From Denitrovibrio acetiphilus DSM 12809 (lineage in GTDB: Bacteria > Chrysiogenota > Deferribacteres > Deferribacterales > Geovibrionaceae), in contig NC_013943.1 in NCBI RefSeq assembly GCF_000025725.1, positions 2,914,001-2,978,000 on the forward strand: DNA of 64,000 nucleotides, written 5' to 3'. Numbering within the stretch: position 1 is the first letter of the stretch; the number at the start of each line of letters is the position of its first letter. The notes below the pieces were generated by a model. That model was not told the DNA's origin, made no database searches, and worked only from the letters and a program-made list of their open reading frames with translations. Position numbers and translations under genes: made by a program. Below are positions 1-64,000 of this stretch, one piece after another.

Positions 1-121
1 TGACTCTGTAATTCTTGTTAAAGACAACACTTTATGGGAGGTTACTGTCAGCTTCAACAGTGACAATGTAAAACTCAGAAACCTTGCGGAAAAAATATTC
101 AACTCTGTAGAAATTCGCTAG
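1..121 (+). CDS. 3' end of an unidentified gene
   Basis: A reading frame open from the left edge ends at TAG (119-121) and codes for 39 residues finishing in NSVEIR. The visible piece alternates polar and hydrophobic residues (VILVKDN, LWEVTVSFNSDN), which suggests beta structure, then a short helix (LRNLAEKIFNS). The fragment is too short to assign a family. It converges on the O-antigen ligase gene, leaving about 80 bases between the two stops. That it is a real gene end rests only on the open frame and the amino-acid composition. Confidence 0.4.
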   Translation, partial: DSVILVKDNTLWEVTVSFNSDNVKLRNLAEKIFNSVEIR

Positions 122-203
122 GCAAACCGCACATATCAGTGCCATTGCAAAAGAGGGCATTACAGAATAATCCTGTCATGCCTATGATTGATTGTATGCC
201 GAG

Positions 204-1376
204 CTAGCTGACGTCATGGTCTGTTTCAGTCTCATCGCACTTTTCAGCTACGCCGATTGACGGTCTTCCCGGAGCCAATGTCAGCCCCACGACAGACAGA
301 CATGTCATTACAACTTCCGAGTCGGAGAGGTTATTCTCGGTGAGCCCCTCCAGAAGAAAAACCACAAAGACAAACATCCCAACCTTTATAAACGGGCTGC
401 ATTTACTTCGCCTATAGATCTCCCACATTAATGTCCCGATAAAGCCAAGCAAGGCAAAAAGACCAAAGAAACCGTGCAAAAAAGTATATTGAATATATGA
501 ATTATGTGCATGTGCTCGGCTTGATGTCGGCACGTTTATATACTTTGAAACTTCATCCTTAAAATTACCCTTACCATATCCAAAAAAAGGTCTGAGCATA
601 ATTGCTTCACTTGCGGCTTCCCACAGCACAAGGCGTGTTCCTATTGAGGACTCTGTCTTGTGAATGTTGTCGATAGTCACTGTAAAGCGCTCTCTCACCT
701 GCGGATCAGCATAAATCCCCCCGCAAATCAAAGCTATAAGCACAATCCCCCCGACAACTCCTTTCAGGTGATACCTGTACACCACCAGCGCAAACCCCGT
801 GATGAGCAGTGAAAATATGGGACCTCTGCTGCCGGAAAGCACTAATCCAACCAGACATATCAGAAAAGTAGCAACAGTGAGGGCAAGCTGTTTTTTATTT
901 TTATAAAGTTTCATTACCAACAGCCCCAGAGCTGTAATGCAGATAAGAGCTGCCACGTTGCCATATGTCAGTGAATGCGTTAGGAACCCCTGAAGACGAT
1001 CAACCTTACCGGAGAAATATTCATAAAGACCAAAAACCGTAGTTAATATCCCCCCTGCGAACAGCCACATCAGATACCCCGCTTTATCTCTCCCCTCGAA
1101 AACGACGTAAATCACAGGGAGATATAAAAGCACCCAGAAGCTTTTGAGTCTGGGCAGGGACTTACCAGGGTTCACACCTATAAAGGTCGATATAATCTCA
1201 GCTACAACCATAAGCAAAAAAAAGATGAAGAATCCTTTCTTAAAAACCGAATAATCTTTCGTCTTATATATCTTATATATCGCTATTAATATAATAAGTC
1301 CAAACGTACCCTCCGCAGCAGAGATCGACACAGGGTTTGCCAGAGCGCCAAATTTTAATAATATATCTATTGCCAA
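204..1376 (-). CDS. O-antigen ligase / polymerase (Wzy_C) family membrane protein
   Basis: A 390-residue polytopic inner-membrane protein with about ten hydrophobic segments. The Wzy_C core is recognisable: SGSRGP near residues 181-186, GTRLVLWEAA at 246-255 and the periplasmic-loop motif HAHNSYIQ at 289-296. In this family (WaaL ligases, Wzy polymerases) the loop between the late membrane segments joins or polymerises undecaprenyl-linked glycans at the periplasmic face. Sequence alone does not separate ligase from polymerase. The start is a TTG preceded by GAGGGG. The gene lies 61 bases downstream of the RND permease on the same strand, so it may share its transcript, although the functions differ. 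It fits the scattered O-antigen genes elsewhere in the window. Confidence 0.8.
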   Translation of the reverse strand: MAIDILLKFGALANPVSISAAEGTFGLIILIAIYKIYKTKDYSVFKKGFFIFFLLMVVAEIISTFIGVNPGKSLPRLKSFWVLLYLPVIYVVFEGRDKAGYLMWLFAGGILTTVFGLYEYFSGKVDRLQGFLTHSLTYGNVAALICITALGLLVMKLYKNKKQLALTVATFLICLVGLVLSGSRGPIFSLLITGFALVVYRYHLKGVVGGIVLIALICGGIYADPQVRERFTVTIDNIHKTESSIGTRLVLWEAASEAIMLRPFFGYGKGNFKDEVSKYINVPTSSRAHAHNSYIQYTFLHGFFGLFALLGFIGTLMWEIYRRSKCSPFIKVGMFVFVVFLLEGLTENNLSDSEVVMTCLSVVGLTLAPGRPSIGVAEKCDETETDHDVS

Positions 1377-1437
1377 TTTTCCCCTCTATTCATAATAATG
1401 CGAGTCCATTATACATCCCTAAAATAGAGCAGACAAA

Positions 1438-4400
1438 CTATTTATCTGATCTTTTGTTTATTACCCAGATACGCACACGTTCCAGAAGTTCATATTCAGC
1501 AGGGACTATCAGCAGCGTAAGCAATGTAGCACTGGCAAGACCGCTGCAAAAGGCAGTTGCCATACTGGACCACTCAAGAGACTTATTCGGGAACCCCACA
1601 GCCATCGGCAGAAGACCAAGAATAGTAGTCACCGTTGTTATCAGAACAGGACGCATCCGCTGACTGCATGCTGTGAGTACAGCATCTCTCAGAGCCATGC
1701 CTTCCCTGCGTCTGGCATTCATAAAGTCTATCAGTATGAGTGAGTCATTAACAGCTACCCCAGCCAAACCAACAACAGCGATAAAACTCTGCACGGTGAA
1801 AGTTGATCTTGTCAGAAACAGACCGTAAACCACACCGATAATTGCAAACGCTATCGCCGACAAAATCAGTACCGGCTGAAAATAGTCATTAAACTGTGCC
1901 GCCAAAACAAGATATATAGCAAGAATAGCTATTATAAATGCCATAAACAGTGAGCGAAATGCCCTCGACGTCTCTTCAAACTCACCACCGAATGCCACCA
2001 CCACACCTGGGTATTTTACGGCTATATCCTTAAATTCTGTTTTCACAAGATTCTGGACACGACTCGGCGTCAACCCTGAATTATCTGTAATATCAGCGGT
2101 AACAGTTATCGCCGGCTTACCGTTATAACGCCTCATAACATTCGGCTCTGTGCTATATACGATCTCTGCAACATCTTGCAGGTATACAGGGCGGGTACTG
2201 TTCTCAATAACAGGGAGCATCAAAACATCTTCCGGTGACCCCACCCCTTCGGATGTGTAATTATAAGCATCAGTGTTCTTGACAAGTTTTACTTTCAGAT
2301 CTACTTCATCGTCAAGCGAGCGGAACTTACCTGCATACATCCCGTTCAGCGCGCCGGAGGCAACGCCTACCACTGTAGTTTCATCCAGCCCGTATTCCCG
2401 TATCTTATCTGCCTTTGCCTTTATAGTGAAAGAGACCTGCTCTTTAGCACGATTATCCTGAAGCTCCTGAAGCCCGCTTGTCTCACTGTTACTACGCAGA
2501 AATGCCATAATTTCATTTGCTGCACTTTCAGCAGTTTCAAGCGAATTGGCAGTGACACGGATATTAACATCTTTCCCCACCGGAGGCCCTGAGTTCTCAC
2601 CGAAGATATTGACTTCCGGCAAAACTCCCCAATCGCTCTTATGCTCTGCTGCAAAGCTTTTAAAATCTTCCCTCAGATAATCAAGATATGCCAAAGCATT
2701 ATTATCGAAAATATCGCCGAATTCCTGATCCTCGACATTCGGCAGTGTCACAATAATTGATCCGTAATAGTGCCCCCTGTGCCGGACATAATCCACATCT
2801 TCGTAAAATCCTGCATAACCGGAAGCAGAAGAAGCCTCAGCTTTCCCCTTTGCCATAATATATGCAGAATAATCACGTATAACCTTATCTGTGACCTCAA
2901 GCGGAGTCCCAGTGGGCAGCTCAAATGTTACATGATACCTGTAAAAGCTATCCGGGAAAAACTTCACTTTAATAAGCGGAACAGCCCCCGTAGCAGACAA
3001 AACCAATATCGCAACCGCTATCCAAAAGACAACTGTCATCACCACCAGAGTCTTTACGGAGTTATTAAGAAGTGACGTTACGACTCTACTGTAAAAATTC
3101 CACGCATGAGCAAACACACCGCTTTTGACATGTGCCAGATCATCTCCGTCATGACTGCTGACCTTTTTCGGTCCCCATTCATAGTAATGAACGGGCAGTA
3201 TAATAAGCGCTTCCAGCAGTGATGCCGCCAGAGCAAAGATCACTGTCAAAGGGATAAAAGCAAAGAAGTCTCCTGTACTCCCCGTCATGATGAACATCGG
3301 GACAAATGCGAGAATTGTCGTCAGAGCAGAGCTTGTAACGGGTATGAATATTTCAGCAGTCCCGTCACGTACAGCCTTTGCCATGGATTTGCCATTCTGT
3401 AGGTGCCTATATATATTTTCAACAATAATTACAGAATCATCAACGATAATCCCTGAGATCAGCACAAACGAAAAGATTGTAATAGTGTTTATCGAATATC
3501 CGAAAAGGCTGTTCATCAAAACAGCAAAAAGTATGGAAAAAGGTATACCGACAGATGTAAGCATAGCGTTACGAAACCCAAGCACAAGCCATAGGATAAC
3601 CATCACAAAGGCTATCCCCATAAGCATATTTCCGCCGAGCACATGCACAGAATCTTCTATCTCCAGAGTGGAATCCTGCGTATAATAAACAGAGATCCCT
3701 TCGCCTGCGTGACGTTCGGCGAATGAATCCGCCTCCTGCCTGACAGCTTTTGCTATAGTTCCGGTGTCTCCGTCACGAAGCTTTTTGACTATGAGCTGTA
3801 CGGTGCTTTTCCCGTTGACTGACACCATAATGTCAGGGTCTCTGTTGCTCAGACCGGCATAAACTGTTAAGTCACGGACACGTATAAAGTTTCCGTCACC
3901 ATCTTTGCGAACCACGGCATCAAGTACAGCGTCCTGCGAGGAGAAACGCTCTCCGGTATCCATTGCATACTCTGTATCCCCTTTCCTGAAAACCCCCGCA
4001 GGAATTTTGCTGTTTGCCTGCTGAACAGCACCGGCGGCCTCCGCGAAAGAGACCCCATACTCTCTCAGCCTTTGCGGGGAAAGAGCCACATGGAATTCAT
4101 CCTCAAAATCACCGGAAGTCGATATACTCTCCACCATAGGAACCTTACGAAGGTCAGTTTTAAGCTCTTCTGCAAGAAGGTCGAGGGTTTTGTTTGAAAC
4201 ATCTCCGGCGATATTCACCGCTATAACAGGCAGGAATGCTTCAGTGTCTACATATATAAAAAGGGGCTCATCAACTTCATCCGGAAGATCATTCTTAATA
4301 TTCAGAATCTTCAGGCGCATCTCATCGTAAAGATCCCGATAATCCGAGTCGTCTATAAATTTAACCTGCATAACGGAAATGTTCCGCATGGAGCTGGACT

Positions 4401-4644
4401 GAATATATTCGACATTTTCCAGATCTTCGATAGCGTCTTCGAGTTTTTTTGTAACAAGGCTTTCCACATCCTCAGGCGATGCACCGTAATAAACTGTATA
4501 AACGAACACCTGACCGATATCTACGGGGGGCATGTTCTGAACAGGAGATGTATTGAAACTGTTAACTCCTGCGATAAGCAAAATCATGAAAACGACATTT
4601 ACAACAACTCTTTTTGAAAGGACGAATTCTATAAAACGTTTCAC
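1438..4644 (-). CDS. RND family efflux transporter permease (AcrB/MexB type)
   Basis: At 1068 residues this is the usual size of an AcrB/HAE-type resistance-nodulation-division pump, which exports substrates by proton antiport across the inner membrane and works with an adaptor and an outer-membrane channel. It has the N-terminal membrane helix, two large periplasmic porter regions and two blocks of membrane helices. The proton-relay aspartate pair is visible in SGIIVDDSVIIVENIY, and the second half carries GLAGVAVNDSLILIDF. The start overlaps the adaptor gene's stop by four bases (ATGA), so the pair is translationally coupled. No TolC-like gene is in view. The substrate cannot be read from the sequence. 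Confidence 0.93.
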   Translation of the reverse strand: MKRFIEFVLSKRVVVNVVFMILLIAGVNSFNTSPVQNMPPVDIGQVFVYTVYYGASPEDVESLVTKKLEDAIEDLENVEYIQSSSMRNISVMQVKFIDDSDYRDLYDEMRLKILNIKNDLPDEVDEPLFIYVDTEAFLPVIAVNIAGDVSNKTLDLLAEELKTDLRKVPMVESISTSGDFEDEFHVALSPQRLREYGVSFAEAAGAVQQANSKIPAGVFRKGDTEYAMDTGERFSSQDAVLDAVVRKDGDGNFIRVRDLTVYAGLSNRDPDIMVSVNGKSTVQLIVKKLRDGDTGTIAKAVRQEADSFAERHAGEGISVYYTQDSTLEIEDSVHVLGGNMLMGIAFVMVILWLVLGFRNAMLTSVGIPFSILFAVLMNSLFGYSINTITIFSFVLISGIIVDDSVIIVENIYRHLQNGKSMAKAVRDGTAEIFIPVTSSALTTILAFVPMFIMTGSTGDFFAFIPLTVIFALAASLLEALIILPVHYYEWGPKKVSSHDGDDLAHVKSGVFAHAWNFYSRVVTSLLNNSVKTLVVMTVVFWIAVAILVLSATGAVPLIKVKFFPDSFYRYHVTFELPTGTPLEVTDKVIRDYSAYIMAKGKAEASSASGYAGFYEDVDYVRHRGHYYGSIIVTLPNVEDQEFGDIFDNNALAYLDYLREDFKSFAAEHKSDWGVLPEVNIFGENSGPPVGKDVNIRVTANSLETAESAANEIMAFLRSNSETSGLQELQDNRAKEQVSFTIKAKADKIREYGLDETTVVGVASGALNGMYAGKFRSLDDEVDLKVKLVKNTDAYNYTSEGVGSPEDVLMLPVIENSTRPVYLQDVAEIVYSTEPNVMRRYNGKPAITVTADITDNSGLTPSRVQNLVKTEFKDIAVKYPGVVVAFGGEFEETSRAFRSLFMAFIIAILAIYLVLAAQFNDYFQPVLILSAIAFAIIGVVYGLFLTRSTFTVQSFIAVVGLAGVAVNDSLILIDFMNARRREGMALRDAVLTACSQRMRPVLITTVTTILGLLPMAVGFPNKSLEWSSMATAFCSGLASATLLTLLIVPAEYELLERVRIWVINKRSDK

Positions 4645-5618
4645 TTATCAACCGCCCGAAGCTCCATCCCGACATGCAGCTTCTCTGATGGGGCAAGTAT
4701 TACCATGTCCCCGTCACGTCCGACAATCTGCACATGAATTTCTTCCTCACCTGAAAAAATACGGGCATTCGCATAGCGTTCATTCACAGCTCTCTTGTCA
4801 ACCATATAACCAGAAACATTTGTAACAACAGGGATCTCCACAAGTAGCCCTCCAACACCCTGCATCTTTATACCGATCTCTGCCTGACGCTTCCTTGTGG
4901 TTTCGTCAAATGCGGGGTTAATTTTTGTGACATTCCCTTTTTGTTCTGCACCATCAACAATAATATCAAACTCATTTCTGGATGTAAGATAATCGATCTG
5001 AGCATTGTCTACAAAAACAGGTACGATAAGCTCTCTGAAATCACCAGCAGTGGCTATCACATCTCCGGCATTAACCAGCTCTCCCTCTTCGAGGGGTTTT
5101 GATGTTATCTGCCAGCCTGCAGGAACTCTGATATACTGCCTCCGGAGTTTTTCCCGCAGTTCCGCAAGGTTTATCTCCAGAGAACGCTTCTCTATAAGCA
5201 GCTCCTCACGACTCAAAACCGCCTGATCAAGGGACTGTCTGGCGCTGTCCAGTCTGCTCTCAGATTCTGCCTGACTTGCATAAAGGGAATCTACTCTGGT
5301 AAATTCTTTTTTGAGATACTCAATACTGTTTTCAAGCTTTCTGACAGATGCATCTATCTTCCCGATTGAATTTTCAACGGAATCAATACTGAATTTTGTA
5401 AAAACCGGATCAATAACAGCAAACACTGAACCATCAGAAGTTTCACCCATGTCCAGATTTACCTGTGTAAGCCTGCCTGAGGTTTCTGCCGTGACAGTCA
5501 TTGTCTTAATCGCTCGAGTGTAGCCTGTTATGACAGAATGTTTTTTCGCCGGTAAAAGAGTGAATGAATAAGAATTAAAACTGAAGAAAAGAGCTATTAT
5601 GAAAAAGAACCTAACCAT
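4641..5618 (-). CDS. RND efflux periplasmic adaptor (membrane fusion protein)
   Basis: A 325-residue membrane-fusion protein that would bridge the RND permease (next gene, ATGA overlap) to an outer-membrane channel. It opens with a signal-type segment (VRFFFIIALFFSFNSYSF). A lipoyl/barrel-sandwich half follows (VTAETSGRLTQVNLDMGE), then a helical hairpin with coiled-coil heptads (IEYLKKEFTRVDSLYASQAES), the second lipoyl half (GWQITSKPLEEGELVNAGDVIATAG) and a beta-barrel region. ATG at 5618 is preferred to the TTG four codons upstream because that TTG lies inside the purine-rich ribosome-binding stretch. Length is near the short end for the family. Confidence 0.88.
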   Translation of the reverse strand: MVRFFFIIALFFSFNSYSFTLLPAKKHSVITGYTRAIKTMTVTAETSGRLTQVNLDMGETSDGSVFAVIDPVFTKFSIDSVENSIGKIDASVRKLENSIEYLKKEFTRVDSLYASQAESESRLDSARQSLDQAVLSREELLIEKRSLEINLAELREKLRRQYIRVPAGWQITSKPLEEGELVNAGDVIATAGDFRELIVPVFVDNAQIDYLTSRNEFDIIVDGAEQKGNVTKINPAFDETTRKRQAEIGIKMQGVGGLLVEIPVVTNVSGYMVDKRAVNERYANARIFSGEEEIHVQIVGRDGDMVILAPSEKLHVGMELRAVDK

Positions 5619-5826
5619 ACGCACCCCCAAACAAAGCTCAATAAATAGAGTTTAACGAATAATTTGAAAATGTATATAGATTCCCACGGTGAAAACTGTG
5701 GTTTTATTGCTTCGCACGTGTTTAACACACGAAAGCTACAACTTCGTTGTCACAGCCAGAGCATATGTAAAATACGTCACTGCTAAGCCCGCAGGGGTGT
5801 GGCAGCCTCTGGACTCGTTAATCCTG

Positions 5827-5859
5827 AGATTGCTTCGTCATTACATTCCTCGCAATGAC
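5827..5859. repeat. Half-copy of a dispersed intergenic repeat
   Basis: This 33-base segment begins AGATTGCTTCGTCAT and ends TTCCTCGCAATGAC. It matches 17937-17969 at 30 of 33 positions. Here only the right arm is clear, whereas at 17.9 kb both inverted arms are present. Both copies are intergenic and non-coding, as expected of a REP-like element. Confidence 0.7.
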
Positions 5860-5883
5860 TTATAAGCTCTAACATACAAGCAT

Positions 5884-5908
5884 AAAAAAGGCGGGTATTA
5901 TACCCGCC
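5884..5908 (-). terminator. Rho-independent terminator of the alcohol dehydrogenase gene
   Basis: A perfect 8-base-pair stem, GGCGGGTA with TACCCGCC, closes a 3-base loop (5890-5908). Read on the minus strand it is followed by six T residues. It starts 11 bases past the dehydrogenase stop codon. Confidence 0.9.
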
Positions 5909-5918
5909 CTGTAGATTC

Positions 5919-6956
5919 TTACACCTCAATAATAACTTTAAGCGCCTTAGTGTCTGCCGCCCTGCTGAAGACATCATATGCTTCTATTATATCATCAAGC
6001 TTAAATCTGTGGGTGATAAGCATAGCCGGATCAATCGTTTCCGCCTCAACTGTTTTCAGCAGCATAGGCGTGGAAACGGTATCCACAAGCCTGGTTGTGA
6101 TACTTATGTTATGAGCCCAGAGATCCTCCAGGTGCAGATCAGCCTTTACTCCGTGGACACCGATATTGGCAATCACACCCCCGGCACCAACAAGCCTCTG
6201 ACAAAGCACAAAAGTCGAAGGTATGCCCACAGCCTCAATAGAAGTATCAACACCTCTGCCGCCTGTAAGCTCCATCACTTTGCTGATGGGGTCTGTATTT
6301 TTATTATTAATGGTGTGTGTAGCGCCGAATTTCTTTGACACTGCCAGCCTGTTGTCATCCAAATCTATCATAATGAGCATAGACGGAGAGTAAAATTTCG
6401 CTGTCAGCAGAGCAGCAAGCCCTATAGGTCCCGCACCTACTATCGCCACAGTGCCTCCGGGGGCAACTTTACCGTTCAGCACCCCACACTCAAACCCAGT
6501 GGGCAGAATATCGCTAAGCATAACCAGAGCTCCTTCATCCGCCCCTTCGGGAATGTGGTAAAGGCTCGTATCAGCATGAGGGGTGCGGACATACTCAGCC
6601 TGTGTGCCGTCAATAGTATTGCCGAGTATCCAGCCTCCGTCCACACAGTGCGAAGGGATCCCCTTTCGACAATATTCACATCTCCCACAAGCGCTTATAC
6701 AAGAGATAAGCACCCTGTCACCCGATTTAAATGATCTGACGCCGTCCCCTACTTTCTCAACAACCCCCACACCTTCATGACCGAGAACACGCCCCGGTGT
6801 ACAACTTGGTACATCTCCTTTGAGTATATGCAGGTCAGTTCCGCATATGGTTGTTTTTGTGATTTTAACGACTGCATCTCCTGCGTCCAAGACATCAGGA
6901 ACAGGACGTTCCTCCACAACCTTTTTTCCCGGACCGTTGTAAACCAGTGCTTTCAT
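5919..6956 (-). CDS. Zinc-dependent alcohol dehydrogenase (MDR family)
   Basis: A 345-residue medium-chain dehydrogenase/reductase, likely oxidising a small alcohol or reducing an aldehyde with NAD(P)H in the cytoplasm. Catalytic-zinc ligands are seen in TTICGTDLHI and GRVLGHEGVGVV. Structural-zinc cysteines are in CGRCEYCRKGIPSHC. The Rossmann motif GAGPIGLAA is in the middle of the protein. ATG at 6956 is chosen because GGAGG lies seven bases upstream; the ATG four codons earlier overlaps that site. The gene is monocistronic, with a strong terminator downstream. The true substrate is unknown; the nearest general description is a class III-like or isopropanol/butanediol-type dehydrogenase. 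Confidence 0.9.
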   Translation of the reverse strand: MKALVYNGPGKKVVEERPVPDVLDAGDAVVKITKTTICGTDLHILKGDVPSCTPGRVLGHEGVGVVEKVGDGVRSFKSGDRVLISCISACGRCEYCRKGIPSHCVDGGWILGNTIDGTQAEYVRTPHADTSLYHIPEGADEGALVMLSDILPTGFECGVLNGKVAPGGTVAIVGAGPIGLAALLTAKFYSPSMLIMIDLDDNRLAVSKKFGATHTINNKNTDPISKVMELTGGRGVDTSIEAVGIPSTFVLCQRLVGAGGVIANIGVHGVKADLHLEDLWAHNISITTRLVDTVSTPMLLKTVEAETIDPAMLITHRFKLDDIIEAYDVFSRAADTKALKVIIEV

Positions 6957-7172
6957 AGTTTCCTCCAAAGTATTGAGTTTGGAGCAGCAGCAGCTTTAAT
7001 CGGAACAGTTAACATCTCCGGCGCTGCCTTAAGCCCCATAGGTTAAGCCATGCGCCAATAAATAAAACGGCGCATATGTTCAGTGAAATATACTTACTTG
7101 TAAATATAGTCCACAAAACGTGCGCCGCAATTGATTTACATACATATTAAAGTTAAAGCTTCAAAAGATTGC

Positions 7173-8312
7173 TTAGCTTTTTGTCAAAACCGCCCCGAAA
7201 AATCCATCCGCATCATTTTTATACGGAAGCGAACGGAAGAAATCACCGTCCTTGAAATCCTCATCACATGAAGGAGTGACAAGTTTAAAAGAGCTGTCCC
7301 ATTCCATAAATTCCTTTATAACATCCACGGTTTCTTCATCCTCCATAGAGCAAACGGAATAAATGATCTTGCCCCCTTTGCTGAGAAATTTTGAAACTTT
7401 TTTCAGGATACCGAACTGTCTTCTGGCATTTTCTTTTATATCTTTCTCGTTTCTGAACCAGCGTACTTCCGGATGGCGCTTTATTGTACCGAGGGCGCTG
7501 CATGGAGCGTCAAGCATTATAAGGTCAAACTCCGCCTCAGTTTCCATCTCAAAAATATCATTTTTGATGCAGTCCACATTACCGAGACCGAGTTCAGTCA
7601 TATTCTCTTTCAGCTTTTCAAACCGCTTATAGTATTTCTCAACAGCGAATATTCTGGCATCAGGATATGTCTTCGCGAGCACGAATGTCTTCCCGCCCGG
7701 CGCAGCGCAGCAGTCAAGAATAGACATGGGCAGACACTCACCTGCCAGCTTCGCCACAGAATATGACGCTCTGTCCATTATGTAGTGGTCATCACTCTTC
7801 TCTTCCAGCTTATCTATCTTCATGGTGTCAGTATCCACGCCATAGAATGACGGCTTCTGGTTCAGATCCGTGAGGAAAACATCTAGCTCATCCCCCAGCT
7901 TGGTCTCCCAGCGTTTGACAAACCACTCAGGAAAATCTTCTCTTACGTTATACTCACTGAGAAATTCTTCTTTCCTGCGTCCGACATTACGCAGAACAGC
8001 ATTGACAAAACTGCGCTTGTTCATCTGCACAAGGATCACAGATTCGTTAACCGCGGCGTAATCGGGGATGTCGTCCATAAAAAGTATCTGACAGGTACCC
8101 AGTGCCAGAGCAGCTCTGAGCTCCGGCCCGGGCATCTCTGTATAAAGTTTATCAAGACACTTCTCAATGAAGCCGAGGTGTCTGAATGTTTCGAAATATA
8201 TCTTTCTGTAAAGTCTCTGCTCTGCGGAATCTTCGAAATAATCTTCACGCAGAACACCTTTGTAATATGATTTTAAGACATCAAAGAGTCTCTTTCTGTA
8301 TCTGTCCGCCAT
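7173..8312 (-). CDS. rsmB: RsmB/NOP-family rRNA m5C methyltransferase
   Basis: A SAM-dependent RNA cytosine-5 methyltransferase of 379 residues. The N-terminal NusB-like helical domain (about 1-130) includes AVNESVILV. A Rossmann methyltransferase domain follows, with LDCCAAPGGKTF as the SAM loop, LDAPCSALGTIKRHPEVRW as motif IV and YSVCSMEDEE, whose cysteine is the expected nucleophile. E. coli RsmB modifies 16S rRNA C967. This protein is about 50 residues shorter, so the exact target is inferred. Its ATG overlaps the htpX stop by one base (TAATG), placing it last in the operon fmt-DUF116-htpX-rsmB. Confidence 0.9.
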   Translation of the reverse strand: MADRYRKRLFDVLKSYYKGVLREDYFEDSAEQRLYRKIYFETFRHLGFIEKCLDKLYTEMPGPELRAALALGTCQILFMDDIPDYAAVNESVILVQMNKRSFVNAVLRNVGRRKEEFLSEYNVREDFPEWFVKRWETKLGDELDVFLTDLNQKPSFYGVDTDTMKIDKLEEKSDDHYIMDRASYSVAKLAGECLPMSILDCCAAPGGKTFVLAKTYPDARIFAVEKYYKRFEKLKENMTELGLGNVDCIKNDIFEMETEAEFDLIMLDAPCSALGTIKRHPEVRWFRNEKDIKENARRQFGILKKVSKFLSKGGKIIYSVCSMEDEETVDVIKEFMEWDSSFKLVTPSCDEDFKDGDFFRSLPYKNDADGFFGAVLTKS

Positions 8313-9181
8313 TAGCCTATCTTCTCAGCTAGAGCATTAAGGCGTTTAATCCGCTCTTCCACAGGCGGGTGAGTGGCAAACAGCGAAAGCAGACTTTTCC
8401 CTTTCAGGGGGTTGATTATCATCATATGTGCTGTTGCGGCATTTGCGTTCTCCATGGGGATATAATCCGCTGTTCCGGATATCTTCGCAAGGGCACTGGC
8501 AAGGGCTCTGGGCTTATGCGACAGATGCGCTCCACGTTCGTCAGCCAGATATTCCCTTGAGCGGGAGATTGTCATCTGCACTATCATGGCAGCGATAGGG
8601 GCAAGTATGCTCACAACTATCAGCACAACTATGCCACCGGGGCTTCCGCCCTCATCGTTATCACGGCTAAAACCACCGAAAATAGCAGCGAATCTTGCCC
8701 AGTCAGCAAGCATCATTATCGCACCTGCAAATGTTGCAGCGATAGTTCCTATAAGGATATCACGACCATAGATGTGGGAAAGTTCGTGGGCAAGAACACC
8801 CTCAAGCTCGTCCTCATTCAATATCTGCATGATACCTGTTGTAACGGCAACAACTCCATGCTCGGGGTTTCTCCCTGTCGCAAATGCGTTAGGTGCCGGG
8901 TTATTAACTATATAGACCTTCGGCATAGGAAGGTTGCCCTTTGTGGCAAGGTTTCTCACTATTCTGTAAAGGTCTGGCGCATCTGCTTCGTTTGCTTCTT
9001 TTGCACGGTACATTTTCAGAACTATTTTGTCGCTGAACCAGTACGAAAAGAAATTCATAAGCAAAGCAAATCCGAATGCGAAAATCACACCGCTACGGCC
9101 GCCAAGCACTCCACCGACTGCTATAAAAAGCACCGTGAGAACTGTCATAAATAATGCGGTCTTAAGCGTATTGCTGGTCAT
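8312..9181 (-). CDS. htpX: HtpX-like M48 membrane metalloprotease
   Basis: A 289-residue inner-membrane zinc protease for quality control of membrane proteins. Two N-terminal membrane helices (about 8-50) precede the zinc motif HELSH (His132, Glu133, His136). The third ligand is expected in SREYLADE (near residue 208), after a second hydrophobic pair. Length matches the family (about 285-295). The start overlaps the DUF116 stop by four bases (ATGA). The position between fmt and rsmB suggests housekeeping expression, although E. coli htpX is envelope-stress induced. No stress promoter is visible here. Confidence 0.93.
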   Translation of the reverse strand: MTSNTLKTALFMTVLTVLFIAVGGVLGGRSGVIFAFGFALLMNFFSYWFSDKIVLKMYRAKEANEADAPDLYRIVRNLATKGNLPMPKVYIVNNPAPNAFATGRNPEHGVVAVTTGIMQILNEDELEGVLAHELSHIYGRDILIGTIAATFAGAIMMLADWARFAAIFGGFSRDNDEGGSPGGIVVLIVVSILAPIAAMIVQMTISRSREYLADERGAHLSHKPRALASALAKISGTADYIPMENANAATAHMMIINPLKGKSLLSLFATHPPVEERIKRLNALAEKIG

Positions 9182-9954
9182 ATTGCCTCCTGAGATTTAT
9201 ATATATTTTTTATTTCATCCTCTATCATGCGGACATTAACCCTTGTACTTCGGCATTCACCGTTCGGTCTTTTGTTGCAAAAGCCTATTACCGGCAGTGG
9301 GTAAGTGTCCTGAATTCCGCTTAGCAGGTCTCTTTCACAAGCCACAGCTAAAATCACATCGGGTCTTGTCTCCTTAACTATCCTGCGTGCCACAGTCCCG
9401 CCGGTGGCGACATTAATAGCTAAATTATACTTCTCTGCGATTTCGACAAGATCTTTTATATCACATTTTCCGCAACCGACACACTTGCCTATATCGCTTG
9501 TCAGCTTTAGTCCGCAGTCGTCAAGCTGAAGACAGTGCGGAAGAAGAATAAGTATATTCTCCGGCTGTTTACCCTTCATCAGGTTACGGACTATCTCGTT
9601 GTTAATATTAACGAAAGCCCTCACCAGCCTGTCCTTCTCGACACCGAGCATCTTTCCGGTACGCAACACAACAGGAAGCGTGAGCCTCTGGGCTACACGT
9701 CTGAAGCCTTTCACCTGTCCGAAGTTACGCCCTGTAAGAGCAGTGTATGCAAAAACTATTGAAAACAGTGTCATAAATAATGCAAACATTATAAAAAGTC
9801 CGGTTATAACCCACACGGTCCACCCGGCTATAACAGCCGCACCGATAGACATAAAATACCAGACCATAAGCCCCGTTCCGAACAATATAGAACCGGACAG
9901 AAAAAACAGCGCCATAAAGATAGCTCTGTCCTTTGATATTATCTTCTTATTCAA
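9178..9954 (-). CDS. DUF116 domain membrane protein
   Basis: The protein has two N-terminal membrane helices, then a cytoplasmic DUF116 region rich in cysteine: LPHCLQLDDC, GKCVGCGKCDI, LAVACERDL and GFCNKRPNGEC. Such spacing suggests a metal or Fe-S site, though the family's role is not established. A TTG at 9954 is preferred as start (258 residues). It overlaps the fmt stop and has GGCGG seven bases upstream, whereas the first in-frame ATG would run 92 bases into fmt. The gene is coupled on both sides, to fmt and to htpX. DUF116 genes are often found beside fmt and rsmB in Deltaproteobacteria and relatives. Confidence 0.82.
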   Translation of the reverse strand: MNKKIISKDRAIFMALFFLSGSILFGTGLMVWYFMSIGAAVIAGWTVWVITGLFIMFALFMTLFSIVFAYTALTGRNFGQVKGFRRVAQRLTLPVVLRTGKMLGVEKDRLVRAFVNINNEIVRNLMKGKQPENILILLPHCLQLDDCGLKLTSDIGKCVGCGKCDIKDLVEIAEKYNLAINVATGGTVARRIVKETRPDVILAVACERDLLSGIQDTYPLPVIGFCNKRPNGECRSTRVNVRMIEDEIKNIYKSQEAI

Positions 9955-10870
9955 ACTTTTCGCCGCCTTTAAGCTGTGCTCCAGCAAGGAAACTGCCCAC
10001 AGGCATCCTCTTCTTCCCTTCCGGCTGAAGCTCAACAACTTTCAGCCCGCCTTCTCCGCACTTTATGGAAAAACTCTTTTTGGTCACATCATAAACTGTT
10101 CCAGCCTCAAGCTCTTCATTAGCTTTGACAACTTCCGCCGAAAAAAGTTTCACAGTTTTGCCGTTCAGCCTGCTGTAAGCAGTAGGCCAGGGGACAAACC
10201 CACGTATCATGCATTCGATCTTTTCCGCAGACTTCGACCAGTCGATATGCCCGTCATCTTTCTTCATCATGGGCGCATATGTCATATCTTCTTCAACCTG
10301 CTTTACAGGTTTTATATTTTCGAACTCATTCAGTGTTTTGATAAGAAGCCTCGCTCCCGTTTCAGACAGTTCCTCTGCTATGTCCACAGCTGTCTTCTTC
10401 TCTATCGGTGTTTTTAGAACCTGTAAAATGTCTCCTGTGTCCAGTCCGGCATCCATCAGCATAGTTGCAACGCCTGTTTCCTTCTCTCCGTTGATAACAG
10501 CCCAGTTAACAGGAGCTGCTCCACGGTATTTCGGCAGGAGTGAAAAATGGACATTAACAGGGGCATATTTAGGCACATCAAGCACAGCCTGAGGCAGTAT
10601 CTTTCCATATGCCGCCACAACCAGAAAATCAGGCGCAATGGACTTTAACTGTTCCAGAACCTCGTCATTATTTTTCAGGCTGATGGGCTGGATAACATCA
10701 AGCCCTTGCTCCAGAGCAAATTCCTTTACAGGCGGAGCCTGCATCTGTTTACCACGCCCTTTCGGTTTGTCTGTCTGGGTTATGACCAGAGCAACATCTA
10801 TATCGTTATCAACTAATTCTCTGAGTGTTGGCACAGCCATCTCCGGCGTACCCATAAATACAACTTTCAT
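9947..10870 (-). CDS. fmt: Methionyl-tRNA formyltransferase
   Basis: This enzyme formylates the amino group of initiator Met-tRNA using 10-formyltetrahydrofolate, and at 307 residues it has normal Fmt length. The start MKVVFMGTPEMAVPTL is typical. The formyltransferase core has NVHFSLLPKYRGAAPVNWA, holding the catalytic Asn and His, and MDAGLDTGDIL with the catalytic Asp. The C-terminal OB-like domain (PWPTAYSRLNGKTVKLF) binds tRNA. It heads the operon fmt-DUF116-htpX-rsmB. No def gene is adjacent, although def-fmt is common. It is unrelated to the sugar formyltransferase at 49.2 kb apart from sharing the fold. Confidence 0.96.
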   Translation of the reverse strand: MKVVFMGTPEMAVPTLRELVDNDIDVALVITQTDKPKGRGKQMQAPPVKEFALEQGLDVIQPISLKNNDEVLEQLKSIAPDFLVVAAYGKILPQAVLDVPKYAPVNVHFSLLPKYRGAAPVNWAVINGEKETGVATMLMDAGLDTGDILQVLKTPIEKKTAVDIAEELSETGARLLIKTLNEFENIKPVKQVEEDMTYAPMMKKDDGHIDWSKSAEKIECMIRGFVPWPTAYSRLNGKTVKLFSAEVVKANEELEAGTVYDVTKKSFSIKCGEGGLKVVELQPEGKKRMPVGSFLAGAQLKGGEKFE

Positions 10871-11073
10871 AGCTTCAAAGCTCCATACTTAAGTTTGAGA
10901 TATATTAATAATGCATAAAGCCTGATTTTACAAGCAAAGTCGAAAGCTAACCGGAACTCATTTTGTCTGATCGCCACAAATTATCTCATATTGCAGTTTT
11001 CGTGTAATATTTGCACAGTTATCTGCAAAATTTGCCAATGTAAACTTCTCACATATGATATATTATTTTAGTT

Positions 11074-12330
11074 ATGGGAAATAGATTACCTTCAAAACTG
11101 AAACAAATTCTGATCATTGCCGTCATCCTGAACCTTGTGATTATTATTATGCAGGGGTTCAGCAGTGTAAAAACAATAGAAAACTCCAAGAAAGGGCTTA
11201 TGCTCGTGGGACAGACCGCCATCTCGTCTTTCGAAGGGGGGCGCAGGGCAAGGCTATTACTAGACACCGAAAGCACAACAAGATTCCGTTCGTTCATTGA
11301 TAACATAGGAGCTAATACAGGTGTACTCAGCCTTTATCTTTTCGACCAATCAGGCAGGGTACTTTTCAACACAAGAGATGTTACACCACCGAAGATAAAT
11401 CCCGCTATTCATCCTGACGGAACAGTAGAAACGCCAGACGGGTTGTTTATGTATCATACGCTCCCCCCCGCACGCTCTATGATGGGGAATATGATGGGAC
11501 ACGGGCACAACAGAAGATTCAGCGAAAAAACCGATTCAAAAGTGCTCACAGCCGGAGTTATGCTCAACCTAAGCGGGCATAAAAGCATTATCCGTGCCCA
11601 GATAACATTCATGTTCGGCATGATAGCTTTGGAAGCACTGCTCATTGCTATATATATATACACCGCCCGTATGCTGAAATTAAATAATGAGCAGTCACGC
11701 AGACTGGAGGCATCAGAGCGGGAAGCGGAACTCGGCAAAATGTCACGCCTAATGGCGCACGAGCTCAAAAATCCTCTCAGTACAGTCAAAGGGCTTATGG
11801 AGTTCTCCGCCAAAAAAGCAGAGGGCGACCTTAAAGATATCTCCGAAAGCTGCGTGGAAGAACTCGGCAGACTAGACAAAATAATCAATGACTACCTCTC
11901 ATATGGTAAAGACATGACCCTTATCATAGGTCGTGCAGACATAAGAGACATAACAGACAGTGCCGCAAGGCTTTTGCAGATAGATGCCCGTCAGAAGGGG
12001 ATAGACATATGCATTACCGGAAATGCGGAGATCAGCGCAGACATTGAGAAGATGCGCCAGATAGTGTTCAATCTGCTTCTAAATGCTGTTCAGGGCGCAC
12101 CGGAAGACAGCGAAATAAATATTGAAATAAATGACAAAAAACTCACAATAGCCAATGACATAAAAGATGATAATTTTGACCGTGAAAGCCTTGGTAAACC
12201 CTTTTACACAACAAAATCTATCGGAACCGGGCTGGGGCTTGCTATAGTAAAAAGAATAGTACAGCTTCACGGCTTCCGCTGTGAAATAAAAACGAACCAA
12301 AAGTTTGTAGTTGAGATCATATACATATGA
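11074..12330 (+). CDS. Membrane sensor histidine kinase with Met/His-rich sensor loop
   Basis: A 418-residue two-component sensor. Membrane helix 1 spans about 9-28, an extracytoplasmic sensor about 29-175 and helix 2 about 176-196. The HisKA box [10 protein letters not shown] follows with phospho-acceptor His229. The HATPase domain shows the N box [26 protein letters not shown] as G boxes, and ends at the C-terminus. The sensor contains a Met/His cluster at 135-146 ([12 protein letters not shown]), which invites a metal-sensing hypothesis but proves nothing. The start lacks a clear ribosome-binding site. The stop overlaps the regulator's ATG (ATGA). The layout resembles ZraS/HydH-type kinases. 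Confidence 0.9.
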
Positions 12331-13622
12331 AGATACTGATAGTTGATGACGAAAAAAACCACAGAATGATGCTCAAGCTTCACCTTGAAGATGCAGGGCA
12401 CAAAACCGCACAGGCGGAAAACGGACTTAAAGCTCTGGAAGCGTTGGATGAAGGCAGGTTTGATGTTATCCTTCTGGACATGAAGATGGACGTTATGGAT
12501 GGACTTACTTTTCTGGGCATGATGAACAGAAAAGGGCACAGTGTACCTGTGATAGTCATAACAGCGTTCTCCACTGTTAAAACCGCTGTGGAATCCATGA
12601 AGCTGGGAGCAGTGGACTACCTTACAAAGCCAGTGGACATCCCTCAGCTTATGGATGCTCTGGAAAAGATAAACGAGCAGTCCGGTGATGTCCTTACTCC
12701 TGTTGAAAACTACCGTTTCGGAGGGGTCTACACTCAGGAGGGGCTCGGTTCTATCATCGAACAGCTGAAACTCGTGGCTCCTACGGATGCAACAGTGCTG
12801 ATCCTCGGAGAATCAGGCACGGGCAAAGAGATTGTTGCACGTTCCATCCACGACAATTCCAAAAGAGCACAAAGACCATATCTGGCTATAAACTGCGCTG
12901 CACTTTCAGAAAATATCATAGAAAGTGAGCTTTTCGGACATGTCAAAGGCGCATTCACCACCGCAGTAAAAGATAATAAAGGGTTATTCGAAGCAGCAGA
13001 CGGCGGTACACTCTTTCTGGACGAGATAGGTGAACTTTCGCTGAATGTTCAGGCGAAACTCCTCCGTGTTTTACAGGAGGGGGCTTTCGAAAGGGTCGGA
13101 GACACCCGTACGCTGAAGACTAATGTGCGTATAGTCGCTGCAACCAACAGAAACTTAAAAAAATTGTCAGAAAAAGGTGACTTCAGAGAGGATCTGTACT
13201 TCAGGCTTGCGGTTTTCCCTGTTGAGGTCCCCCCCCTGCGTGAAAGAAAAGAAGAGATAGCTCCGCTGGTTAAGTTCTTCATAGACAAACATGCAGAAAA
13301 ACTCGGCAAACTGATAAAGTCCGCCGATCCGGCATATATCAGAAAATTGTCAGATTACGGCTTCCCAGGTAATATCAGGGAACTTGAAAACATTGTTGAA
13401 AGAAGTATAATACTCACCACGGGAACAAAGCTTGAGCCTGTGACACTCCCCGCCTTCGGTACAGAAAGAGACGGTGGACTAAGCATACGGGGCAACGAAC
13501 GGGACCTTATCATCAAGGCTCTGAAGAAAACCGGCGGCAACAAAACCAAGGCAGCAGAGATTTTACAGATATCCCGCAGAACACTTCACAATAAGCTCAA
13601 GGAATTTGACTTAGAGGATTAA
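12327..13622 (+). CDS. Sigma54-dependent NtrC-family response regulator
   Basis: A 431-residue activator with three domains. The receiver has phospho-acceptor Asp51 in LLDMKM, Thr79 and Lys101. The AAA+ domain has Walker A GESGTGKE (161-168), Walker B GGTLFLDE and the arginine-finger region NIRELEN. A Fis-type helix-turn-helix ([20 protein letters not shown]) ends the protein. The sigma54-contact loop reads GAFTTA (208-213) rather than the usual GAFTGA. It is coupled to the kinase by a 4-base overlap, and the outer-membrane protein gene starts two bases after its stop, making that protein part of the same operon. No sigma54 promoter was identified nearby. Confidence 0.94.
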
Positions 13623-13624
13623 CT

Positions 13625-14557
13625 TTGAAAAACTTTATTATCATTACATTACTGCTCATGGCAGTTTCAACGCAGGCAGCACCACAGGGGAAAAACGGAT
13701 TCAGCGGAAACATCGACATAGGCATGTTCGGAATAAACTCAACCGATGCTCTCATGGCTACAGGCAGCAACGAAGATATTGATACACTCTCAGATAATCC
13801 CGACAGCTTCAGTAAATTAAAACCGATTGTAATGTCCGAGCTTAGGTATAAAAAGGGCGACATACTTTATCACGCAGGAACTCCTCCTACAGAAGCAAAT
13901 CCGCAGCTGCTTTTAGGTACAACATTTCTATACGGCAAATCCTCCGTTGATCTTTCTGTCATCCTCGCCCCGTTCGGCAAAGTCTGGAAAGACCCATATG
14001 TTTCAGACAGAAAAAGTACAAGAGACTCCGCAGCGGGACTCAGGCTTAAGCTGGAAAATATCTCCGGCACTAAGTTCGGAACAAATATTCAGATGCTCAG
14101 CCACGATATCGATAATGACGCAATAGGAAGACGATTCAGCGACATGAAGCGTAACGGCGAAACTTACTCGTTCACAGGAGACTATAAGCAGCCTCTCAGC
14201 CAGTACAGCGTAATTACCCCATTCGTCACATACACCATTGAAGACAGAAATGGGGACGCAATGAGCGGGCAGGGGCTTCAGGCAGGTGTCAAATATCTGC
14301 ATAAATTAAATTCCGGACTAATCATACCAAGTTTCAGTATATCCGGTATGTGGTATAATGAAGAAGACTCTGTTTTTGATAAAACACGTAAGGATACAAC
14401 AACTTCAGCATTTCTTATGTATAAGCATTTTACCCCCTTCGGACTGGCTAACACGCATATTAATTTTCTGATAGGCGGTTCACTGAGATCATCAAATATC
14501 GACTTTTATGATGCCAGAACAGTTTTTACAGGCGTAACATTCGGCTACGACTTCTGA
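13625..14557 (+). CDS. Putative outer-membrane beta-barrel protein (DUF2860-like)
   Basis: A 310-residue exported protein with a signal peptide (KNFIIITLLLMAVSTQAAPQ; cleavage likely after the second Ala of TQA). Alternating beta strands follow, and the protein ends in FGYDF. A terminal aromatic is typical of outer-membrane barrels. Stretches such as IDTLSDNPDSFSK and the YHAGTPP region resemble the DUF2860 family of unknown function; this match is from memory. The start is TTG, two bases after the regulator stop, with GAGG just upstream, so translation is probably coupled. Membership in a kinase-regulator operon suggests a sensed or exported component of one envelope response. Confidence 0.7.
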   Translation: MKNFIIITLLLMAVSTQAAPQGKNGFSGNIDIGMFGINSTDALMATGSNEDIDTLSDNPDSFSKLKPIVMSELRYKKGDILYHAGTPPTEANPQLLLGTTFLYGKSSVDLSVILAPFGKVWKDPYVSDRKSTRDSAAGLRLKLENISGTKFGTNIQMLSHDIDNDAIGRRFSDMKRNGETYSFTGDYKQPLSQYSVITPFVTYTIEDRNGDAMSGQGLQAGVKYLHKLNSGLIIPSFSISGMWYNEEDSVFDKTRKDTTTSAFLMYKHFTPFGLANTHINFLIGGSLRSSNIDFYDARTVFTGVTFGYDF

Positions 14558-14578
14558 TAAAACAGTGAAGGTTTAAAA

Positions 14579-15403
14579 ATGAGTTATGACGAAAGACTTC
14601 TTCACGAAGTAATAAACATCGCTCTTCAGGCTGGCAGAGAAATTATGCGGATTTACCAAATGGATTTCTCTGTTCAGTATAAAGGTGACAACTCGCCGCT
14701 TACAGATGCGGATATGCGCTCCAACGCTATTATAATTGACGGACTGAGAAAACTGGACAAACAGTACCCCATCCTCTCAGAAGAAGCCAAGTTCGCGGCA
14801 TACGCCGAGAGGAAAAACTGGAAAAACTTCTGGCTGGTTGACCCCATTGACGGAACGAAAGAGGTCATCAAGAAGAACGGAGAATTCACCGTAAATATAG
14901 CTCTCATCGAAGAGAAGTTGCCTGTTTTGGGTGTTGTCTATGCTCCCGCTCTTGATACACTTTATTACGGTATGAAAGGCTTTGGAGCTTTCAGGAAAAC
15001 AGGCGGCAGACTTGAAAAACTGCCAACTGAAAAGAATGACCCTCTGACAAGCAAAACCATAAAAGTTGCGGTTTCCCGTTCTCATATGAACAAAGAGACC
15101 TCAGACTTCATAGACAGACTTTCCAGAAATTACCCTGACTGCCGTATTGAAACCATTTCCAAAGGCAGTTCACTGAAACTCTGCATGGTGGCGGAAGGTT
15201 CTGCTGATATATACCCGAGAATCGCCCCCACAATGGAGTGGGACACCGCTGCCGCTCATGGTGTTGTTAAAGCTTCAGGGAAAGGCACATACAAACTCGA
15301 CTCTTTTACTGTGGATGAAGACATCTTCCATAAAAAAATCATTGCTGAAAGATTAGTATACAATAAAGATGATTTACTGAATCCGTTTTTTATTGTTATT
15401 TAG
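14579..15403 (+). CDS. cysQ: 3'(2'),5'-bisphosphate nucleotidase
   Basis: A 274-residue member of the lithium-sensitive, Mg-dependent phosphatase family. CysQ hydrolyses 3'-phosphoadenosine 5'-phosphate to AMP and so prevents its build-up during sulfate assimilation. Metal-ligand motifs are clear: SEEA (Glu in the 67-70 region), LVDPIDGTKE (88-93 core) and WDTAAAHGVV near the C-terminus. Length matches CysQ more closely than inositol monophosphatase. AAGG lies upstream of the ATG. It follows the outer-membrane protein gene by 21 bases and may be read through from the two-component operon, though no other sulfate genes are near. Confidence 0.9.
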   Translation: MSYDERLLHEVINIALQAGREIMRIYQMDFSVQYKGDNSPLTDADMRSNAIIIDGLRKLDKQYPILSEEAKFAAYAERKNWKNFWLVDPIDGTKEVIKKNGEFTVNIALIEEKLPVLGVVYAPALDTLYYGMKGFGAFRKTGGRLEKLPTEKNDPLTSKTIKVAVSRSHMNKETSDFIDRLSRNYPDCRIETISKGSSLKLCMVAEGSADIYPRIAPTMEWDTAAAHGVVKASGKGTYKLDSFTVDEDIFHKKIIAERLVYNKDDLLNPFFIVI

Positions 15404-15430
15404 CTATGTAATATTCTGCAAACAATACTC

Positions 15431-15457
15431 TTGATAAAAAGACGAAACAGGTATAGT
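15431..15457 (+). promoter_or_regulatory. Candidate sigma70 promoter for NDH-2
   Basis: TTGATA (15431-15436) and TATAGT (15452-15457) are separated by 15 bases, shorter than ideal, 20 bases upstream of the NDH-2 ATG. CGGGAG between them and the start is the ribosome-binding site. This is a weak call based on two hexamers. Confidence 0.3.
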
Positions 15458-15476
15458 TTTATTTCGGGAGTTATGT

Positions 15477-16772
15477 ATGAAAAAAGTTGTTATTCTCGGA
15501 GGCGGTTTCGGGGGGCTTGCTGCCATTGCCCACATCCGCAAACAGATAAAGAAGAAGCACGTTGAAGTCACCCTGATAGATAAAAATAACTATTCGCTAT
15601 TCACCCCTATGCTTCCGGAAGTTGTCAGTGGAAATGTCAAACCGGACAATATTGTTCTCCCGCTGCGTGAGATATGTGTCAAAAATAGTGTACGTTTTGT
15701 CCGTGACAAAGTTATCAGTGTAGACAAGGATAATAACTGTGTGATCTGCATAGAAAATGAACTTAAATACGACTACCTTATAGTTGCTACCGGCTCCAAG
15801 ACTAACTTCCGCGGTAACGAATCTGCCATCGAGAATGCACTTCAGTTTAAAAGCATAACCGATGCCATTGATCTTAAATATCTGATAATAGACCATCTGG
15901 AAAAAGCCAGCAGCATGACATCCTCTGATGCTAAAAAATCTTTGCTTTCCTTCTCTGTTATAGGCGGCGGAATAACGGGTGTTGAGCTAGCCTGCGAAAT
16001 GAATGACTTTATCAAAGCAAAGATTAAACGTGAGTACAGCAACATAGGCTCTGAAGAATACAGCATAAACATTCTTGAATACTACAAAACAATCCTCCCC
16101 TCCATAGACGAATCTCAGGCACAAAAAGCGCAGGAAGCTGTAGTAGAAAGTGGAATAAATATTATCAACAATGCAAACGTTCAGGAAATTAGTAAAGAAA
16201 GCATCCGCTTTGAGCAGAACGGTGAACAAAAAATCCTGAACTCATCTATTACGGTATGGACAGCGGGCGTTATGGGGCGGGACTACCTTGAAACCATCAG
16301 CACTAATCAGACTGGTGATAAACGTGTTTTCATTGAACACGAGCTAACCCCGCAGGGCATTACAGACAGCAACATTTTTGTAATCGGCGACAGCTGTGCA
16401 TATCAGTACAATGAACACATACTCCCGCCAGTTGCACCGCTTGCCATGCAGCAGGGGATAATGGCTGTTATCAATATAGTGCGCAACATTGACGGCAAAC
16501 CCAAAAAGGATTTCAATTATTTTCACTTCGGATACCTTGTGTCCCTCGGTAAAAACAACTCCGTTGTCAATCTCTTCGGGTTAAAGCTCCGCGGAAGATT
16601 TGCATATTACGTATGGAAAATGCTCTACCTTTACAAGGTCGGGATGTTTAAAAAGCAGATAGGTGTGTTTTTCGACTGGATAATGACATCATGGTTCGGT
16701 AACGAGTCAGTGCTTATCTATGATATTGAAAAAGCACAAATGTGCAGAAACACAGATAAGGACAGCAAATAG
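15477..16772 (+). CDS. ndh: Type II NADH dehydrogenase (NDH-2)
   Basis: A 431-residue FAD-dependent, non-proton-pumping NADH:quinone oxidoreductase. The FAD dinucleotide fold is at the N-terminus (VVILGGGFGGLAA). The second Rossmann fold for NADH is in SVIGGGITGVELACE. The flavin-binding tail motif FVIGDSCAY is followed by PPVAPLAMQQG, the region lining the quinone site. The C-terminal part (YYVWKMLYLYKVGMFKKQ) is amphipathic and would attach to the inner leaflet. Length is as in Ndh. It is flanked by its own candidate promoter and converges on the DHOD-like gene. A sulfide:quinone reductase is less likely because its redox-cysteine pattern is not seen. Confidence 0.88.
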   Translation: MKKVVILGGGFGGLAAIAHIRKQIKKKHVEVTLIDKNNYSLFTPMLPEVVSGNVKPDNIVLPLREICVKNSVRFVRDKVISVDKDNNCVICIENELKYDYLIVATGSKTNFRGNESAIENALQFKSITDAIDLKYLIIDHLEKASSMTSSDAKKSLLSFSVIGGGITGVELACEMNDFIKAKIKREYSNIGSEEYSINILEYYKTILPSIDESQAQKAQEAVVESGINIINNANVQEISKESIRFEQNGEQKILNSSITVWTAGVMGRDYLETISTNQTGDKRVFIEHELTPQGITDSNIFVIGDSCAYQYNEHILPPVAPLAMQQGIMAVINIVRNIDGKPKKDFNYFHFGYLVSLGKNNSVVNLFGLKLRGRFAYYVWKMLYLYKVGMFKKQIGVFFDWIMTSWFGNESVLIYDIEKAQMCRNTDKDSK

Positions 16773-16813
16773 TCAGGATCTTAGATTTCCCGAATTTAAC
16801 AGCTCTCAGAAAG

Positions 16814-16844
16814 GGTACTGTGTTTATAGCACCTTGCCAGTACC
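16814..16844. terminator. Weak stem-loop between converging ndh and DHOD-like genes
   Basis: A perfect 7-base-pair stem, GGTACTG with CAGTACC, closes a 17-base loop in the 70-base gap between two converging genes. No run of T follows on either strand, so terminator function is uncertain. Confidence 0.35.
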
Positions 16845-17824
16845 TATTGAAATATAGCACCGTCAGCTATCTTAATGTATTGAAGACGTTCAAATGTCTG
16901 AACCTGCCTGATCTTCTTTCTGGTGGCAAGCCCGATAACATCGTTCATCTCGTTGATGTTCCTCTTTTTCATCCATGCCTGAAGACCGCTGTTCAGGTCG
17001 GATATCTGGCTCATGCCGTTCTTATACAGAGCAGAAGTCACCTGAACCGTTTTAGCCCCTGCAAGGAGGTATTGAATGAGCATATCTTCATCATAAACGC
17101 CTGTAGAAGCAGATATATCCACCCCGCACTGCCTGCTTGCCACAGCAACCCAGCGCAATACGCTGTAAGCATCCGATGGCGCACTGAAAGTATGCACAGG
17201 TTCCAGCTCAAGTGTTCTGGTATTTATCTTCAACTGGAAATATTTATTAAACATCGTCACACTGTCTGCACCAACCTCTTCCAGCTTTCTTATCATATTA
17301 GGTATCGCCGAAAAATTCGCCCCTATCTTCACTCCGACAGGTATGCTGACAGTTTTTTTAACCTCTTTGACAACCTCGAGGTAGCGTTCTTCCGTCTCTT
17401 GTCCGGTGATGTCCGCCTCAAATGGCATGAAGGCAATATTAAGTTCAATAGCATCTGCGCCGGCTTCTTCGATATCTCCGGCAAATTTTGCCCACCACTT
17501 TGTCCCTTCGCAGTTGATACTGGCGATGACAGGTATAGTAACCTTGTCAGCCGCTCTCTTAACATATTCCAGATATTCACCTGAACCGTAAACCATTGCG
17601 GCATCAGCTGTCATATAGTCATACGCTTCAGGGTGATAGGTCTCTTCCACAGTGCCCGCTTCAAGCCTTATCTCTTCCTCGAAGAGAGATTTCAGCACAA
17701 CAGCCCCCGCACCGGCATCCTCTGCCCTGCGCAGATTGTCCATATCTTTTGTCAGAGTACTGCTTCCGGCGATGACCGGACTTGTGAGCTGTAATCCCAT
17801 ATAATCTACACTGATATCAGCCAT
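16844..17824 (-). CDS. Dihydroorotate dehydrogenase-like FMN oxidoreductase
   Basis: A 326-residue TIM-barrel flavoprotein resembling dihydroorotate dehydrogenase (SPVIAGSSTLTKDMDNL, ADAIELNIAF, VGVKIGANFSAIPNM, AGAKTVQVTSALY). In true PyrD enzymes a Cys or Ser base sits in the mobile loop; no confident equivalent is visible. It belongs to the dihydroorotate dehydrogenase-like group often found beside pyruvate:ferredoxin or nitrogen genes, whose substrate is not settled. GGAGGG six bases upstream supports ATG 17824 over the more distal start nine codons earlier. It stands alone, with the REP-like element in its upstream region. Confidence 0.82.
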   Translation of the reverse strand: MADISVDYMGLQLTSPVIAGSSTLTKDMDNLRRAEDAGAGAVVLKSLFEEEIRLEAGTVEETYHPEAYDYMTADAAMVYGSGEYLEYVKRAADKVTIPVIASINCEGTKWWAKFAGDIEEAGADAIELNIAFMPFEADITGQETEERYLEVVKEVKKTVSIPVGVKIGANFSAIPNMIRKLEEVGADSVTMFNKYFQLKINTRTLELEPVHTFSAPSDAYSVLRWVAVASRQCGVDISASTGVYDEDMLIQYLLAGAKTVQVTSALYKNGMSQISDLNSGLQAWMKKRNINEMNDVIGLATRKKIRQVQTFERLQYIKIADGAIFQ

Positions 17825-17840
17825 AATTTCCCTCCAAATA

Positions 17841-17858
17841 TGCCACCGCAACCCTTAT
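17841..17858. repeat. 18-base direct repeat, copy 1
   Basis: TGCCACCGCAACCCTTAT here is identical to 17974-17991. The two copies bracket the inverted-repeat element at 17879-17969. Copy 2 ends at the base before the ftsK stop codon. Confidence 0.85.
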
Positions 17859-17878
17859 TCAACACAATAACCTATTAC

Positions 17879-17969
17879 GTCATTGCGAACCCACAGGGTG
17901 AAGCAATCTTACGACAACAGCTATCAGAAACATATCAGATTGCTTCGTCATGTTATTCCTCGCAATGAC
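17879..17969. repeat. REP-like inverted-repeat element
   Basis: A 91-base imperfect palindrome. Outer arms are GTCATTGCGA (17879-17888) and TCGCAATGAC (17960-17969). Inner arms are AAGCAATCT (17901-17909) and AGATTGCTT (17937-17945). Its right half recurs at 5827-5859. Similar GTCATTGCGA/AAGCAATC repeats occur between genes in many bacterial genomes. It is flanked by an 18-base direct repeat. Confidence 0.8.
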
Positions 17970-17973
17970 TCTT

Positions 17974-17991
17974 TGCCACCGCAACCCTTAT
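17974..17991. repeat. 18-base direct repeat, copy 2
   Basis: An exact copy of 17841-17858, separated from it by 115 bases that include the REP-like palindrome. Confidence 0.85.
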
Positions 17992-20175
17992 CTAATCTTT
18001 TATAAGAAGCTCTCTCGGCTTAGATGTCCCGTCAGACGGAGCAACTATCCCTCTCTTTTCCATGATCTCAACGATGCGTGCCGCCCGATTATACCCTATG
18101 CGAAGATAACGCTGCACCATAGATATAGACGCAAAACCTTTTTGCTTAACAAGCTCAAGCGCTTCCTCATACTTTTCATCCATTTCCGACTCATCAACAT
18201 CCTCAGCGTCAAGGCTCTCTTCTTTCACCAGATCCATGTTGTATTCAGGTTCGCCCAGAGTTTTGAGATGCTCAACAATACGTCCTACCTCGTCGTCAGA
18301 CACAAAGCATCCGTGCACACGCACAGTGTCACTCATGCCCGGAGGTATAAAGAGCGAGTCCCCCTTACCGAGGAGCAGCTCCGCACCGGACGCATCAAGA
18401 ATCGTTCTGGAATCTATCTTTGATGAAACCCTGAATGACAGCCTTGCGGGCATGTTTGCTTTGATAATTCCGGTAATAACATTTACTGACGGACGCTGAG
18501 TAGCAAGCACAAGATGTATCCCAACGGCTCTCGCCATCTGTGCGATACGTATAATCGACTGTTCAACCTCTTTCCCGGCAACAAGCATCAGGTCTGCGAA
18601 CTCGTCCACTATCACCACCAGATAAGGCATAACCGGAAGCTCAGGGTCATTCTCTGCTTTCTGATTATAACTGTCGAGGTTACGCACTTTCATTGATGCG
18701 AGGACAGAATATCTATTTTCCATCTCTTCAACTACATTCTTAAGAACCTGAGCCGCTTTTCTCGGCTCTGTAACAACAGGCGCCGCGAGATGCGGGATAT
18801 CGTCATATATGCTCAGCTCCACCATTTTCGGGTCAACCATTATGAATTTCACAAGCTCCGGCGGTGCTTTATAAACTATTGAGCATATGAGTGTATTTAC
18901 AGCAACAGATTTACCGCTGCCTGTTGTCCCCGCCACAAGAAGGTGAGGCATAGAGGCAAGGTTGCTGATGTACGGTCTGCCCGAAATATCTTTCCCCATG
19001 GCAAATGTCAGCATAGACTTCGCCTGAATAAACTCTTTTGACTTCATAAGCTCAGAGAGAAAAACCATCCCCCGATGCTTATTCGGAAGCTCTATCCCCA
19101 CAACAGATTTACCAGGGATAGGGGCTATGATGCGCACACTGACGGCAGACATCGCAAGAGCAAGGTCGTCTGAAAGGTTTGCAATTTTATTTATCTTTAC
19201 ACCGGGAGCAGGCTCAAACTCAAACTGAGTGACCACAGGTCCCGGCTGAATCTCTCTTATCTTACCGTTCACTCCGAAATCAGCCAGCTTTGCAATGAGC
19301 ATTTCGCCCTTAAGTTTCAGTTCTGCTTCTGACTCGGTCTTGAAATCCCTTACAGGTTCGTCCAGAAGCCTAAGAGGGATGTTATACTTCCCACGCCCTT
19401 TTTCGACTTTCTGAATCTCTTTTATCTCCGGCTCCTGATACGCCTCTTTAAATACAGGCTTTTCTTCAGGTTCTTCCTGAACAGTCTTCTTCTTCGCAGG
19501 TGCTGGCGCAGGCTCCGGTTCAGGTTTATATGCCGGTTCTTCTTTCTGAATGTCAGGAATCTCCCCCTGATATTCATCTTCATCGTACATTTCCGGCTGT
19601 TTATTACGTTTGATCTTCGGCAGACTCATCTCTCCTCTGGCGAGCTTCATAAAAAAGCGGGGGAAGAGCATAAAGAGCAGAAGCGTGGCAAGAAAGCAGC
19701 AGATAATTATTCCGCCCACTTCCCCGACAATGGAAACAAAAAGATCAGCAGAGAAAAGTCCCGCTATACCCCCCATAGGTTTGGACGCAAAAGCGAAGTC
19801 TTCGCCGCCGAAAAATCCTGTCATAGTGGAAAAAACAAAACATAAAACAATATAGAGCACAAAACGGAAAACAGTCTTGCGCATCTTCATCTCTGTTTTT
19901 TTACGATGCAGATGGAACCTGACTGTAAGCCAGATAAAAACAAGAGGCAGCAGATAAGCTGTCCAGCCTAAAAGCGATGCCAAAACGTCGCTGAAATAAG
20001 CACCGGTCTTTCCAAAAAGGTTTATAACCTCTTGATCATAGTTAGTAAAAATTATGAGAGTCCACCCCGGATCAGACTCCGAGTGAGAGTAAATAGACAA
20101 TGTGGCAAATATTGTAAAGAACAGACAGGTAAGAAATATTATATCTGCTTTCAGCCCTTTGTTTTCTACATCCAT
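17992..20175 (-). CDS. ftsK: FtsK/SpoIIIE-type DNA translocase
   Basis: A 727-residue septal DNA pump that moves chromosome ends across the closing division site. Four N-terminal membrane helices span about 12-175. A Pro/Glu/Lys-rich linker follows (EPAYKPEPEPAPAPAKKK). The motor has Walker A GTTGSGKSVAVN and Walker B VVIVDEFADLM. The C-terminal gamma winged-helix domain (ISMVQRYLRIGYNRAARIVE) would read polar KOPS-type sequences. It overlaps the uppP stop by ten bases, so the order rnj-uppP-ftsK is one operon. The linker is short compared with E. coli FtsK and closer to SpoIIIE-like proteins. Confidence 0.95.
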   Translation of the reverse strand: MDVENKGLKADIIFLTCLFFTIFATLSIYSHSESDPGWTLIIFTNYDQEVINLFGKTGAYFSDVLASLLGWTAYLLPLVFIWLTVRFHLHRKKTEMKMRKTVFRFVLYIVLCFVFSTMTGFFGGEDFAFASKPMGGIAGLFSADLFVSIVGEVGGIIICCFLATLLLFMLFPRFFMKLARGEMSLPKIKRNKQPEMYDEDEYQGEIPDIQKEEPAYKPEPEPAPAPAKKKTVQEEPEEKPVFKEAYQEPEIKEIQKVEKGRGKYNIPLRLLDEPVRDFKTESEAELKLKGEMLIAKLADFGVNGKIREIQPGPVVTQFEFEPAPGVKINKIANLSDDLALAMSAVSVRIIAPIPGKSVVGIELPNKHRGMVFLSELMKSKEFIQAKSMLTFAMGKDISGRPYISNLASMPHLLVAGTTGSGKSVAVNTLICSIVYKAPPELVKFIMVDPKMVELSIYDDIPHLAAPVVTEPRKAAQVLKNVVEEMENRYSVLASMKVRNLDSYNQKAENDPELPVMPYLVVIVDEFADLMLVAGKEVEQSIIRIAQMARAVGIHLVLATQRPSVNVITGIIKANMPARLSFRVSSKIDSRTILDASGAELLLGKGDSLFIPPGMSDTVRVHGCFVSDDEVGRIVEHLKTLGEPEYNMDLVKEESLDAEDVDESEMDEKYEEALELVKQKGFASISMVQRYLRIGYNRAARIVEIMEKRGIVAPSDGTSKPRELLIKD

Positions 20176-20957
20176 ATTATCGCAACGATCCCCGCTATCA
20201 GGCAGTAAAGCGCAAATGCCTTAAGGTTTGCCCGTTTTATAAAATATACCATAAAGCTTATGGCGAAAATTCCGCTTATAAACGCAGCCACCATCCCGGC
20301 TATATAAGCTGTGAGCTCTCCTGCCGGCACCGCAGACATATGTTTAGACTGAAGAATAATAGCCCCCACAATGGCAGGCACAGACATGAGAAATGTGAAT
20401 TCCGCCATCTCTTCACGCTTAATGCCCAGAAAAAGCCCTGTCGCTGTAGTTGCTCCCGCTCTGGATATCCCTGGGATAACTGATATTCCCTGGACAACCC
20501 CTATTATAAAAGCCTTAACCCCAGTAACTTCGCCAGTGCCTTTGTATCTGTCAGAGACGATCAGGAGCAGAGATGTAAATATAAGAAAGTACCCTACAAA
20601 TGCAGGCGTGGAAAATATCCCCTCAACACGGCTCTCCAGCGCAAGACCGATTATTCCTGTTGGTATCGAGGCAACTATTATCCCCCACCAGAAACGTTTA
20701 TTTTCAAAGTATATTATCTTATAATCACTGCTGATAAGCCCCATAGGGGTGAGAATAAGCTCCACTATCCTCCTTCTGAAATATACAAATACCGCACCGA
20801 GGGTCGCTCCGTGCAGAAGCGTGTCAAAAAGCATTCCCGGCTGCTGAAAGTCTTTAATAATAGACTGTGCAAGTACAAGGTGTCCGGAACTGCTGACGGG
20901 TAAGAATTCTGTCAGCCCCTGGATAATACCAAGTATGACAGCTGTAGCGATACTCAT
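20166..20957 (-). CDS. uppP: Undecaprenyl-diphosphatase UppP/BacA
   Basis: A 263-residue integral membrane phosphatase that converts undecaprenyl diphosphate to the monophosphate carrier used for peptidoglycan and O-antigen assembly; overproduction confers bacitracin resistance in E. coli. Conserved motifs GLTEFLPVSSSGHLVL (near 15-30) and SVIPGISRAGATTATGLFLGI are both present and form the active site. About eight hydrophobic segments are seen. It starts four bases after the rnj stop and overlaps ftsK by ten bases. It supports the undecaprenyl-dependent sugar transferases in this window. Confidence 0.95.
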   Translation of the reverse strand: MSIATAVILGIIQGLTEFLPVSSSGHLVLAQSIIKDFQQPGMLFDTLLHGATLGAVFVYFRRRIVELILTPMGLISSDYKIIYFENKRFWWGIIVASIPTGIIGLALESRVEGIFSTPAFVGYFLIFTSLLLIVSDRYKGTGEVTGVKAFIIGVVQGISVIPGISRAGATTATGLFLGIKREEMAEFTFLMSVPAIVGAIILQSKHMSAVPAGELTAYIAGMVAAFISGIFAISFMVYFIKRANLKAFALYCLIAGIVAIIWM

Positions 20958-20961
20958 CTAT

Positions 20962-22602
20962 TTATATCTCCGTCACAACAGGTATCACAAGAGGACGCCT
21001 GTCGAGATTCTTCTTAAAAAATCTGCGGGTCAGCCTTGAGAGACCGCCCTTTATATCTGTAAAATCATAATCATCATCGTTTACGAGTTCACCAAGGTTT
21101 TCAAGCAGAAAATCCTGTAATCCCGTCATCTGTTCCGGCTCAAGCTCGAAACCTGCTGTCTCAACAGTCAGAGGAAAGATGTATGTGCCGTCTGACTTCC
21201 GCCTGATGGCAACGATAGAAACCGCACCGTCACGGCAGAGATGCTTTCTGTCCCGTACAGAATCCTCATCCATGACAAAATGTCCACGCAGGTCGATAAA
21301 GACCTTTCCGTGAGGAACATCATCCAGTTTCGCGAGTTCTTCGTTTTCAAAGACAGCTTTCTGACCGTCTTCCACCAGAACAACATTTTCAGGAGCGACA
21401 AGCCCCATACCTTTCAGAATGCGCTTTAATGTTATCATATGCACGGGTTCACCATGCACAGGGATGACATATTTAGGTCTGGTGAAGTTCACCATCAGCT
21501 TTATCTCTTCCTGAGAGGCGTGTCCGGAAACATGAATGCGGTTTTTGCCGATATCTACGACATTCCCACCAGCTTTATATATGAAATTAACAAGGTTGAT
21601 AAGGTTCTTTTCATTCCCCGGGATAACCCTTGCAGAGATCACGAAAAGATCCCCCTCTCTGACATGCAGGTCTTTACGTTCACCGGAGGCGATGCGGTAA
21701 AGGGTGGAGTTTGTCTCCCCCTGGCAGCCCGTGATTATATAGCATATCTCGTCGTCAGGCAGTTTTTTAGACGCACGAAGCCCCACTATAAGATCATCAG
21801 GGAGGTCTATATATCCCAGCGATTTCGCTATGGAGATATTTCTGTCCAGAGCTGTACCTTCCAGAACGACCTTACGCCCAACCTCTCTGGCTATGTCCAG
21901 TATCTGTCGGAAACGGTCGATATTGGACGAAAAACTGGTAAAGAATATACGTCCTTTCGCATTGCGGAAAATCTTTTTCAGGTCGTCCTTAATGCTGGAT
22001 TCTGACTGTGTAAAGCCTTCGCTGGTGGCATTGGTGGAATCCACCAGAAGAGCTGTCAGCCCCTCTTTTGCCAGTGCAGTAAAATCTGACGGGTTGAAGG
22101 GTTCCCCTCCGGCAGGTGACTGGTCTATCTTGTAGTCAGAGCAGTGCAGTGCACTGAAATCGCCGCACTTAATATACAGTGCGTAGGTGTCGCTTATCGA
22201 GTGTGTTACAGGGAGAAACTTAACAGTGAAGTCCCCCGCTTTAACCACTTGTCTCGGGGATATGCTGCGCAGGTCTGGTGAGACCTTTTTCGCGCCGCGT
22301 TTCTGTTCCAGAATCCCCAGAGAGAGCTTCCCGCCGTAGACAGGCATGTTAAAACTGCGGAGCAGAAAGGGAACAGCACCTACGTGGTCTTCATGACCAT
22401 GGGTGATGAACAGTGCTTTCAGCTTATGCTTAATTTTGTCCAGATACTCAAAATCGGGTATGACATAGTCAATCCCCGGAAAGTTGTTATCCGCGAACAT
22501 AACTCCGCAATCAACGATAATGGCAGTTTCTTCGGTCTCGTAGACATACATGTTCATGCCTATCTCGCCGACACCGCCTAAAAATGATATAGAACAAGAC
22601 AT
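20962..22602 (-). CDS. rnj: Ribonuclease J
   Basis: A 546-residue metallo-beta-lactamase/beta-CASP ribonuclease with 5'-3' exonuclease and endonuclease activity in RNA processing and decay. Zinc-ligand motifs are FITHGHEDHVGAVPFL and LHCSDYKID; the beta-CASP part has STNATSEGFTQSE and the C-terminal metal motif HVSGHASQEEI. The final domain (about 440-546) mediates dimerisation. Its presence in a diderm lineage agrees with an early-branching group rather than with gamma-proteobacteria. It is first of the operon rnj-uppP-ftsK. The ribosome-binding site is weak. Confidence 0.94.
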   Translation of the reverse strand: MSCSISFLGGVGEIGMNMYVYETEETAIIVDCGVMFADNNFPGIDYVIPDFEYLDKIKHKLKALFITHGHEDHVGAVPFLLRSFNMPVYGGKLSLGILEQKRGAKKVSPDLRSISPRQVVKAGDFTVKFLPVTHSISDTYALYIKCGDFSALHCSDYKIDQSPAGGEPFNPSDFTALAKEGLTALLVDSTNATSEGFTQSESSIKDDLKKIFRNAKGRIFFTSFSSNIDRFRQILDIAREVGRKVVLEGTALDRNISIAKSLGYIDLPDDLIVGLRASKKLPDDEICYIITGCQGETNSTLYRIASGERKDLHVREGDLFVISARVIPGNEKNLINLVNFIYKAGGNVVDIGKNRIHVSGHASQEEIKLMVNFTRPKYVIPVHGEPVHMITLKRILKGMGLVAPENVVLVEDGQKAVFENEELAKLDDVPHGKVFIDLRGHFVMDEDSVRDRKHLCRDGAVSIVAIRRKSDGTYIFPLTVETAGFELEPEQMTGLQDFLLENLGELVNDDDYDFTDIKGGLSRLTRRFFKKNLDRRPLVIPVVTEI

Positions 22603-22671
22603 AAAGCTATTCTAAATAACTATCAGGAAAAACACAACTTTCATTTTGTCATCCTCAGGAAGGTCATTACT

Positions 22672-23283
22672 TTAGTCGTGATGTTTAATTTTTGGGATAT
22701 TTATATCCAGCTTGAAAGTCACCATACGAACAGCAAAAAGGAGCATAGAGGAGACAACCATGTTTAACTGCATATTAATGCCTGTGTAGTGCAGCAGACA
22801 GAACAGCATCCCGGCGACAATACATGCCGTAGCATATACTTCCTGTTTCAGTACAAAGGGGATCTCGCCTATAAGCACATCACGCAGCATACCCCCCCCT
22901 GTGCCTGTGATAACACCAAAGCATATACTGCCGAAATACCCCACGCCGCTTTCAAGAGCAACAGTGATGCCTATCACATTAAACACTCCGAGCCCCAGTG
23001 CATCCATCCAGACAAGCAGAGAATATGTCGCAGAAATATGCTTGTAGAATATAAATATTGCAATTGCTGTCAGCACAGAAAGAATAAAGTAAGTAATGTT
23101 AGTGAAAGAAAACGGAGGTAAGCGCCCTAAAAGCGCATCACGAACTGTGCCCCCGCCAACAGCAGTCACAATGGCGAGGAAACATATCCCGTAAAGATCA
23201 AGATGCTTCCGTGCACCGGCAATGGCTCCCGAAGCTGCAAATGCCACTGTTCCGGTGAAGTCCAGAAATTGTAAAAACGTCAT
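22672..23283 (-). CDS. TRIC-type (UPF0126) cation channel family protein
   Basis: A 203-residue protein made of two tandem three-helix repeats plus a final helix. The repeat signatures are AIAGARKHLDLYG / AIVTAVGGGTVRDALLGR and, in the second half, GVITGTGGGMLRDVLIGEIP. GGGTxRD is diagnostic for UPF0126 (YadS/YicG) proteins, which are structurally related to trimeric intracellular cation channels. Prokaryotic members conduct K+ or Na+ in vitro, and some take up glycine. The start overlaps the FetB-like permease stop (ATGA), a tight pairing. Confidence 0.88.
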   Translation of the reverse strand: MTFLQFLDFTGTVAFAASGAIAGARKHLDLYGICFLAIVTAVGGGTVRDALLGRLPPFSFTNITYFILSVLTAIAIFIFYKHISATYSLLVWMDALGLGVFNVIGITVALESGVGYFGSICFGVITGTGGGMLRDVLIGEIPFVLKQEVYATACIVAGMLFCLLHYTGINMQLNMVVSSMLLFAVRMVTFKLDINIPKIKHHD

Positions 23284-24026
23284 TCATTCCCCTCGCTCGA
23301 AGCAGCCCTCAACACCCGAATAGTAAACATACGGCACGCTAAAACAGACGTAAGAATATTTACAGCCAAAAGCATATACATTATCACAAGCTGATATGTC
23401 ACAGCGGTGAGAGGCTTCACCCCTGCCATGAGCAATCCTGTCGCAAGCCCCGGCAGAAGCACAACGCCAAGGGATGCTATGTTATTCAGCACAGGCATCA
23501 TTCCAGCTTTTATTGATGTATTCACAGCCTCTTTTGTAGCAGTCTTTATGTTAAGCCCGAGAGCAAGCATACCCTCGATAGAAGCAAGATGCGAACTGCT
23601 CTCAGCACGCAGCCTGTCCAGAGTGAGAGTATAAGCATTCATAGAGTTCCCCAGTGCCATACCTGCAACGGGAAGCACTGCACTCATTTTAACCGGAACC
23701 GCACCGGAAAGAAAAACCGGCAGCAGAGCAAGCATAGAAGACGCGTATATGGTAAAAAATGCTCTTTTATGACACTTACAATCAATATCCAGACGCGAAC
23801 TTGCTGTATATGAAGCAAAAACAGCCATAAATGCCCCAAAATACAGAACATGCCAGACATTATCAAGCCTGAAGATATACTCCAGCGCAAACCCCATGGC
23901 AAACATCTGGACAATAGACCTTATTCCAGCAATTCCTATCTGCTTTTCAAGTTTCATCCCCCGACTGGAAGTCATTATTATGACAAATATAAAAAAGATT
24001 AAAATAACCAGTGCTGATGCAGTCAT
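23280..24026 (-). CDS. FetB/YbbM-like (UPF0014) permease
   Basis: A 248-residue membrane protein with about seven helices. ALGNSMNAYTLTLDRL and GMMPVLNNIASLGVVLLPGLATGLLMAG are hallmarks of UPF0014, the permease half of the FetAB iron-efflux ABC transporter in E. coli. AGAGGA five bases before ATG 24026 fixes the start; a longer frame upstream has no support. No ATP-binding partner is adjacent, unlike E. coli fetA-fetB. It is instead coupled to the TRIC-type channel, and diverges from ppk2 across 73 bases. Its transported substrate here is unknown. Confidence 0.85.
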   Translation of the reverse strand: MTASALVILIFFIFVIIMTSSRGMKLEKQIGIAGIRSIVQMFAMGFALEYIFRLDNVWHVLYFGAFMAVFASYTASSRLDIDCKCHKRAFFTIYASSMLALLPVFLSGAVPVKMSAVLPVAGMALGNSMNAYTLTLDRLRAESSSHLASIEGMLALGLNIKTATKEAVNTSIKAGMMPVLNNIASLGVVLLPGLATGLLMAGVKPLTAVTYQLVIMYMLLAVNILTSVLACRMFTIRVLRAASSEGNE

Positions 24027-24099
24027 TGTTTCCTCTGTATGTATGTTATAATATTTTATACCCATATACCACAGATTATTACGCAACTCAGGGGGAGAT

Positions 24100-25560
24100 A
24101 TGTTTGAAGGATTTTTGACTGATTCAAAGATGCCGAAAGAAGAGTATGAAGCAAAGCTCCTTGACCTGAGAACTGACCTCATCCGCACTCAATACAAATT
24201 TAAAGAATACAAACGCCCGATGCTTCTTGTGCTGACAGGCATTGACGGTGCAGGGAAAGGGGAAATGGCTAACGCCCTTGCAGACGTTATGGATTCGAGG
24301 CTAATGGAAGTAAAGACCTTCTGGGAGGAGTCCAGCGAAGAGGCGGAAAGACCTTACTACTGGCGGTTCTGGAATGCTATGCCCATGGGCGGGAAGCTGG
24401 GCGTCTTCTTTAACGGATGGTACGAACGCGCTATAAGGATGCAGATAGAAGGGGAAGAACCGGAAGCGGCGTTCGTCAGAAAGATGGAAGAGGCAGCGAA
24501 ATTTGAGCGGATGCTGGCACTTGACGGCGCAGTTATCGTAAAAGTATGGGCACATATTACCAAAAAAGAGCAAAAGAAAAGACATGAGAAATTCAAGAAC
24601 TCTAAAGAAGTATCGGAACGGGCTAATTGGTATTACTCAAAATATGACAAAATAACAGAAACGGCAGAAACTGCCTACAGATCCACACATACGGAATTTG
24701 CCCCATGGGAATTCATAGACTGCACGGACAAAAGATACAGAGAGATACGGTTTCTTCAGATTATCCTTGATGCCATGAAGAAAGCCCTTGACGGTTTGCT
24801 GCCGAAAAGTACAACAGCAGACACAAATGGCATTTCGTTCCCTGACAGACTTGCCGGCATTGACCTCAGTAAAACTCAGGATAATTATAAGAAAGAGCTT
24901 AACAGCCTCATTGCAGAGATTAAACCTCTGGCATGGGAAGCATACGACAAAGGACTGAGCACCATGCTGGTTTTCGAAGGGTGGGATGCCGCAGGGAAGG
25001 GGGGCTGTATCAGAAGACTTCTGCGCGCAGTTGATCTTCGCCTTTCAAAAGTGATTTCTATCGCAGCCCCAACAGAAGAAGAGCTCTCACGTCATTACTT
25101 ATGGCGGTTCTGGCGTCAGGTTCCCAGAGCAGGCTGTATCAGCATTTTTGACCGCTCGTGGTACGGACGCGTCCTTGTGGAGAGGATAGAGGGGTATACT
25201 CCTCCGCCTGTTTGGTTCAGAGCCTACGATGAGATAAATGACTTCGAAGCGCATCTCTCTGACAGAGGCATGATGTTGTTGAAATTTTTCCTGCACATCA
25301 GTGCTGAGGAACAGATGAACCGTTTCCAGCAGCGTGAAGATACGCCGTGGAAGCAGCACAAGATAACCGAAGACGACTACCGCAACAGAGACAAGACTCC
25401 TGCATATTACGATGCCTATAACGAAATGTTTTTCAAAACAGATACACAGAATGCCCCGTGGTTCGTTATTCCGGCAAATGACAAAAAATTTGCACGGGTT
25501 CAGGTTCTGAAAACTGTCCGTGACGCTCTGATAAAAAAACTAAAAAACAATGACAAATAA
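24100..25560 (+). CDS. Class II PPK2: polyphosphate:AMP phosphotransferase
   Basis: A 486-residue protein of two tandem PPK2 domains. This is the class II architecture, which phosphorylates AMP to ADP with polyphosphate. The C-terminal domain has a complete set: FEGWDAAGKGG (Walker A core at about 294-301), FDRSWYGRVLVERIEG (Walker B/lid) and RFQQRE. The N-terminal domain keeps a P-loop-like GIDGAGKG (47-54), but the DRSWYGR position reads FNGWYERA, losing the aspartate. This agrees with one active and one structural half. CAGGGGGAG before the ATG is a strong ribosome-binding site. rfbA follows after 45 bases and could be co-transcribed. Confidence 0.92.
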   Translation: MFEGFLTDSKMPKEEYEAKLLDLRTDLIRTQYKFKEYKRPMLLVLTGIDGAGKGEMANALADVMDSRLMEVKTFWEESSEEAERPYYWRFWNAMPMGGKLGVFFNGWYERAIRMQIEGEEPEAAFVRKMEEAAKFERMLALDGAVIVKVWAHITKKEQKKRHEKFKNSKEVSERANWYYSKYDKITETAETAYRSTHTEFAPWEFIDCTDKRYREIRFLQIILDAMKKALDGLLPKSTTADTNGISFPDRLAGIDLSKTQDNYKKELNSLIAEIKPLAWEAYDKGLSTMLVFEGWDAAGKGGCIRRLLRAVDLRLSKVISIAAPTEEELSRHYLWRFWRQVPRAGCISIFDRSWYGRVLVERIEGYTPPPVWFRAYDEINDFEAHLSDRGMMLLKFFLHISAEEQMNRFQQREDTPWKQHKITEDDYRNRDKTPAYYDAYNEMFFKTDTQNAPWFVIPANDKKFARVQVLKTVRDALIKKLKNNDK

Positions 25561-25605
25561 CCTTTTTTCCGTAATTATATGCAAGATTATGTTCAGGAGC
25601 TGTAT

Positions 25606-26496
25606 ATGAAGGGAATAATCCTTGCCGGAGGTTCCGGCACACGTCTTTATCCGGCAACACAAGTGCTTTGCAAACAACTTCTCCCTATTTATGATAAACC
25701 AATGATCTACTATCCGCTTTCAACACTCATGCTTGCGGGGATCAGAGAAATTCTCATAATAAGCACACCAGAAGACACTCCTAAATTTCAGGAGCTTTTT
25801 AAAGACGGTGCTGAACTGGGGTTAAAACTTAGCTATGCTATTCAGGAAAAGCCTAACGGTCTTGCAGAAGCCTTTATAATCGGCGAAAAGTTCATCGGTA
25901 AAGATACCGTCTGTATGATATTGGGGGATAACCTCTTTTACGGCAGCGGACTTTCAGGAATGCTCCAGCAAGCAAAAAAAGATATTGAGAACATGGGTGG
26001 AGCATCCCTCTTTGGATACTATGTCGATGACCCTGACAGATACGGTGTTGCAGATTTTGACAATGAAGGAAAAGTTCTGTCCATTGAAGAAAAACCCAAA
26101 AAACCTAAGTCAAACTACGCTGTTACCGGACTTTACTTTTATGACAACAGAGTCTCTGAAATTGCTAAAAATGTTAAACCATCTGCAAGAGGTGAGCTTG
26201 AAATCACATCTGTCAACAATGCATACCTTGAAATGAACAATGTGCGTATCAAACTTTTCGGACGAGGTTTTGCATGGCTGGACACAGGAACACATGAAAG
26301 CCTGCTGGAAGCATCGGAGTTCATCCATATCATTGAAAAACGTGTGGGTGTTAAGATTGCCTGTCTCGAAGAGATTGCGTTTAACAAAGGCTGGATAACA
26401 TCAGAGCAAGTTATGAAAAAAGCAAAACTGATGGAAAAAAATGAATACGGCAAATTTCTTAAAAGTGTCATAGAACACAAAATAGCTTCTTTCTGA
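25606..26496 (+). CDS. rfbA: Glucose-1-phosphate thymidylyltransferase
   Basis: A 296-residue nucleotidyltransferase making dTDP-glucose from dTTP and glucose 1-phosphate, the first step to dTDP-deoxysugars. The N-terminal signature [18 protein letters not shown] is complete, with [20 protein letters not shown] for substrate binding and [10 protein letters not shown] for the metal site. AGGAG upstream supports ATG 25606 over a start nine codons earlier. rfbB follows after 19 bases. rfbC and rfbD (rhamnose branch) are absent nearby, so the product may feed the RffA-type aminotransferase at 47.4 kb. Confidence 0.96.
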
Positions 26497-26515
26497 TATT
26501 GTTGGAGAATAATTA

Positions 26516-27589
26516 ATGAGATCATATAAAAACATAATGGTGACAGGCGGTTCAGGCTTTATCGGGGCGAACTTTATACGGTACGCTCTGAAAGATACAA
26601 ACTTTTCTGGCAGGATAATAAATGTGGACAAGCTGACCTATGCCGGTAACCCTGAAAATCTGGAAGATATTATCAACGATATTGACGAATCCAGATATGT
26701 CTTCTGCCATAAAGATATATGCGACTATGATGAAATGAATAAAGTATTCATGAAATATGATGTGGACTGCGTGATACATTTTGCAGCAGAAAGCCATGTT
26801 GACAGGTCAATACATGGTCCAGGCGAATTTGTCCGCACAAACATAAACGGCACATTCACCCTGCTTGAAACTGCAAGAAAAAACTGGCTGAATAAGCCCG
26901 ACACACTTTTTCACCACGTCAGCACAGATGAGGTCTACGGCTCTCTTGGTGAAACAGGTTACTTCTATGAAGATACGCCTTACGACCCGAGAAGCCCTTA
27001 TTCATCATCTAAAGCCGCATCAGACCATCTTGTAAAGGCATATCATCACACATACGGCATGAACATAACCATGTCCAACTGCTCCAATAATTATGGCCCA
27101 TATCAGTTTCCGGAAAAACTCATACCTGTGATGGTGTTAAATATCCTTGCTGAAAAGGATCTGCCAGTATACGGTGACGGGAAAAATATCCGTGATTGGT
27201 TATATGTAATAGACCATAATACCGCCATATGGAACATAGTAACAAAAGGACGTATAGGCGAAACTTACAACATCGGTGGCGAAAACGAATGGACTAATAT
27301 TGAGTTAGTGAACACACTTTGCGAACAAATGGCAGAACTAACAGGTAAACCGGATATCAACTACTATAAAAAGCTTATAACCTTTGTAAAAGACAGACCC
27401 GGACACGACAGACGCTACGCCATAAACTGCGACAAACTCAAATCAGAACTTGGCTGGAAACAGTCAGTAACCTTTGCAGACGGGCTGAAAAATACTCTGA
27501 GATGGTATCTGAAAAACAGTGAATGGATAGATCATATAAAGTCCGGTGCTTATATGGAATGGATGAATAAAAATTATAATAAAAGATAA
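26516..27589 (+). CDS. rfbB: dTDP-glucose 4,6-dehydratase
   Basis: A 357-residue extended short-chain dehydrogenase converting dTDP-glucose to dTDP-4-keto-6-deoxyglucose. NAD-binding GGSGFIGANFIRY is at the N-terminus. The active site has HVSTDEVYGSL (Thr, Asp, Glu) and YSSSKAASDH (Tyr-x3-Lys). NNYGPYQFPEKLIP and RDWLYVIDH are typical of RmlB. It follows rfbA by 19 bases and ends at a bidirectional terminator. Its product is the branch point for rhamnose, Fuc4N or Qui4N sugars. No downstream rhamnose genes are in the window. Confidence 0.96.
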   Translation: MRSYKNIMVTGGSGFIGANFIRYALKDTNFSGRIINVDKLTYAGNPENLEDIINDIDESRYVFCHKDICDYDEMNKVFMKYDVDCVIHFAAESHVDRSIHGPGEFVRTNINGTFTLLETARKNWLNKPDTLFHHVSTDEVYGSLGETGYFYEDTPYDPRSPYSSSKAASDHLVKAYHHTYGMNITMSNCSNNYGPYQFPEKLIPVMVLNILAEKDLPVYGDGKNIRDWLYVIDHNTAIWNIVTKGRIGETYNIGGENEWTNIELVNTLCEQMAELTGKPDINYYKKLITFVKDRPGHDRRYAINCDKLKSELGWKQSVTFADGLKNTLRWYLKNSEWIDHIKSGAYMEWMNKNYNKR

Positions 27590-27593
27590 ACTA

Positions 27594-27615
27594 AAGGCTG
27601 CCCGAAAGCAGCCTT
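27594..27615. terminator. Bidirectional terminator between rfbB and yajQ
   Basis: A perfect 8-base-pair stem, AAGGCTGC with GCAGCCTT, closes a 6-base loop between converging genes. T-rich sequence follows on both strands (CTCTTATTT on plus, TTTATCTTTT on minus). Confidence 0.75.
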
Positions 27616-27620
27616 AGCTC

Positions 27621-28109
27621 TTATTTCATATTTACATACTGGAGCGGGACATCAAGCTCGGACGCTTTAAGCATGTGCATAACCTGCTGAAGATCATCAA
27701 GTTTTTTGCCTTCCACACGGACACGGTCATCCATAATGGACGGATTCACCTTAAGCTTCAGCTCTTTTATCATTTTCACTATCTTCTTAGCGTTGTCCTT
27801 GCCAAGCCCCTCAACAGCCTTAATTTCAAACTTACGGGCTCCTTTAGATGTGTTTTCCGGTTCGCCAAATTCAAAGACACGTCCATCTATCCCTCTTTTT
27901 GATGCATGCTTAACCAGCATCTCTTTGATAGCCTGCACTTTCATATCATCGCTTGTGATGATTTTGATTACCTTGTCTTTCTTGTTCAGATCAATCTCTG
28001 TATTTGAACCACGGAAATCATATCTGCTGTCTGCCTCTTTACGCACAAGGTTTACAGCGTTATCGAGTTCCTGCAGATCTAATTCGTTTACGACGTCAAA
28101 TGAAGCCAT
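27621..28109 (-). CDS. YajQ family nucleotide-binding protein
   Basis: A 162-residue protein of the YajQ/UPF0234 family, small cytoplasmic proteins with two ferredoxin-like folds. Some members, such as XC_3703, bind cyclic di-GMP, while others have been linked to other nucleotides or phage transcription. ASFDVVNELDLQELDNAVN, SRYDFRGSNTEI and the C-terminal DDRVRVEGKKLDDLQQVM are family hallmarks. The start is ATG 28109 with GAGGTG six bases upstream; a GTG three codons earlier lies inside that site. The gene is monocistronic, converging with rfbB. No c-di-GMP enzymes are adjacent, so ligand binding is only a family-level inference. Confidence 0.92.
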   Translation of the reverse strand: MASFDVVNELDLQELDNAVNLVRKEADSRYDFRGSNTEIDLNKKDKVIKIITSDDMKVQAIKEMLVKHASKRGIDGRVFEFGEPENTSKGARKFEIKAVEGLGKDNAKKIVKMIKELKLKVNPSIMDDRVRVEGKKLDDLQQVMHMLKASELDVPLQYVNMK

Positions 28110-28199
28110 ATTTTTCACCTCTCTTGTAACTTATGACATTTTACACATTATTCACTCAAAAATCATTGATTTTATTCCACCACCATGGATAATTAGTAC

Positions 28200-29870
28200 A
28201 TGAATTTCTTTTGCAGCAAAGACTGCCCCGACCTTTGTGGTGTTAAGGCAACAGTAACATCAGATGGATATAAGTTTAGCGGAGTTCAGGAGAAATGGTC
28301 TCCGACCGGATTTGTATGTTCAAAGTTTAAAGTATTCGCAGAGCGCGAGATCAATAACGGACTTACCTCATGGCAGGTCATAGATAATGTGAAAACGGAA
28401 TATCCGGACAATGGCACTGCTATTGAAAAAATGGCTGAATTCCTGAATGAATTCAAGGATAAAAAAATTCTTTATATGCGCGGCTCCGGCAGTCTGGCAT
28501 ATAATATGTGCTACTGGGATGTTTTCTTCTCACAGTTTCCAGACTGCGCAGGGACAACAGGCGGACCATGCGACGAGACAGGCGGGGATGCTCACGAAGA
28601 AGACTTCGGAGTTTTGTTAAATCCCCCTGCATCTAACCTTGAAAAGGCACGGACGATAATACTCTACGGCAAAAATGCCGCCGTCAGCAGTCAACACCTA
28701 TACGCTTACCTGAAGGACATGAAAAAGAAAGGCAGAAAAATCATCTATATCGACCCTGTGAAGACCAAAACGTCAAAGATCGCAGATAAGTATATAGCTA
28801 TCAACCCTTCTTGTGACGGGATTCTCGCCTGTGCACTCCTGTGTGCCATGGGGCTTGAATCAGGACATGATATAAACTCGCTCATAAGCAAAACCGGAGT
28901 AAGCAGTGCTGATTTTGAATTGCTGCTGAGTGAAATAAGTGCCGGACAGTGTGCCCACATACAGGGTTTCGGTATACAGCGTCACGCAAACGGCATGAAC
29001 GCCTATCAGTGGATAAACAGGCTGGCAGTTAAAACCGGAAGTGAAGATATGCTCTACTACAGTCACAGCTCAAAACGACTGTGGACAAAACAAAAAACAA
29101 CTTTTAAAAATTATATACATGTTGATAAGATAGCGGAAAGTCTGGCAGATGGAAATTTTGATCTGTTTGTAAACGCGGCAGCAAACCCCGCAATGACATA
29201 TCCCGACACAAACCTTTGGACACGGGGGCTCTCCCGCACAAAAACTCTCGTCATAGACACCAACAATACAGAAACATCAGCCCATGCTGATTTCTTTCTG
29301 AAAGTTGGCGGGATGTTTTCTCAGGCTGACTTCATGGGGAGTTACTTCTTTCCGCATTCATACACCAGAGAAAAGCTTACTGACGAAATAAGCGACTCAG
29401 AAGCTGCTGCAATGCTTGCCGCACGTCTCGGATTAAAAATTGAAGTCAAAGCGGAAGCAGAAGTACCCCGCAAAGAGCAGGAAAACAGAAAATACAAAAC
29501 AGCGGAACTGCCGCTGATTATGCCGGAGGAAGGAGAGGGATTTAAACTGCTGACATCCTCTCATCACTCGTATCTTAATTCTCAGATACTGCCCGGCATG
29601 GAAAAGGGCAGGCAAGTTGTATTTATCAATGAGAAAGATGCAGAAGAACTCGGCATCAAAACAGGCGACGACGTTCGCGTCTGCGGCAAAACAGGCGGCT
29701 ACAAGGCTGAAGCTGTTGTCACCGAAGGCATTGTTCGTCAAACTATAATGAGCTGGAAAAGCATACCGATGAAAGACGGCTGCGTAAACAGCGCCATCAG
29801 AAACAAACTCACAGATTCAGGGAACGGTCTTGTCCTCTATGGACAATATGTTGAGGTAAAAAAGATATGA
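28200..29870 (+). CDS. Short molybdopterin-dependent oxidoreductase
   Basis: A 556-residue catalytic subunit of the DMSO-reductase/formate-dehydrogenase superfamily. Cys5, Cys9, Cys13 and Cys40 form a C-x3-C-x3-C-x26-C Fe-S site. GGPCDETGGDAHEED offers Cys124 as the likely Mo or W ligand. The C-terminal molybdopterin-dinucleotide-binding domain starts about residue 450 (LLTSSHHSYLNSQ, NEKDAEELGIKTGDDVRV). No Tat signal is present, so it should be cytoplasmic. It is shorter than most relatives (650-750). No Fe-S partner subunit is adjacent; instead a thioesterase gene overlaps its stop by four bases. The substrate cannot be assigned. Confidence 0.85.
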   Translation: MNFFCSKDCPDLCGVKATVTSDGYKFSGVQEKWSPTGFVCSKFKVFAEREINNGLTSWQVIDNVKTEYPDNGTAIEKMAEFLNEFKDKKILYMRGSGSLAYNMCYWDVFFSQFPDCAGTTGGPCDETGGDAHEEDFGVLLNPPASNLEKARTIILYGKNAAVSSQHLYAYLKDMKKKGRKIIYIDPVKTKTSKIADKYIAINPSCDGILACALLCAMGLESGHDINSLISKTGVSSADFELLLSEISAGQCAHIQGFGIQRHANGMNAYQWINRLAVKTGSEDMLYYSHSSKRLWTKQKTTFKNYIHVDKIAESLADGNFDLFVNAAANPAMTYPDTNLWTRGLSRTKTLVIDTNNTETSAHADFFLKVGGMFSQADFMGSYFFPHSYTREKLTDEISDSEAAAMLAARLGLKIEVKAEAEVPRKEQENRKYKTAELPLIMPEEGEGFKLLTSSHHSYLNSQILPGMEKGRQVVFINEKDAEELGIKTGDDVRVCGKTGGYKAEAVVTEGIVRQTIMSWKSIPMKDGCVNSAIRNKLTDSGNGLVLYGQYVEVKKI

Positions 29871-30289
29871 ACACCGGAATGATACTGACAAGAGATGTTC
29901 CGCTTCAGATATACGCATACGATGTTGATTACATGGGTATAGTGCATAACATAGTCTATCTGCGCTGGCTGGAGAAGATCAGAACTGACTTCCTGAATGA
30001 ACACTACTCCATCACTGATGCTATCAACACCGGTATATCGCCAATCATTGCAAAAACTGAGATGACATATCACAGACCTGTACGAATAACAGACAGAGCT
30101 TTCGCCCACCTTAAGGTTGAAGAGATAGGTAGGTCAAAATGGGTTATCAGTATGGAGATACATGTTGAAGGCGAGCTGTACTTCAGAGCGGATCAATCCG
30201 GCATGTTCTATGACATAAACAAAAGACGTCCTGCAAGGACACCAGCCCATGTCAGAGAGCTATTTCAACAAGCACTGGCTTCTAAGTAG
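29867..30289 (+). CDS. 4-hydroxybenzoyl-CoA thioesterase-like (YbgC family) hotdog protein
   Basis: A 140-residue hotdog-fold acyl-CoA thioesterase. The catalytic motif of the family appears as YDVDYMGIVHNIVYLRWLEKIR, with the conserved Asp and the long helix after it. YbgC/4HBT enzymes cleave short or aromatic acyl-CoA thioesters. Its ATG overlaps the molybdopterin oxidoreductase stop (ATGA), so the two are translationally coupled and may act in one route, for instance on an aryl- or acyl-CoA. That link is an inference. Its 3' end overlaps the converging TenI-like gene by 30 bases. Confidence 0.85.
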   Translation: MNTGMILTRDVPLQIYAYDVDYMGIVHNIVYLRWLEKIRTDFLNEHYSITDAINTGISPIIAKTEMTYHRPVRITDRAFAHLKVEEIGRSKWVISMEIHVEGELYFRADQSGMFYDINKRRPARTPAHVRELFQQALASK

Positions 30290-30805
30290 CTTTATCTCTC
30301 TGTAAAAAGATATTCCCGCCACCCCTGCAAAACCTTTTCCCTTAAGCCTGTTGATATTCTCTGAGCTGATTCCTCCGAGTGCATAAATCTCGCTATCAAT
30401 ATGCGAAACATCAACTGTGCCAAGTGGTTTAACTTCATAGTTTTTTTTCGTGAAAAAGATCGGGCTCAGAGTAAAATAATCTACACCCTTTGACTCCAGC
30501 TCGTCCATTGAATGTGCGGAATAACCTATCCTAAGCTTCGGAAAATCTCTGCGCACACTTTCAATATAGCTGTCTTTGCCTAGCTGTACAGCATCATAGC
30601 CGTATTTGGACGCTGTCTGCGCATCCAGAGAAAGTGAAAGAAAAGTATCCGGCAAAGCTTCCCGCAGCCTCCCTGCTTTCTCGTCCACAAGTGCCCTCTC
30701 TTTTATACGAAACCATATCACATCAGCATAGGGCGCACACTGTCCGGCTATATCAATAAATCTTTCACCAAAAGTTTCATAATCAAGAATCTGCATTATC
30801 TTCAT
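30260..30805 (-). CDS. Thiamine-phosphate synthase / TenI-like protein
   Basis: A 181-residue TIM-barrel protein. DAVQLGKDSY, IGYSAHSMDELESKGVDYFTLSPIF and YALGGISSENI match the ThiE/TenI family. ThiE joins HMP-PP and thiazole phosphate; TenI aromatises the thiazole. The loop after SPIF reads FTKKN and the usual ND pair is unclear, which leans to TenI, but the call is open. AAGGA six bases before ATG 30805 sets the start, which lies 23 bases inside the 3' end of glnE. The 3' end also overlaps the opposing thioesterase gene. No other thiamin gene is nearby. Confidence 0.75.
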   Translation of the reverse strand: MKIMQILDYETFGERFIDIAGQCAPYADVIWFRIKERALVDEKAGRLREALPDTFLSLSLDAQTASKYGYDAVQLGKDSYIESVRRDFPKLRIGYSAHSMDELESKGVDYFTLSPIFFTKKNYEVKPLGTVDVSHIDSEIYALGGISSENINRLKGKGFAGVAGISFYREIKLLRSQCLLK

Positions 30806-33659
30806 TGCTGATCCTTTCAAATATTCTGTTAAATGCCGCCCGAACAGCACGCCTGATGTTCTGATATTCAGCCATTAGTGTCACTGCCCCGTCAGTTTTA
30901 AACCCGTAGAAATTCCCTATCTTGCCCCTGAGTTCGTCGCTTTTCGGGAGTATTGACGTGTCTGAATTTTCATATATGCGTACAAGATTTTCCAGATGTC
31001 TGAAAAAGAGGTATCCTTTGTGCAGAGAGTAAAAGTCACGATCCTTTATAAGTCCCTGCTTACGGAAGGAATGGAGAGCATCGTGGGTGTTCGGAGTGCG
31101 GAAAGAACTGTGCTGACAGCCGTATTTGAGCTGGAGCATCTGCGCTATAAACTCTATGTCCAGAAGCCCGCCGTAGCCTGCTTTGATGTTGTTCTTCTCA
31201 TAGGGAAGCCCTTTTTCTTTTTCAATCCGCATGCGCATATCATAGACTTCCTGCACACCATCGTCATCCAGTTTGCATGTAAAAAGGACATCTTCCTTTA
31301 TCCTTTTAAACTCTTCTAAAAGCGGGGAATAATGATTTATAACACTGGAACGCAGAAGAGCTTGTTTCTCCCACACCATTGCAGATTTCTTCTGATAATC
31401 CTCAAAGCCGTGCATACTGACAACCAGAGTTCCACTTGAACCACTGGGGCGAAGGCGCATATCTGTCTTATACAAAAAGCCGTTGCGGGTAAAAGTATTA
31501 AGAAAGGAGTTGGCACGCTGAACAAGCTTTGAGAAAAACTCCATGTTGGTCACCGATTTTTTCCCGTCAGTCTCCCCCTGCTCCTCAAAGAGAAAAACCA
31601 TGTCAATATCAGACCCGAAGCTCATCTCTATACTGCCGACTTTACCCATTCCTATCAGAAGGTAACGACACTCTTCGCCGTCTTTCCTTCTGGGAACCCC
31701 ATACCGCTCAAGCAGTTGCTCGTAAACTGTGCGGAATGCAAAATCCACAGTACCTTTTGCAAGCTCTGTCAGTGAACGCATCATGTCTATGACATTTATT
31801 GTTTTATTCAGATAAGCGTAGCCGATGTTAAAGATATAAGACCGGTGCCGTATACATGCCGTTTCGAGCTCCAGTTCAACATCTCCTCTGTATTTCTCTG
31901 TAAGCTTCCATAGGTCAGAGCTTACCTCCGCAGCATCGTATGTTGTCTCTTTCGGGTCGTAAACATAGTCCAGCAAATCAATGTGAGAGAGAATCATATT
32001 TGTCAGATAAGAACTGTATGAAAACACATTGATCAGACGATTCAGGACTTTTGGTGCAGATATAAAGATATCGTGAAGCATATATATCGTTGATGCTTTT
32101 ATCAGTAATCGTTCAAATGTAATAAGTATCTGATACGCATCATCTCTGCTTTTCAGCTCGCGGAGTATGACAGGGAGCAAAACTTTCAGAACGCTTCTGT
32201 CACTTTTAAGTCTGGGCCTGTTCTTGTTGCCGTGCACTATCCTCCGCACAGCCTTTACGCTGTCGATCGGGTCTTTTATACCTATTTCACGAAGGATATG
32301 CGCTGCATCTTCGTCTGTGAGTTCATTGTCAAATATAGCGAGAATATTATCGTCCGTGGTGTTGTCATCACTGAAAAGTTTCGCAAATTCGTCATTAACC
32401 CGCTGAGTCACTTCAGAATATGCATGCTGAAAATCAGTGTCGCAGGAGAAACCGCAGCGTTCAAGATAAAGGTCATAAGTCGGCGAATCTTCAGGAACGA
32501 TATGTGTCTGTCTTTCATTTTCTATCTGAACCATATGCTCGAGTCTGCGGAGGAAGCGGTAGTGCTCAGAAAGAACTATAACCGTTTCTCTGTCCATAAT
32601 CCCGCACTCCCGGAGCTTATCCAGCCCTTTGAGCGTATTTCTGCTGAAGACAGCGGGGAACTTCGGAAAGTAAAGGATCTGAAAAGTCTGAACGACAAAC
32701 TCGATCTCTCTGATGCCTCCGTATCCGAGCTTAACATGCTTTATGTTTTTACCTTTAAGCTCCACACGTTTGTTGATCTTTCTTTTCACCTCTTTCAGTT
32801 CGGAGAGAAGCTTAAAGTCCATACTGCGTCTGAAAACAAACGGGCGCACACGCTCAATAAACCCTGCCCCCACAGACTCGTCACCTGCGACGACCCTTGC
32901 CTTGAGAAGCATCATTCTCTCCCAGCTCTGCCCGTGGGATTCGTAGTACAGCTCATAGCTGTTCACCGGAAGGCATATCGCACCTCTGTCACCGTCGGGA
33001 CGCAGGCGCAGATCGACACGAAAAACAATGCCGTCCTGTGTCCTTTCACCGATATATCTTGTAAGCTTCTCTGACAGACGGCTGAAAAACACGTGTGTTT
33101 CTATGGGGTCGGCACCATCAGTTTTGCCTTTGTCAGTGCCGTAAACATATATAATATCTATGTCTGAACTGAAATTAAGCTCCCACCCCCCAAGCTTACC
33201 CAGTCCGACCACACAAAAACCTATCTCATCCCCATCGTCATCCACAGGCTTCCCGTGAATTTCAGAAAGCTCTCTCATGCTGTAAAGGTATGCACACTGA
33301 CAGGCCGCAGAAGCAAACGCGGAGACATGAGCGGTTACTTCCTCAACGCTTTTATTGAAATACAGATCAGAAGCCGCAATGGCTGTATACTCTATCATCT
33401 TGAATCTGCGCATATAAGCGATAAACTCATCCGGAGACATAGCATATATATCCGCAGACAACAGATCGTTCAGAATGGTTTCCCTGTTCCTCTCCCCGCA
33501 AAATTTGCTCTCGGCTTCTATAAGCCCCTCGATGTTGTTTACCAGCCATACTCCAATAAATTCTGAATGCTTTCCAACCGTGCTGAGTGCTTCTGTAGAC
33601 CTCTCTGACAACCCCGCCTCTGATGCATTTGCTCTTATAATATCCTGTCTGCTGCTCAT
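30783..33659 (-). CDS. glnE: Glutamine synthetase adenylyltransferase/deadenylase
   Basis: A 958-residue bifunctional enzyme controlling glutamine synthetase by adding or removing AMP. It has two nucleotidyltransferase domains. The N-terminal deadenylase core is VGLGKLGGWELNFSSDIDIIYVYG (about 151-174). The C-terminal adenylylase core is GMGKVGSIEMSFGSDIDMVFLF. Each is followed by a helical region (RLRPDGDRGA; RLRPSGSSGT). Length matches GlnE. The ATG overlaps the upstream histidine kinase stop by four bases, an unusual partner, since GlnE normally answers to PII. glnA and glnB are not in the window. Confidence 0.95.
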   Translation of the reverse strand: MSSRQDIIRANASEAGLSERSTEALSTVGKHSEFIGVWLVNNIEGLIEAESKFCGERNRETILNDLLSADIYAMSPDEFIAYMRRFKMIEYTAIAASDLYFNKSVEEVTAHVSAFASAACQCAYLYSMRELSEIHGKPVDDDGDEIGFCVVGLGKLGGWELNFSSDIDIIYVYGTDKGKTDGADPIETHVFFSRLSEKLTRYIGERTQDGIVFRVDLRLRPDGDRGAICLPVNSYELYYESHGQSWERMMLLKARVVAGDESVGAGFIERVRPFVFRRSMDFKLLSELKEVKRKINKRVELKGKNIKHVKLGYGGIREIEFVVQTFQILYFPKFPAVFSRNTLKGLDKLRECGIMDRETVIVLSEHYRFLRRLEHMVQIENERQTHIVPEDSPTYDLYLERCGFSCDTDFQHAYSEVTQRVNDEFAKLFSDDNTTDDNILAIFDNELTDEDAAHILREIGIKDPIDSVKAVRRIVHGNKNRPRLKSDRSVLKVLLPVILRELKSRDDAYQILITFERLLIKASTIYMLHDIFISAPKVLNRLINVFSYSSYLTNMILSHIDLLDYVYDPKETTYDAAEVSSDLWKLTEKYRGDVELELETACIRHRSYIFNIGYAYLNKTINVIDMMRSLTELAKGTVDFAFRTVYEQLLERYGVPRRKDGEECRYLLIGMGKVGSIEMSFGSDIDMVFLFEEQGETDGKKSVTNMEFFSKLVQRANSFLNTFTRNGFLYKTDMRLRPSGSSGTLVVSMHGFEDYQKKSAMVWEKQALLRSSVINHYSPLLEEFKRIKEDVLFTCKLDDDGVQEVYDMRMRIEKEKGLPYEKNNIKAGYGGLLDIEFIAQMLQLKYGCQHSSFRTPNTHDALHSFRKQGLIKDRDFYSLHKGYLFFRHLENLVRIYENSDTSILPKSDELRGKIGNFYGFKTDGAVTLMAEYQNIRRAVRAAFNRIFERISNEDNADS

Positions 33660-35620
33660 TTTGACTCCGAAAACATTAATATAAATTCTGTGCCTTCGCC
33701 GGATTTGCTGTTTACGTCTATGAACCCGCCCATATCAAGGGTTATCTGCTTCACAGTGGCAAGCCCCAGCCCGGTTCCACGCTCGCTTTTGGTTGTGAAA
33801 AACGGTTTATATATATGATCCATGACATCCGGCGGTATTCCCACTCCGCTGTCTTTAACGCTCAAACAAAAGAAATGTCCAAAAGGTTTTTTCTCAACAT
33901 AGGTTGAAACATATATTATCCCTTTGCCGCCCATAGCATCGGATGCATTCTGGCAAAGATTAATGAGAGCCTGAGTAATTTTAGCCTGCATTGCTTTTAT
34001 CTTTATATCTCCGGCGGCATCAACATATTCAACAAGCACATCTGCCGGTAAAACACTCTCCACCATCTCAACTGCATTACGCACAAACTCTCTGCCGGAT
34101 TTTATCTCATACCGATCCTTAGTGTCTTTAGTATAACTAAGCACGCTCGTCAGATACTTATTAGCCCCGTCCAGAATAGTTTTTATTTTTGCCATATGCT
34201 CTTTGTGTGAATCCGCATCTGAGCGTTCCATAAGGCTGTACTGAAGGGAGATATTCTGAAGGATATTACTGAAATCATGTACCATACCGGCTGCAATCGT
34301 ACCGACCACCTCACGTTTCTGCGCCAGATAATAAGTATTCTGCATCTTTTTATAATCAGTAAGATCCGTCATAACAGACAGTATAGCAGGCTTATCGTCG
34401 AGATCGACAATACAGGAATGAATAGAAACACTGACCTGAGACATCCTTCCCGCCAGCAGAAACTCCGCCGGAACAGCCGACCCTTTTTTAACCACAACTG
34501 ACACCATTTTTGCAAAACGCTTCTTCTCTCTTATCATAAAATTAATATTTGCTCCTATCGGGTTCCCCCCTTTCAGCAGCTGAGCAAAGCGACCGTTACA
34601 CTCTATAATTTCACCATCCTGCCTGTAGAGCACTATATATTCGGGAATAATCTCGAACAGCCTCTGATACCTCTTCTGCATACTCTCCAAGTGCTCTGTG
34701 CGCTCGCGAATCTCTCTGCCGAGTTTTTCATTAACATGCACCATCTCCAGAATGGCTAGTATAACAAGGAGGATGAGAGGGGAAGAAAAAACAAGTAGCT
34801 TATTCTTCTCTACCCAGGGGCAGCAGTCAAAGCTGAAACTCTCAACAAAGTTATCTCTTATATAGATAAGACACAGCTTTATGTCTCCGTAATAAAAACT
34901 GTAAAAGCCAATCAATTTCTGACCTTCTCTGACAATATCCCCGTCAGGCAGAGACCCCTTCAGCTGCAGCAGACGGTAGTTTTCAGAGTCCCGTTTGTAA
35001 TGCAGCGCATCGTCAAGTATTATTCTTGAGGAAACCTCCTCAGAGAAATAATCAAGAAGTTTATAACTATTTACCGAATCAAGTATTGTGGATATTTCGT
35101 ACACCACACCATAGAACTTATTGTTATTATAAACAGGCACAGCAAACATAAGATACGCATCACCTTTATCCTTTTCTGCCGCACACTCACTCAGCACGGG
35201 ACCGACATAAAAGTCGCCGTTCAAAAGACGCTCAGCGATCTCCTCATTTACAATACTCCCCTCAGGGCAGACAGAAGTTCCTGAACTGATGCTGTTTATC
35301 ACACTGAAGCCGCTGTCCATAAGCCCCACTGTAAAAGCACCCCTATGCCCATAGGCAGCAGCAACGAAATCTGTGTATGACACAAGAGCTCGGAGTATCT
35401 CCGTTGTATCGCCTGCATATGCAGCAGAATAAAGTTTTTCAAACCTTTCATTGATAAGGTGCTCAACAAAGCGTCCTGTCAGGATAACTGATGCTTTCGC
35501 ATCATCAATATCTCGCTGGGTCTGGGTTACATCTGTACTACCTTTATAAACAAGAGTAGCAACGCCAACTGAGGAAAAAATAAATGCTGCCAGAATGAGC
35601 AGTATAAAATATCTTATCAT
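33656..35620 (-). CDS. PAS-containing membrane sensor histidine kinase
   Basis: A 654-residue kinase. Membrane helix 1 is at about 5-25. A large periplasmic sensor of about 250 residues follows, of double-Cache size though not proven. Helix 2 is near LLVFSSPLILLVILAILEMV. Next come a short coiled coil, a PAS domain (LFEIIPEYIVLYRQDGEIIECNGRF), the H box MVHDFSNILQNIS and an HATPase domain (NLCQNASDAMGG; FFTTKSERGTGLGLATV). No response regulator is adjacent. The stop overlaps the glnE start, so the two are translated together, hinting at a nitrogen-related or metabolic signal; this is inference. Confidence 0.9.
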   Translation of the reverse strand: MIRYFILLILAAFIFSSVGVATLVYKGSTDVTQTQRDIDDAKASVILTGRFVEHLINERFEKLYSAAYAGDTTEILRALVSYTDFVAAAYGHRGAFTVGLMDSGFSVINSISSGTSVCPEGSIVNEEIAERLLNGDFYVGPVLSECAAEKDKGDAYLMFAVPVYNNNKFYGVVYEISTILDSVNSYKLLDYFSEEVSSRIILDDALHYKRDSENYRLLQLKGSLPDGDIVREGQKLIGFYSFYYGDIKLCLIYIRDNFVESFSFDCCPWVEKNKLLVFSSPLILLVILAILEMVHVNEKLGREIRERTEHLESMQKRYQRLFEIIPEYIVLYRQDGEIIECNGRFAQLLKGGNPIGANINFMIREKKRFAKMVSVVVKKGSAVPAEFLLAGRMSQVSVSIHSCIVDLDDKPAILSVMTDLTDYKKMQNTYYLAQKREVVGTIAAGMVHDFSNILQNISLQYSLMERSDADSHKEHMAKIKTILDGANKYLTSVLSYTKDTKDRYEIKSGREFVRNAVEMVESVLPADVLVEYVDAAGDIKIKAMQAKITQALINLCQNASDAMGGKGIIYVSTYVEKKPFGHFFCLSVKDSGVGIPPDVMDHIYKPFFTTKSERGTGLGLATVKQITLDMGGFIDVNSKSGEGTEFILMFSESK

Positions 35621-35674
35621 GCATCCATCTTTATTTTACTCACACCACAGACAATTATATTTATGTCAATATAC

Positions 35675-35702
35675 TTGACCTTGAGTGGTGTTATGCTTTA
35701 AT
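35675..35702 (+). promoter_or_regulatory. Candidate sigma70 promoter of the phosphohexomutase gene
   Basis: TTGACC (35675-35680) and TTTAAT (35697-35702) have a 16-base spacer, 38 bases before the ATG. An inverted pair ACACCAC (35642-35648) and GTGGTGT (35685-35691) brackets the -35 and could be an operator half-site pair. Confidence 0.4.
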
Positions 35703-35739
35703 TTTAGAAAGCAATCTTTAAAACCGCAAGGGGTATATC

Positions 35740-37575
35740 ATGTATGACCAACTGAAAAAACTCGAAGCACCGGAAAAAGTTATAAATAATGCTGACAAAC
35801 TGCTGAAACCAACCTCATATGATATACGGGCATACGTTGGAGAACCTGGAAATTTTTTCTCTGATGATGCTGTCTTCACTCCTCAGTCAGCAGAGGTGAT
35901 AGGCAAAATACTAGGATCACAGGAATTCATACTTAAAACAGGCGTAAGAATGAGCCTCAAAGTCGGTGAAGCCATTGTCATAGGCTATGACAACGGTCCG
36001 ACATCAGAAGCACTGGCAAAAGCCATGGCGAAGGGACTCATGGATATGGGTGTTAATGTATACGACATCGGTGTCGCATCCTCCGGTCAGGTCTACCAGA
36101 ACCAGAACCAGCTAGGGGCAATTGCTCACATACAAATAACGCGCTCACATGTAGAGGTTACAACAAACGGTGCCAAATTCGGCATATCCACTCAGGGAGT
36201 GCACACATATCTGCTGGAGCAGATGAACACATTCCTTAAAGAGAAATACCTTGTACGAAACGTACCCGAAGAACACAAAGGCATCACCCTCAATAAAAAA
36301 GAAGAGGGGCGCAAAGCATATTATGACAAAATGATATCTGTTTATGCTTCTTATTTCAAAAAACGCGACAACTCCATGGTGTGTGTCAACTTGTTCGGCG
36401 GAACCGGACTCCAATACAAAGAACTGTTCAAACAGATACTCGGCGAGCATTGCTCCATAATAGGGACTGACATAGATGTAAACAGCGGACAGGTGCTCGC
36501 AGACCCGACCCGCAAAGAGATGCTGGCAAAAGTTCCCGGGCTTTCAGAAGCACTCAAAGGAGGGAAGAGAGTGCACTCTTTTGACCTGGACGCAGACAGA
36601 GGATCCATTACGGAAGGCGCAGACGCCCTTGACTCTTCCGCAGACGGACATTATCTCGGCGACTCCCTTGCCTTCATACTTGCAGACTACAAGATGAAGA
36701 TAGCCATCCCTGAGCTGATGGCAAAACTGCAAGCAGAAAAAGTCAATGACAGAAACCTTAAGGCTATCGAAAAAGTGTGCAGCCGTTTCTATATCGATGC
36801 CAGATACACCGGAGCAGTTAAGCAGTATGTCGAAGATATGGGGGGAGAAACAATATTCCATCCGAAAGGGCACTCCCTCTGGAAAGAAACTATTACAGCC
36901 AATATGAAAACAATCTCCTCTTTGTCAGGATTTACAGACATTGCAGAATTCGCCAAAGAGACCGGATACAGAGACCTTCAGATTGAAGCAAGTCTTCATA
37001 TGTTCTCGACTGACACTGATGACGGCATCCCAAGAGACGATGCTGTTGAAAATATATTTATACTTGAACAGATAATCGACAGGTTATCAATAAACTCTCT
37101 TCATGCTTATTTCAGCTCCCTGCCTAAAAGATTTACCACCAAAGAGATAAGAACCGTGGCAGAAAATAACGAAAAGAAAGATTTAATAACAGCAGACGCT
37201 GTTAAACTGATAAAAAACCTATTTGCAGACAGAAAAGGATTCGACACAACCCTGTTTGAAGGGCAGATAAGGGTTGATTTCCCCGAAGGATTCATAATGT
37301 ACGGCATGTCCAACACTTCACCAAAGCTGACTTTCATGGCGGAAGGTGCAGACATGCAGATGCGTAATAATGCTCTGGCTTTCCTTTTGGGAATACATAA
37401 CGGTTTAAAAGAGAAATACGAAGATGCGTCACCGATGGATCTTGCAGAGAACAGCTTTTTCACTAACGATAAAACTTTTGAACTTAACAATCCGGACATT
37501 GTCACAATATCGGACAGCAGATTCATGACTTTTGCCGCACACTGCGGGATACGCCCGGAAGATATTAAACTATAA
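35740..37575 (+). CDS. Divergent phosphoglucomutase/phosphomannomutase family protein
   Basis: A 611-residue alpha-D-phosphohexomutase, longer than the usual 450-550. The opening SYDIRAYVG (26-34) is recognisable. The phosphoserine loop, normally TASHNP, reads TRSHVE (134-139) and keeps the serine (136) but loses the NP pair. The metal loop DLDADRGS (282-289) keeps the three aspartates. The C-terminal phosphate-binding loop reads YGMSNTSPKL, close to the RxSNTEP motif but lacking the Arg. So family membership is clear while substrate specificity is uncertain. It has its own candidate promoter and precedes the WecA-like gene by 141 bases, which suggests a role in surface-sugar supply. Confidence 0.8.
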   Translation: MYDQLKKLEAPEKVINNADKLLKPTSYDIRAYVGEPGNFFSDDAVFTPQSAEVIGKILGSQEFILKTGVRMSLKVGEAIVIGYDNGPTSEALAKAMAKGLMDMGVNVYDIGVASSGQVYQNQNQLGAIAHIQITRSHVEVTTNGAKFGISTQGVHTYLLEQMNTFLKEKYLVRNVPEEHKGITLNKKEEGRKAYYDKMISVYASYFKKRDNSMVCVNLFGGTGLQYKELFKQILGEHCSIIGTDIDVNSGQVLADPTRKEMLAKVPGLSEALKGGKRVHSFDLDADRGSITEGADALDSSADGHYLGDSLAFILADYKMKIAIPELMAKLQAEKVNDRNLKAIEKVCSRFYIDARYTGAVKQYVEDMGGETIFHPKGHSLWKETITANMKTISSLSGFTDIAEFAKETGYRDLQIEASLHMFSTDTDDGIPRDDAVENIFILEQIIDRLSINSLHAYFSSLPKRFTTKEIRTVAENNEKKDLITADAVKLIKNLFADRKGFDTTLFEGQIRVDFPEGFIMYGMSNTSPKLTFMAEGADMQMRNNALAFLLGIHNGLKEKYEDASPMDLAENSFFTNDKTFELNNPDIVTISDSRFMTFAAHCGIRPEDIKL

Positions 37576-37716
37576 TATATCTACAAATATTCGCATCATA
37601 TTATAAACATTAGTTGCTTTAAGATGGTTATTAATGCTAACTTTTGTTATGGAGTATTAAGCGTGGGTTTTTTATACCGGTAGGATGCCGGTTGTCATTA
37701 TCACGGAGCAGCTTAC

Positions 37717-39849
37717 ATGTTACTTATATATATGCTGACGGGATTTGCTGTCAGCCTGATAACTGTCCCATTTATAACGGCACTGGCAGCAAAGGCTCAG
37801 ATTGTTGATGTGCCCTGCGAAAGAAAGATACATATAGACAATATCCCTCTTCTGGGCGGGCTGGGTATTTTTGCCGCATATATCATAGTTATCCTGACCA
37901 TAGACTCATTCTCTGCTAAAACTTATGCACTTATAGCTGCTAACGTCATAATCATAATCACAGGCATGTTTGACGATGTATTTAGCCTGAACGCTCCTAA
38001 AAAACTTATCGGACAGGTTGCTGCTGCTGTCGTCATAATTCTCTTTACTGATTTCAGATTCACGATATCATCTTTCGACTATGCATTTCTCAGTTATCCA
38101 ATGGTTAATATCGCCTTCACACTCCTATGGGTAGTCGGTGTGACCAACGCTCTGAATCTGGTTGACGGAATGGACGGTCTCGCAGGCGGCATAGCTTTCA
38201 TGGCTTTTGGAGCTATGAGCTACGCGGCATACTCAAAAGGCTATGATTTCAACGCCTATGTGTGCATGGGACTAATGGGTGCAACTCTGGGCTTCCTGCG
38301 TTACAATATACCGCCGGCAAAAGTGTTTATGGGGGATACCGGCAGTCTGTTTCTCGGCTTCAACATTGCGGTGATGTCTATAGGAACATCCCATAAGAGT
38401 GGTACGGTTTTGTCAGTTCTCATTCCGATTATGTTTATCTCTCTGCCGCTTTTTGACACCATGCTTGCCATAGTTCGCCGTGCAATGAAAGGCAAAAACC
38501 CTATGAAAGCAGACAAAGAACATCTTCACCACAGGCTGCTCAGTCTGGAGTTTTCATCTGTTCAGACGCTGATGATATTTTACAGCCTCTCAATTCTGCT
38601 GATTGCTATATCCATATTTTCATTTCAGAAGCAGTTCATATGGGGAGCAATAATCATTCTGATGCTTTTATACATCTTCTTTCTGGTTCTGAAGCTGTTT
38701 CATCTGTTTGATGCAGGTAAAAAGATCCGGTCTCTTAATGAAAAAATGCGGAGAACTGCTGTCATCATAAGCAAACATAACATGGAGTACGATATTCGGA
38801 CTCAGCTTCTGGATATAGTAATTATGCTTGCGTCGTCAGCTATGATCACAAAATTTATATGGCACGAAATACTCATAAACTACACTCAGCTCGCTGCGGC
38901 AATAGCGTTCTGTATCTCCATGTTTGCTGTACTCACTTATAAAAGGGTTTCACATATTAAAAATCAGTTCGTATCGTTCGGTTTTTTCTGGTTTTTCTTT
39001 TATATGGTATTCATCTCTTACAAGTCCAGCTTCACAGCATTCGACTTTACTTGCCTCACAGTTTTATTTGTCTGCATAATATTTAAAATACTCATTCAGA
39101 AACAGATTGACCTTTTTGTTTCCAACCCTATGGAACTGATTATGTTCTTCTGCCTGATACTGATCTACCTTTTTACCAAAGCTCCTGCTGCTGATTTTTT
39201 AGCGATATCAGCGTTTGCATTCATTCTTTATTACGCAAACAAGTTTTACTTCAATGCAAAATCAGCACTCAACATATCATACACGGTTGTGCTTAGTGTA
39301 TTCCTTATCATCTTCACTATCAGCAGCTCGATGTCCATTGTCAACTCTGATTCTGGCGGGACTCCTGTGGCACTTACACCGGCACAGATCAAAAGCCTTC
39401 TTAAAGATTACACAAGGAACGGAGAGTATGAAAAAGCACATCAACTCCTCCTCGCCTATGAAGATAAAAGACCATTCACTATAATGAAAGCGTACTATAA
39501 AGGAGAGGGTGCTAAACTTTATTCAAACTTGGTTCTGGATGCTCTTCTGGCCGGGGACTTAGCCCTTTCAAATACTTATCTTAATGAGTTTCTGACAATC
39601 TTTCCTGACATGGTGGAAGAATTCTACGTTACAGTGGCGCCTATCCTCACAAGAGTTTCAAAACTCAACATAAGAGGTGCTGGGGATATACACATAGCTG
39701 GCATTTCAATTGACCAGATATCAAAGACTTATTCAGAAACACTTTTTGCGATGTCATCAAGATATGAGCATAAAGGCTTTGATAAACGCAGTCACAGCTA
39801 TAGCGAAATAGCTATGCTTCTGGAAGATATAGGTAAATCAGCAAAATAG
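37717..39849 (+). CDS. Enlarged WecA/MraY-type sugar-phosphate transferase
   Basis: A 710-residue membrane protein. The first half (about 1-335) is a complete WecA-like transferase, which moves a HexNAc-1-phosphate from UDP-sugar to undecaprenyl phosphate. Key motifs are LGGLGIF, NLVDGMDGLAGG, FMGDTGSLFLGF and the HLHHRLL loop. Standard WecA ends near 360 residues. Here a second part follows, with about six more membrane helices (about 370-545), then a soluble tail of about 160 residues (SGGTPVALTPAQIKSLLKDYTRNGEYEKA...) that looks helical and TPR-like. GGAG is eight bases before the ATG. The tail's function is unknown. Confidence 0.88.
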   Translation: MLLIYMLTGFAVSLITVPFITALAAKAQIVDVPCERKIHIDNIPLLGGLGIFAAYIIVILTIDSFSAKTYALIAANVIIIITGMFDDVFSLNAPKKLIGQVAAAVVIILFTDFRFTISSFDYAFLSYPMVNIAFTLLWVVGVTNALNLVDGMDGLAGGIAFMAFGAMSYAAYSKGYDFNAYVCMGLMGATLGFLRYNIPPAKVFMGDTGSLFLGFNIAVMSIGTSHKSGTVLSVLIPIMFISLPLFDTMLAIVRRAMKGKNPMKADKEHLHHRLLSLEFSSVQTLMIFYSLSILLIAISIFSFQKQFIWGAIIILMLLYIFFLVLKLFHLFDAGKKIRSLNEKMRRTAVIISKHNMEYDIRTQLLDIVIMLASSAMITKFIWHEILINYTQLAAAIAFCISMFAVLTYKRVSHIKNQFVSFGFFWFFFYMVFISYKSSFTAFDFTCLTVLFVCIIFKILIQKQIDLFVSNPMELIMFFCLILIYLFTKAPAADFLAISAFAFILYYANKFYFNAKSALNISYTVVLSVFLIIFTISSSMSIVNSDSGGTPVALTPAQIKSLLKDYTRNGEYEKAHQLLLAYEDKRPFTIMKAYYKGEGAKLYSNLVLDALLAGDLALSNTYLNEFLTIFPDMVEEFYVTVAPILTRVSKLNIRGAGDIHIAGISIDQISKTYSETLFAMSSRYEHKGFDKRSHSYSEIAMLLEDIGKSAK

Positions 39850-39873
39850 ATAAATTATGAGTAGAATAACGGG

Positions 39874-39921
39874 AAAAACCTGATTACCGGAAGCGCTGCT
39901 TTATCACTTCCGGCTATCAGG
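39874..39921 (-). terminator. Terminator of lpxC overlapping its stop codon
   Basis: A long stem-loop: CCTGAT and CCGGAAG on one side pair with CTTCCGG and ATCAGG on the other (39879-39921), with two-base internal loops. On the minus strand five T residues follow. The lpxC stop lies within the stem. The converging WecA-like gene may use it too. Confidence 0.75.
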
Positions 39922-40825
39922 ACATCCCCTGTGGTTTGAGTTCTAGATTATTTATAAGTGCCGGGTCGATATCCGGCAGCTCAATGATTGAATAGAAATT
40001 CGCAGACTCAATAAGAGTTCTCGCAAAAAGATTGTTCAGGTTATGACCTGATTTATAAGCTCTGATGTGACCAAATATAGGATATCCGAGCAATGAGATG
40101 TCACCAACAAGATCAAGCATTTTATGACGTACAAACTCATCATTAAAACGCAAGCCCTCGGGATTCAGGACATCTTTGCCGTCGATCACCACCGCAGTAT
40201 CAAGACCGCCGCCTTTAGCAAGCCCCATCTGCCACAATTGCTCCACTTCGTTTTTAAAACCGAACGTGCGGGCAGGAGCCAGCTCTTTTGAAAAGCTTTC
40301 AGGGGTAACGTTAAAGTACCCTTTCTGCTGACCAATGGACTCATTTTCAAATTCTATATCAAAGGTTACTTTAAAAAAACGTGAAGGGATAATCTCTATC
40401 CATTTACCGTCCTTTTCAAGTCTGATACGTTTTTTAAATTTGATGAATTTTCTTGCTTTTGCCTGTTCAACGATTCCGGCATCAAGTATCGCATTAACAA
40501 ATGCAGTAGCTGAACCGTCGAAAACAGGAACTTCAGGACCTCTGACATCTATCTTTGCATTGTCGACACCAAGACCGTAAAGAGCTGCCATAAGGTGTTC
40601 TATGGTGCTGATAGTCTGATTCCCGCACTGGATAGTAGTTGCCAGCTGCGTTGAGGTTACGGTATATGGAGAAACCCTTGTATACTCGCTCTCAGTGTCA
40701 GATCTTCTGAAGCAGATACCTGTATCAGGATATGCAGGATGTATAGTAACCTGCATCTTTTCACCGGTATGCAACCCTATACTTTCCATCTCAATTGTAT
40801 TTTTCAGCGTTCTCTGCTTCATCAT
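39917..40825 (-). CDS. lpxC: UDP-3-O-acyl-N-acetylglucosamine deacetylase
   Basis: This 302-residue zinc enzyme commits sugar to lipid A and so proves a lipopolysaccharide outer membrane. It opens TLKNTIEMESIGLHTGE. Zinc ligands are in TIEHLMAALYGLGVDNA (His) and FVRHKMLDLVGDISLLGYPIFGHIRAYKSGHNLN (His and Asp, then the catalytic His). Two ATG codons are adjacent (40825 and 40822); GGGGG just upstream fits the second slightly better. A strong sigma70-type promoter with a 5' stem-loop lies 90-150 bases upstream, and a terminator follows, so it is monocistronic. Confidence 0.96.
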   Translation of the reverse strand: MMKQRTLKNTIEMESIGLHTGEKMQVTIHPAYPDTGICFRRSDTESEYTRVSPYTVTSTQLATTIQCGNQTISTIEHLMAALYGLGVDNAKIDVRGPEVPVFDGSATAFVNAILDAGIVEQAKARKFIKFKKRIRLEKDGKWIEIIPSRFFKVTFDIEFENESIGQQKGYFNVTPESFSKELAPARTFGFKNEVEQLWQMGLAKGGGLDTAVVIDGKDVLNPEGLRFNDEFVRHKMLDLVGDISLLGYPIFGHIRAYKSGHNLNNLFARTLIESANFYSIIELPDIDPALINNLELKPQGMS

Positions 40826-40916
40826 GCCCCCATCAACAAGAGATTAAAGCAATATATATGCCAATCTCTGAAGCCTATCAAACAGAACGTTTGCAATCTT
40901 GTTGTAGACAAAATGT

Positions 40917-40941
40917 AACAGGTTTGGTTCAAAAGCCTGTT
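40917..40941 (-). promoter_or_regulatory. 5' leader stem-loop of lpxC mRNA
   Basis: AACAGG (40917-40922) pairs with CCTGTT (40936-40941) around a 13-base loop. It sits at the predicted transcript start, seven bases past the -10 box, so the mRNA would open with a hairpin that could affect stability. Confidence 0.45.
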
Positions 40942-40947
40942 GTTTTT

Positions 40948-40976
40948 TTTATACAGTGTACATATATATCTGACAA
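40948..40976 (-). promoter_or_regulatory. Sigma70-type promoter of lpxC
   Basis: On the minus strand TTGTCA (40976-40971) and TATAAA (40953-40948) are spaced by 17 bases, the ideal distance. The expected start near 40941 gives a leader of about 115 bases before the lpxC ATG. Confidence 0.65.
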
Positions 40977-41133
40977 ACAATAATTTCTTATTAAAAATAA
41001 TTCCACTCAAATGACAATATCAGCTTGAATATGGAAATATCAAGGAAAAATTCAGCTGCTGCAACATACAACTAACTTACATAAATTTTACAACACTGTC
41101 ATTTGCCAAACCATTTTATTTTTTCAAATATGA

Positions 41134-42468
41134 CTAATAGTTACCTTTCGCAATATCACGAAACTGCATAAACTCCTTTATGAAAGCAAGCTCGATGTCT
41201 GCTGTGGCACCGTGTCTGTGTTTGGATATTATAACTTCCGCCACACCGGGTTTCAGACACTTATCTTTCGAATATACTTCATCACGGTACAAAAAGATGA
41301 TCATATCCGCATCCTGCTCAATGGCTCCTGACTCACGAAGGTCGGAGATAAGAGGACGTTTGTCCTGCCTCTGCTCCACACCACGGTTAAGCTGCGAAAG
41401 AGCTACTACTGGAATGTTCAGCTCTTTTGCCAGTGCCTTAAGCGACCTCGAAATATCAGAAATCTGCTGTTCCCTGTTATCACCTTTGGTGGAGCTCATA
41501 AGTTGAAGGTAATCCACAAATACGAGGTCAAGTCCGTGCTCACGCTTTATACGTCTGCATTTTGCACGAAGCTCGAGCGGGTTGATAGCTGGCGTATCAT
41601 CAAGGAAAAAGTTTATACCGGAGAGCTCACCACCAACCGAACTTAGCTTCTGCCAGTCCTCCATTGTAAAGTGACCACTCCTAAGCTTTGCGGATTCTAT
41701 CTGCGCTGTGGCAGACAAAAGCCTCTGCACGAGCTGTTGAGATGACATCTCAAGAGTAAAAAAAGCAACGGATTTATTATCATCGCTGTATGCTGCATTA
41801 AGTGCAACGTTCAGAGCAAAAGCTGTCTTACCCATACCGGGACGACCTGCAATGATAATGAGGTCAGACGGCTGTAAACCGCTTGTAAGGTCGTTAAAGT
41901 CTTTAAAACCGGTAGTAACGCCGGAAAGTATATTTTTATTCTGATAAAGCCGGTCAAGACTGTCGATTGTCTGCGGTATAAGAGAGCCTATGGAGCGCGC
42001 ATTGGAATTCAGCTTCTTCTCAGCAAGGCTGAATATGCGCTTTTCGGCCGACTCCACCACATCTTCCACATCCCCTTCAACATCATAGCAAGTGTCGGAT
42101 ATTTCAGCGGACATACCTATAAGCTGCCGAAGCACGGATTTATCACGGACAGTATCCGCATAATGCGCAACATTTGCAGAGGAGGGGAGTATATCCACCA
42201 GTGAAGACACGTAGTCCACACCGCCGGCTTTGGAAAGTTCCTCATCTGTCATCGAGCCGAGGAGCGTCACCACGTCAACAGGCTTACCCTGCTCCTGAAG
42301 TCTCAGTATTCTGGAATAAATATACTGATGACCGGGGATATAAAAATCCTCAGACTTAACTTTATCAATGACCTTGTCCAGAGCTTGTTCGTCAATGAGT
42401 ATCGCAGCAATAACAGCCTGCTCCGCCTCTTTGTTATGGGGCGGAACTCTTCTAATGCTATCAGTCAT
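41134..42468 (-). CDS. dnaB: Replicative DNA helicase DnaB
   Basis: A 444-residue hexameric 5'-3' helicase of the replication fork. The N-terminal DnaB domain starts at VPPHNKEAEQAVIAAIL (8-24). The RecA-like motor has Walker A IIAGRPGMGKTAFAL, Walker B LVFVDYLQLM, and SQLNRGVEQRQDKRPLISDLRESGAIEQDAD for motif H4. Length is standard. It begins one base after the rplI stop, giving the conserved rplI-dnaB pair. Here the pair continues directly from recA-recX. No intein is present. Confidence 0.96.
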   Translation of the reverse strand: MTDSIRRVPPHNKEAEQAVIAAILIDEQALDKVIDKVKSEDFYIPGHQYIYSRILRLQEQGKPVDVVTLLGSMTDEELSKAGGVDYVSSLVDILPSSANVAHYADTVRDKSVLRQLIGMSAEISDTCYDVEGDVEDVVESAEKRIFSLAEKKLNSNARSIGSLIPQTIDSLDRLYQNKNILSGVTTGFKDFNDLTSGLQPSDLIIIAGRPGMGKTAFALNVALNAAYSDDNKSVAFFTLEMSSQQLVQRLLSATAQIESAKLRSGHFTMEDWQKLSSVGGELSGINFFLDDTPAINPLELRAKCRRIKREHGLDLVFVDYLQLMSSTKGDNREQQISDISRSLKALAKELNIPVVALSQLNRGVEQRQDKRPLISDLRESGAIEQDADMIIFLYRDEVYSKDKCLKPGVAEVIISKHRHGATADIELAFIKEFMQFRDIAKGNY

Positions 42469-42469
42469 A

Positions 42470-42913
42470 TCAGTCTGCTTTCACTATAACCTTCACATGG
42501 GCGTTAATATCCATGAAGATTTTCACTTTCACACTGAATTCACCGGGTTCTTTTATCGGGTCTTTAAGGGCGATATCTTTCTTGTCTATCTCCAGCCCTG
42601 CATCTGCGAGAGCCTTTGCTATCTCAGATGATGTGATGGCTCCGTAAAGCTTGCCTGTATCGCCGCCCTTGCCAACGATAGTCACGCCGACTTTATTCAG
42701 CTTTTCAGCAAGTTCTCTTGCCTCAGCTATCTTTTTGTCTTCACGCTCTTTGTTTTTCTGTTTTTTCTCTTCCAGAGCCTGAATATTTGCGGATGTCGCT
42801 TCCAGAGCAAGCTTCTTTTTAAAAAGAAAGTTCTTAGCGTATCCGTCTTTCACATCTTTTATTTCGTCTCTTTTAGCTACACCTTTTACATTATCCAGAA
42901 ATATTACTTTCAT
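42470..42913 (-). CDS. rplI: 50S ribosomal protein L9
   Basis: A 147-residue two-domain ribosomal protein binding 23S rRNA. The N-terminal rRNA-binding domain is [30 protein letters not shown], with the conserved Gly and KNFL. A long central helix ([19 protein letters not shown]) follows. The C-terminal domain has [15 protein letters not shown]. Its ATG overlaps the recX stop (ATGA). Usually rplI follows rpsF-rpsR, but those genes are not here. Confidence 0.96.
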
Positions 42914-43446
42914 CTGTCAAGCTCCTCGTCAATTATTCTCTTTACTTCGTCTATGCTGTGCCCTTTGCGGTAAAAGTGCGCCGTGCACTTCTGTCTAAGT
43001 TCGTAAGGGTCTTCAATATTCTTTCTTTCAAGAAACCTTGCCACGAATTCTTTCAGAATTACGTGTCGGTTAATATGACTTTTTTCACAGATTTCGTCAA
43101 TATCGGAGAGATCATCATTAAGTCCTTTATCATAAAGGTCACCGGATATTCTATAAGAACCGTATCCACTGCGCACGCGGGAGGCAATATAAACTTCCCT
43201 GTACCTGTCGTCATCCAGATATCCGTATTCTTTCAGCTTCGCAACTGTTGTATCCGCTTCTTCCTCTCCGAAATGTTCTGTGATTTTTTTCCTCAGATCC
43301 TTTTCGGAATAGTCCTTTTTGGCAAGTACACGAGAGGCGTACTCAAGACCGGTTTTGCTTCTTATCTTTCGTTTATAATACATACACTGCCAGAGCGAAA
43401 GGTGTTTATATTTCCGGAAGCGGGCAGATAATTGCGCGAAAAGCAC
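42910..43446 (-). CDS. recX: RecX regulatory protein
   Basis: A helical regulator that binds RecA filaments and usually inhibits them. RecX repeats are seen: [50 protein letters not shown], and the C-terminal [20 protein letters not shown]. The start is uncertain. GTG at 43446 gives 178 residues and has AGG close upstream; ATG at 43383 gives 157 residues, nearer to the family norm, but has a poor ribosome-binding site. It lies 25 bases after recA, the classic recA-recX pair, and is coupled to rplI. Confidence 0.9.
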
Positions 43447-43471
43447 TTAACCTGTCCGCCGCCGTAATCAT

Positions 43472-44500
43472 TTATTTTTTCTTTTCATCTTCAGGGGGGA
43501 GGATTATCGGCTCAATCATACCAAGCTTAGTTCGTATTTTATCCTCTATCTCCTGAGCTATCTCAGGGTTTTCCTTCAGATAAGTTCTGGAGTTCTCTTT
43601 CCCCTGTCCGAGCTTCGCATCGTTATAGCTGAACCATGCTCCAGCCTTATTGACAAAACCTGCGTCAACACCCATATCAATAAGCAGTCCCTCACGGGAA
43701 ACACCGACACCATAAAGGATATCGAATTCTGCTGTTTTGAACGGCGGTGCAACTTTGTTTTTAACAACTTTAGCAAGACCGTGATTACCAACAACTTCTT
43801 CTTTCTCTTTCAGAGCCTGAGTTTTTTTGATCTCCAGTCTCATGGAAGCATAGAACTTAAGGGCGTTACCGCCTGTTGTTGTTTCCGGGTTTCCATAGAC
43901 AACACCGATCTTAGACCTTGTCTGGTTAATGAAGACAAGTGTGGTTTTTGATTTATTTACAATACTGGTGAGCTTTCTGAGTGCCTGAGACATAAGCCTT
44001 GCCTGAAGCCCCATGTGGGAGTCGCCCATTTCACCTTCGATCTCTGCACGTGGCGTAAGTGCCGCAACGGAATCCACAACGATTATGTCGATGGCACCGC
44101 TTCTTACAAGTGTTTCTGTTATTTCAAGAGCCACCTCGCCACTGTCCGGCTGCGACACAATGAGGTTATCAGTATCGACACCGATAGCTTTTGCATAGAT
44201 AGGGTCAAGAGCATGTTCTGCATCAACAAATGCCGCCGCCCCGCCAAGTTTCTGTGCTTCTGCAATGGCATGGAGTGCGATGGTTGTCTTACCGGAGGAT
44301 TCCGCACCGTAAATCTCTATGATACGTCCGCGCGGAAAACCGCCAACACCAAGTGCAATGTCAAGAGACAGTATACCCGAAGGGATGACAGGGAGCTTTT
44401 CCACCGGTTTATCGCCAAGGCGCATGACAGCACCTTTTCCAAAGTCTTTCTCAATTTTGCCCATAGCTGCGTCTAAGGCTTTCTGCTTATCCTGATCCAT
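43472..44500 (-). CDS. recA: Recombinase RecA
   Basis: A 342-residue strand-exchange ATPase for homologous recombination and SOS induction. Walker A is [13 protein letters not shown]; loop L1 region is [24 protein letters not shown]2 region is [25 protein letters not shown]. The C-terminal tail is acidic/lysine mixed. Two ATGs are adjacent; the second (44500) has GGAGGA at better spacing. No SOS operator of the GAAC-N4-GTTC or CTGT-N8-ACAG type was seen upstream. A 3' fragment of thpR lies 37 bases upstream, the relic of a cinA-thpR-recA order. Confidence 0.97.
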
Positions 44501-44536
44501 CATTCCTCCATGTATATACTAATCAATTATCTGATC

Positions 44537-44794
44537 TTATAATACTTTATGCTTACAAACCTCTCTGTGCAGCCGGGTATATACCGGTTCCTGCTGAGTG
44601 AGAGAACTTTTATACAGCACAATTGATTCTACATGAAAATCTGTGGTTTGAAAAGCCGCCTGACATGATTTGATAAAATTATTCAGACCGGATTTATCTT
44701 TGATATTCCGTATACGGCATAAAGTTATATGCATACGGAAAGACTTGCTGTCAAACTTCAATCCCTTCCTTTGCAGAATCTCTGATAATCGCCC
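44537..44794 (-). pseudogene. thpR: 3' remnant of 2'-5' RNA ligase gene thpR (ligT)
   Basis: Only the C-terminal half of a 2H-phosphoesterase remains. It reads LSEILQRKGLKFDS, then the second HxTL motif HITLCRI, then DFHVESIVLYKSSL and PVYTRL, all typical of LigT/ThpR near the end. Homology extends upstream of any start codon until TAG at 44795-44797, so the 5' half with the first HxT motif is gone. The remnant ends 13 bases from the mannose-1-phosphate guanylyltransferase stop codon. It sits directly upstream of recA, where intact thpR lies in several bacteria (for example the cinA-ligT-recA operon of Deinococcus). Confidence 0.8.
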
Positions 44795-44807
44795 CTAAAA
44801 GCACGCA

Positions 44808-45821
44808 TCAGCCATCCAGCTTCTTAAGAGCCTTCTCGATGTCTGTTCCCTTCTTTGCAATGAGTATCTTCCCGCCATACTCCACGACAACAACGTCATC
44901 CAAACCACATACAACAACATCCTGCTCTCGGTTCAGAACCATACATCCCTCACTGTCAACGAAGTCAGCGCAACCGAAACTCTCACCGATATTAAGGGAC
45001 AGGTTGGCATTCACTTTAGGACTTCGATGCTCGTATATGGACTCATAAGTCCCGACATCACGCCACCCCTTTATACCTTTCACGCACTTAAGTTTATCGC
45101 TCTTTTCCAGTACGCTACTGTCTATGCTGTAAGTAGTCATTTCTCCCATAAAACGCCCGCAAAGCCTGTGTGTCGCTCTGCCGGAACGTATGTTTTCTAT
45201 AACTTTGCGTGCAATAGCAACCTGATCAGGCAGATATTTTATCAGCTCACAAAGCATAACATCACTGTTGAAACACAATATACCACTGTTGATAAGGTAG
45301 CCGTCGCTCATGTATTTTAAAGCAGTTTCAGAATCAGGCTTTTCATGGAATGCAATCACGTTTTCGCTATCTGCCTGAATATAGCCAAACCGGTCTTCAG
45401 GTTTTTCAGACTCGATGCCAAATACCACGACAGAGCCTTTTTCTGCGAAGTCTCGGGCCCTTTTAACAGAGTCCTGATATGCTTCATCGTTATTGATTTC
45501 GTGATCAGACGGAGTCGCCAGAATTATTGTTTCAGGGTACATCAGGCAGGCAATGATAATTGATGACGCAGTACCTTTACAGGATGACTCCAGTATAATG
45601 TCAGCAGAGAGTTTTGCCGCTGTAAGCTGCTTGTCAACCTGATCAGAATACTTCTGATTGGTAAGTACGGAGGTTTTATCACACAAAGGCATGTTGCGAC
45701 GAATCGTCTTTATATATAGAGATTCCTCTTTTCCGAATTTTATAAACTGTTTTGGCGTGTCTCCGGCAGACAAAGGCCACAGCCTTTTGCCCGCCCCACC
45801 ACAAAGAACTATATTTAACAT
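44808..45821 (-). CDS. Mannose-1-phosphate guanylyltransferase (no isomerase domain)
   Basis: A 337-residue nucleotidyltransferase making GDP-mannose or a related GDP-hexose. LCGGAGKRLWPLSAGDTPKQFIKF is the GTP/pyrophosphorylase signature. ATPSDHEIN and FHEKPDSETALKY mark the sugar site. KGIKGWRDVGTYESIY corresponds to the conserved WxDVGS/T segment. The cupin isomerase domain of long ManC proteins is missing; a full-length paralogue lies at 52.9 kb. It is the leftmost gene of the polysaccharide island and has no clear ribosome-binding site. Upstream lies a scrambled IS remnant. Confidence 0.88.
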   Translation of the reverse strand: MLNIVLCGGAGKRLWPLSAGDTPKQFIKFGKEESLYIKTIRRNMPLCDKTSVLTNQKYSDQVDKQLTAAKLSADIILESSCKGTASSIIIACLMYPETIILATPSDHEINNDEAYQDSVKRARDFAEKGSVVVFGIESEKPEDRFGYIQADSENVIAFHEKPDSETALKYMSDGYLINSGILCFNSDVMLCELIKYLPDQVAIARKVIENIRSGRATHRLCGRFMGEMTTYSIDSSVLEKSDKLKCVKGIKGWRDVGTYESIYEHRSPKVNANLSLNIGESFGCADFVDSEGCMVLNREQDVVVCGLDDVVVVEYGGKILIAKKGTDIEKALKKLDG

Positions 45822-45899
45822 GTGTAAATAATAATTGCTTTTATATTCTAAGTCTACATCTGATAATCATTAATAGTAATCCTTCTATAAGCGTCCTCA

Positions 45900-46165
45900 T
45901 TAAGTAGACATTTCAAACTTAGAGTTTTCTGGCAAACTAAAAAGCTAGGAGGCTCATTTTGAAGAAATCACGATTCACCGAAACACAGATCATTTCAATT
46001 CTTAAGGAATCGGATGCTGGCATGCTGGTAAAGGATATTTGCCGTAAGCATGGTATATCTGATGCAACATATTATAGGCATTTTACCCAGAAAATCATAC
46101 GGTCCTTCTGTATTATATTCAACCATACAGCGGTCTGCTTCCGTACGCTTATCCCTCTTGAATTT
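45900..46165. mobile_element. Scrambled IS3-family remnant
   Basis: On the plus strand a TTG start at 45959 with AGGAGG upstream begins an IS407/IS3-type orfA: RFTETQIISILKESDAG, then DICRKHGISDATYYR, ending at about 46079. Directly after it, the minus strand encodes a short orfB-like C-terminus (KRTEADRCMVEYNTEGPYDFLGKM, about 46160-46082). The two fragments face each other at one joint, so the middle of the element was lost and one end inverted. Neither part can make transposase. The orfB match is by pattern only. The outer ends are approximate. Confidence 0.65.
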
Positions 46166-46172
46166 TCAAAGT

Positions 46173-47015
46173 TTACGAATTGTCGAGGTTCTCTTTGTTG
46201 GGCACTTTACACTTGGTTGCTATCGCGATAATGCTCCCACCAAAAAAGTTTGGAATAAAACGTATGATTTTATGTTCTAAACGGGTCAAAAACACAAGAA
46301 CGGAATTAATAATTCCTCCAACGTCTCCCAAAACTGCATCGTCATGCTGCTTTACTCTTCCTCTGTCAGGATACAAAAGCGTTCTTAGAAATAAAAGTGG
46401 AGTGATAGATACGAAAAAGTACCTCATAACATGAATATCAAACCCACTTTCTCTCAACAATTTATTAAGCGATTTCAAAGAATATCTTCTCTTGTGACCT
46501 GCATCAGCATCTGAAGCATTCCAAAGCCAACTGTGTGCAGGTACTGTCAACGTGACATATCCATTGTCTTTCAGCATTAAACGCACACAGGCTAATGCCT
46601 GAAAATCGTCATCGAAATGTTCTATTACATCAAATAAATTGATACAATCAAATTCTGATCGAAATGGAGGGTTGAACACATCAAATTGGTATCTATTTTC
46701 AATACCATATGACGAGGCATACCGAAGTCCATTCATGTGCAGCTCACCTACTGAAATATTCTTGTAGCCTTTTGACATTAAGTACCTTGATACATTTCCA
46801 GTTCCAGCGCCTATTTCAATAATTTTTGTATCTTTAGGTATATATTTTGACAGATATTTAAATATTAGTTCTTTACGTGCTATAAACCAAAAATGATTAT
46901 TTTCAATCTCATAGAGCTTATCCAAATCATGTGCATGATAATCAGAATGCTCTTCACAAACTCCCTCATCAAACACGAATATCCCATCTTGTTCTTTATA
47001 AGGTCTAATTATCAC
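46173..47015 (-). CDS. Class I SAM-dependent methyltransferase
   Basis: A 280-residue methyltransferase. The SAM loop is IIEIGAGTGNVSRYL, with the acidic strand and INLFDVIEHFDDDFQAL as post-I/IV motifs. LMLKDNGYVTLTVPAH is motif V-like. The C-terminal third has hydrophobic stretches (YFFVSITPLLFLRTLL) that could bind membrane. Such proteins occur in O-antigen clusters and may methylate a sugar or end-cap a lipid-linked glycan; the target is unknown. It starts one base before the SMR-like gene's stop region, last in a tight run of genes, and its 3' end abuts the IS remnant. Confidence 0.82.
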   Translation of the reverse strand: MIIRPYKEQDGIFVFDEGVCEEHSDYHAHDLDKLYEIENNHFWFIARKELIFKYLSKYIPKDTKIIEIGAGTGNVSRYLMSKGYKNISVGELHMNGLRYASSYGIENRYQFDVFNPPFRSEFDCINLFDVIEHFDDDFQALACVRLMLKDNGYVTLTVPAHSWLWNASDADAGHKRRYSLKSLNKLLRESGFDIHVMRYFFVSITPLLFLRTLLYPDRGRVKQHDDAVLGDVGGIINSVLVFLTRLEHKIIRFIPNFFGGSIIAIATKCKVPNKENLDNS

Positions 47016-47384
47016 CTAAGGTCTCCCAATACAATACACACCGGCAACGATCAAAACTAGCCCAAACAGCTTCATCAATGTTAGAGGTTCTCTTAAGAAA
47101 ACGATAGCAAACACACTGGTAAGCATAGCTAAGCCACCTACAATTATTGGATAAACTTGAGAAATATCAAATTTCGTCATTGCAGCCATCCAAAACAATG
47201 CAGCTATAAATGCAGCACCAAACCCACTAAATATAAAGGGATCACATATCAACCTAAGCAAAAACATAATTTTACAGGAAAAGCCCTCCGGCAAGGCACC
47301 GTACATGCCTATTCTCCATTTCAAAACCAATTGACCATACACCGTACAAAATACTGTCGCAGCTACATACAGATATCCATTCAT
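47016..47384 (-). CDS. Small EamA/SMR-like four-helix membrane protein
   Basis: A 122-residue protein with four membrane helices, in the style of small multidrug-resistance and ArnE/ArnF flippase subunits. GQLVLKWRIG in helix 1 and the last two helices with YPIIVGGLAMLTSVFAIVFLREPLTLMKLFGLVLIVAGVYCIG are EamA-type. In a sugar cluster it may help flip a lipid-linked sugar, as ArnE/F do for undecaprenyl-phospho-Ara4N. No partner subunit is present, so it might act as a homodimer. It overlaps the aminotransferase gene by four bases. Confidence 0.75.
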   Translation of the reverse strand: MNGYLYVAATVFCTVYGQLVLKWRIGMYGALPEGFSCKIMFLLRLICDPFIFSGFGAAFIAALFWMAAMTKFDISQVYPIIVGGLAMLTSVFAIVFLREPLTLMKLFGLVLIVAGVYCIGRP

Positions 47385-48511
47385 AAAGTTTTACTCCAAT
47401 CGTAAATACTATCGCAAATCAGATCAACCTCAGCAAATGTAAGTTCAAAATAAAGCGGAAGACGTAATAATCTATCTGTGTACAGGTCAGCGTTTGGTAA
47501 TTCGTTGCCAGTATATTTAGGCATGTAGTACTCACTTTTATGTAATGGTAAGTAGTGAAACACTGAAGAAATCCCTCTTTCTTTAAGAAAACACATCAGC
47601 GATGAACGCATTCTAAGATTAGCACAAAGAACATAAAACATATGAGCATTGTTGCTAGCATATTCTGGAATATACGGGAGCGAAATACACCCATTCAGCG
47701 CTAACTCTTTAAGGTTATTATAATACCTTTCCCATATTGCAATTCTTTTTGCTTGTATCTCTTCGAGATGCTCTAGTTGGGCATACAGAAAAGCAGCATT
47801 AATATCTGATGGCAAAAAAGACGAACCAATATCTACCCAGCCATACTTATTAACTTCACCTCTGAAAAAAGCACTCCTATTTGTTCCTTTCTCTCTTATA
47901 ATTTCTGCTCTATCAGCAAACCTCATATCATTAACCGCCAGCAAACCACCTTCACCACTGGTTATATTTTTCGTTTCATGAAAACTAAAGGTGCCTAGAT
48001 GACCTATCCCTCCAAGACTTTTCCCTTTGTAGTACGAGTCCACTGCTTGTGCTGCATCTTCTACAACATATAGCTTATATCTATCTGCCAAACCTAGTAT
48101 CTTATCCATGTCACATGCAACTCCTGCATAATGAACAGGTACCACCGCTTTTGTCTTTGGAGTGATCAAAGATTCGATGGATTCTTCATCAATACCTGGC
48201 ATATCAGGTCTGCTATCTGCAAAGACAATTTTAGCTCCACGTAACACAAATGCATTGACTGTGCTAACAAATGTATAGCTTGGCGCAATTACTTCATCCC
48301 CTGGCCCAATATTAAGAAGTAAGGCTGCAAGCTCAAGAGCATCGGTACAGGAAGTAGTGAGTAACGTTTTAGAAAATCCGAAGGTCTCGTTAAAAAAATC
48401 TTGACATTGATGTGTGAAATCTCCGTCACCAGATATTTTACCTGACCTCATAACTTGTTCAATATATCCCAGCTCCTGCCCTGTCATGTATGGTTTGTTA
48501 AATGGTATCAT
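47381..48511 (-). CDS. dTDP-4-amino-4,6-dideoxyhexose transaminase (RffA/WecE type)
   Basis: A 376-residue PLP-dependent DegT/DnrJ/EryC1 aminotransferase. The PLP lysine is Lys181 in GTFSFHETKNITSGEGG, exactly the pattern of E. coli WecE/RffA. VVEDAAQA holds the PLP-ring contacts. WecE turns dTDP-4-keto-6-deoxyglucose and glutamate into dTDP-4-amino-4,6-dideoxygalactose (dTDP-Fuc4N). The keto sugar would come from rfbA-rfbB at 25.6-27.6 kb. A sugar formyltransferase sits two genes upstream. It overlaps wbqC-like by 14 bases and the SMR-like gene by four. Confidence 0.88.
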   Translation of the reverse strand: MIPFNKPYMTGQELGYIEQVMRSGKISGDGDFTHQCQDFFNETFGFSKTLLTTSCTDALELAALLLNIGPGDEVIAPSYTFVSTVNAFVLRGAKIVFADSRPDMPGIDEESIESLITPKTKAVVPVHYAGVACDMDKILGLADRYKLYVVEDAAQAVDSYYKGKSLGGIGHLGTFSFHETKNITSGEGGLLAVNDMRFADRAEIIREKGTNRSAFFRGEVNKYGWVDIGSSFLPSDINAAFLYAQLEHLEEIQAKRIAIWERYYNNLKELALNGCISLPYIPEYASNNAHMFYVLCANLRMRSSLMCFLKERGISSVFHYLPLHKSEYYMPKYTGNELPNADLYTDRLLRLPLYFELTFAEVDLICDSIYDWSKTL

Positions 48512-49205
48512 TATTAAAACTCTTCATATATTTGTTTGCTTCTTTTCCAGTATTAAAAATTAAGTCAAGAATAGTGACCCCATGCTCGAAAGGAGGATAA
48601 AGCTGGCTGTATTCGGGGTAACCGTTATAATCCATCCATTCAACAGTGATACCCGCTTTTAAAAATAACGATTCATCTATATAGTTTTGTGCAGATGGCC
48701 CACTTAAATAAGTTGTACCATCAAGTTTTTCACATATATCAACTAGCCGTTCAGTTTTGCCTTCTATGATATTAAGGTCATTTGACCATATTATCTTTGT
48801 GTCTATACCGAGTATCTCACTTATAACTTTAATAAAGGTATAGTTTATTTCACTTAGATAGTTCTCTTTCTCCATATTTTTATACAAATCTTCGAAGATA
48901 TCTTTGTATTCCTTGAAATATACAGACTTGGCATAGTTCTGGACTATGCTTCTCCAGTGCTTCATAGCCCAAGATTTATCGCCTATTTTAGTTTCTCTGA
49001 TTTTTTGAGAGTACTTCCCTTTTACCTCAACTGGAATACTCAACCACTGAGAGCCCTGTGCTGTCTTTATTTTGTTTCTGTTTCTCCAATCCCTACGGGT
49101 ATACTGCATCTCATCATATATAACAAAAACATCAACCATATTTATCAAGTCAAAATAGCCTTTCCATGGGATATAGTTTGATTGCAGAATTGCAATTTTT
49201 TTCAT
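48498..49205 (-). CDS. WbqC-like protein
   Basis: A 235-residue protein matching the WbqC family by its start IAILQSNYIPWKGYFDLI and the central DEMQYTRRDWRNRNKIKT segment. WbqC-like proteins occur in polysaccharide clusters that carry aminotransferases. Their reaction is not firmly established; a role in amino-sugar acylation or transfer has been suggested. The gene overlaps formyltransferase (ATGA) and the aminotransferase, so the three are translated together. Base composition is visibly AT-rich compared with flanking housekeeping genes. Confidence 0.82.
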   Translation of the reverse strand: MKKIAILQSNYIPWKGYFDLINMVDVFVIYDEMQYTRRDWRNRNKIKTAQGSQWLSIPVEVKGKYSQKIRETKIGDKSWAMKHWRSIVQNYAKSVYFKEYKDIFEDLYKNMEKENYLSEINYTFIKVISEILGIDTKIIWSNDLNIIEGKTERLVDICEKLDGTTYLSGPSAQNYIDESLFLKAGITVEWMDYNGYPEYSQLYPPFEHGVTILDLIFNTGKEANKYMKSFNNDTI

Positions 49206-49852
49206 AATTCAGATAACCTCTTCCAAAAAAAGTCATCAAACAAATTCTCATTGAACAATAAATTTGGAGAATATTCAAACTTATTATTTTTAGATTTTTC
49301 AATAATATCTTCATTACTTAAATTGACAAGAGTATTTAGAAGTATCAAGCAACCTTTTTGAAATATTTCTTGTATCGCATCATCTATAGAGATATCTGTT
49401 TTTAGTAATGCTTGTGAAATGATCTTCCCACTATCAACACCTTCATCAACATAATGGCATGTAGTTCCAGCATATTTGCAGTTTTTCCCATATGCTTGCT
49501 TAATTGGCTCTATTCCAATAAGACCATCAAATGCTGGAAGCAAGGAATAATGTAAGTTTATTAATTTTCCATAGTACTTTTTTACAACTTCTTCATCAAT
49601 GATTTTGTGCCAGTTTGTTACAATAATATCCGGATTTATTTTTTCTAATTCCAGAAGAAGTTCTTTATTCTCACTTCTTCTATAGTTAATTTTTTTACAA
49701 TAAATATCATTATTTTGTGCAAAATCAGAAGAGCCACATTCTCTATCTGCAATTAAAAATAATTCAATATTTTTAATCAGCTTTTCTTCTATTGCCATTT
49801 TAAAAAATTTAAAATTACCACCGCCACCTGAGGCTAAAAAACATATTTTCAT
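49202..49852 (-). CDS. PurN-like sugar formyltransferase
   Basis: A 216-residue formyltransferase. The catalytic triad of the fold is visible: Asn99 and His101 in LINLHYSLLPAFDG and Asp140 in HYVDEGVDSGKI. The size equals PurN, but the N-terminal FLASGGGGNFKFFKMA differs from the GAR-binding loop and the gene lies in a sugar cluster beside an RffA-type aminotransferase. The likely reaction is transfer of formyl from 10-formyltetrahydrofolate to a 4-amino-4,6-dideoxy sugar, giving a 4-formamido sugar. That is inference. The gene is very AT-rich and overlaps both neighbours by four bases. Confidence 0.75.
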   Translation of the reverse strand: MKICFLASGGGGNFKFFKMAIEEKLIKNIELFLIADRECGSSDFAQNNDIYCKKINYRRSENKELLLELEKINPDIIVTNWHKIIDEEVVKKYYGKLINLHYSLLPAFDGLIGIEPIKQAYGKNCKYAGTTCHYVDEGVDSGKIISQALLKTDISIDDAIQEIFQKGCLILLNTLVNLSNEDIIEKSKNNKFEYSPNLLFNENLFDDFFWKRLSEL

Positions 49853-50175
49853 TTTACATCTTTATTATATATATTTCGTACTATCGTGTAAGGTCTTTGT
49901 TTCACTTCTATAAATATTTTAGATAGATAGATGCCAATTATCCCTAAAAGAAGTATAATTAATCCACCAAAAAACCAAACAGAAACTACAAGAGAAGTCC
50001 AACCCTCAAAAGCTAAACCGAAAAATAGTTTATCTATAATTAATTTTAATATAAATATTGTAGAAAATAATGTAGTGATCAAACCAATATAAAAGATATA
50101 TATTAAAGGTTTACTACTAAAAGAGGTAATAGAGTTTACAAATAGTGCTAGCTTTCTTTTTAAAGTATATGAGGT
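49849..50175 (-). pseudogene. 5'-truncated GtrB-like glycosyltransferase family 2 gene
   Basis: The frame holds only the membrane C-terminus of a polyprenyl-phosphate glycosyltransferase. It starts SYTLKRKLALFVNSITSFSSKPL at the IS edge, then two membrane helices (LITTLFSTIFILKLI and VVSVWFFGGLIILLLGIIGIYL) and the family end EVKQRPYTIVR. The catalytic GT-A domain (about 200 residues) is missing, removed where the IS element begins. No in-frame start with a ribosome-binding site is seen. GtrB-like enzymes charge undecaprenyl phosphate with a sugar. Its stop overlaps the formyltransferase ATG. Confidence 0.85.
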
Positions 50176-50232
50176 AGGTCGGGAAAATTGGACACCATAT
50201 CTGGTATAAATAATATAACCGGAGGGAAGTCC

Positions 50233-50547
50233 ATGGAGAGATTACCGAGAAGTTTCTATACCCACGCCTTTAAAGAAGAAGCAGTCTCTTTAGTGTTGAA
50301 CGGAGGTCTTTCAGTAGCAGAGGTAAGCCGTCAACTCAGTTTATCTGAGCAGACGCTGCGTAACTGGATTAAGAAGCATAAGGAAGGTAGCCTGAAAGAT
50401 AAATCAGGCAGCCGAACAGTAACAGAACTGGAGGCGGAGGTCTCCCGCCTTAAGAAAGAGCTTTCACAGGTTCGCCTGGAGAGAGAAATCTTAAAAAAGG
50501 CTATGGCGTACCTTGCACAAGAGCCTCAGAAAGGTACGCACAAGTAG
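50233..50547 (+). CDS. IS3-family transposase OrfA
   Basis: A 104-residue DNA-binding protein. An N-terminal helix-turn-helix (YTHAFKEEAVSLVLNGGLSVAEVSRQLSLSEQTLRNWI, about 9-46) is followed by a leucine-zipper coiled coil (TVTELEAEVSRLKKELSQVRLEREIL), as in IS150/IS911 OrfA. GGAGGG before ATG 50233 supports this start over one 15 codons upstream. A slippery A6G run near the end allows -1 shifting into orfB to make OrfAB transposase. Confidence 0.92.
   Translation: MERLPRSFYTHAFKEEAVSLVLNGGLSVAEVSRQLSLSEQTLRNWIKKHKEGSLKDKSGSRTVTELEAEVSRLKKELSQVRLEREILKKAMAYLAQEPQKGTHK
50493..50499 (+). other. Slippery site for -1 frameshift between orfA and orfB
   Basis: A AAA AAG, in the orfA frame, is the classical IS3-family slippery heptamer. 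The -1 frame is open from here to the orfB stop at 51413 and reads ERYAQVEALNRENSF, typical of OrfB starts. Confidence 0.75.
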
Positions 50548-51413
50548 AGGCTTTAAACAGGGAAAACAGTTTCCCTATAACAGCAATCTGTAAAACCCTG
50601 AAAGTATCCCGGAGTAGCTATTACTCTTGGATTAACCGTAAAGCCTCTAAACGCTCTCAGGACGATGAGAAGCTTAAAGTATTTATCAGGATGGCTCACA
50701 AGAAGGGGCGAGGCACATATGGCGTAGAGAAGCTTCAAGACGAGCTGAGAGATGAGCATGGCATAGAAGTAAGCCTTCATCGCATCAAGCGTCTGCGCAA
50801 AGAGATGGGGCTTCGGTGTAAGCAGGTGAAGAAATTCAAGGCGACAACGAATTCAAAGCACAATCACCCTGTTGCACCGAATTTGTTGAACCAGAAATTC
50901 TCAGTATCCGGTCCTTGTCAGGTATGGGTATCTGACATTACCTATTGCGCCACAGACGAAGGCTGGCTGTATCTGGCTGGGATAAAGGATTTATGGAATA
51001 AAGAGATTGTGGGCTATGCTATGAGCTCCAGAATGACCCAAGACCTCGTTGGTCGTGCTCTGTTCCGTGCGGTATCGCTGAAACGCCCTCCTGCTGGCAT
51101 CATCCATCATTCCGACAGGGGGTCGCAATACTGCTCAAAGAGCTACAGAGCCTTGCTGGAACAGTTTGGTTTCGAGGTCTCAATGAGTCGTAAGGGCAAC
51201 TGTTACGATAATGCGCCGATGGAAAGCTTCTTTGGTACGCTGAAGAATGAGCTGATCTATCATCAGAGATATTCTACCCGTCAGGAAGCAGAGGCTGAGA
51301 TTCAGGAATACATTGAGATATTTTACAATCGAGTGAGAAGACATGCCAGTCTTGGTAATCTTTCACCTACTGCATATGCTCGATTAGAATTGACGAAGCG
51401 TTACGCTAAATGA
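50493..51413 (+). CDS. IS3-family transposase OrfB (via frameshift)
   Basis: The catalytic part of the transposase. The frame is open from the slippery site; the first ATG (50691) lies well inside the HTH_21 region (ITAICKTLKVSRSSYYSW), so expression as the OrfAB fusion is likely. The integrase core has the DDE residues: Asp in WVSDITY, Asp in HHSDRGSQYCS and Glu in APMESFFGTLKNE. The C-terminus ends with the standard YNRVRRHASLGNLSPTAY. No stop or frameshift damages it. Confidence 0.9.
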   Translation, partial: KKGYGVPCTRASERYAQVEALNRENSFPITAICKTLKVSRSSYYSWINRKASKRSQDDEKLKVFIRMAHKKGRGTYGVEKLQDELRDEHGIEVSLHRIKRLRKEMGLRCKQVKKFKATTNSKHNHPVAPNLLNQKFSVSGPCQVWVSDITYCATDEGWLYLAGIKDLWNKEIVGYAMSSRMTQDLVGRALFRAVSLKRPPAGIIHHSDRGSQYCSKSYRALLEQFGFEVSMSRKGNCYDNAPMESFFGTLKNELIYHQRYSTRQEAEAEIQEYIEIFYNRVRRHASLGNLSPTAYARLELTKRYAK

Positions 51414-51427
51414 TAAAGTTATGGTGT

Positions 51428-51790
51428 CTAAAAAACTCGACCTAGGTCATTTTTATATGCAGCATAAATAGTATTGTTTTGTATCTGAAGATTTTCATAT
51501 ATAAAGTCAGCCCTATATTTACTATTGGCGACGATACCTCCTACTTTTGCAGCAGCCAGATAAACAAACTCGGGCTTTTCATGTTTAAAAAAGCTATTCA
51601 CAGCATTCTTATCCATCATATCTAATCGAACAAATCTTGTCTTATCTCCAGCAAGCATATCACTAGAAGGTTTTCGGTTCCTGTAGCTTGCAACAATATT
51701 CTGATAACCTCTATTTATCAAATTTCTTATTATTGCACTGCCAACAAGTCCAATGCCGCCAGCTACAAAGATTTTACTATCTTTATTCAT
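51428..51790 (-). pseudogene. fcl: 3'-truncated GDP-L-fucose synthase
   Basis: The N-terminal 115 residues of an Fcl/WcaG-type epimerase-reductase remain. NADP-binding FVAGGIGLVGSAI opens it, then YLAAAKVGGIVANSKYRADFIYENLQIQNN, a diagnostic GDP-fucose synthase stretch. It then runs into IS sequence and stops at 51428-51430 after LGRVF. The catalytic Ser-Tyr-Lys portion (about 200 residues) is absent. The ATG overlaps the gmd stop by one base (TGATG), so gmd-fcl was an operon. GDP-L-fucose cannot be finished by this copy. Confidence 0.88.
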
Positions 51791-52908
51791 CAGAGTTCGA
51801 TCCCGTCAAACACTTGATATCCGCCCTCTTTGAGATATTTCTCTCTTTTCATATTCACGATGTCACTTGCTACCATTTCCTCGACAAGACTTTTTAAATC
51901 GTATTTTGGTTTCCAGCCAAGTTTTGTTTTTGATTTTGTAGGATCACCAATTAACAGGTCAACTTCTGTTGGTCTAAAATAAGCAGGGTCAACTGCGACA
52001 ATTTCCTTGCCTGTTTCAAGTTTAAATTCTTTATTACTGCAAGATTTAACATACCCTTTTTCGTTTTCCCCTTCCCCTTTAAATTCTAACTCTATGCCCG
52101 CTTCTGCAAAGGCGAATTTAACAAAGTCTCTTACAGTTGTTGTCACACCAGTAGCGATAACAAAGTCTTCCGGCTCATCTTGTTGAAGAATGAGCCACAT
52201 AGCTTCTATATAGTCTTTTGCGTGTCCCCAATCACGTTTGGCGTTCATATTGCCAAGATATAGTTTATCTTGCATGCCAAGAACAATTTTAGCAACTGCT
52301 CTAGTTATTTTTCTGGTAACAAATGTTTCCCCTCTAGTGGGACCTTCGTGATTAAAGAGTATGCCGTTGCATGCAAACATTCCGTAAGCTTCTCTATAGT
52401 TAACGGTAATCCAGTAGGCATACATTTTTGCCACAGCGTATGGGCTTCTTGGGTAAAATGGTGTCTTTTCAGATTGTGGAACTTCCTGAACCAAACCGTA
52501 AAGTTCACTTGTTGATGCTTGGTAAATCTTAGTCTTTTTTTTGAGACCGAGTATTCTGATCGCTTCAAGTATGCGCAATGTTCCGAGTCCGTCTGCATTT
52601 GCCGTATATTCGGGAGTATCAAAGCTAACCTTAACGTGGCTCATTGCCGCAAGATTATATATTTCATCCGGCTGAGTTTCCTGGATGATCCTAATAAGAT
52701 TGGTTGAATCCGTAAGATCACCATAGTGGAGTTTGAATTTAACGTTCTCTTCGTGTGGATCCTGATAAAGATGGTCTATTCTATCTGTTTTGATTATTGA
52801 GCTTCTTCTTTTAATACCATGTACGATGTATCCTTTAGCAAGAAGGAATTCTGCTAAATATGCGCCATCTTGTCCAGTTACGCCTGTAATAAGTGCTACT
52901 TTTGACAT
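51790..52908 (-). CDS. gmd: GDP-mannose 4,6-dehydratase
   Basis: A 372-residue NADP-dependent short-chain dehydratase converting GDP-mannose to GDP-4-keto-6-deoxymannose. Signatures are [16 protein letters not shown] at the N-terminus, QASTSELYG (catalytic Thr/Ser and Glu), [15 protein letters not shown] (Tyr-x3-Lys) and [16 protein letters not shown] for GDP binding. AGGTG precedes the ATG. It lies 12 bases after manC and is followed by the truncated fcl. With fcl broken, its product could go to another GDP-deoxysugar, such as GDP-rhamnose, only if enzymes outside this window exist. Confidence 0.96.
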
Positions 52909-52919
52909 AATTTCACCTG

Positions 52920-54323
52920 TTATTTTCTATTATAATCATCTGAATATCTCGTAATGTCATCTTCGCCAAGATATGCACCAACCTGAACCTCTATTATTAT
53001 TAGGGGCTCATTACTGATGCATTCGAGTCTATGCTTGGTGCCTGCGGATATATATATCGATTCATTATTTTTGATATTTAATATTTCCTCTCCCCTTGTC
53101 ACTTTTGCTTCGCCTGAAACTACAACCCAGTGTTCGCTTCTCTGTTTGTGTGACTGTAGTGAGAGTCTTCTGCCAGGCAAAACTACAATTTTCTTAACCT
53201 TATACCCATATCCACTCTCGATAACACAATAAGTCCCCCAAGGTCTATTGACAGTTTTATGAGTGTCTAAGAGGCATAGGGTTTCTGTTTTAGCTGACAT
53301 AATTTCGACTGCTTTTTTTACATCCTGCGAACTCCCTTTTTTGCTTATAAGAAGCGCATCTGGAGTATCTATTATAATAAGGTCGCTTACATCAATAGTT
53401 ACAACCTGCTTATCATCAGCCATTATGAAGTTATTGTCAGAATCTACAGCAATAGAAGTTAACGAGCAACAATCCTCACTTTCTTCTACATTCAGCACTT
53501 TACTTAGAGCATCAAAACTACCTATGTCATTCCACCCAATATCAGCCTTAATAGCCTTAACAATGTTACTTTTTTCCATCACAGCATAATCTATACTGTC
53601 GGCAGGAATTGCCTGCATATCCCTTATGTCAATATCAAGCTTATCCATATCTTTATTTGCTGCATTGAGATATGCTATTTTAGATTTTTCGTATATATCA
53701 GGAGAATATTTTTTTAGTTCCTTCAGAAAGGTTGAAGCTTTAAAGCAAAACATTCCACTATTCCAGTAATAGTTTCCAGATAATAAGTATTTTTCTGCTA
53801 CGTCTTTAGATGGCTTTTCATGAAACTTTAACACATCTACTACAGTAGAATTTTCAACAACCGAACACTCTAAATATCCGTATCCGGTTTCGGCGTATTC
53901 AGGTTTAATACCAAATGTTACCAGATCACCATTGTTTGCTGACTTTTCAGCCTCTTTAATAACGTCATCATAGTTTTCGACATTGCTAATGAGATGGTCT
54001 GAGGGGGTAACGAGGATAACAGCTTCAGGGTCTACAGCAAAACAGGCAATAGCTATCGCAGGGGCGGTGTTTCTGCCCACGGGTTCAAGTATATATTTAA
54101 AATTAAGATTTTCATCGTTAACAGCCTCAGCCTGATCCGCAGCTATGAAATAATTGTCAATACTTGTGACAATTAGATGACTTGTTGATTCGATATTTCT
54201 AAGAATAGTTTCCTGAAAGAAAGACCTGTCGTTTATAATTTTGCAGAATTGTTTTGGATAACTTTTCCTTGATATTGGCCAAAGGCGTGTTCCACTGCCT
54301 CCACACAAAATAACATTTATCAT
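52920..54323 (-). CDS. manC: Mannose-1-phosphate guanylyltransferase / mannose-6-phosphate isomerase
   Basis: A 467-residue bifunctional type II PMI enzyme. The N-terminal half is a GDP-mannose pyrophosphorylase ([60 protein letters not shown]). The C-terminal cupin domain (about 350-467) is the isomerase: [45 protein letters not shown] four bases before ATG 54323 sets the start, seven codons into the longest frame. It lies in the run manB-manC-gmd-fcl for GDP-deoxysugar synthesis. Confidence 0.95.
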
Positions 54324-54340
54324 ATTTACTCCAAATGTTT

Positions 54341-55693
54341 TCAATTAAGATGCTTTATCAGTCTAAGTAGTTCATCGCGCTTTGCTTCCATAAGAGCTAT
54401 ATCGTTGCGTGCTTCGACATTGAGTCTTATCACTGGTTCAGTATTTGACATACGCAGATTGAATCGCCAATTTTCGAAAGACATGCTTACACCGTCAGTG
54501 TGGTCTATCTCTAAGGAATCATTTCTGTATTTTTCAATTATCATAGAAATAGTTTTTTCGGGATCTTCAACTGATCTATTTATCTCACCGCTAACAGGGA
54601 AATTTGACATCATTTCTCTTGTCATTTCAGAGAGTTTTATTTTTTTATTTTTTACAAGAGCTGCGACAAGCAGCCATGGGATCATACCACTGTCACAATA
54701 GAAAAAGTCTCGGAAGTAATGATGTGCACTCATTTCGCCACCGTAGACAGCGTCTTCCTGCCGCATACGTTCCTTAATAAAGGCATGTCCAGTCTTCGTC
54801 ATGACAGGGATACCGCCAGCACTCTTTACTATTTTAATTGTATTCCATGTGAGCCTTGGGTCGTGTATGATTTTACTTTCGGGTTTGTCTTTTAATAATG
54901 CCTCAGCAATGATCGCAACGATATAATAACCTTCAATAAACTCTCCGTTCTCATCAAACAGAAAGCACCTGTCAAAATCGCCATCCCATGCAATACCCAT
55001 ATCTGCGTGGTTCTTAATAACAGCTTGAGATGTAGCTTGCCGTTTATCTGGTAAAAGCGGATTTGGTATTCCGTTTGGAAAATTTCCGTCAGGCTTGTTA
55101 TGAATCTTAATGAACTCAACAGAGAGCTCGTTTTCAAGAAGATCAACAACAGGACCGGCACATCCATTACCTGCATTGACAACTAATTTTAGCCCGGTTA
55201 ATTCTTCTTTATTTATAAATCCAAGTATAAACTTAATATAAGCATCTTTTGAATATTTATACTCAATCCTGCCCTTGCTCTTACACGGCAGAAAGCTATC
55301 TTTTTCGATTAGTTTTTTAATATCTTGAAGCCCGCTGTCGCCTGATATAGGTTTTGAGTTTTCACGGACAAGCTTCATACCATTGTAGCCTTTCGGGTTA
55401 TGGCTGGCAGTTATCATTATGCCACCACCAGCGTTATAAAATGACGTCGCAAAATAAACTTCTTCTGTCCCGCATAAACCAATATCTATTACATCTACAC
55501 CAGAATCAAGGAGTCCATTAATAAGCTCTCTTGCCAGCATATTGCTTTCTAATCGGATATCTTTTCCGACGACAACAGAAGATGGGCAAATAATCTCGGA
55601 AAATGCTCTACCTATCTTATAAGCTAAATTTTCATCTATCTCTTCAGGAACTTTTCCGCGTATGTCATATGCCTTAAAACATTTAAGATTCAT
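54341..55693 (-). CDS. manB: Phosphomannomutase / phosphoglucomutase
   Basis: A 450-residue phosphohexomutase interconverting mannose 6- and 1-phosphate. The start [13 protein letters not shown] is standard. The phosphoserine loop is intact (Ser97 in [17 protein letters not shown]). The metal loop reads [22 protein letters not shown] is the sugar loop; [15 protein letters not shown] ends the protein. All four are canonical, unlike the 611-residue relative at 35.7 kb. It is first of manB-manC-gmd and feeds GDP-mannose synthesis. Confidence 0.94.
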
Positions 55694-55795
55694 ATATAAA
55701 ACCCTTCTTCACTTCACAATTCAGACTTTAACTTTACCAAACTAATACATTGGAAGTAAAGTTCAATGTCGTACATTTTGTTAAATATATAATAT

Positions 55796-56875
55796 TTATA
55801 AATAAACTCTTGAGTAGCTCTTAATAGTCTCTGAGCAGCATTTATCCCATGAAAACCTATTCCGTTGTTGATGACATTTGCTCAATATTTGAACTTTATT
55901 ATTATTATCTGCTAACAAACCAATTTTTTCGGCAAAACAGTGTGCAGTGGGTGCATCACATAAAAGACCAGCATCGTCTACAACTTCAGGCAGAGAGGAT
56001 TTGTTGAGGACGATGGGTATGCATTCTGCGTTTATAGCCTCTGCTGCAGGGATACCAAACCCCTCATACGACGAAGGGTAAAGTAAACAATAAGACAGAT
56101 TATATATTTTATTGAGAATATCAGTACTTACAGCTTTGTCGATGTGCAAATATTTACCCTTCAGGTATCGTTCTGTTAAGTCTTTTTCTGCACTTGAAAA
56201 ACTCCCGCCTCCGACAATAATTAACCCTAAGCCGGCTAATGCCGATGCTTCCACAGCAATATTATAATTTTTATAAAAACTTCTGGAGCCTACAAAAACA
56301 GCATATTCTACATCAGCATTAAGACCAAATGCTTTTTTCAATTCTTCTTTCTCAAAACTTATTGGAGAAAATTCTTTATTAACTCCATTGTAGACAACAT
56401 CTATACTGTCTGGGTCTATGTCAGGATAAAACATCAGTAGATCCTGTTTTGTACTTTTAGAAATACAGATGATTCTGTCTGCACGTTTTATGGCTTTTCT
56501 TTTCTGCCAGCTGTGCACCTGTTTACGCAATCCGCTAAAAAAATATTCATAAGTAAAATCATGAATAGTGACTATTGTTTTTACTTTATTATCCAAAGGT
56601 ACTCTATAGTAACTTGAGTGGAACAGACAATCTTTCTCTATTGGGTTAAATACAGGTAAATACCTTGCAAACTTCAGTATTCTTACCTTGTCATATTTGA
56701 CACTACCTATAGGGATATTAAGCTCATTACGGAAAAAATTATTACATGATTTATCATATTCTATAAAACTTATATCTTCTGTAGTAATTAACCTATTAGT
56801 CAGTTCGTACCAATATTTTGATATACCGCCGGAATTCTGAAGATAATAAATAATATTGTCATAGCAAAGTTTCAT
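55796..56875 (-). CDS. Glycosyltransferase family 4 (GT-B, GT1-type domain)
   Basis: A 359-residue cytoplasmic or membrane-associated transferase. The donor-binding half is clear: VEYAVFVGSRSFYKN, then YPSSYEGFGIPAAEAINAECIPIV with the EGFGIPxxE motif, where the first Glu contacts the nucleotide sugar. The N-terminal half has VVYNGVN preceding it. Bacterial GT4 enzymes of this type often use GDP-mannose, and GDP-mannose genes lie directly downstream, so a mannosyltransferase is plausible but unproven. It starts 24 bases from the divergent family 2 glycosyltransferase frame. Confidence 0.87.
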   Translation of the reverse strand: MKLCYDNIIYYLQNSGGISKYWYELTNRLITTEDISFIEYDKSCNNFFRNELNIPIGSVKYDKVRILKFARYLPVFNPIEKDCLFHSSYYRVPLDNKVKTIVTIHDFTYEYFFSGLRKQVHSWQKRKAIKRADRIICISKSTKQDLLMFYPDIDPDSIDVVYNGVNKEFSPISFEKEELKKAFGLNADVEYAVFVGSRSFYKNYNIAVEASALAGLGLIIVGGGSFSSAEKDLTERYLKGKYLHIDKAVSTDILNKIYNLSYCLLYPSSYEGFGIPAAEAINAECIPIVLNKSSLPEVVDDAGLLCDAPTAHCFAEKIGLLADNNNKVQILSKCHQQRNRFSWDKCCSETIKSYSRVYL

Positions 56876-56973
56876 AACAGATTACACTTCTCCTTCTTTT
56901 GACATCATTCTTACGTAAAGTGATTATCACTTTCATTTCAGGAAATATTGTAATAGATTACAACATTAGAAAT

Positions 56974-57714
56974 ATGAAAATTACAATCATCACCACCACG
57001 AAAAACAGCGAAAAAACTGTCAGAGATACAATAGAATCTGTGATAGCTCAGAAAGATGTTGAAATAGAATACATCTTACTTGACGCAATGTCTACTGACA
57101 GCACTCTTGACATAATAAGTTCATATAACAAACACATATCTAAGCTTATTATTGAAGAGGATAAGGGTTTTTACTACGCAATAAACAAAGGTATCAGCAT
57201 GGCATCCGGTGACTTAATCGCTATATTAAACTCAGATGATGTTTATGCATATGACCATTGCTTAAAAGACGTTGTAGAAGTCTTCCAAAATAAACGAACT
57301 GAACTTGTCTATGCTGATATCCATATTGTTGATGCAAAAGATACAACACGAGTTGTAAGGCGGTGGATAAGTAAGCAATTCAACAGAAGAAAAATCAGCT
57401 TTGGATGGTGTCCTCCTCATCCCGCTTTCTTTGCAAAAAGGGAAATTTATAATAGGTTAGGGGCATTTGATACAGATTACAAGATTGCAGCAGATTACGA
57501 TATTATGCTCAGATTTATGCTAAACACTAAAAATGATCCTGAATACTTGAATAAAGTGATAGTTAATATGAGAAATGGTGGTTTAAGTAGTAACAAAGCA
57601 TTCAATCTTATAAATAAATTACTCGAGGATCGGTCTATAATTAAAAAACATAACCTACCTGGGATAATTACGCTTTTAGGGAAACGCTTAATTAAGATAA
57701 AGCAGTTTCTTTAA
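56974..57714 (+). CDS. Glycosyltransferase family 2 (WcaA-like)
   Basis: A 246-residue GT-A transferase. MKITIITTTKNSEKTVRDTIESV starts the nucleotide-binding fold; ILNSDDVYAYDH is the DxD metal motif; HPAFFAKREIYNRLGAFDTDYKIAADYDIMLRF is the conserved acceptor/catalytic segment, typical of colanic-acid WcaA/WcaE-like proteins. ATG 56974 is chosen because homology starts there, though no good ribosome-binding site is visible. It is the only plus-strand sugar gene in the island and the rightmost. Its TAA ends on the base before the cinA stop codon. Confidence 0.87.
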   Translation: MKITIITTTKNSEKTVRDTIESVIAQKDVEIEYILLDAMSTDSTLDIISSYNKHISKLIIEEDKGFYYAINKGISMASGDLIAILNSDDVYAYDHCLKDVVEVFQNKRTELVYADIHIVDAKDTTRVVRRWISKQFNRRKISFGWCPPHPAFFAKREIYNRLGAFDTDYKIAADYDIMLRFMLNTKNDPEYLNKVIVNMRNGGLSSNKAFNLINKLLEDRSIIKKHNLPGIITLLGKRLIKIKQFL

Positions 57715-58932
57715 CTATTTCTTCAGCAGTTCTGTCATCTCACGGAGAGCCGTTTTCACTGCACGGGTGCGGATAGCGTCTCTGTCACCAGCAAAAAAAT
57801 GTTTTTTCGTAACGACATCCCGGTCAATGCAGTATCCCATGCAGACAGTGCCGACAGGCTTTTCGTCTGTTCCGCCATCTGGACCGGCGACCCCTGTAAC
57901 AGAGATAGCGCACCTGGTCTGTAAAGTATTAGCAGCTCCCACAGCCATAGCCCTTGCTGTCTCTTCGCTAACTGCACCGTGGTTTATCATGATATTCTTC
58001 GGGACACGCAGAATGCGTTCTTTAACATCATTACTGTATGATATTATTCCGCCCATAAAAACATCGCTGGCACCTGCAACGCTGGTAAAGTCTGCCCCGA
58101 TCATGCCGCCCGTACAGCTTTCTGCAACGGAAATAGTCATATCTCTTTCACGCAGAAGCCGAAGAAGAACCGCTGCCATACCGTCATCACCAAAACCGAT
58201 AAAATTGCGGGGGAAGCTGTCCTTAAGTTTCAGAGCGTATTCATCTATAAGGCTTTTGTCAAAGCCTCTCAGCTTAACAAAGCACTCGCCTTTCGAAACA
58301 TTTATTATACACTCCAGCGAAGACGGCAGATGTAATTCTCTTATCACATCATCAATATCGCTCTCCGGCAGCCCGCCTATACGCAGATCAAGACTGAACC
58401 GTTCGTTCAGGGAAAACTTCCGAAGCATAAAGGGCATAACAAAGTCATCGAACATTTTATACATTTCATAAGGCACACCAGGCATACTGACAACAGTGCA
58501 TGAGTTCTTTTCAACCCCGAAGCCCATAGCGGTTCCTGAATTGTTTGGGAAAAGCATGCACCCCTTAGGCAAAAGCGCCTGTCTTTCGTGAGAAGGTTTT
58601 ATGCTGACATTGCGTTTTTTCAACCATTCAACCATGTGCCGACGGGCCTCTTCGTTCATCTCTGTGCCAACACCCGCGGCTTCCCCAAGAGTTTCAGCAG
58701 TGAGGTCGTCAAATGTCGGTCCGAGCCCTCCGGTGGTAAGAATAATGTCGTAAGTCTCCATACCTTCTCTAAGCAGTTTGACGATCTTCTCTCTATGATC
58801 AGGAATGAGACGTATATCCGTCACGTCAAAGCCGGCTTTCGTCAGCTTTTTACCCAGCCACGCAGAATTAGTGTCGACAATGCTCCCTTCAAGAAGCTCA
58901 CTGCCTATCGCAAATATGGCAACTTTGACCAT
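57715..58932 (-). CDS. cinA: CinA: competence/damage-inducible protein, NMN deamidase family
   Basis: A 405-residue two-domain protein. The N-terminal MoCF/COG1058 domain (AIGSELLEGSIVDTNSAWL; TTGGLGPTFDDLT) has ADP-ribose pyrophosphatase activity in studied homologues. The C-terminal CinA domain (AESCTGGMIGADFT; GVAGPDGGTDEKPVGTV) is the NMN deamidase in the pyridine-nucleotide salvage cycle. Length is standard. GAGGTGG before the ATG is strong. In several bacteria cinA lies just upstream of recA, but here 13 kb of polysaccharide genes separate them. Upstream is pgpA. Confidence 0.95.
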   Translation of the reverse strand: MVKVAIFAIGSELLEGSIVDTNSAWLGKKLTKAGFDVTDIRLIPDHREKIVKLLREGMETYDIILTTGGLGPTFDDLTAETLGEAAGVGTEMNEEARRHMVEWLKKRNVSIKPSHERQALLPKGCMLFPNNSGTAMGFGVEKNSCTVVSMPGVPYEMYKMFDDFVMPFMLRKFSLNERFSLDLRIGGLPESDIDDVIRELHLPSSLECIINVSKGECFVKLRGFDKSLIDEYALKLKDSFPRNFIGFGDDGMAAVLLRLLRERDMTISVAESCTGGMIGADFTSVAGASDVFMGGIISYSNDVKERILRVPKNIMINHGAVSEETARAMAVGAANTLQTRCAISVTGVAGPDGGTDEKPVGTVCMGYCIDRDVVTKKHFFAGDRDAIRTRAVKTALREMTELLKK

Positions 58933-58957
58933 CTTTCCACCTCAAATGTTTATGAAT

Positions 58958-59425
58958 TTACCTGTGAGCAAAAAGCATTATATACCCGTAATAGAGAACA
59001 CCCAAGCATATTATGCTGTAGAACCCTGCCATAAGGTCGTCCACCATGACACCGACACCGCCATCAATCTTTTCTAATTTTTTGATAGGGTAGGGTTTGG
59101 TTATGTCAAATATTCTGAAAAGGATAAACCCTGCAACCAGCGTGAATGTACTCACCGGGAACACAAGAAATATCATATAAAATGCGGCTATTTCGTCGAT
59201 AACAACCTCTGAAGCATCTTTTTCTCCAGTATGTTCACCGTGATATTGCGCAGACATTGTGCCGAGCAGGAGCATAATGAAAAAGACTATCGCTTTAACG
59301 TAATACGGGGAACCAGCTGTCAGCAGAACGGGAACGACAGCAGCGAGAGTGCCAAATGTCCCCGGGGCAAAAGGAGCGCACCCCGAACCGAAACCGAGAG
59401 CAACCACCATGTATAATTTGTGCAT
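58958..59425 (-). CDS. pgpA: Phosphatidylglycerophosphatase A
   Basis: A 155-residue membrane enzyme that removes phosphate from phosphatidylglycerophosphate to give phosphatidylglycerol. GFGSGCAPFAPGTFGTLAAV, then VIDEIAAFY with the acidic metal residues and FILFRIFDITKPYPIKKLEKIDGGVGVMVDDLMAG, are all diagnostic for PgpA. Four hydrophobic segments are present. The ribosome-binding site overlaps the end of hisA. pgpA-cinA adjacency is common. The pair here trails the his genes. Confidence 0.94.
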   Translation of the reverse strand: MHKLYMVVALGFGSGCAPFAPGTFGTLAAVVPVLLTAGSPYYVKAIVFFIMLLLGTMSAQYHGEHTGEKDASEVVIDEIAAFYMIFLVFPVSTFTLVAGFILFRIFDITKPYPIKKLEKIDGGVGVMVDDLMAGFYSIICLGVLYYGYIMLFAHR

Positions 59426-59429
59426 CTGT

Positions 59430-60146
59430 TTACCCCTGAAGCCTTAGTGCTTCTTCAAGGTCAATTCTGCCTTCGTAGAAAGCCTTGCCTGTTATCGCAC
59501 CGAGTATATTTTTCTTTCCGCTCAAAGCCTCTATGTCTTCTATACCTTTCAGTCCGCCTGACGCTATCACAGGGTACTGTATCTCTTCTGCCAGACTGAG
59601 TGTAGCTTCAATATTTATTCCGGAAAGCATCCCGTCACGCATAATGTCGGTATAGATAACACTTTCAGCGCAGTAGCCTTCGTAGCTTTTAATAACTTCC
59701 GCTGCTGTGAGCTCACTCTTTTCGTACCAGCCCTCTGTTGCAACGCAGCCGTCTTTCGCATCTATTCCGAGAATGATCTGATGTGGATATTTCTTCATGG
59801 CAGCCATAACAAAATCAGGATCTTTCACAACAGCAGTGCCGAGAATGCAGTATTTGACACCTATATTAAAGTATCCTTCAACACGCACAAGCTTACGCAG
59901 ACCGCCGCCAACTTCAACATCCATTCCCGCTTTGGAGACTATCTGTTCGATAAGGTCAAAGTTAGTTGTTTCTCCGTCTCTGGCTCCGTCAAGGTCAACG
60001 ATGTGCAGCCTTTTAACGCCCATGTCAGCAAATTTCTTTGCAGCGTCAAGAGGATTATCGTAATAAACAGTATAGTCGTCCATATCTCCCTGTCTGAGGC
60101 GTACAGCTTTCCCCCCCAGCAGGTCGATCGCAGGTATAATAAGCAT
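59430..60146 (-). CDS. hisA: ProFAR isomerase
   Basis: A 238-residue TIM-barrel isomerase of histidine synthesis (ProFAR to PRFAR). LIIPAIDLLGGKAVRLRQGD opens it with the catalytic Asp; EVGGGLRKL and YTDIMRDGMLSGIN (second catalytic Asp) follow, with VIASGGLKGIEDI near the end. ATG 60146 is preferred because GGAG is eight bases upstream; TTG two codons earlier is too near. Order hisB-hisH-hisA is typical, but hisF, which normally follows, is absent here. Confidence 0.95.
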   Translation of the reverse strand: MLIIPAIDLLGGKAVRLRQGDMDDYTVYYDNPLDAAKKFADMGVKRLHIVDLDGARDGETTNFDLIEQIVSKAGMDVEVGGGLRKLVRVEGYFNIGVKYCILGTAVVKDPDFVMAAMKKYPHQIILGIDAKDGCVATEGWYEKSELTAAEVIKSYEGYCAESVIYTDIMRDGMLSGINIEATLSLAEEIQYPVIASGGLKGIEDIEALSGKKNILGAITGKAFYEGRIDLEEALRLQG

Positions 60147-60202
60147 ATTCAAAACTCCGTAGTATCCGCATCATTAAGGCGGGATTATATTTCAGTCAGT
60201 TC

Positions 60203-60823
60203 TTAGACATTCCATACAGCGAAATTGTTCAGCAGATGCAGCCCCAGTTTCTGGCTTTTCTCCGGATGAAACTGAGTAGCGGCAATATTTCCTTTGATAA
60301 CCATCGCAGTGAACTCTTCACCGTAAACGCATGTAAGAGCCTCTGCGTCAGGGTTTTCAGACATGGCTCTGTATGAGTGTACGAAATAGAAGTAATCCCC
60401 TGTATTGATACCTTCCAGAAGAGGATGTTCAAACTTTTTAATAACCTGATTCCAGCCGATCTGAGGTATCTTCATCCCCTGCTTCACAATCTCATCAGGA
60501 AATTTTCTGACTGAACCTTTGAAATAGCCGAAACCGTCATGTTCGCCGAATTCGTAATCCTTTTCGAAAAGCATCTGCATACCGACACAGATACCCAGAA
60601 CAGGCCTGCCTGTGGCGACGAATTCCACAACAGACTCTTCAAGCCCACTCTCTTTGAGTTCTCTCCGGCAGTCGCCGAATGCCCCCACACCGGGGAGTAT
60701 GACTCTGTCTGACTTTCTGATATCTTCAGGATCTGAGGTTATCTTTGCATCATAGCCGAGGGACTGCAAAGCTTTCTCCACACTTCTCAGGTTCCCGACT
60801 TCATAATCTATCACTGAAATCAC
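60203..60823 (-). CDS. hisH: Imidazole glycerol phosphate synthase, glutaminase subunit
   Basis: A 206-residue class I glutamine amidotransferase that delivers ammonia to HisF. The nucleophile Cys is in VLGICVGMQMLFE; the His-Glu pair is in AATQFHPEKSQKLG. IDYEVGNLRSVEKAL starts the protein. The start is GTG with GGAG six bases upstream. It lies between hisB and hisA. Its synthase partner HisF must be encoded elsewhere. Confidence 0.95.
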   Translation of the reverse strand: MISVIDYEVGNLRSVEKALQSLGYDAKITSDPEDIRKSDRVILPGVGAFGDCRRELKESGLEESVVEFVATGRPVLGICVGMQMLFEKDYEFGEHDGFGYFKGSVRKFPDEIVKQGMKIPQIGWNQVIKKFEHPLLEGINTGDYFYFVHSYRAMSENPDAEALTCVYGEEFTAMVIKGNIAATQFHPEKSQKLGLHLLNNFAVWNV

Positions 60824-60850
60824 TGTAAACTCCTTAATTCAAAGAACCCG

Positions 60851-61435
60851 TCAGGCAAGAGAACCTTTTGTTGACGGGATCTGGTCTGATTCGATTTTAA
60901 CCGCTGTTTTTATGGCACGTGCAACACACTTAAAAATACCCTCTATGATGTGGTGTGTATTCCTGCCGTACCGCTTTATGATGTGCAGATTGATGCCTGC
61001 ACGATCAGCAAAAGCTTTGAAAAATTCTTCAACAAGCTCAGTGTCAAAGTCTCCGACTTTTTCAGCAGGAATAGGCGCATCAAAATTAAGATATGTTCTG
61101 CCTGAAAAGTCCACAGCACATTCAATGAGTGTCTCGTCCATAGGCAGAAGGAAAAATCCGTATCTGGCTATTCCACGTTTGTCCCCGAGAGCCTTTACAA
61201 AAGCTTCCCCCAGGACAATACCTATATCCTCTGCTGTGTGGTGAGCGTCGATATGAGTATCTCCGTTCGCATTAACAGTAAGGTCAAATGAACCATGGCG
61301 TGAAAAAAGCTCCAGCATGTGGTTCAGAAACCCCACTCCCGTTTCAACGGAGTATTTCCCTTTGCCATCGACATTCAGAGTAATGCTGACGTCTGTTTCG
61401 GTCGTTTTACGCTCAATTGTTGCTTTACGCTCCAC
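60851..61435 (-). CDS. hisB: Imidazoleglycerol-phosphate dehydratase
   Basis: A 194-residue Mn-dependent dehydratase in histidine synthesis. The paired metal-binding motifs DTHIDAHHTAEDIGIVLGEA and RNTHHIIEGIFKCVARAIK are complete. It is the monofunctional form without the phosphatase domain of E. coli HisB. The start chosen is GTG 61435, with GAGG about eight bases upstream, giving ERKATIERKT, the usual HisB beginning. A GTG three codons earlier overlaps the ribosome-binding site. First of the his-pgpA-cinA run. Confidence 0.94.
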   Translation of the reverse strand: MERKATIERKTTETDVSITLNVDGKGKYSVETGVGFLNHMLELFSRHGSFDLTVNANGDTHIDAHHTAEDIGIVLGEAFVKALGDKRGIARYGFFLLPMDETLIECAVDFSGRTYLNFDAPIPAEKVGDFDTELVEEFFKAFADRAGINLHIIKRYGRNTHHIIEGIFKCVARAIKTAVKIESDQIPSTKGSLA

Positions 61436-61562
61436 AGCATGCACCTCGGACTTTTATTTTACTTTATTTTCTACTTATTTTATCCTAACATAGCAAGAAA
61501 TAAATATCTATTCCCTGTAACGGCTTACCATGCAGAAGTACGCCAGATACACCGGAGCTGTG

Positions 61563-62456
61563 ATGAGATACCACAAAAGTCTTCAGAAGCACTATGACCT
61601 TTCAGAGAAAGACATCGAAAACCTTCTTTATATCCAGCCGAATATGGAGAAATACAGACAGGAGTTTCTGGATGACTATTTAGATGCGGCGAAAAGCAAG
61701 TTTCATCTTACCGGTGAACAGATTGCAGCTTTGGAAGCGAACAGTGACAAGATGGAAAAATGGTATAACTGCCTTTTTCAGGGGTGCACAGCGAATCCTT
61801 ACTATAACTTCCTCTATAAGCAGGGCGCAGGGCTGTTTAAATATAACTTTGATCCTGATTTTATACCTGCGATGATAAGCTTCGCTAGGCTCTGGATGCA
61901 TGAAAAAGTTTTCCAGACTATAGATGACGACTACAGGCGCAAAGGCATTCTCCTTTCACTGCATAAGCTTCTTGATATCAACAGCGAGATTATGCTGGGA
62001 GCTTATTACGACAAAACAGTAAGCAAATACAGCTCTGTTTTCAGCTGGCGAAAGACGATTGTGGACTTTTCCGAACGTTTTTCACTGGTCATGCACTCCA
62101 TACTCGTACTTGTCCTCATGGGGCTTACGATTATGTCAGTCTATATTTTTGCACAGGATGTAATACATCTGCTGTCCGGACATGCCGAAACCATGCTTAT
62201 AACTGCTCTGGGGTCGCTGCTTATCATATGGGTGCTGGTGGAACTGCTCCATACAGAAGTGCAGATAATCGGCGGCGGTAAATTCAAAACCTCGGTCTTT
62301 ATAAGTGTTGCTCTTATTGCTTTTATCAGAGACCTGCTTATAATCACCCTGAAGCACGAAAAGGGGAACATGTTTCAGCACGGATTCATACTGACTTCTA
62401 TACTTGTACTCGGGCTGATATTCTGGCTCATTTCACACACGGAAGGGAAAGATTAG
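61563..62456 (+). CDS. Protoglobin-like sensor fused to PsiE-type membrane domain
   Basis: A 297-residue protein in two parts. Residues 1-170 are helical and follow a globin-coupled-sensor/protoglobin pattern: LSEKDIENLLYIQPNMEKY, then FARLWMHEKVFQ with His113 as a candidate proximal haem ligand, then HKLLDINSEIMLGAYY. Four membrane helices follow (about 175-197, 210-229, 243-263, 272-291) with VELLHTEVQIIGGGKF and ALIAFIRDLLIITL, as in PsiE. GGAG five bases before ATG 61563 decides the start over an ATG 11 codons upstream. The haem link is inferred. It diverges from hisB. Confidence 0.72.
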   Translation: MRYHKSLQKHYDLSEKDIENLLYIQPNMEKYRQEFLDDYLDAAKSKFHLTGEQIAALEANSDKMEKWYNCLFQGCTANPYYNFLYKQGAGLFKYNFDPDFIPAMISFARLWMHEKVFQTIDDDYRRKGILLSLHKLLDINSEIMLGAYYDKTVSKYSSVFSWRKTIVDFSERFSLVMHSILVLVLMGLTIMSVYIFAQDVIHLLSGHAETMLITALGSLLIIWVLVELLHTEVQIIGGGKFKTSVFISVALIAFIRDLLIITLKHEKGNMFQHGFILTSILVLGLIFWLISHTEGKD

Positions 62457-62537
62457 ACCTTTTTCGGGATTCAACTGTCATATTATAATGAGTAAATCCC
62501 AATTAATGATAAATTTATTCAACAACGGAGTTTTTAA

Positions 62538-64000
62538 ATGTTAAAAAATGTCGCAAGAAAGATCTTCGGTTCATATGCAGACAGGTATACCAAAAAGCTG
62601 CTGCCGATGGTTCAGGAAATAAACTCTCTGGAAGAAAATATAAAGAAACTGTCTAACGAAGAGCTGAAAGCAAAAACGGATGAATTCCGTAAAGCTCTTG
62701 AAAACGGGAAGACAGAAGATGATATACTGACGGAGGCTTTTGCGGTTGCAAGAGAATCTTCTGTCCGCACCATGGGCATGAGACATTACGATGTTCAGAT
62801 GATGGGTGCATATGCACTGCACAAAGGCAAAATCGCAGAGATGAAAACCGGTGAGGGTAAAACTCTGGTGGCGACACTTGCAATGTACCTGAACGGCATC
62901 AGCGGAAAGGGCGCGCATCTCGTAACAGTAAACGACTACCTCGCAAGGCGGGATGCACAGTGGATGGCTCCTGTTTATCTCTTTCTCGGTCTTACAGTGG
63001 GGATCATCCAGCACATGGCATCATTCCGTGTGGAATGGGACAACGAAGAGGAACTAACCACAAAGATTGTCGAGTGCGACAGAGACGAAGCCTATGCCGC
63101 CGACATAACTTACGGTACAAACAACGAATTTGGCTTTGACTATCTACGTGACAATATGAAATCACCGAATGAACCCCTTGCACAGCGTCCGCTTCACTAT
63201 GCAATCGTAGATGAAGTCGACTCCATACTCATCGATGAAGCAAGAACACCTCTTATCATTTCCGGTCCTACAGAGAGCGGCACAGATCATTATTACGAAG
63301 TAAACAGTATTGTGAAAGACCTCGAACCACACAAACACTACAAACTGGACGAAAAGAACAAATCCGCACAGCTTATAGACGAAGGTATCAACGCAATCGA
63401 AGCAGCGATGAAAATTGATAACCTTTTTGATATCAAGTACGTTGATATGCTCCATCACTTTAACAACTCTATAAAAGCACACGCTCTTTATAAAAAGGAC
63501 GTGGATTATGTTGTAAAAGACGGAGAAGTTATTATTGTTGACGAATTCACCGGACGCCTCCAGCCGGGAAGGCGCTACGCAGACGGCATGCACCAGGCTC
63601 TTGAGGCAAAAGAGGGTGTTAAGATCGAAAGCGAAAACCAGACCCTCGCCTCCATCACCTTTCAGAACTATTTCCGTATGTATGAAAAGCTCTCCGGTAT
63701 GACTGGTACCGCACTTACAGAAGCACACGAATTTCTTTCTATATATAACCTCGAAGTTGCCGTTATCCCCACACACATGAAAATGATCAGAAAGGATAAT
63801 CCCGACGTCATCTTCCGCACTGTCACAGAAAAGCTGAACGCAATTGCCGACGAGATTGAAGAGATGCACAAAGAGGGGAGACCGGTTCTTGTGGGTACCA
63901 GCTCCATAGAAAAAACAGAGATAATAAGCTCCCTGCTGAATAAAAGAAAAATCAAACATGAAGTTCTCAACGCCAAAAATCACGAGCGTGAGGCAGAGAT
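62538..64000 (+). CDS. secA: Preprotein translocase ATPase SecA (5' part)
   Basis: The frame from ATG 62538 (GGAG upstream) stays open to the window edge, giving 487 residues of SecA, the motor that drives secretion through SecYEG. The N-terminus [20 protein letters not shown] is typical. Walker A is [13 protein letters not shown] (102-114). [49 protein letters not shown] (Walker B) and the preprotein cross-linking region up to [22 protein letters not shown] follow. The 3' part lies outside the window. Confidence 0.97.

Follow-up and report, generated by a model that had tools for sequence, protein, structure and literature searches.

Globin-coupled sensors (GCS) such as HemAT, AfGcHK and the GCS diguanylate cyclases have an N-terminal globin that retains its haem ligand. 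Through the last helix of this globin the signal reaches a C-terminal output domain, which is of the chemotaxis, kinase or cyclase type. Papers on another member of this group, GsGCS, reportedly mention a membrane domain. The globin of GsGCS (PDB 2W31, residues 1-162) has His66 (position E11) and His93 (position F8) as haem ligands; His66 is given as a ligand in PMC4476040, which cites a 2009 structure paper whose title names both histidines.

Haem is not required of a globin sensor. Bacillus RsbR (PMC4976288, PMC4476040) and MabR (PMC11617747) are non-haem globin sensors, and a globin domain of B. anthracis was crystallised with a bound fatty acid (PMC4976288, PMC4476040). RsbR and the sporulation-inhibitor domains are sensors (PMC4976288) that kept the globin fold after the haem ligand was lost. 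They are soluble, either STAS-coupled or stand-alone, and have neither PsiE nor membrane helices; their loss of the ligand is independent of the one described below.

Although PsiE was named and assigned to a family decades ago, we know of no activity for it. The proteins are stand-alone and four-helix, without a globin, E. coli PsiE (b4030) having only 136 residues. In E. coli, psiE is controlled by PhoB and cAMP-CRP (PMC4415409). A distant PsiE of the same Pfam family, ORF14, lies within the oxidative-stress module of a transmissible stress-tolerance island, and this module is required for chlorine resistance (PMC8290217). Both settings are compatible with a stress or redox role of PsiE and prove none.

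Results

The gene analysed here lies in a 64,000-nucleotide stretch of DNA (the window) from the complete, 3.22 Mb genome of Denitrovibrio acetiphilus DSM 12809, and encodes a globin followed by a PsiE domain:

61554..61557, + strand, GGAG ribosome-binding motif, five bases 5′ of the ATG (direct reading of the sequence)
61563..62456, + strand, coding sequence of the globin-PsiE fusion, 297 amino acids (domain scan, homologue starts)
61578..62015, + strand, Protoglobin/GCS globin domain, residues 6-151 (Pfam PF11563; 2W31 by profile and fold)
62088..62441, + strand, PsiE membrane domain, residues 176-293 (Pfam PF06146; hydropathy; model helices)

There is a second in-frame ATG at 61530, 33 bases upstream. 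We take 61563 as the start because the N-termini of the homologues coincide with this methionine, not with the ATG at 61530, and because the GGAG motif precedes it. The open reading frame 61563-62456 is thus a genuine gene with a sound start. Full-length homologues without stops are found in 39 of 46 genomes of the order, the exceptions being five genomes of one family (f4) and two others. Given the absence of stops in these homologues, and a dN far below dS wherever the two could be measured, a decayed pseudogene is ruled out.

On the single sequence the globin call is weak: the Pfam Protoglobin match to residues 6-151 has an E-value of 4e-5 and scores 24 bits, just below the cut-off of 25. 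It becomes firm because the relatives match both Protoglobin (19 of 22 family members, best E-value 5e-22) and 2W31, which the family profile finds at an E-value of 1.6e-21, with AfGcHK and HemAT weaker. We also obtained a template-free AlphaFold2 model from an alignment of 28 sequences. Its globin domain is predicted with a pLDDT of mostly 82-93, and its closest PDB fold is again 2W31 (TM-score 0.82 on the target), the top match by both sequence and fold. AfGcHK, HemAT and protoglobins follow, and the non-haem RsbR and sporulation-inhibitor domains (2BNL, 3PMC, 3PMD) are weaker matches. The family profile and fold matches rule out a chance likeness of the helical pattern. Residues 1-150 are, therefore, a confirmed protoglobin/GCS domain, as the first-pass annotation of this DNA had suspected when it suggested comparing the fold with protoglobin and HemAT.

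The same annotation had described the remainder as a four-helix, PsiE-type membrane unit, and this was borne out. The Pfam PsiE match to residues 176-293 (E-value 5e-20) scores 72 bits, well over the curated cut-off of 23.9, and hydropathy and the models agree on four hydrophobic helices at about residues 175-196, 211-229, 244-262 and 274-292. Two residues of this half are invariant across the PsiE domains aligned, including E. coli PsiE:

62241..62243, + strand, Glu227
62328..62330, + strand, Arg256

Phe246 is likewise common to every aligned PsiE domain, that of E. coli included. A profile search found no solved homologue of the PsiE domain, and a weak model of this domain by itself (pLDDT 71, pTM 0.46) gave no PDB fold match better than an E-value of 3.8. 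In the full-length model, globin helix H (residues 123-156) is followed nearly unbroken by a helix of residues 158-203, which contains membrane helix 1; the domain arrangement in this model is uncertain (pTM 0.52). The fusion gene is the one PsiE gene in its genome. A Protoglobin search at an E-value of 0.001 found no globin there, though the same search missed the fusion itself.

The globin-PsiE family is widespread, little studied and not unique to Denitrovibrio. Outside the order, fusion homologues occur in Nitrospirota, and among about 330 more distant genomes the fusion is present in 19, which belong to 14 other families (in one of the 19 a contig end truncates it). No plasmid-borne relatives were found. 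Several related genomes also hold separate versions of one or both domains. Seleniivibrio-type genomes have a second protoglobin domain, not joined to PsiE, within a 401-residue frame (G011:C6:173961-174419; G007:C13:87479-87934). Two genomes of another family of the same phylum (G048 and G049, family f10) encode a protoglobin domain in a separate gene, with a frame of 426-525 residues, and, at another site in the genome, a PsiE of about 200 residues that stands alone. In a deep branch of the fusion family (G060, G208 and G347; loci L037, L123 and L114), two members carry long inserts in the region of globin helices G and H.

The family is especially common in the order holding genome G358, which we take to be Geobacterales from a globin identity of 56% to 2W31. 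Matches to the 2W31 globin were found in 104 of 141 genomes of this order; nearly all are close and sit in reading frames at least about 300 residues long. All 15 frames that we read continue into a PsiE domain, and one member that was scanned gave E-values of 6.7e-30 for Protoglobin and 7e-22 for PsiE. Some frames with a 2W31-like globin (in G500, G505, G501, G481 and G484) are longer, at 470-1012 residues, and may reflect upstream open reading or further fusions. The genomes searched did not include G. sulfurreducens, and the best match to 2W31 was 68% identical; the relatives of 2W31 in its order, up to that identity, lie within globin-PsiE proteins of about 300 residues. Moreover, the 2W31 fragment ends at residue 162, just ahead of where PsiE would start. 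By sequence comparison, GsGCS is itself most likely a globin-PsiE protein. The first-pass annotation had called the architecture one of a kind it did not recognise as described. Indeed, we found no paper in the open-access literature that links a globin to PsiE; the nearest relatives of a solved structure, however, share the architecture.

We then compared the positions that could hold haem:

61752..61754, + strand, Met64, E11 column, a distal His in 2W31 and in Nitrospirota members (alignments)
61833..61835, + strand, Leu91, F8 column, the proximal His in other members and in 2W31 (alignments)
61899..61901, + strand, His113, helix G, lineage-specific and not F8 (alignments and model)
61962..61964, + strand, His134, helix H, same distribution in Deferribacterota as His113 (alignments)

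In the alignment to 2W31, His93 (F8) corresponds to Leu91 and His66 (E11) to Met64, so neither a proximal histidine at F8 nor the bis-His ligation of GsGCS is present. There is no histidine between residues 48 and 113, and therefore no shift of the alignment restores a histidine to helix F. Helices E (residues 61-73) and F (residues 78-93) are free of histidine and of any other conserved ligand. Nitrospirota members (L061, L059, L076 and others) keep both the E11 and the F8 histidine, and are good candidates for haem biochemistry.

The F8 histidine is present in all 26 aligned members from outside Deferribacterota and in all 15 Geobacterales members read, in contrast to 8 of the 30 Deferribacterota rows of the tree; Calditerrivibrio and other close relatives of Denitrovibrio are among those that retain it. 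In a maximum-likelihood tree all Deferribacterota sequences fall into a single clade (support 100/100), within which the F8 state changes at least five times, two of the changes being forced by strongly supported branches. The direction of change is loss, because the outgroups carry the histidine. On this tree the F8 histidine was lost within Deferribacterota at least twice, and probably about five times.

Despite this loss, the globin domain is still under purifying selection: in the His-less lineages its dN is 0.06-0.31 and its dS, where computable, 1.4 to >3, although dS is saturated in many pairs and the ratios are rough. The protein thus combines a globin fold that lacks the F8 histidine with retention of the domain under selection, as do the non-haem globin sensors. 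We claim no membership of the RsbR family, as the protein has no STAS domain.

Repeated loss of the haem ligand from a domain that is nevertheless retained would also fit a globin that serves as a structural or dimerisation module, with PsiE acting independently of any ligand sensing by the globin. The lack of a partner gene (see below) points the same way, as does the rate of evolution, which is 1.3 to 2.8 times faster in the globin than in PsiE in all but one pair. The faster rate, however, is seen in His-less and His-bearing pairs alike and is thus no mark of relaxation after haem loss. In addition, most of the order shows strong conservation of the WxHEK, SxHK and DIN motifs of helices G and H. 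We regard a purely structural role as rather unlikely.

The first-pass annotation had proposed a haem sensor with His113 as the candidate proximal ligand, and had suggested examining the conservation of this residue. His113 is present, and 26 of the 36 Deferribacterota sequences share it. The Mucispirillum lineage has Gln or Met instead, and most haem-competent members outside Deferribacterota have Ile, Met, Leu or other residues. His113 lies in helix G, 22 residues past the F8 column, and this position, together with the alignment, rules it out as the proximal ligand. Nor is it a stand-in ligand, because it is also found in relatives that retain the F8 histidine. His113 and His134 may, we infer, have a structural role or make up a metal site. 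Unusual haem ligation by Met64, Tyr94, His113 or His134 is conceivable from the sequence, and haem held by such a non-canonical ligand, or at a dimer interface, would leave the protein a gas or redox sensor. The conservation of His113 in Deferribacterota, the position of Met64 in the column of the 2W31 distal histidine and the retention of the F8 histidine in close relatives would agree with this. Met64, however, is variable even within the genus (Leu in the sister species), the E and F helices offer no conserved ligand, and His113 is far from F8 and co-occurs with the F8 histidine. Haem binding of this kind seems to us quite improbable.

Finally, we looked at the surroundings of the gene:

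60851..61444, - strand, presumed hisB, which opens the divergent his cluster; adjacent upstream but outside the system
62538..63998, + strand, presumed start of secA, directly downstream and running off the window; most relatives within the order share this arrangement

These two genes, and the pur and dap neighbours in relatives, we name from their sequences. The divergent his cluster is found upstream of the fusion gene in most of the order. In Nitrospirota most fusion genes are flanked by purH and purD, separated from them by short gaps, and at two deep-branch loci (L037 and L114, G060 being one of the genomes) the gene lies between dapA and dapB; in Mucispirillum and elsewhere it stands beside unrelated or other housekeeping genes. 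A link of the fusion to protein export, as a membrane regulator translated with secA in the manner of secM before E. coli secA, is highly improbable: the adjacent secA, which in several relatives overlaps the fusion gene by four bases, gives way to purD, dapB or unrelated genes in these other lineages, so that the common feature is housekeeping surroundings and not secA. No signalling partner common to the lineages was found in the neighbourhoods of the loci examined, which suggests that the protein is self-contained.

Discussion

The above results point to a cytoplasmic GCS globin that is coupled to PsiE and has become a non-haem sensor after loss of the F8 histidine, a reading that we consider fairly probable. 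The uncertain domain arrangement in the model (pTM 0.52) and the housekeeping neighbours without an output partner count against it, as do the alternatives of unusual haem ligation and of a globin with a structural role. The ancestor would have been a membrane-anchored haem GCS of the GsGCS type, answering O2, NO, CO or the redox state. A change in the ligand or redox state of its haem would shift the dimer interface of helices G and H and, via helix H, move the PsiE helices. These mechanics would be kept in the Denitrovibrio fusion, with the haem ligand lost.

Since the F8 histidine was lost, the protein probably senses something other than gas. With Leu91 in place of the proximal histidine the globin is most likely non-haem and would respond to another signal. 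Candidates for this signal are an apolar molecule occupying the empty pocket, for instance a fatty acid, and contact with a metal or a protein. The signal probably travels from helix H into membrane helix 1 as a rearrangement of the dimer, changing the state of PsiE.

Through the fusion, the uncharacterised PsiE family is linked to an ancient gas or redox sensor. The globin fusion is present in at least 14 further families and stays a single gene in very different operons, which suggests that PsiE can be driven by, or can report to, a sensor amenable to purification and assay. On this view the crystallised Geobacter globin would be the sensory part of a membrane protein that is itself uncharacterised, and comparison of sister lineages that have or lack the haem ligand offers a natural control. 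A bolder proposal, which we hold to be distinctly unlikely, is that PsiE is a ligand-gated membrane device (a channel, carrier or redox gate), placed in the widespread fusion under the control of a cytoplasmic haem globin and re-wired in Deferribacterota to a non-gas ligand by repeated haem loss. If true, this would mean a membrane activity gated by a globin and would give PsiE its first molecular role.
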